From: Phytoactinopolyspora endophytica
GTDB lineage: Bacteria > Actinomycetota > Actinomycetes > Jiangellales > Jiangellaceae
Reading direction: 5' to 3'
NCBI RefSeq assembly: GCF_004138495.1
Contig: NZ_ML142864.1
Location: 95,916 to 116,970, forward strand
DNA: 21,055 nt
A program made the position numbers and the translations under genes. The notes beneath the pieces are model-generated. The model searched no databases and was not told where the DNA came from. It was given only the letters and a program-made list of their open reading frames with translations. Below, in pieces: positions 1-21,055 of the stretch (the stretch's first letter is position 1; each line of letters begins with the position of its first letter).

Positions 1-538
1 GCGGGGTCACCAGCAGGACGACGATGGCCGATGGGACCCCACGGAACAGCTGCGCCAGCGCGATGCCCAGCACCCCGTAGATCATGACCATGACGACGTA
101 GCCCGGCACCGCCTCGTTGAGTGGGCTGGAGCCCAGCTCGGGTGAGTCATCCCAGAAGATCGTCCCGATGACGAGATTGATCCCCAGCGACACAACGGCG
201 GCGAGTAGCGCCGTCACCAGAACGATGATGATCTTGGACAGCAGCAGAACCGACCGTTGGGGTATGGCGAGCAGCGACGGCTGGATGGTGCCGTGCCGGT
301 ACTCGTGACCCGCGGAGAAGATCCCGATGATGGCGATGAAGATCGGCAGGAACGTGGAGAAGTCGCCGCCGCCGGTGAGGACGGTGATGGCGAGCTCATC
401 GTCGAGGGGATCGTTGCGGGTGGCGATCGCGACGATCAAGGCTATACCGGCGCTGAGCAGCAGGCCGAGCCCGACCAACCAATACGTCGACCGCAGGGTG
501 CGGATACGAACCGACTCGTAGCGGAGTGCGTCGATCAT
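1..538 (-). CDS. ABC-2 type exporter permease, partial
   Basis: Membrane subunit of an ABC-2 exporter. The minus frame opens at the ATG at 538-536 (MIDALRYESVRIRTLRS) and stays open to the left edge, so about 179 residues are seen and the C-terminus is missing. After the basic N-terminus comes a first membrane helix, then the motif GHEYRHGTIQPSLLAIPQR, typical of ABC-2 permeases (EYRHGT followed by a P-R loop), then two further hydrophobic helices. Its ATG overlaps the TGA of the ATPase gene as ATGA (535-538), so the two are probably translationally coupled and form one transporter. The substrate cannot be read from the sequence; relatives export antibiotics or lipids, or have no known cargo. 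Confidence 0.85.
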   Translation of the reverse strand, partial: MIDALRYESVRIRTLRSTYWLVGLGLLLSAGIALIVAIATRNDPLDDELAITVLTGGGDFSTFLPIFIAIIGIFSAGHEYRHGTIQPSLLAIPQRSVLLLSKIIIVLVTALLAAVVSLGINLVIGTIFWDDSPELGSSPLNEAVPGYVVMVMIYGVLGIALAQLFRGVPSAIVVLLVTP

Positions 539-1515
539 GCGGCACCTCCAGGAGTGAAGTCGCCTTGCGGTCGTTCCGTAGACAGAGGTTGGCCGCCGTC
601 CGGTTCACCCTGCAGGCCGTGCGCCACGTACTCCTCGGAAGCGCCGGTTGCGCTGAGGAAGGCATCCTCCAACGAGGCGCTTCGGGTGGCGAGCTCATGC
701 AGGACGATACCGTCCCGGTGGGCGATCTCGCCGATCACCGAGGCGTCCGCGCCGGAGACCAGCAGACCTCCGCTCTGATCGGGATCGATGGTTGCCCCCA
801 TGCCGCGCAATGTCTCCGCGAGCTGTGTCGCCGATGGCGACTTCACCAGGACGGTCGTCTGGGTGAACTGCCGGACGAAGGCGTCGACGTCGCCGTTGAA
901 GATCATCTTGCCCATGCCGATGACCACCAGCTCGTCGGCCATCAAAGACATCTCGGAGAGCAGGTGGCTGGAGACGAAGATCGTACGCCCCTGCGAGGCC
1001 AATGTCTTCAGCACGTCACGCAGCCAATGGATGCCGTGCGGATCGAGGCCGTTCGCCGGCTCGTCGAGAATGAGCGTTCCGGGGTCCCCGAGCAGCGCTT
1101 GGGCGAGGCCCAAGCGCTGGGACATACCGAGAGAGAAGCCTTTCGGCTTCTTCCGCTTCACATCGGACAGGCCTACGAAATCGAGGACCTCGTCGATGCG
1201 CTTCTTCGGCACGCGGCTGCCGGCAGCCAGCATGCGTAGGTGGTTCCGCGCCGTTCGGGTGGGATGAAAGGCCTTGGCTTCGAGGACGGCTCCGATCTCC
1301 TGCATGGGGTTGCGGATGTCCTTGAACCGGCGCCCGTCGAAATGTGTGTCGCCGTGGCCGTTGTCCAGGTCGAGCATGAGCCGCATGGTGGTCGACTTGC
1401 CTGCGCCGTTCGGCCCGAGGAAGCCGGTCACCACACCTGGGCGTACGTTGAACGACAGATTGTCTACGGCGACCTTGCTGCCGTAGCGCTTCTGTAAGCC
1501 TTCTGCGGTGATCAC
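535..1515 (-). CDS. ABC exporter ATP-binding protein
   Basis: ATPase partner of the adjacent ABC-2 permease. Visible motifs are Walker A GPNGAGKST, a signature-like FSLGMSQRL, Walker B TLILDEPANGLDP and the switch histidine in FVSSHLLSEM. The form resembles the ATPases of DrrA/CcmA-type exporters. The frame is open upstream to a GTG at 1530, but the GTG at 1515-1513 is preferred: AGGAG at 1525-1521 lies five bases before it, and the protein then begins MITAEGLQKRYG as is usual for the family (about 326 residues). The C-terminal ~90 residues form the usual variable domain. A 16-bp perfect inverted repeat lies just upstream at 1538-1553. Function as an exporter ATPase is firm; the cargo is unknown. 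Confidence 0.92.
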   Translation of the reverse strand: MITAEGLQKRYGSKVAVDNLSFNVRPGVVTGFLGPNGAGKSTTMRLMLDLDNGHGDTHFDGRRFKDIRNPMQEIGAVLEAKAFHPTRTARNHLRMLAAGSRVPKKRIDEVLDFVGLSDVKRKKPKGFSLGMSQRLGLAQALLGDPGTLILDEPANGLDPHGIHWLRDVLKTLASQGRTIFVSSHLLSEMSLMADELVVIGMGKMIFNGDVDAFVRQFTQTTVLVKSPSATQLAETLRGMGATIDPDQSGGLLVSGADASVIGEIAHRDGIVLHELATRSASLEDAFLSATGASEEYVAHGLQGEPDGGQPLSTERPQGDFTPGGAA

Positions 1516-1537
1516 TGGTACTCCTGACACTCGTCAT

Positions 1538-1553
1538 GAGTGGAAATCCACTC
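1538..1553. promoter_or_regulatory. Palindromic operator candidate before the ABC exporter
   Basis: GAGTGGA-AA-TCCACTC is a perfect inverted repeat with 7-bp arms. On the minus strand it lies just downstream of a GATAAG -10-like hexamer (about 1568-1563) and upstream of the ribosome-binding site of the ATPase gene. That is a usual place for a repressor such as a TetR or GntR protein. No regulator gene is adjacent within the window. Confidence 0.4.
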
Positions 1554-1663
1554 CGCCGCCGAACTTATCGGTTCTGCGGCCCGTCCGACGTCATTCGGTG
1601 AAATGAATCTTGTGCTCCACCGGAAGGTGGATGCGGCCCCGCTCCGCGCTCGCAGGATGAGGC

Positions 1664-1684
1664 GCCCGCCTGCCGGCGGCGGGC
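1664..1684. terminator. GC-rich hairpin after the kinase gene
   Basis: GCCCGCC and GGCGGGC form a 7-bp all-GC stem around a 7-base loop, about 30 bases downstream of the stop codon of the minus-strand kinase gene at 1716. No T-run follows on the minus strand, so it is at best a weak or Rho-assisted terminator. The rest of 1531-1715 shows no convincing gene. Confidence 0.3.
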
Positions 1685-1715
1685 ACTGGGGCGATGAACC
1701 CACGGGCCCGGCGTG

Positions 1716-2585
1716 TTAGGACGCGCTGAGGGCCTCGCGTGCCAGCCGGCCGGCTTGAGGACCGTAAGAGCCCCCGAACAGCACAGCGTGTACGAGGACC
1801 GGATGCAGCTGATGAAGCGCCACGCGGTCTCGCCAGCCGTCCGCCAACGGCCAGGCTTCGTGGTAGCTGGCGAGGACCCTGTCGATGTGGCGTAGACCGA
1901 ACAGAGCGAGCATGGCCAGGTCGGTCTCCCGGTGTCCGCCGTGGGCCGCCGGGTCGATGAGCCAACCCTGCCCGTCGGATCCCCAGAGGACATTGCCTGC
2001 CCACAGGTCACCGTGGACCCTGGCAGGCGACTCGGGCGGCCCGGCGAGGTCCGGGAGCTTCTCGATGACGTGTTCCACATCGGCCGTATCGCGCTGGCTG
2101 ATCGATCTGTTGTTACTGGCCATCCGTAGGTATGGCTCGATCCGGCCGTGAGCCCACATCTGCGACCAGTCAGTCCACGGACCGCCCGGCAGCGGCAGCG
2201 TGCCGACCCAGCCATCGCCGGCGTGGGAACCGAAGACATCCGCGCCCTTGCGATGGGTGGCCGCCAACGCACGACCGAACCGTTCGGCGACGTCAGCGGA
2301 CGGCGGCCCTGGGTCGATCCATTCCAGGACAAGACATTGGCGGTCCACCGCAAGAACGGCGGGGACGGGCACACCGGCGTGAGCGTCGCCGAGCCAGCGC
2401 AGCCCTTCGGCCTCGGTCTCGAAGAACCCCTCGTCCGCGTCGGCGAGGGTCTTCACGAAAACAAACCGGCCGTCCGGCAACTCGGCTTTGAAAGCCTGGC
2501 AGATATCGCCACCACCGACGGCGGTCACAGCCGATACGGGGCTTCCCAGCAGCTTGGCCAGACGGTCTGTGGCGATCGGCGTCAT
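1716..2585 (-). CDS. Fructosamine/ribulosamine kinase family protein
   Basis: Member of the fructosamine-kinase family (protein-kinase-like fold), 289 residues, full length. It has an N-terminal lobe with Lys45 in VFVKT, the catalytic loop HGDLWAGNVLW (191-201, with Asp193 as likely base and Asn198 for metal) and the metal-binding Asp211 in WLIDPAAHGGHRETDLAML, which is the family hallmark. Bacterial homologues phosphorylate ribulosamines and erythrulosamines on glycated proteins, after which the sugar is shed; this reaction is assumed here, not shown. The start codon overlaps the stop of the phosphatase gene as ATGA (2582-2585), so the two genes are coupled. The alternative of an aminoglycoside-type phosphotransferase is less likely because of the GGHRETDLAML block. 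Confidence 0.9.
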   Translation of the reverse strand: MTPIATDRLAKLLGSPVSAVTAVGGGDICQAFKAELPDGRFVFVKTLADADEGFFETEAEGLRWLGDAHAGVPVPAVLAVDRQCLVLEWIDPGPPSADVAERFGRALAATHRKGADVFGSHAGDGWVGTLPLPGGPWTDWSQMWAHGRIEPYLRMASNNRSISQRDTADVEHVIEKLPDLAGPPESPARVHGDLWAGNVLWGSDGQGWLIDPAAHGGHRETDLAMLALFGLRHIDRVLASYHEAWPLADGWRDRVALHQLHPVLVHAVLFGGSYGPQAGRLAREALSAS

Positions 2586-3133
2586 GAGGCCTGGCGAGGC
2601 GTGTCGGAATCGCCGGCGTCCTGGCGCATGTTCAGCCGGAGTGCCTGTACGAAGCTGTCCGCTGCCTCTTCGACGAGGCTGAGAACGTGGTCGAAGCCGT
2701 CCTCACCGCCGTAGTACGGATCGGGGACATCCAGGTCGCCGCTGTTGTCGCCGGCGGCTTCGGCCGCGTAGCTGCGCAGCATCTTGACCTTCCGCCGAGC
2801 TGTCTCGTCAGGGGCGATCCCGCGAACGTCGGCGAAGTTGGAGCGATCGAGGGCGAGTACGAGGTCGAAGTTCTCGAACCAGGATGCAGTGAACTGCCGC
2901 GCCTTGTGTCCAGTGGCGTCGTAGCCATTGACCTGCAATGTCCTCTGAGCGCGGGGGTCGGCGGGGTCGCCGACGTGCCAGCCCCCTGTGCCAGCGGACT
3001 CGATGGTGACAGCATCGCTCAATCCGGCGTCGGCGAGGCGACTGCGTAGCACGACTTCGGCCATCGGTGACCGGCAGATGTTGCCGGCACAGACGACGCA
3101 CACTGCGAACGGAGCCGTCATCGGTCTGGACAT
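2582..3133 (-). CDS. Low-molecular-weight protein-tyrosine-phosphatase family
   Basis: Cytosolic phosphatase of 183 residues. The catalytic P-loop CAGNICRS gives Cys15 and Arg21 (C-x5-R-S), and the general acid is Asp138 in DPYYGG. The order and spacing are those of low-molecular-weight PTPs, with a short extra C-terminal tail ([13 protein letters not shown]). The ATG at 3133 is preferred because AGGA precedes it closely; a second ATG at 3121 would shorten the protein by four residues. The overlap with the kinase gene suggests a joint task. Human LMW-PTP-A removes the phosphate from ribulosamine-5-phosphates, so a role in protein repair after glycation fits as well as signalling does. Confidence 0.93.
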
Positions 3134-3230
3134 CCTGTCCTGGACCGGTTCGATGTCATTGGGGCAGCGACCATGTGCGGAAAGTCAGGAATGCTCACGA
3201 CGGCATGGTCTCATTGGGGCTGAGTCTGTG

Positions 3231-3617
3231 TCAGGCGCGCTGCCGCGCGAGTTCGCCGACAGCCAGCGCGAGTTCGGTCGCCAGGTCGAAGGAGCGCTCG
3301 TCTTCGGGATGACTGCGCATCCACAGACATACCGTCTGCACGACCGCGCCGGACCAAGCGGGGTCCCGGCGCAACGCAAAACGGACCGAGACGGGACGCG
3401 GACTACTCGATGCGATGTCCCACCATTGACCGTCCGAGAACGCCAGCAGCGGATTGCCCATGCCGTCCTCATACACCACCTCGTACTGCTGATGCAGTGG
3501 CGACGGAGTGTGGGAGCGCCCCCGAGCCGGAGGCTGTTCGGGCAGCTTGTTGATCAAGTGTTCCTCAGGTGGCCGCTCGGTCAGAAGCGACGCTACGGGG
3601 GCATAGCCGATCGTCAT
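3231..3617 (-). CDS. Hypothetical protein, unknown function
   Basis: I do not recognise this protein of 128 residues. The start ATG at 3617 ([12 protein letters not shown]) is chosen because GGTGGA lies six bases before it; the frame is open further upstream to 3689 but without a better site. The N-terminal third is Pro-rich and polar ([19 protein letters not shown]). A more ordered part follows with [21 protein letters not shown] and [14 protein letters not shown], and it ends in a likely helix rich in Ala, Leu and Glu. There is no signal peptide and no membrane segment. It sits between the phosphatase pair and the holin-like gene, all on the minus strand, with about 100-bp gaps that leave room for its own promoter. 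Confidence 0.65.
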
Positions 3618-3763
3618 GTTGTGTCCACCATGTTCATAAGGGGGATGAACTGGCACAACGACCCCCGTGGAGCCCGAGCGGGCACCCATCGTCGTGCGAA
3701 GTGGACACCAAGATACGGCACACTACCGCCTCGGGGAAAGACCTCGGGTCATTCGTTCGGTCG

Positions 3764-4171
3764 TTATTTGGGGAGCAAAAGGTTGAGGACCCAACTGACA
3801 AACGAGACAACCAGGGCACCCAGCACGGCCGCCCAGAAGAAGTCGTTGACTTCGAACGGCACATCCAGCTGCTCTGCGATCCACCCGGTGAGCCACAGCA
3901 TCAAAGCGTTGACGATGAACGTGAACAGGCCCAGCGTCAGTATGAACAGCGGGAGGGTGAGTAGCTGGACGACCGGTTTGATGAACGCATTGACCAGCGC
4001 AAAGATCAGTGCGATCACCCCGAAGGTGAGGATCCGGTCACTGGTGGAGTCGTCCGACGTGATGTTGACGCCGCTGACGATCTCAGTGGCGACCCACAGT
4101 GCAAGGCCGTTGACGATGATGCGCACGATGAAGGAGAACACGTTCGAAGAGCGTATATCGTGCGTCAACAT
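3764..4171 (-). CDS. Phage-holin-4 family membrane protein
   Basis: Integral membrane protein of about 135 residues with four hydrophobic helices: [56 protein letters not shown] and [20 protein letters not shown]. The block [20 protein letters not shown] is the hallmark of the phage-holin superfamily-4 (YvlD-like) proteins, which are common on bacterial chromosomes, have no proven lytic role and probably affect the envelope. The frame runs on to a GTG at 4198; the ATG at 4171-4169 is taken. That ATG overlaps the hisC start codon on the other strand. No prophage genes are near, so this is a resident gene. Confidence 0.82.
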
Positions 4172-5309
4172 GACGCCATCGAGACGTACAGATGACACGA
4201 CATCGGGGTCGGGCGAGTTGGGAGTGCGGCTGCGCGGTGCGCTGGATGGGCTGCCGTCGTACCGGCCCGGGCGCTCCGCGAGTCCCCCGGCCTCGGGGCA
4301 CGCCGCAACGACGGTCTACAAGGTCTCCTCGAACGAGAACCCCTATCCGCCGCTGCCGGGCGTACGCGAGGCGGTGAACGATGCCGCCGCCTCGTTGAAC
4401 CGTTATCCCGACATGTTCGCCACGGGCCTGGTGGCGGCGTTGGCGGACCGGTTCGATGTCCCTCCCGAACACCTGGCTACCGGCACCGGCAGCGTCGGCG
4501 TGCTGCAGCAGATTATTCAGGCTTGTGCGGGAGAAGGGGACGAGGTCATCTACGCATGGAGGTCCTTTGAGGCCTATCCGATCGTGGTGGGCGTCTCCGG
4601 GGCGGCTTCTATCCGGGTGCCGTTGACCGCGGACGCCCGGCATGACCTCGACGCGATGGCCGCAGCGATCACCGATAGGACCAGGTTGATCTTGCTGTGT
4701 AGCCCGAACAACCCGACCGGGCCGGCCATCCGCCGTGCCGAGCTCGAGGCCTTCCTGGACCGCGTGCCGAGTGACGTGCTGGTGGTGGTGGACGAGGCGT
4801 ATCGGGAGTTCGTCCGTGACCCGGATGTCGTCGACGGCATCGACGTCTATCGCGGACGCCGGAATGTGTGTGTGCTGAGGACGTTCTCGAAGGCGTACGG
4901 GCTGGCCGGTCTTCGCGTGGGTTTCGCCATCGCACATGACGACGTGGCGGACGCGTTGCGGAAGACGGCGGTCCCGTTCGGCGTGTCCGGCGTGGCGCAG
5001 GCGGCGGCTGTCGAGTCGCTGAAACGGGAGGCGGAGCTGCGGGGGCGGGTCGCCGATCTGGTCGGCGAGCGCGAACGGGTGGTGACCGCGTTGAATGACC
5101 AAGGGTGGCGGGTTCCTGAAACCGAGGCGAACTTCGTATGGATGGAACTCGGCGACGCCACGGATGAGTTTGCCCAGAAATGTATGGAATTCGGACTTAT
5201 CGTACGTCCATTCACTGGTGAAGGATGCCGAGTGACTGTAGGTGAACGGGACGCGAACGAACTATTCCTGCGGATCTCCGCGGAGTGGATTACCAACCGT
5301 GAGGTATGA
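4170..5309 (+). CDS. hisC: Histidinol-phosphate aminotransferase
   Basis: PLP-dependent class I/II aminotransferase that converts imidazole-acetol phosphate and glutamate to histidinol phosphate in histidine synthesis; actinobacterial relatives may also act on aromatic keto acids (Pat). Visible landmarks: [15 protein letters not shown] near 51-65, [12 protein letters not shown] (104-114), CSPNNPTGP (177-185), DEAYREF with the PLP-binding Asp208, and the Schiff-base Lys241 in [15 protein letters not shown]. Length (379 residues) is normal. The frame is open far upstream, so the start is uncertain: ATG 4170 lacks a ribosome-binding site, while TTG 4218 and GTG 4224 would place [17 protein letters not shown] near the N-terminus as in many homologues. 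The gene stands alone, away from other his genes. Confidence 0.93.
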
Positions 5310-5334
5310 CATTCGACACAGCGTTGTCCCGCAG

Positions 5335-5352
5335 TGTGACTACACGGTCACA
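5335..5352. repeat. Inverted repeat TGTGAC-N6-GTCACA
   Basis: Perfect 6-bp arms around TACACG, 26 bases after the hisC stop. It resembles a CRP/FNR half-site pair but with two bases too many between TGTGA and TCACA (8 instead of 6). It could also form a weak hairpin after hisC. No gene starts next to it. Confidence 0.25.
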
Positions 5353-5385
5353 GTGCGTGAGGCCCACGCAAATGGTTGCAGGCGC

Positions 5386-5453
5386 AAAAAGAAGGCACGG
5401 ACGACGCCCGTGCGTTCGGGGGGCGAGACGCAGGACGCCGTCCGTGCGCCTTC
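5386..5453 (-). terminator. Intrinsic terminator of the mini-peptide gene
   Basis: Read on the minus strand, GAAGG-CG-CACGGACG (from 5453) pairs with CGTCCGTGCCTTC (ending 5391) as a 13-bp stem with a two-base bulge, and is followed directly by TTTTT (5390-5386). The loop is GC-rich and may fold further. The T-run lies only on the minus-strand side, so the terminator serves the transcript coming from 5592, which supports a real gene at 5464-5592. It begins 11 bases after that gene's stop. Confidence 0.8.
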
Positions 5454-5463
5454 GATGCTACTG

Positions 5464-5592
5464 CTAGCAGCACATCCCTGGCCAGTCGGGCTCTACAGGG
5501 GCGGCGGAAGCAGGCGCGGAAACGATAGCCGCACTCGCCGTCAGTGCCAGGGCAGCGAGCGAGACGGCCAGAACACGCCTGAGACGGGCCAC
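5464..5592 (-). CDS. Secreted mini-peptide, putative signalling peptide
   Basis: Short gene of 42 residues. The GTG at 5592-5590 is preceded by GGAGG (5606-5602) at nine bases. The product starts MARLRRVLAVSL, a basic n-region, followed by an Ala/Leu/Val-rich h-region and a probable signal-peptidase site after SAPASA. This would release a peptide of about 12 residues ending in PVEPDWPGMCC. It stops at TAG 5466-5464, and a strong terminator follows. No known family is recognised. It is divergent from the XRE-TPR regulator gene across 65 bp, the arrangement of RRNPP cell-cell signalling cassettes, in which the mature peptide re-enters cells and binds the TPR domain. The two terminal Cys could form a vicinal disulfide or be modified. 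Coding status rests on the ribosome-binding site, signal peptide and terminator; the function is inferred. Confidence 0.72.
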   Translation of the reverse strand: MARLRRVLAVSLAALALTASAAIVSAPASAAPVEPDWPGMCC

Positions 5593-5657
5593 TGCAATCA
5601 ACCTCCAGGGTCCACGAAGGACTAGCGAAAAATGACTACCTGTAGTGCAATAGTGTC
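5593..5657. promoter_or_regulatory. Divergent promoter region with palindrome ACTAC-CT-GTAGT
   Basis: 65 bp between the GTG of the mini-peptide gene and the ATG of the regulator gene. ACTAC (5635-5639) and GTAGT (5642-5646) are perfect inverted arms. TAGTG recurs directly at 5643-5647 and 5651-5655, so there are three similar half-sites within 21 bp. On the minus strand TTGCAC (5650-5645) could be a -35 element for the mini-peptide gene. The regulator ATG has no ribosome-binding site, so its mRNA may be leaderless and start within the half-sites. This fits autoregulation by the XRE-TPR protein. Confidence 0.5.
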
Positions 5658-7049
5658 ATGACAGAGGAGCCACAGGCAACACTTGACGAGGCGCCGGCCC
5701 CAACACCCGTCGGTCAACGTATCCGGACGCGCAGGTTGGAGCTGGGCCTCTCGCAAGCTGATATTGCAGAGGGAATGCTGTCGCCCAGCTATGTGTCGCT
5801 TGTCGAGAGTGGTCGTCGCCAGCCCGCCGCGTCGGCACTCCAGCACATCGCTGAGCGTCTCCGCATCGATGTCGAATACCTCCGCGACGGCGTCGATGCG
5901 TCAATCCGTACGCGTGCGCGTCTCGCTCTCGGCCGTGCGGAGAAGGCGCTCTACGACGGCCATGCCGAAGAGGCCTACAAGGACTTCACGATACTGGTCG
6001 GGGATCCGGGTCTTAATGACGAGCAGAGTCGCCGAGCGCGGCTCGGCCAGGCACACGCGCTGGAGCGAAAGGGTGAGCTCGAAGGCGCCATCGAGCTTCT
6101 GGGTGAGCTGGCCGAGGAGGCGCGGCAGAGTCCCGAGGTGCAGGCCTGGCTGGATGTGGCGCTGGCGATGTCCCGCTGCTACCAGAGCGCGGGCGACCTC
6201 GACATGGCGATCCAGATCGGCGAAGAGTCGATGCGTGCCGCCCAGGAGATAGGCCTGGAGCACACTGATGAATATGTCCGGCTCGGATGCACCGTGCTCA
6301 GCGCTTACCACGGCCGCGGGGACATCGTCCGGTCCCGCACGTTGGCAGCCGATCTGGTCCGCGCCGCCGATGAGATGGGCGCCCCGCATACCCGCGGAGC
6401 CGCGTACTGGAACGCGTCGGTCATCGCGGAGTCGAGGGGCGATCTCGCTCAGGCACTGAGTCTGGTCGACCGTGCGTTGGCCCTCTTCGGGGAGGGCGAC
6501 GACCGCCGGAACCTGGCACGGTTGCGGATGGCCTACGCCTGGCTGCTGCTTCAAGGTGACGAGCCGCGAGCGACCGATGCGCTTGATCTCCTGGACAGCG
6601 TGCGGGATGAGATCTCCGCGCATGGTGGCGTCGACGATATCCGGCACTTCGACAGCACACGTGCCGACGCATTGCTGGCGCTCGGACGCCTTGACGAAGC
6701 GCATCGGGCGGCCATGGCAGCGCTCGAAGACCTCGGCGACCAGCCCCGGATGGAGTCGGCTCGGGCTCGGCTGGTGCTCGCCCGGGTGTTGCGTGCCGAG
6801 GGCGATGTGGACCAGAGCGCGCGAGAGGGTGCTCTGGCGGCGTCGATGCTGGAAGCGATGGGCGCGTCTCGAAGGGCAGCAGCCGCCTGGCGGGAGCTCG
6901 GCGACCTTTACCGGGACCTCGGACGCACGGACGAGGCGCTGGAGGCATTCGACCGGGCGCTGCAGTCGATGCGGATCATGCACTCCGTCGGGGCTGGGGT
7001 CGTGTTGGATGCGCCGACGGAACGGCGAAGCGAGCTGGCGCTGTACTAG
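5658..7049 (+). CDS. XRE-family HTH regulator with TPR repeats
   Basis: Cytosolic transcription factor of 463 residues. The XRE-type helix-turn-helix lies at about 18-75 (VGQRIRTRRLELGLSQADIA, then SYVSLVESGRRQP and LQHIAERL). The rest is helical with repeated TPR-like pairs: ALGRAEKALYDGHAEEAYKD, ARLGQAHALERKGELEGAIE, ALAMSRCYQSAGDLDMAIQI, then ESRGDLAQALSLVDRAL, and the clearest AWRELGDLYRDLGRTDEALE near 416-436. N-terminal HTH plus C-terminal TPR is the build of RRNPP peptide receptors (Rap, NprR, PlcR, PrgX). Its divergent neighbour encodes a tiny exported peptide, which makes it a candidate receptor. TPR regulators of unknown ligand are common in actinobacteria, so peptide binding is an inference. 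The ATG is followed by a ~15-residue acidic/Pro-rich tail before the HTH. Confidence 0.9.
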   Translation: MTEEPQATLDEAPAPTPVGQRIRTRRLELGLSQADIAEGMLSPSYVSLVESGRRQPAASALQHIAERLRIDVEYLRDGVDASIRTRARLALGRAEKALYDGHAEEAYKDFTILVGDPGLNDEQSRRARLGQAHALERKGELEGAIELLGELAEEARQSPEVQAWLDVALAMSRCYQSAGDLDMAIQIGEESMRAAQEIGLEHTDEYVRLGCTVLSAYHGRGDIVRSRTLAADLVRAADEMGAPHTRGAAYWNASVIAESRGDLAQALSLVDRALALFGEGDDRRNLARLRMAYAWLLLQGDEPRATDALDLLDSVRDEISAHGGVDDIRHFDSTRADALLALGRLDEAHRAAMAALEDLGDQPRMESARARLVLARVLRAEGDVDQSAREGALAASMLEAMGASRRAAAAWRELGDLYRDLGRTDEALEAFDRALQSMRIMHSVGAGVVLDAPTERRSELALY

Positions 7050-7125
7050 CGCACCGCTGGCACGCCTTCGGGTGTCACGCCACGTGGAGGATTGCCTCCG
7101 GCGTCGGGTGTGACTACGGCGACGA

Positions 7126-7162
7126 GGGGCGGGAAGGACGATACGGTCCTCCCGCCCCTTTT
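7126..7162 (+). terminator. Intrinsic terminator after the XRE-TPR gene
   Basis: GGGGCGGGAAGGAC pairs with GTCCTCCCGCCCC (one A bulged), 13 bp around the loop GATACG, followed by TTTT. It closes the regulator transcript 77 bases after its stop and insulates it from the nrd promoter. Confidence 0.88.
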
Positions 7163-7231
7163 GCTGTGCTGAGACGTGTGGCTGCGGTGGCCCTGAGTGT
7201 CTAGGCGCGGTCAGACGCTCTGAGCGACACG

Positions 7232-7279
7232 CCACAACATATAGGTGACTTGCATCTCTGTAACTACAAGATAATGTGG
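7232..7279 (+). promoter_or_regulatory. nrdAB promoter with two NrdR-like boxes
   Basis: Two 16-bp elements, CCACAACATATAGGTG (7232-7247) and CTACAAGATAATGTGG (7264-7279), each match about 11 positions of the NrdR box consensus acaCwAtATaTwGtgt. Their starts are 32 bp apart, close to three helical turns, as is usual for NrdR sites. A -10 hexamer GATAAT (7270-7275) is embedded in the second box, and a -35-like GTGACT (7245-7250) overlaps the first. NrdR, the Zn-finger/ATP-cone repressor of ribonucleotide reductase genes, would thus block RNA polymerase directly. nrdR itself is not in the window. Confidence 0.65.
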
Positions 7280-7344
7280 TTCATGCAGCTGGTATCCCCG
7301 GTCCTCCAGGCCGGGGATGGAGGGCTGGATGCCGGACCGGACGC

Positions 7345-7546
7345 GGTAACCGGTACGCGAGCCCGAACAGGGAACCCGGTGTGAGTCCGGGACTGCCCCG
7401 CAGCGGTGAATGGGAACGACAGCCGTCATGAAGCACTGGGCTGGGTCGGAATGATCCGGACGCGCCTGGGAAGCGACGGCCAGTAGGTGGGCGCCACCGA
7501 TCCAGATGGCGTCCGCGCCCGTGAGTCCGAATACCTGCCGGTTGCC
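7345..7546 (+). ncRNA. Cobalamin (B12) riboswitch aptamer
   Basis: Cis-acting RNA in the nrdA leader. P1 is closed by GGTAACCGG (7345-7353) and CCGGTTGCC (7538-7546). The core shows the conserved order of the class: GAACAGGGAACCCGGTGTGA, GTCCGGGACTGCCCCGCAGC, GGTGAATGGGAACGACAG, then AAGCACTGGG, CTGGGAAGCGACGGCCAG and the 3' GTGAGTCCGAATACCTGCC. It should bind adenosylcobalamin and lower expression of the B12-independent reductase downstream, as described for Streptomyces nrdABS, where a B12-dependent class II enzyme then takes over. A hairpin ATCCCCGG/CCGGGGAT (7294-7318) lies between the presumed transcription start and the aptamer. Confidence 0.92.
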
Positions 7547-7727
7547 TGCACGCGCCATGCGTGTGGGAGTCCGCGGCCTCGTGGGAGGGCCAGGGGACGA
7601 TCACGAGGGCTAACTCACCTCCACGGATCGTGTGGATTCGCTGATCGCGTGGAAGTAGCCGACGTCATCTCTCCTTTGCCCCACCGGGGCCCGGACTCGT
7701 CGAATTCCGAGCTCGCGAGGAGAGAGC
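7547..7727 (+). promoter_or_regulatory. Riboswitch expression platform with SD-sequestering pair
   Basis: 180 bases between the aptamer and nrdA. TCTCTCCT (7668-7675) is fully complementary to AGGAGAGA (7718-7725), which contains the nrdA ribosome-binding site three bases before the ATG. An upstream hairpin CCTCGTG/CACGAGG (7577-7608) and the pair TCCACG/CGTGGA around 7619-7653 could compete for the anti-SD strand. No T-run follows any hairpin, so control is more likely at translation than at termination. Confidence 0.6.
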
Positions 7728-10310
7728 ATGAACATCACCGTCGCCAAGCGGGACGGGTCCGTGGAGCCCTACGACGGCTATAAGATCGCCCGCGCCATCG
7801 AAACGGCCAGTACAGGCCTGGACGACCAGGTAACTCGGGCAGCACAGCTCCAGTCCGAGCTGGAGATCACCTTGTTCGACGGCATATCCACCGAGCAGCT
7901 GGACGAAGCCGTCATCCAGGTGGCGTTGCAGAACGTCAAAGAGGACCCGGCGTACGACACGGTGGCCGCTCGACTGCTGCTCAAGACCATGTACAAGCGC
8001 GTCCTCGGGGGCTGCGAGAGGGCCGATGACCTCCTGCCGCTGCACCGCAGCCGATTCCCCACGTTCATCCGGCGGGCCGTCGCCGACGAGATGCTGGACG
8101 TGCGGCTCAGCACGGACTTCGACCTGGACCGGTTGGCCGCGGCGCTGGAGCCTGCCCGTGATGACCTGCTCCGTTACATCGGCTTGGTCACCATGCGCAA
8201 CAGATACATGGTCAGTGGGCCAGATGGCGACCAACGTGAGGTCCCGCAGTTCTTCTGGATGCGGACAGCGATGGGGCTGGCCTTGAATGAGCGCGACGCC
8301 ACGTCGTCCGCGATCGCCTTCTACGAGAAGATGTCCCGGCTGGAGTATCTGGCCGCGGGCTCGACGCTGGTCAACGCCGGCACGGCGTACTCGCAGCTGT
8401 CCAACTGCTTCGTCATGGAGATGGACGACGACATCGAGCACATCGCCAAGAGTGTGCGGGACGTGATGTGGCTGACCAAGGGGACCGGCGGTATCGGGCT
8501 CTCGGTGACGAAGCTTCGTGCCGAAAGCTCCCCGATCAGGAGCAACAACACCACCTCCACCGGTCCCATCCCGTTTATGCACACGATCGACTCGACCCTG
8601 CGAGCGGTGTCACGGGGCGGAAAGAAGTTCGGTGCGCTCTGTTTCTACATGGAGAACTGGCACCTGGACTTCCCCCAGTTCCTCGACCTCCGGCAGAACT
8701 CGGGAGACCCGTACCGTCGCACGCGCACCGCCAACACGGCGGTGTGGATCTCCGACGAGTTCATGAGGCGGGTGGCCGAGGACGACGACTGGTACCTGTT
8801 CGACCCGCTCGAGACGTCCGATCTGACCGAGCTGTACGGGGCGGACTTCTCTCGCAGATATGCCGAGTACGTGGCCTTGGCCGAGGCAGGCGAGCTACGT
8901 GCGTTCCGGAAGGTCAAAGCCAGAGAGCAGTTCAAGACGATCCTCATCTGCTTGCAGACCACTTCGCATCCTTGGCTGACGTGGAAGGACACGGTCAACA
9001 ATCGTGCGCTGAACAACAACACCGGCACGATCCACCTGTCGAATCTCTGCACCGAGATCTGCTTGCCGCAGGATAGGGACAACATCGCCGTCTGCAATCT
9101 GGCCTCGGTCAATCTGGCCCGTCACCTGGTCGAACCAGCGCGTGGCGAGCGGCCGGGACGTGAGCGGCCGGCCGACAAGATCGCGACGGGCATCGACTGG
9201 GGACGCCTGCGCGAGAGCGTCCGGCTGGCGGTGCGGCAGCTGGACAACCTCGTGGACATCACGATCTCCTCGGTGCCTGAGTCAGAGCGGTCGAACGATC
9301 TGAACCGTGCCGTCGGGCTCGGCGTGATGGGCTTCACGGAGGTGGTCGAGCGGCTCGGATGGTCGTACGAGAGTGAACAGGCGCACAGTCTGGTGGACGA
9401 GCTGATGGAGTTCATCAGCTGGCACGCTATCGACGCAAGCGCCGACCTGGCCCGCGAGCGCGGAGCGTACCCGAACTTCGACGGGTCGCGATGGAGCGCG
9501 GGCCTGGTGCCGATCGATACCCTCGACATTGCTGAAGAGCAGCGCGGCATCCCCGTGACGGTTCCCCGTACGGTACGCCTGGACTGGGACGCCTTGCGGG
9601 CGAAGGTTCGCGGGGGCATCCGTAACGCGACGCTGATGGCGATCGCGCCGACCGCGTCCATCGGGCTCATCGCCGGGACGACGCCGGGTCTGGACCCCCA
9701 GTTCTCCCAGATCTTCAGTCGGACCACGAGCTCGGGGAAGTTCCTCGAGGTGAACCGGAACCTGGTGGCCGATCTGAAGTCTCGTGGTCTGTGGACGGCG
9801 GTCCGTGAGGATCTGTTGCGCGTGCAGGGCGACCTGTTGAGGCTTCCATCCGTTCCGGACGAGGTGAAATCGGTATACAAGACGTCGTTCCAGCTTTCGC
9901 CGTATGCGTTCGTCGAGGTGGCGGCGCGCGCTCAGAAATGGGTCGACCAGGCCATCAGCCGGAACATGTATCTCGAGACGCGTGACGTGGACGACATGGT
10001 CGACATCTACTCGACGGCTTGGTCCAAGGGTGTCAAGACCACGTACTACCTGCACATGAAGCCACGGCACACCGCCGAGCAGAGCACCGTCCGGGTCAAC
10101 AAGGCGGCAGTGCCCACAGACGACGACGCCGAGAGGGTGCGGGCGAGCTCCGCCATGGCGACCGTGTCGTCCGGCACCACTGGCGAGCATGTCTCTGCGG
10201 TGGGCCGTCGCGGCTTCGGTTTCGCCCAGCTCCCCGCTGGCGTGCAGGGCGCTGATATCGCATGTCCCGTGGATCCGCAGGAACGCTTCGAGTGCGATTC
10301 CTGCCAATAG
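7728..10310 (+). CDS. nrdA: Ribonucleotide reductase class I, alpha subunit
   Basis: Catalytic subunit that reduces NDPs to dNDPs for DNA synthesis; 860 residues. The N-terminus is an ATP-cone (VAKRDGSVEPYDGYKIARAI), so activity should be ATP/dATP controlled. Active-site landmarks: Cys227 (SQLSNCF) and Cys456 (AVCNLASVNL) as the redox pair, Asn439/Cys441/Glu443 in SNLCTEI with Cys441 as thiyl radical, Tyr773-Tyr774 (KTTYYLH) in the radical path, and Cys856/Cys859 in the C-terminal ECDSCQ that takes electrons from thioredoxin or glutaredoxin. The ribosome-binding site GAGGAGAG is ideal. Near 471-484 there is a charged, Arg-rich loop (GERPGRERP). A cobalamin riboswitch and NrdR-like boxes lie upstream and nrdB follows. 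Confidence 0.97.
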   Translation: MNITVAKRDGSVEPYDGYKIARAIETASTGLDDQVTRAAQLQSELEITLFDGISTEQLDEAVIQVALQNVKEDPAYDTVAARLLLKTMYKRVLGGCERADDLLPLHRSRFPTFIRRAVADEMLDVRLSTDFDLDRLAAALEPARDDLLRYIGLVTMRNRYMVSGPDGDQREVPQFFWMRTAMGLALNERDATSSAIAFYEKMSRLEYLAAGSTLVNAGTAYSQLSNCFVMEMDDDIEHIAKSVRDVMWLTKGTGGIGLSVTKLRAESSPIRSNNTTSTGPIPFMHTIDSTLRAVSRGGKKFGALCFYMENWHLDFPQFLDLRQNSGDPYRRTRTANTAVWISDEFMRRVAEDDDWYLFDPLETSDLTELYGADFSRRYAEYVALAEAGELRAFRKVKAREQFKTILICLQTTSHPWLTWKDTVNNRALNNNTGTIHLSNLCTEICLPQDRDNIAVCNLASVNLARHLVEPARGERPGRERPADKIATGIDWGRLRESVRLAVRQLDNLVDITISSVPESERSNDLNRAVGLGVMGFTEVVERLGWSYESEQAHSLVDELMEFISWHAIDASADLARERGAYPNFDGSRWSAGLVPIDTLDIAEEQRGIPVTVPRTVRLDWDALRAKVRGGIRNATLMAIAPTASIGLIAGTTPGLDPQFSQIFSRTTSSGKFLEVNRNLVADLKSRGLWTAVREDLLRVQGDLLRLPSVPDEVKSVYKTSFQLSPYAFVEVAARAQKWVDQAISRNMYLETRDVDDMVDIYSTAWSKGVKTTYYLHMKPRHTAEQSTVRVNKAAVPTDDDAERVRASSAMATVSSGTTGEHVSAVGRRGFGFAQLPAGVQGADIACPVDPQERFECDSCQ

Positions 10311-10318
10311 CGTGCTGC

Positions 10319-10385
10319 CTTCGTGGCTTCATGTCACGCACAACCCGGCGTGGAGCACGCCGAGTTGTTACGTGAGGCCACGAAG
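10319..10385 (+). repeat. Long interrupted hairpin between nrdA and nrdB
   Basis: Four nested pairings share one axis: CTTCGTGGC (10319-10327) with GCCACGAAG (10377-10385), TCACG with CGTGA (10334-10338, 10371-10375), ACAAC with GTTGT (10340-10344, 10364-10368), and GGCGTG with CACGCC (10347-10352, 10356-10361) around a GAG loop. That is 25 base pairs in 67 bases and fills most of the 104-bp gap. No T-run follows, so it is more likely an RNA processing or stability element, or a palindromic repeat, than a terminator. Confidence 0.7.
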
Positions 10386-10414
10386 TCCTGAACTTTCGCC
10401 AAGGAGGACACATC

Positions 10415-11401
10415 ATGACGCAAACGATCTTGGGAACCGGCATCCAGGAAGGGCTGTTGCTCAAGCCGGTCCGCTACCCCTGGGCCTACGAGCTTTACAA
10501 CCAGGCGGTGGCCAATACCTGGTTTCCACACGAGGTGCAGCTGGGTGAGGACCTAGCAGACTTCAAGAAGATGTCCGACGAGGAACGGCACGCGCTGACC
10601 TTTCTCATGAGCTACTTCAATCCGAACGAGCTGCTGGTCAACAAGGCCCTCGCGTTCGGCGTCTATCCCTATGTCGGCGCGGCCGAGGCCCATCTTTACC
10701 TGGCCAAGCAGATGTGGGAGGAGGCGAACCACGTAATGGCCTTCGAGTACGTCCTGGAGACCTTCCCTATCGACCGGCGGCAGGCGTATGAGGCGCACGT
10801 CAACGTGCCGTCGATGGTGGCCAAGGAGAAGTTCGAGGTCCACTACATCCGGCGGATGACCGAGCAGACGCTGGACATCGGTACCACTGAGGGTAAGCGG
10901 GATTTCGTCCGCAACCTCGTCGCGTACAACATCGTCTTGGAAGGGATCTGGTTCTACAGCGGGTTCATGGTGGCGTTGAGTTTCCGGCAGCGGAATCTGC
11001 TGCGGAACTTCGCGTCGCTGGTCGACTGGGTCGTGCGAGATGAGAGCCTGCACCTGAAGTTCGGGATCAACCTGATCCTGACCGTGCTCGATGAGAACCC
11101 CGACCTGCGGACCGAGGAGTTCGCCGCCGAGATCAAGCAGATGATCGTCGACGGCGTGACGATGGAGGAGCAGTACAACCGGGACCTGCTGCCCCGCGGC
11201 GTCCTCGGGATGAACGCCGACTACATCAATCAGTACGTCAGGTACCTGGCCGACCGGCGGCTCGAGGAGCTGGGCTTCGCCCCGCATTACAACGTCACCA
11301 ACCCGGCGAAATGGATGGCAACAGCGAACGACACCCTCCAGTTGGTCAACTTCTTCGAGTCGACCAACACCAGCTATGAGGTGGATGCACGCGCGCGTTG
11401 A
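10415..11401 (+). CDS. nrdB: Ribonucleotide reductase beta subunit, class Ic type
   Basis: Radical-generating subunit, 328 residues, with a strong ribosome-binding site (AAGGAGGA). Metal ligands read by alignment from memory with E. coli and Chlamydia: Glu72 (NPNELL), Glu103 and His106 (EEANH), Glu176 (IVLEGIWFYSGF), Glu210 and His213 (RDESLHL). The residue four after His106, where class Ia enzymes carry the radical Tyr122, is Phe110, and the first ligand is Glu instead of Asp84. Both changes define class Ic as in Chlamydia trachomatis (Phe127, Glu89), which uses a Mn(IV)/Fe(III) cofactor and no tyrosyl radical. Further likeness includes LPRGVLG, LADRRLEELGF and the C-terminal radical-path Tyr321 in STNTSYE. 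A dimanganese class Id enzyme cannot be excluded. Confidence 0.95.
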   Translation: MTQTILGTGIQEGLLLKPVRYPWAYELYNQAVANTWFPHEVQLGEDLADFKKMSDEERHALTFLMSYFNPNELLVNKALAFGVYPYVGAAEAHLYLAKQMWEEANHVMAFEYVLETFPIDRRQAYEAHVNVPSMVAKEKFEVHYIRRMTEQTLDIGTTEGKRDFVRNLVAYNIVLEGIWFYSGFMVALSFRQRNLLRNFASLVDWVVRDESLHLKFGINLILTVLDENPDLRTEEFAAEIKQMIVDGVTMEEQYNRDLLPRGVLGMNADYINQYVRYLADRRLEELGFAPHYNVTNPAKWMATANDTLQLVNFFESTNTSYEVDARAR

Positions 11402-11408
11402 GGCTGAG

Positions 11409-11466
11409 GCACCCCGCGCCATCGCATATTGGTGCCGTTCCCGCTGTCCAGCGATGCGTGGGGTGC
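11409..11466 (+). repeat. Two-step hairpin in the nrdB-sitA gap
   Basis: GCACCCC (11409-11415) pairs with GGGGTGC (11460-11466), and inside it CATCGC (11420-11425) pairs with GCGATG (11451-11456). The structure begins eight bases after the nrdB stop. There is no T-run, so it may be a weak terminator or processing site. A -10-like TATCCT follows at 11469-11474 and could start a separate sit transcript. Confidence 0.45.
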
Positions 11467-11506
11467 ACTATCCTCGAGCTCTCAGTGCGACGTGGAGGTC
11501 GGGGAC

Positions 11507-12454
11507 GTGTCGACAGTAAAGTTCGGTTCACCGAACTTAAAATTTCGATGCCATGCACTCTTCGCCTGCCTGGCGCCGCTGGCCGTGACAGCGTGCGGGG
11601 CCGGCTATGAAGCGGTCGGCTCCACCGATGGGCGGCCGAAGGTCATGACGACGTTCACCGTGCTGGCCGACATCGCCCGCAATATCGGGGGCGACGCCAT
11701 CGTCGTCGAGTCCATCACCAAGCCGGGCGTGGAGATCCATGGGTACGAGCCCACGCCGAGCGACGTGCGACGGGTGGCCGACGCGGACATGATCCTGGAG
11801 AACGGCCTGGGGCTTGAGCTGTGGTTCGAAGACTTCATGGCCAGGGTCGACGCGCCGAGCGTCGTCGTGACCGACGGCATCGACACGATCCCGATCGCCT
11901 CAGGCGACTACGAGGGCGACGCCAACCCGCACGCGTGGATGTCACCGCTCAACACGGCCGTCTACGCCGAGAACATCGCGGATGCTTTCGCGGAGCTCGA
12001 TCCGGACAACGCCGGGCTGTTCCACGCGAATGCGGCTGCTTATGCGGACGAGCTCCGTGACGTGCATGACGAGCTCGTGACTGGGGTGGCCGAGCTGTCC
12101 GAGAACCAGCGTGCACTGGTCAGCTGTGAGGGCGCGTTCGCCTATCTGGCCCGGGACGCCGGTCTGATCGAGGTCTATCTGTGGCCGGTGAACAGCGACG
12201 AACAAGGCACACCGAGGCAGGTGACCGGAGCAATCGGCTACGTCCGCGACCACGACGTTCCGGCCGTGTTCTGCGAGTCCACTGTCGACGACACGCTGCA
12301 GCGACACGTGGCGCGGGACGCGGACGCCGAGTTCGGCGGAGTCCTCTACGTGGACTCGTTGTCCACGGACGACGGTCCCGTCCCGACGTACCTCGACCTC
12401 ATCCGGACCGACGTGCGGACGATCATCGCGGGCCTTACCGAGGACGGGAGCTGA
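11507..12454 (+). CDS. Manganese/iron ABC transporter substrate-binding lipoprotein, SitA/MntC-like
   Basis: Extracellular metal-binding lipoprotein of the cluster A-I (SitA/PsaA/TroA) family, about 315 residues. The GTG at 11507 is chosen because GGAGG (11494-11498) precedes it by eight bases; the frame is open to an ATG at 11429 without such a site. The N-terminus runs to a lipobox LAVTAC with Cys30. Ligands are His78 (EIHGYEPTPSD), His142 (NPHAWMSP), Glu208 (CEGAFAYL) and Asp283 (YVDSLST): the His2-Glu-Asp set of Mn/Fe binders. It lacks the His-rich loop of ZnuA. Blocks such as YLWPVNSDEQGTPRQV match the SitA group. It is followed by its ATPase and one permease. A perfect palindrome overlaps codons 5-11. 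Confidence 0.92.
   Translation: MSTVKFGSPNLKFRCHALFACLAPLAVTACGAGYEAVGSTDGRPKVMTTFTVLADIARNIGGDAIVVESITKPGVEIHGYEPTPSDVRRVADADMILENGLGLELWFEDFMARVDAPSVVVTDGIDTIPIASGDYEGDANPHAWMSPLNTAVYAENIADAFAELDPDNAGLFHANAAAYADELRDVHDELVTGVAELSENQRALVSCEGAFAYLARDAGLIEVYLWPVNSDEQGTPRQVTGAIGYVRDHDVPAVFCESTVDDTLQRHVARDADAEFGGVLYVDSLSTDDGPVPTYLDLIRTDVRTIIAGLTEDGS
11519..11538. promoter_or_regulatory. Palindrome at the 5' end of the metal transporter operon
   Basis: AAGTTCGGT-TC-ACCGAACTT has perfect 9-bp arms and lies 12 bases after the first base of the GTG start codon. The size and shape suit a DtxR/MntR-type dimer site, and an MntR-like protein is encoded at 16366. A site inside the first codons would act as a roadblock, or would overlap an unseen internal promoter. 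An AT-rich stretch (TTAAAATTT) follows directly. It could also be mere mRNA structure near the start. Confidence 0.45.
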
Positions 12455-12530
12455 CGCGTACATGGCATCAGGTTGGCCGATCGAGACGGGCGTCGCCGGC
12501 GCCCGGGAAGCGGGAACGGAGTCGTAGCAG

Positions 12531-13301
12531 ATGTTCGTGGCAGGTGGTGAGGTGACGGGCGATCGGATGACGCCCGAGGCGGCTGTCGAGGTGACCGACG
12601 TGACTGTCGTCTACGGTGACGTCGTCGCGTTGGAAGACGTGTCGGTCCGGCTCGGGCCCGGCCGGGTGTGCGGCCTGATCGGGATGAACGGGTCCGGCAA
12701 GTCGACGTTGTTCAAGACCATCATGGGTTTGGTGCGTCCGAGGGCCGGGGAAGTCCGGCTCTTCGGTGCCGATCCGGCGCGCGGCCGCCGTGCGGGTGAG
12801 GTCGCCTACGTGCCACAGGCGGAGAACGTCGACTGGGAATTCCCACTTCGCGTCCGTGACGTCGTGACCATGGGCCGCTATGGACGGATGTCCCCGCTAC
12901 GGCGGGCTCGGGCGGTGGACCGAGCCGCGGTCGACGACGCGCTCGAGCAGGCGGAGCTGGTCGACCTGGCCGACCGTCAGATCGGTGAGCTCTCCGGTGG
13001 CCAGCGTCGGCGGGTCTTCGTCGCGCGCGGGATAGCCCAGGACGCCCGGCTGCTACTGCTGGACGAGCCGTTCTCCGGCGTGGACAAGCGGTCCGAGGCG
13101 ACGATCTCCAAACTGCTGAGGCGGCGGGCGGACGACGGCTGCGCGGTGCTGATCGCCACGCATGACCTGAACACGACGCCCGAGCTCGCCGACGAGGCGA
13201 TCTTGTTGCACCGGCGGGTGCTCATGCATGCGGCGCCGGGCGAGGTGCTGCGTCCAGAGAATCTGGCACTGGCCTTCCACGCCGGGGAGGTTGCGGGTTG
13301 A
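12531..13301 (+). CDS. Manganese-type ABC transporter ATP-binding protein, SitB/MntB-like
   Basis: Cytosolic ATPase of the metal importer, 256 residues. Walker A is GMNGSGKST (51-59), the Q-loop is VAYVPQAENVDWEFP, the signature is LSGGQRRRV, Walker B is LLLLDEPF and the switch region is IATHDLN. The Q-loop sequence VDW-FP followed by VRDVVTMGRYGRM is characteristic of the Mn/Fe branch (SitB, MntB, YfeB) rather than ZnuC. The ATG at 12531 has GGAG nine bases upstream; the ATG at 12567 (MTPEAAVEV) is an alternative. Its stop overlaps the permease start, so both are translated together. The gap to the binding-protein gene is 76 bp with no terminator. Confidence 0.93.
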   Translation: MFVAGGEVTGDRMTPEAAVEVTDVTVVYGDVVALEDVSVRLGPGRVCGLIGMNGSGKSTLFKTIMGLVRPRAGEVRLFGADPARGRRAGEVAYVPQAENVDWEFPLRVRDVVTMGRYGRMSPLRRARAVDRAAVDDALEQAELVDLADRQIGELSGGQRRRVFVARGIAQDARLLLLDEPFSGVDKRSEATISKLLRRRADDGCAVLIATHDLNTTPELADEAILLHRRVLMHAAPGEVLRPENLALAFHAGEVAG

Positions 13302-14152
13302 TCGAGTTTCTCACCGACCCGGTGCAGTTCGGGGTGATGCAGCGCGCGTTCCTCGTGACCATCGTGGCGAGTGCCGTGTGTGCGATCTTGTCCTGTTGGC
13401 TGGTGCTCATCGGATGGTCGCTGATGGGTGACGCGGTCTCACACGCGGTGGTGCCCGGCGTCGTTCTCGCGTACCTCGCCGGAGTGCCGTTCGCCGTAGG
13501 GGCGTTCGTCTTCGGCTGCATCGCGGTGTGGCTGATCGGAGCGGTGCGGAGTACATCGCGAGTCAAAGAAGATGCGGCGATCGGAGTCGTGTTCACGACG
13601 CTGTTCGCGCTGGGGCTGGTGCTCATCTCGGTGACGCCCAGCCAGGTCGACTTCAACCACATCCTCTTCGGCAACGTCTTGGGCATCTCGGACTCGGAGC
13701 TGGTCCAGGTCGTGGTCCTCGGTGCACTGACGGCCGCGGTGCTTCTGGTGAAGAGCCGTGACCTGACGCTGTACGCGTTCGACGCCGACCACGCACACGC
13801 CATCGGCATCAGTCCGCGGCGTCTGCAGGTCCTGCTGCTGGCGCTGCTGGCGTTGACCGTCGTCGTCGCGCTTCAGGCGGTCGGCGTGATCCTGGTCGTC
13901 GCGATGGTGATCACCCCCGGGGCCACGGCGTACCTGCTGACCAACCGGATGGAGCGGATGCTGCTGGTGGCGCCGCTGCTAGCGGTCGGGTGTGCGGTGG
14001 TGGGCCTGTACTACTCGTACTATGCCGACGTCTCCTCAGGCGGTGCCGTCGTGCTCGCCCAGGGCCTGCTGTTCTTCGCGGTCTATCTGCTTGCGCCCCG
14101 TGGACTGTTCGGCCTGCGCATCCCGTGGCCGCGGCGTGCCGTGCACCGGTGA
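13298..14152 (+). CDS. Manganese-type ABC transporter permease, SitC/MntD-like
   Basis: Integral membrane subunit of 284 residues with eight to nine hydrophobic helices, in the ABC-3 family. Typical blocks are MGDAVSHAVVPGVVLAYL near 43-60, VKEDAAIGVVFTTLFALGLV and ALQAVGVILVVAMVITPGATAYLLT. It starts with TTG inside TTGA, overlapping the ATPase stop by four bases, and GGGGAGG lies seven bases before it. Only one permease gene is present, so the channel is probably a homodimer, unlike sitCD systems with two permeases. No terminator is evident after it. Confidence 0.92.
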   Translation: MIEFLTDPVQFGVMQRAFLVTIVASAVCAILSCWLVLIGWSLMGDAVSHAVVPGVVLAYLAGVPFAVGAFVFGCIAVWLIGAVRSTSRVKEDAAIGVVFTTLFALGLVLISVTPSQVDFNHILFGNVLGISDSELVQVVVLGALTAAVLLVKSRDLTLYAFDADHAHAIGISPRRLQVLLLALLALTVVVALQAVGVILVVAMVITPGATAYLLTNRMERMLLVAPLLAVGCAVVGLYYSYYADVSSGGAVVLAQGLLFFAVYLLAPRGLFGLRIPWPRRAVHR

Positions 14153-14189
14153 GTGCGCACGACGTCTATGTCAACTCCGGACGCCGACT

Positions 14190-14233
14190 GTTCACCCTCC
14201 GTATCGATTCGCGCGCGGCGCACTTCACCAGGT
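14190..14233 (+). promoter_or_regulatory. Possible PHO-box repeats before the phosphatase gene
   Basis: GTTCACCCTCC at 14190 and CTTCACCAGGT at 14223 resemble the 11-bp direct repeat unit (GTTCACC plus four bases) of the Streptomyces PhoP box. They are exactly 33 bp, three units, apart; the two units between are poorly conserved. A further GTCAACTCC lies at 14170. The position, 90-130 bp before an alkaline phosphatase gene, suits phosphate control. The rest of 14153-14319 shows nothing else clear. Confidence 0.35.
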
Positions 14234-14319
14234 CTGCATTCGGGTTGCACACGATCGAACGTCATGGGGCGTCCTAGCACGCCCCTGGACAGATTCGGTC
14301 GAGGAGAGGCGGGCATACC

Positions 14320-16275
14320 GTGAACAGCGGTCCTCAACAAACGAACGGTCGGAACAGGTCGGGTATCTCCCGGCGCGCGTTGTTCGCCGGCGGTGGTGGC
14401 ACAGCGGTCGCGGCGATTGTCGGTCTCGGCGCACAGCCGGCTCTGGCGACGACGGCGAAGAGCGGCGTCCCTGCTCGCCGGACATCGGCGGCGGGGCTGA
14501 CGGAAGCCGACCCGCACGCGCACACCGCGCGGACATCGGCATCGCGGTCCGGCCGCCCGCAGTCGCCGGAGATCCGCATCCTGCCGATCAGCCGGGCCAA
14601 GTTCCTGGCCGGTGCCCGTTTCGACCTGCGCGTGGAGGCCATCGGCGTCGACCCTGAGACCGCCCGGATCGACATCTCGGTGCAGGGTCCGGATGGCCCG
14701 GCACCGATCCTCACCGGTGAGCCCGAGCGTACGAGCTCGGAGGAGGACAGCCTGGAAGTGACCTACCGGGGTGTCTTCTATGAAGCCCCCGGTGAGTACA
14801 AGGTGTGGGTGAACGTGCGCTCGCGCGGCCGCACAGCACGGGCCGAGGTCGGCCACGAGGTGGCCGTCGCGGAAACCGGCGAGACGAAGGCCAAGAACGT
14901 CATCTTCTTCCTGGGTGACGGGATGGGCACGCCGGCCATCACGGCGGCGCGCATTCTGTCGAAGGGCCTGACCGAGGGCAAATACCACGGGCTGCTTGAG
15001 ATGGACCAGATGGAGTACCGCGGGTTGGTCGGCACGTCCGGTGTGGACGCCATCGCCACCGATTCGGCCAACTCGATGTCCGCCTACATGACCGGGCACA
15101 AGTCCTCGATCAACGCCATGGGCGTCTACGAGGGCAACGATCCGGACCCGAACAACCATCCGTGGGTCGAGACGATCGCGGAGCTGCTGAAGCGGACACG
15201 TGGCATGTCGGTTGGCGTGGTGACGACGGCCGAGGTGCAGGACGCGACTCCGGCGGCGGTCTTCGCGCACACGCGTCGCCGGTCGGAGTACGCCGGGATC
15301 ATGGACCAGGCGCTGGCACCGGACCAGATGCCCGATGTCTGGATGGGTGGCGGACAGGCCTGGTTCCTGCCGCAGACGGAGGAGGGGTCGAGTCGCAGCG
15401 ACGACCGCGACATGATCAAGGAGTTCGAGAATGCCGGTTTCACCCACGTCGCCAACCGGGCGGACCTGAGCGCGGCCACCGATGGTGGCACGCCGGAGAA
15501 GCTTCTGGGCCTCTTCCACCCCGGAAACCTGAACGTCTACCTGGACCGTCAGCAGGTCAAGCAGCCCGAGGTCCTCGGCGAGTGGGACGACCAGCCGACC
15601 CTGATGGAGACGACCGAGGCCGCTCTCAAGGTGCTGGAGCAGAACCAGAACGGCTTCTTGCTCATGGTCGAGGGGGCGTCGATCGACAAGATGGAGCACC
15701 CGCTCGACGGCCCGCGGGCCACCTACGACACGATCGAGCTCGACCAGGCGGTCGGCGTCGCCAGGAGGTGGGCGGAGAACCGCGACGACACACTCATCGT
15801 GGTCACGGCCGACCATAACCACTCGATGAGCATCGTCGGTACCCATGATCGTCGCCAGGACGAGGGCCGTCAGGCGAACGCCGTCTACGCCGACGCGGGC
15901 TTCCCCACCTACGTCGACGAGGACGGCGACGGATTCCCGGAGGACCCCAACCCGGAGGTCGGGCTGTTCTACGGCTGGTCCAACCACCCGGACCACTCTG
16001 ACGACTTCCAGCACAACACCGTGTTCCAACAGCCGGCATTGGTGGATGAGGACTCCGACGAGGCCGTCGATAACCCCGAGCGGGATCCCGACGCCGAGCT
16101 CCAGGTCGGTAACCTGCCACACCCGCAGACCAACTGCGTGCACACGGTCGAGGACGTGTCGATCTTCGCCTCCGGCCCCGGGGCGGCGCGGTTCAACGCC
16201 TTCCTCGACAACACCGAGGTGTTCCACGCCATGATGGACGCGCTCGGCCTCGACCCGCTGAACGAGGAGGCCTGA
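14320..16275 (+). CDS. Tat-exported alkaline phosphatase, PhoA family
   Basis: Secreted phosphomonoesterase of 651 residues that releases phosphate outside the cell. A twin-arginine signal (SRRALFAGGGG, Arg18-Arg19) ends near ALA-TT (43/44), so the protein is exported folded and loaded with metal. An all-beta extra domain (about 80-185) precedes the catalytic domain. Active-site residues map onto E. coli PhoA: Asp200 (FFLGDGMG), nucleophile Ser249 (ATDSANS), Glu451, Asp456 and His460 (VEGASIDKMEH), Asp498 and His499 (VTADHNHS), and His608 (VHTVEDVSIFASGPGA). The C-terminal part carries an acidic insert (about 530-598, DEDGDGFPED) that may bind calcium. The GTG start has AGGAGAGG upstream. Possible PHO-box repeats precede it and a hairpin follows. 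Confidence 0.95.
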   Translation: MNSGPQQTNGRNRSGISRRALFAGGGGTAVAAIVGLGAQPALATTAKSGVPARRTSAAGLTEADPHAHTARTSASRSGRPQSPEIRILPISRAKFLAGARFDLRVEAIGVDPETARIDISVQGPDGPAPILTGEPERTSSEEDSLEVTYRGVFYEAPGEYKVWVNVRSRGRTARAEVGHEVAVAETGETKAKNVIFFLGDGMGTPAITAARILSKGLTEGKYHGLLEMDQMEYRGLVGTSGVDAIATDSANSMSAYMTGHKSSINAMGVYEGNDPDPNNHPWVETIAELLKRTRGMSVGVVTTAEVQDATPAAVFAHTRRRSEYAGIMDQALAPDQMPDVWMGGGQAWFLPQTEEGSSRSDDRDMIKEFENAGFTHVANRADLSAATDGGTPEKLLGLFHPGNLNVYLDRQQVKQPEVLGEWDDQPTLMETTEAALKVLEQNQNGFLLMVEGASIDKMEHPLDGPRATYDTIELDQAVGVARRWAENRDDTLIVVTADHNHSMSIVGTHDRRQDEGRQANAVYADAGFPTYVDEDGDGFPEDPNPEVGLFYGWSNHPDHSDDFQHNTVFQQPALVDEDSDEAVDNPERDPDAELQVGNLPHPQTNCVHTVEDVSIFASGPGAARFNAFLDNTEVFHAMMDALGLDPLNEEA

Positions 16276-16295
16276 CTCCGCTGTCCCAGGGCTCT

Positions 16296-16338
16296 GGATC
16301 CCTGGCACCGTCGGCTATGGCTGATGGTGCCGGGATCC
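16296..16338 (+). terminator. Hairpin after the phosphatase gene
   Basis: GGATCCC-T-GGCACC (16296-16309) pairs with GGTGCC-GGGATCC (16326-16338): 13 bp with one bulge and a 16-base loop, 21 bases after the phosphatase stop. No T-run follows, as is often the case for actinobacterial terminators. The ATG at 16324 lies inside the hairpin, which speaks against it as the start of the next gene. Confidence 0.6.
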
Positions 16339-16352
16339 GCTGCGCAGGACAC

Positions 16353-16358
16353 TAGGCT
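16353..16358 (+). promoter_or_regulatory. -10 element for a leaderless mntR transcript
   Basis: TAGGCT fits the actinobacterial TANNNT -10 motif and ends seven bases before the GTG at 16366, so transcription would begin at the start codon. No ribosome-binding site is present there, which agrees with a leaderless mRNA. Confidence 0.45.
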
Positions 16359-16365
16359 GTGCGGT

Positions 16366-17061
16366 GTGGTCGTTGAGCACCCGGGCAAGGTATCGGTCGC
16401 GGCGGAGGACTGCGTGAAGGTCATCTACGCCGCGCAGGAGTGGGACAACGTCGCGGTGACCGCGTCGTACCTGAAGTCTCGCCTGGGCGTCGGCGCACCC
16501 GCGGTGTCGGAGATGGTGCGACGCCTCAATGACCAAGGACTCGTGACCCATGAACGATACGGCCCGGTCTCGCTGACCCCGGCGGGGACGGCGCTCGCGC
16601 TGCGGATGCTGCGCCGGCACCGTCTGGTCGAGACCTACCTCGTCGCCGAGCTGGGCTACCGCTGGGACGAGGTGCACGACGAGGCGGAGCAGCTTGAGCA
16701 CGTCGTCTCCGACCGGCTGCTGGACCGGATGGACGAGCGGCTGGGTCACCCTGTACGTGACCCGCATGGCGACCCGATACCGGCCGCCGACGGCACGGTA
16801 CATCGTCCTGATGCCGTGCGGCTGTCCGCTCTGTCAGCCGGCGACGCCGGTATCGTCGCGCGGATCTCCGACGACGAGCCCGAGCTCCTCCGCTACTTCA
16901 CGGCCAACGAGATCGCGCTCGACCAGCGTATCGAGGTGCTCCGCCGACGCTCGTACGCGGGATCGTCCACGATTCTGATCGGCGCCGGCGACGCTGCCAC
17001 CGAGCTGGAACTGACCGATGTCGCCGCCTCTGCCCTCTGGGTCACCCGCGCCGCGATGTAG
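16366..17061 (+). CDS. mntR: DtxR-family manganese regulator, MntR type
   Basis: Metal-dependent transcriptional repressor, 231 residues with three domains: winged helix (about 10-75, SVAAEDCVKVIYAAQEW and VSEMVRRLNDQGLV), dimerisation helices (80-150) and a C-terminal SH3/FeoA-like domain (about 155-231). Metal residues are those of MntR rather than DtxR/IdeR: Asp15 where DtxR has Met10, His85, then Glu108-x2-Glu111-His112 where DtxR has Cys102-x2-Glu-His. Mn2+ is therefore the predicted signal. The frame also has an ATG at 16324, but that lies in a hairpin; GTG 16366 gives a normal N-terminus and a -10 element sits just upstream. Likely targets include the sit-type operon at 11507. Confidence 0.9.
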   Translation: MVVEHPGKVSVAAEDCVKVIYAAQEWDNVAVTASYLKSRLGVGAPAVSEMVRRLNDQGLVTHERYGPVSLTPAGTALALRMLRRHRLVETYLVAELGYRWDEVHDEAEQLEHVVSDRLLDRMDERLGHPVRDPHGDPIPAADGTVHRPDAVRLSALSAGDAGIVARISDDEPELLRYFTANEIALDQRIEVLRRRSYAGSSTILIGAGDAATELELTDVAASALWVTRAAM

Positions 17062-17131
17062 AGCTTGCGAAGCGAAAGTCAACCGGAATGTGGGCGGCGT
17101 CCGTCCAGCGTTAGGCGAGGTGCGACACAAA

Positions 17132-17231
17132 GGCGAGCGGGGGATTTCCGTCCATGGTGTGGCGGGCATCAGCGAGGAGGAGCCCCAGCGACGACGAGTC
17201 TGCTGGGCGAGGACGGAAATCCCCGCTCGCC
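17132..17231. repeat. 100-bp palindromic element with 21-bp inverted ends
   Basis: The left arm (17132-17153) and right arm (17211-17231, beginning GGACGGAAATCCCCGCTCGC) are complementary except for one extra G. The 57-base interior holds a second hairpin, GCCCCAGC (17182-17189) with GCTGGGC (17202-17208), and inside it GAC with GTC. It lies between the convergent mntR and thioesterase genes. It could act as a two-way terminator, be a structured RNA, or be a small non-autonomous element with terminal inverted repeats. No target-site duplication was seen. Confidence 0.65.
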
Positions 17232-17247
17232 TGTACGCAACCACGGC

Positions 17248-18045
17248 CTATCCGACGCGGACCCGGGCGAGCTGGCGGGATTGCGCGACGAGCGAGCCGT
17301 CGGCGTCGTAGACCTCCGCTTCCTCATCGAACCATCCGTCCCGGACGAGTCGTCCGCGCAGATGGACCGTCAGCCAACCTGGGGCGGGGAGGCTCCTGGT
17401 CAGCACAGACAGCTCGACAGTCGGTGCCCATCCCAGCCGGCCCAGGCCGAAGACTGTCGGAGGGAGCGAGTCGACCGCGAGCGCGAGGACGATCGGGTCC
17501 GGTTGCGTACCGTCGACCATCCGGACGTGTCCGCGCATCGACAACTGGCCCGCGGGGCGTCCGGAGAACCAGCCCAAGGTCTGCGGGTCGAGGCGGAGAT
17601 CTACATGCTCGAGCACTCCGACGTGCGTGCCGTCCGGAAGGTCGACGACGGCGGGGATGCACTCGTCGACGGGTGCGACCGCTTCCGGCGGAGGGCCTGC
17701 CCATTCGACGTCCGCGTCCCGGTCCAGGGAGCCGGTCGTGATCAGAGCTTCCACGCGGGGTATCTGATCTTGGGCGAGAGTGGCGCGCAGGGTCGCTGTG
17801 GTGCGGCCTGCGCGAAGAAGTTTGACGGTGATCTGCGCGGGCCCGGGCGTCGGTGGGGCGACGTAATGGGCACTGGTGCTGATCGGGTGCGGATGAGGTG
17901 ACTCCGCGGAAACCGCCTGCAAGATCAGAGCGAGCAGGTAGCCGCCGTTGGGCACGTCGCCCACGGACCAGGTGCCGTCGATGTCGATGTCATAGCAACC
18001 GGGTTCCGTCAGTTTGACGGTCGTCGCTTCCTTGAAGTCGGCCAC
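17248..18045 (-). CDS. Double-hotdog acyl-CoA thioesterase family protein
   Basis: Cytosolic protein of about 265 residues with two hotdog domains, like the TesB-type thioesterase superfamily proteins of actinobacteria. The first domain has GTWSVGDVPNGGYLLALIL, in which PNGGYL is the family hallmark, followed by STSAHYVAPPTPGPAQITVKLLRAGR. The second holds PTVELSVLTRSLPAPGWLTVHLRGRLVRDGWFDEEAEVYDADGSL with the closing AQSRQLAR. Such enzymes hydrolyse acyl-CoA thioesters; the substrate cannot be told. The frame opens at a GTG at 18087, but the GTG at 18045-18043 gives MADFKEAT, the usual start, and TAGGGT lies eight bases upstream as a -10 for a leaderless mRNA. Confidence 0.87.
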   Translation of the reverse strand: MADFKEATTVKLTEPGCYDIDIDGTWSVGDVPNGGYLLALILQAVSAESPHPHPISTSAHYVAPPTPGPAQITVKLLRAGRTTATLRATLAQDQIPRVEALITTGSLDRDADVEWAGPPPEAVAPVDECIPAVVDLPDGTHVGVLEHVDLRLDPQTLGWFSGRPAGQLSMRGHVRMVDGTQPDPIVLALAVDSLPPTVFGLGRLGWAPTVELSVLTRSLPAPGWLTVHLRGRLVRDGWFDEEAEVYDADGSLVAQSRQLARVRVG

Positions 18046-18303
18046 GGCAACCGACCCTATGCTAACGATCAGTTGCTGCCTAGACACCCTCAGTGAGAAT
18101 GGCGACGTCTGCCCAGGTCGTGGGCGGTAAATTCGGAAAGCTCACATGTGCCTGAGATGAGTTGCCTGGGGCGGGTGATGCGGGTATGAGGCGATTCGAT
18201 ACCATTCCGACGGCAGAGATGATCTTGACGATAGACCATCACCACGCAAGAGCTGAAATACCTGCCTGTAACGGGGGCTGGTGGGGGGAAGAGAAGGAAC
18301 GCA

Positions 18304-19701
18304 ATGCCAACCCCTGTCCGAAGAAGGGCCGCGCTATTGTCGGGTGGGCTCGCGGTGTCCATGATCGGGTTCACCGCCACGGCTGCCGTCGTTGTGGCCG
18401 ACGAGGACGAAGCGCTCGCGCCCGCTGAAGCGCGAACGAACGCCCAGCTGACCCCGGAAGCCAACATCCACGGCTTAAAGGTGCGACTCGACAACGCCCG
18501 GAGACCGTACGGGACGACGCTGTTCGGCCTGACAGCCGAGAGCGGGACGTCGCTGCAGGCGTACTGCGTCGAACTACATGTTCCAGTCAACTACGACCAT
18601 CCGGGCATGGAGGAGGTTCCCTGGGACCAGTATCCCGATCCCGACTCTCCGTTCCACGAGAACCGTGACCAGGTCAACTGGATCCTGCACCACTCTTACC
18701 CGGCTGTCGACGTCGAGGAGATCGAGGCAGTCGTCGACGTCTCGTTCCGGGACGGCTTGTCCGAAGACGAAGCCATCGCCGCCACGCAGGCCGCAGTGTG
18801 GCATTTCAGCGACGACGCCGACTTGGCTCGGACCAACCCGACTCCGGAAGATCCCCAGTCGGGCAACGACGTCCGTGCGCTCTACGAGTACCTGACCGGC
18901 GATGAGAACGTCGGGATCGGCGATGAGCCGGAGCCCGAGCTGGCGCTGGACCCCGCCTCACTGACTGGGGAGAGCGGCGCACAGATCGGTCCGTTCGAGG
19001 TCTCCACCAGTGCGGAGGCGGCTCAGCTGTCGTCGGACCTCCCCGAGGGCATCGAGCTGGTCGACGCTGACTCGCAGCTCCTTGGCGAGGAACTGGCCGA
19101 CGGAAGTGAGATCTACGTCGATGTGCCCGAGGACGCAGCGGGCGGCGAGGGCAGCTTTGGTCTGGAAGCGGAGGCCACACTGAGCCTGGGCCGGCTCTTC
19201 GTCGGCGATGAGTACAACAAGAGGACGAAGGACGAGTATCGGACTCAGTCGCTGATTCTGGCCAGCGCGGAGAAGACCAAGGTCGAGGTCGAGGGCCAGG
19301 TGGCGTGGGTCACGCCGGAGGAGCCCGAGGAGCCGGAGGAGCCGGAAGAGCCGGAGGAGCCGGAAGAGCCGGAGGAGCCGGAAGAGCCGGAGGAGCCGGA
19401 AGAGCCGGAGGAGCCGGAAGAGCCCGAGACCCCCGAGTCCACACAGTCGCCCACGCCGGAGCCGACCTCACCTCCCCAGGACGATGAGGACGACGACGAT
19501 GAGGACGACGACGAGACTCAGAGCCCTGAGCCGTCCGCACCGCCGGAGGACGAGGACGACGATGATGAGGACGAGGACCTGCCGGACACCGGTACGGACT
19601 CCACGATGCTCATCGGTGCCGGGCTCGTCGCCATGCTCGGTGGGGCAGCCGCCCTGGCCCTGCAGCGCCGCGGTCTGACGGTCGGCCGTAGCCAGAGCTG
19701 A
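18304..19701 (+). CDS. Thioester-domain, LPDTG-anchored surface protein
   Basis: Cell-wall protein of 465 residues. A signal peptide (RRRAALLSGGLAVSMIGFTA) precedes a thioester domain whose Cys88 (LQAYCVEL) and Gln162 (AATQAAVWHFS) are placed to form the internal Cys-Gln bond of TQXA/TED proteins, which lets Gram-positive adhesins bind amines on a target covalently. A second, probably beta-rich domain (about 225-335) follows, then a Glu-Glu-Pro repeat stalk (338-376), a Pro/Ser/Asp-rich acidic linker, the sortase motif LPDTG, a membrane helix (MLIGAGLVAMLGGAAALAL) and Arg residues. The ATG has AAGGA upstream. No sortase gene or pilin partner is within the window, so anchoring depends on a sortase encoded elsewhere. 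The host or surface target is unknown. Confidence 0.93.
   Translation: MPTPVRRRAALLSGGLAVSMIGFTATAAVVVADEDEALAPAEARTNAQLTPEANIHGLKVRLDNARRPYGTTLFGLTAESGTSLQAYCVELHVPVNYDHPGMEEVPWDQYPDPDSPFHENRDQVNWILHHSYPAVDVEEIEAVVDVSFRDGLSEDEAIAATQAAVWHFSDDADLARTNPTPEDPQSGNDVRALYEYLTGDENVGIGDEPEPELALDPASLTGESGAQIGPFEVSTSAEAAQLSSDLPEGIELVDADSQLLGEELADGSEIYVDVPEDAAGGEGSFGLEAEATLSLGRLFVGDEYNKRTKDEYRTQSLILASAEKTKVEVEGQVAWVTPEEPEEPEEPEEPEEPEEPEEPEEPEEPEEPEEPEEPETPESTQSPTPEPTSPPQDDEDDDDEDDDETQSPEPSAPPEDEDDDDEDEDLPDTGTDSTMLIGAGLVAMLGGAAALALQRRGLTVGRSQS
19318..19430 (+). repeat. In-frame tandem repeat coding for Glu-Glu-Pro
   Basis: About six copies of an 18-base unit (GAGGAGCCGGAAGAGCCG, with GAG/GAA alternating) in the stalk of the surface protein. 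The near-identical units make slippage and length variation between strains likely. The encoded EEP units give a stiff acidic spacer across the wall. Confidence 0.9.
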
Positions 19702-19722
19702 GGCGGTTGATCGTTTTCCATG

Positions 19723-19766
19723 AGTAGGGCCTCCCTGGTGCTGGACACTCGGGAGGCCCTACTTTT
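19723..19766 (+). terminator. Intrinsic terminator of the surface-protein gene
   Basis: AGTAGGGCCTCCC (19723-19735) and GGGAGGCCCTACT (19751-19763) form a perfect 13-bp stem with a 15-base loop, followed by a T-run (19763-19766). It lies between convergent genes, but the T-run is on the plus-strand side only. Confidence 0.92.
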
Positions 19767-19772
19767 CACCGT

Positions 19773-21055
19773 TCAGCTCCAGGCGAGGGCGTTGCCAGGA
19801 TCTTCGAGCATCGACGCGATGTCAGCCAGGAATCGCGATCCCTGCTCGCCGTCGACGAGCCGATGGTCGAACGACAGCGCGAGCGTGGTGACCCAGCGTG
19901 GCTTCACCTTGCCTTTGTGTACCCACGGTTGCCGGCGCACGGTGCCGAACGCCAGGATCGCCGCCTCGCCTGGATTGAGGATCGGCGTTCCGGTGTCGAC
20001 ACCGAAGACCCCGACGTTGGTGATGGAGATGGTGCCACGCAGCATGTCGGCGGGTGGCGTCTTGCCGTCGCGTGCAGTCGAGGCCAACTGGTTGATGCTC
20101 TGAGCCAGATCGCGCAGGGACATCTCGTGGGCATCCTTGATGTTCGGCACGACCAGCCCTCGCGGGGTGGCCGCCGCGATCCCGAGGTTCACGTACCGCT
20201 GCACGACGATCTCGCCCGCGTCGTCGTCCCAGCGGGTGTTCACCTCCGGTGTGCGAGGGACGGCGATGCACAGCGCTCGGGCCACAAGCGCCAGCGGTGT
20301 CAGTTTCACGTCCCTGAACTCGCGAGACTGGCGTAGCCGGTCGGCCAGTTTCATCGTGCGGGAGACATCGACGGTCACGAACTCGGTGACATGCGGCGCG
20401 GTGAAAGCGGACTGCACCATGGCAGCTGCCGTCTTACGGCGCACGGACCGGATCGCGACCCGCTCTTCCCTGGGCTGTCCATGCCAGCCCAGGCCGGTCG
20501 GCACGTGTGCGGGTGTCGTGGGCGCGGACGGAGCGCCGGCGTCTGGCGGGGCCGTAGCGAGGCCGGCTGTCGAGTCGGCGGTGGGAGCAGCGGTGGTAGC
20601 CGACGCCGTGGCCTGGACGTCATCGCGGGTGACCGTGCCGTGAGGGCCGGTGGGGGTCACCGTGGAGATGTCGACGCCGAGATCCTTGGCGAGTTTTCGT
20701 ACGGGTGGCTTGGCCAGGACTCGTGCCCGGGGAGCGTCCGTGGAGCCGTTGCCCTCTGCCGTACCCTCCGTGGTGCGGTCGGCGCCGACCGCACCTGCCG
20801 CCGGCACCGCGATGGGTTTGCGGGGACGGCGCTTCGCCGAAGCGGTACGTGGGCCGTAACCGACGAGGACAGGCTGGCGCGCTTCCTCCTCCGGTCGCAC
20901 CGGCGTCGTCTCGCCGTCCTCGGCAGCGTCGGCTGTGGGATCGGCGGACGCCTCCGGTCCGGGCGCGGTGGGACGTGCTGGGGAGTCGCCGCCCTGGCCC
21001 GATTCGGGGCCCGGCGTGGTCGCCTCACCCTGGCCGCCGCCGTCGCCGGCCGGCG
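19773..21055 (-). CDS. 2-oxoacid dehydrogenase E2 acyltransferase, partial
   Basis: Dihydrolipoamide acyltransferase (E2), core of a pyruvate or branched-chain 2-oxoacid dehydrogenase complex. The frame is open to the right edge, so the N-terminal lipoyl domain lies outside the window; the GTG at 20900 is internal. Seen from the N-terminal side: a linker rich in Ala, Pro, Gly and Glu, the segment RQPVLVGYGPR, the E3/E1-binding domain (VLAKPPVRKLAKDLGVDISTV to GTVTRDDV), another Ala/Thr/Pro linker, and the catalytic domain with ISITNVGVFGVDTGTPILNP and the active-site motif SFDHRLVDGEQG. The VLVGYGP segment and overall build resemble the actinobacterial BkdC group, so a branched-chain substrate is more likely than pyruvate. 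E1 genes would be expected upstream, to the right. Confidence 0.93.
   Translation of the reverse strand, partial: PAGDGGGQGEATTPGPESGQGGDSPARPTAPGPEASADPTADAAEDGETTPVRPEEEARQPVLVGYGPRTASAKRRPRKPIAVPAAGAVGADRTTEGTAEGNGSTDAPRARVLAKPPVRKLAKDLGVDISTVTPTGPHGTVTRDDVQATASATTAAPTADSTAGLATAPPDAGAPSAPTTPAHVPTGLGWHGQPREERVAIRSVRRKTAAAMVQSAFTAPHVTEFVTVDVSRTMKLADRLRQSREFRDVKLTPLALVARALCIAVPRTPEVNTRWDDDAGEIVVQRYVNLGIAAATPRGLVVPNIKDAHEMSLRDLAQSINQLASTARDGKTPPADMLRGTISITNVGVFGVDTGTPILNPGEAAILAFGTVRRQPWVHKGKVKPRWVTTLALSFDHRLVDGEQGSRFLADIASMLEDPGNALAWS

Follow-up and report, generated by a model that had tools for sequence, protein, structure and literature searches.

A conserved mini-peptide gene with a Cys-Cys end beside an XRE-TPR regulator: a probable RRNPP-like pheromone locus in Actinomycetota

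Does a 42-residue frame that stands head to head with an HTH-TPR regulator in Phytoactinopolyspora endophytica encode a peptide pheromone, and is the regulator its receptor? In the relevant passages of PMC10075063 and PMC13220807, RRNPP peptide signalling belongs to Bacillota, and Actinomycetota typically signal with small molecules. The locus in question lies in the window, as we call the whole stretch of 21,055 nucleotides that was analysed, and had been pointed out in an earlier note made from the letters of the DNA. We put the probability that it encodes an RRNPP-like pheromone system, propeptide plus receptor, whose peptide ends in Cys-Cys at roughly 0.78.

The small gene itself is well defined (Table 1). 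With its GTG read as methionine, the frame encodes MARLRRVLAVSLAALALTASAAIVSAPASAAPVEPDWPGMCC followed by a stop, and the product ends in WPGMCC; a TTG located 9 nt further out is an alternative start that would give 45 residues, and in alignment the GTG lines up with the ATG or GTG starts of the orthologues. By eye and by hydropathy the propeptide has a basic start, a hydrophobic core and an A-S-A site followed by A, and the mature signal is expected at the C-terminal end of the predicted tail APVEPDWPGMCC. Neither Pfam nor NCBIfam holds a family that matches the 42-residue peptide. The hairpin and U-tract 3' of the gene fold with -48.8 kcal/mol (z -5.8; none of 200 shuffles was as good) and coincide with a terminator-like site at 5413-5395 (-) with the tail CTTCTTTTTG. 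The propeptide and regulator genes are divergent, with 65 bases between their start codons, and no sigma-70-type promoter match was found between positions 5300 and 7400 of the window. The earlier note had thus described the locus correctly in its minus-strand gene with a GGAGG site, which we confirm together with the conservation of the frame, in the intrinsic terminator on the propeptide's own strand, and in the divergent 463-residue regulator, which carries HTH_3 and TPR domains; its view that the gene is too small for gene callers is partly true, but fails for several relatives that are present in NCBI as 'hypothetical protein'.

Table 1. Positions of the propeptide gene, the regulator gene and their parts in the window
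Feature	Position	Strand	Basis
Propeptide gene	5464..5592	-	42 codons and stop, GTG start; orthologues, dN/dS
Ribosome binding site GGAGG	5602..5606	-	9 nt before the GTG
Predicted Sec signal peptide, residues 1-30, ending A-S-A	5503..5592	-	Hydropathy and AxA site
Predicted exported tail APVEPDWPGMCC	5467..5502	-	Sequence; last two residues fixed, remainder varies in relatives
Cys-Cys codons TGC TGC	5467..5472	-	Invariant in the orthologous slot, 20/20 Jiangellales
Intrinsic terminator of the propeptide transcript	5385..5453	-	Folding energy and terminator-like site
Element CTGTAGTGCAATAG in the divergent gap, directly before the regulator start	5640..5653	+	Alike by eye across Jiangellales; 1 site in own genome at <=1 mismatch
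Receptor/regulator, XRE-type HTH and TPR superhelix, 463 aa	5658..7049	+	Pfam HTH_3 and TPR families above cut-off
HTH_3 DNA-binding domain, residues 22-75	5721..5882	+	Pfam; PlcR and ComR are among its sequence relatives in PDB
TPR superhelix, residues 81-437, predicted peptide groove	5898..6968	+	Pfam, AlphaFold2 model
T212, helix 204-220 (TPR4 A)	6291..6293	+	Follows peptide type
A248, helix 243-259 (TPR5 A)	6399..6401	+	Follows peptide type
N252, helix 243-259 (TPR5 A)	6411..6413	+	Follows peptide type
N285, helix 283-297 (TPR6 A)	6510..6512	+	Follows peptide type

Conservation within the order Jiangellales argues that this frame is a gene. All 20 loci with complete flanks, the window's own included, hold a frame ending in CC and a stop that is divergent from the orthologous XRE-TPR regulator, and in each the orthologous slot is occupied by an exported-looking frame of 40-43 residues. 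Among named organisms, Phytoactinopolyspora species stand closest to the genome of the window, and Jiangella is more distant. The 20 genomes partly belong to the same species, and 8 named orthologous loci are among the evidence; a 21st regulator locus (L117, genome G007) was dropped as a contig end cuts it within the signal-peptide part, and one further Jiangellales genome, 81% complete, gave no regulator match. For 17 of the 20 genes (L006, L036 and L046 were left out), dN/dS was below 1 in all four groups tested, with values of 0.17-0.31 over codons 1-28 and of 0.17-0.46 over the tail. The tails include PGMCC, PVMCC, PTMCC, PGDFCC, PGEFCC, PGQYCC, PVDMCC and IGNTCC, among others. The earlier note would have abandoned its idea had the frame lacked conservation near orthologous regulators, and the outcome at these 20 loci was the opposite; of the conserved WPGxCC tails that it named as possible support, the terminal CC is common to the relatives, while WPGxCC as a whole is limited to most Phytoactinopolyspora loci. 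On computational grounds the small gene is real, conserved and exported-looking, and in its variable tail the Cys-Cys end is fixed. Four of the 20 loci (L035, L037, L039 and L041) carry a second CC peptide of the TPDGGSDFCC type, downstream of the receptor and convergent with it, which hints that one receptor may serve two signals.

A search of the class for the regulator (E 1e-25) was positive in 68 of 393 genomes, of which 21 are Jiangellales, and one of a phylum-wide sample (E 1e-20) in 22 of 396, 6 of them from the same class. Sixty class loci were fetched, and apart from that of G007 all are distant homologues with an identity of about 26-41%. An exported mini-ORF ending in CC (30 loci) or CCG (2 loci) accompanies the regulator in 32 of these 59, placed divergently upstream in 21, downstream on the opposite strand in 10 (one of them 1.6 kb off) and upstream on the same strand in 1. 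The 27 loci without CC comprise 7 of a clade with W..P tails, 13 Streptosporangiaceae paralogues, L115 and L116, which have an exported frame without CC, L061, with its 306 upstream bases, and L075, L093, L099 and L107. The conservation asked about in the order thus extends outside it, with a CC frame beside many, though not all, distant homologues in other families. Among 23 phylum-wide loci, a CC peptide was seen in only one (L133, tail APWPHCC).

Several controls bear on this linkage. No CC mini-peptide was found in 19 loci of XRE proteins matched over the HTH alone (60,922 bases), nor in the sequence away from the regulator, as read in the window and in eight loci of 11.6-13.4 kb, and at a stricter setting first-order Markov flanks gave 0 of 1200 as against 28 of 60 real loci. 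Exported frames ending in CC made up 28 of 63 within 500 bases of the regulator and 1 of 37 further off. The scan accepted frames of 28-110 residues, and the 104 distinct CC peptides measure 38-58. A profile built from 18 of the peptides and run against 5.8 billion proteins returned 92 relatives, of which 91 have CC as their last two residues and the remaining one has CCA at its end, a result that is supportive rather than unbiased since the CC columns are part of the profile. Named matches of this first profile fell in Nocardioides and Haloactinopolyspora, and those of a second in Nonomuraea, Planomonospora, Streptosporangium and Sphaerimonospora. Altogether, peptide and receptor occur in members of the class that carry nine different family labels, with Jiangellales, relatives of Nocardioides and Streptosporangiaceae among them, and on a megaplasmid of Streptomyces. 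Two plasmid loci of that genus were examined, L239 with a CC peptide and L240 without one, and none was seen at the phage fragment L241. The small gene is linked, by computation, to the XRE-TPR receptor family across several actinobacterial families.

The CC product on the megaplasmid of Streptomyces sp. ADI95-16 (L239, 4018-4233) is a 71-residue 'hypothetical protein' that looks exported, ends in DIPLCC and lies downstream of a homologous receptor. In other classes, hydrophobic frames of 30-39 residues adjoin distant homologues (L118, L125, L132, L135 and L140), with tails such as FPWGGT, NWPHVP and TWSDGH. In the large-genome family f19, the receptor homologue is accompanied by a divergent exported frame of 37-68 residues, without Cys-Cys and often with an Arg end (L115, L131, L137, L138 and L116, the last of which recurs as L124).

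In Streptosporangiaceae the ending of the peptide is of more than one kind. From 139 receptor matches we scanned 90 loci, the 30 best and 60 chosen down the list, which together hold 95 such matches (L216b and L219b are partial); the divergent slot was read irrespective of tail. Divergent peptides were called for 77 receptors, of which 58 end in CC, 2 in CCYE and 17 otherwise, mostly in W..P-type tails such as GWNHPG and GWGWPG, with the exceptions GWGHAD and AWTYAE (without Pro) and PLNNAE (without Trp). Eighteen of the 95 receptors had no called exported frame; a relaxed scan supplied CC peptides for five of these, and two more share one downstream CCYE peptide. The 11 receptors then left without a peptide are all 40-47% identical to the query, a range in which seven others have a CC peptide. 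At L201 and L207 two receptors stand in tandem, every one with its own CC peptide. Some propeptides of the W..P kind carry tandem copies of the tail. P0130 has four copies of GWNGPD, P0103 has three of WTHAD, and P0104 and P0113 have two each of WTYPY; P0125 has a WTYPE/WTYAE repeat, adjoins receptor L165 and is the one repeat propeptide for which a neighbouring receptor was seen. Paralogues of this family without a CC peptide (L105, L108, L110 and L113, and a related form at L100) are preceded on their own strand, at a distance of about 640-820 bases, by a conserved 52-residue hydrophobic protein (MQVKK..).

The peptide could be an effector, such as a bacteriocin, a RiPP precursor or a metal- or redox-active thiol peptide, that is controlled by the neighbouring regulator without being its ligand, and of the alternatives this is the most serious, although we consider it improbable. 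The paired cysteines of an exported peptide could hold a metal or join in a disulfide, and at L076 and L080 in Streptosporangiaceae the next two genes are, judging by eye, what we take to be a CopC-like and CopD-like pair, with genes of similar length in many other loci of that family. No such pair was found among the neighbouring genes viewed at L074 and L082 in the Nocardioides family or among the genes mapped in 8 Jiangellales loci, however, and an unsystematic look at the neighbours brought no shared modification gene to notice. Moreover, the tails are short and variable apart from the CC, and their tandem copies, together with receptor residues that change with the tail, fit a ligand better.

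Those residues lie in the TPR superhelix of the receptor, whose AlphaFold2 model (pLDDT 88.4) has nine A/B helix pairs as counted from its helix list, the groove positions being placed from that list alone. T212, A248, N252 and N285 follow the peptide type, an association confounded by descent; N252 and N285 are kept in most CC receptors and stand on TPR A helices in the model. The comparison comprised 168 rows after merging of identical receptor sequences, and its CC label includes 4 rows with a CCYE tail; L097, whose CC peptide is 1.6 kb away, was counted as having none, L200b is the tandem neighbour of a CC-paired receptor, and the seven W..P loci of the class set, which recur in the family set, were counted once. 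Seven receptors, each paired with an HCC tail, have Glu at residue 252; covariation of E252 with a His at tail position -3 of the peptide is suggestive only; an HCC peptide predicted elsewhere for E252 receptors without a neighbouring peptide was found in none of three genomes. The best association, of Pro at tail position -5 with Glu at receptor position 366 (p 8.5e-7), beat 100 of 100 permutations at the 75% cut and 98 of 100 at 60%, but as the permutations ignore descent we draw nothing from it.

These observations also bear on whether the TPRs sense something else, a protein partner or a small molecule, with the peptide addressing a membrane receptor from outside. TPRs are a generic fold, and a good part of the related XRE-TPR regulators has no peptide neighbour; nevertheless, the linkage of the peptide with a cytoplasmic TPR protein spans large distances and several gene orders, the residues of that protein change with the type of tail, and no membrane sensor was noticed among the few neighbours examined, leaving this a slim prospect. 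A reading of the small frame as the ORF of a leader or attenuator, sensing cysteine via its Cys codons for instance, and not as a secreted product, can be set aside almost entirely: a terminator does follow the terminal Cys codons, but the frame is stand-alone and in the window has a strong terminator and converges with hisC, it lies downstream of and antisense to the receptor in 10 loci, and signal-peptide features are kept in a protein under purifying selection.

The pheromone reading is instead supported by the conservation, the tandem tail repeats, the receptor residues that change with peptide type and the PlcR-like fold. We infer export, import, binding and regulon of the pair by analogy with known systems. 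The 42-residue propeptide would leave the cell via Sec with removal of its signal peptide, and the signal would be the last roughly 5-12 residues, within APVEPDWPGMCC. It may re-enter through one of the oligopeptide ABC importers, for which the organism's own genome (7.6 Mb) has 48 SBP_bac_5 matches, some in pieces. Inside, it would sit in the concave TPR groove near A-helix residues such as T212, A248, N252 and N285, and its binding would alter contact of the HTH with DNA, at least at the shared divergent promoter. Autoregulation of the two genes is likely. The receptor might read the Cys-Cys end as an anchor; alternatively, these residues may undergo oxidation, metal binding or modification once they are outside the cell.

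How closely does the pair resemble described systems? The gamma-butyrolactones of Streptomyces are enzyme-made small molecules with TetR-type receptors and no genetically encoded peptide, unlike the pair described here. What they share with it is signalling in Actinomycetota, as passages in PMC13220807 and PMC10075063 relate. The closest likeness we can name is PlcR-PapR of the Bacillus cereus group, in which an HTH and TPR cytoplasmic regulator also stands beside a small exported propeptide. With the receptor profile, PlcR scores highest of the HTH regulators in the PDB sequences, and PlcR-PapR7-DNA is Foldseek's first and best PDB match, although unrelated TPR proteins score similarly or higher. 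The present receptor differs in belonging to another phylum, in its longer superhelix of nine helix pairs, in sequence (18% identity in the structural alignment) and in the Cys-Cys end of its peptide. Rap proteins are not known to carry a DNA-binding HTH, unlike the receptor here. Repeated mature pheromones within one propeptide, in identical or near-identical copies as in some W..P peptides, are a described RRNPP trait of Rap-Phr systems, including phage Rap with duplicated pheromones, according to passages of PMC11343458. A key asparagine in the TPR groove of Rap anchors the peptide, as a passage of PMC3601992 describes, and N252 or N285 may be the counterpart here of that residue, N227 in RapF. 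The Phr tails named in the passages on Rap-Phr do not end in Cys-Cys. ComR-ComS of streptococci differs in being from Bacillota and in its tail chemistry, and sequence likeness was seen for the HTH part, in which ComR matches the receptor. ComS tails carry a double-Trp motif, a parallel to the fixed dipeptide here. ComR is likewise an HTH-TPR receptor for an imported peptide (PMC5131902).

Five criteria for RRNPP systems are listed in a passage of PMC10075063: a propeptide of 10-100 residues, Sec secretion as judged by SignalP, a receptor of 250-500 residues, TPRs, and adjacency of the genes. The propeptide here has 42 residues and the receptor 463, the TPRs are recognised by Pfam families and as nine helix pairs in the model, and the genes adjoin divergently across 65 bases, an adjacency kept at all 20 complete Jiangellales loci. 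Judged from these features, the locus appears RRNPP-like in design, agreeing with four of the five published criteria, in a different phylum and with a fixed Cys-Cys end. We found no description of a fixed Cys-Cys end in peptide signals in the open-access PubMed Central literature that was searched, preprints excluded, and the main text of the RRNPPA-evolution papers PMC9765709 and PMC12700828 holds no word beginning with actinobact- or actinomyc-.

Taken further, the loci may record an old peptide-pheromone language of Actinomycetota, in which exported mini-peptides with a hypervariable tail and an invariant Cys-Cys speak to a dedicated XRE-TPR receptor family, in which one Streptosporangiaceae clade exchanged the Cys-Cys code for a mostly Trp..Pro code with matching receptor changes and multi-copy propeptides, and in which Cys-Cys is an active chemical part of the signal, as thiol, disulfide, metal site or modification; we hold this broader view at slightly better than even odds. 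If this is true, a phylum in which development and antibiotic production abound would gain signals that can be put to the test, and the oligopeptide importers of actinobacteria would gain candidate ligands; with more than a hundred pairs of known tails and receptors the code is directly testable. That the signal of the Streptomyces BldK importer is a CC peptide is not claimed: most of the peptides are in Streptosporangiaceae, and the f19 frames lack CC.

Two leads towards a regulon were rejected. The only genomic copy of the element CTGTAGTSCAATAS is the one at this promoter (a reversed-pattern control gave 3), hence no targets are inferred from it. Neighbouring genes were likewise discarded as targets, since across 8 Jiangellales loci the left side is constant, with hisC in 8 of 8 at 72-80% identity, and the right side varies, with nrdAB in five and a zinc/manganese-binding protein in three, and in two Jiangella loci a transporter-like gene in between on that side. 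In the window itself, a cobalamin riboswitch (7347-7544, +; 74.3 bits) precedes the genes nrdA (7728-10310) and nrdB (10415-11401) of a class I ribonucleotide reductase. Further along, 18304-19701 (+) encodes a thioester-domain surface protein with a TQXA domain and an LPXTG-type anchor.
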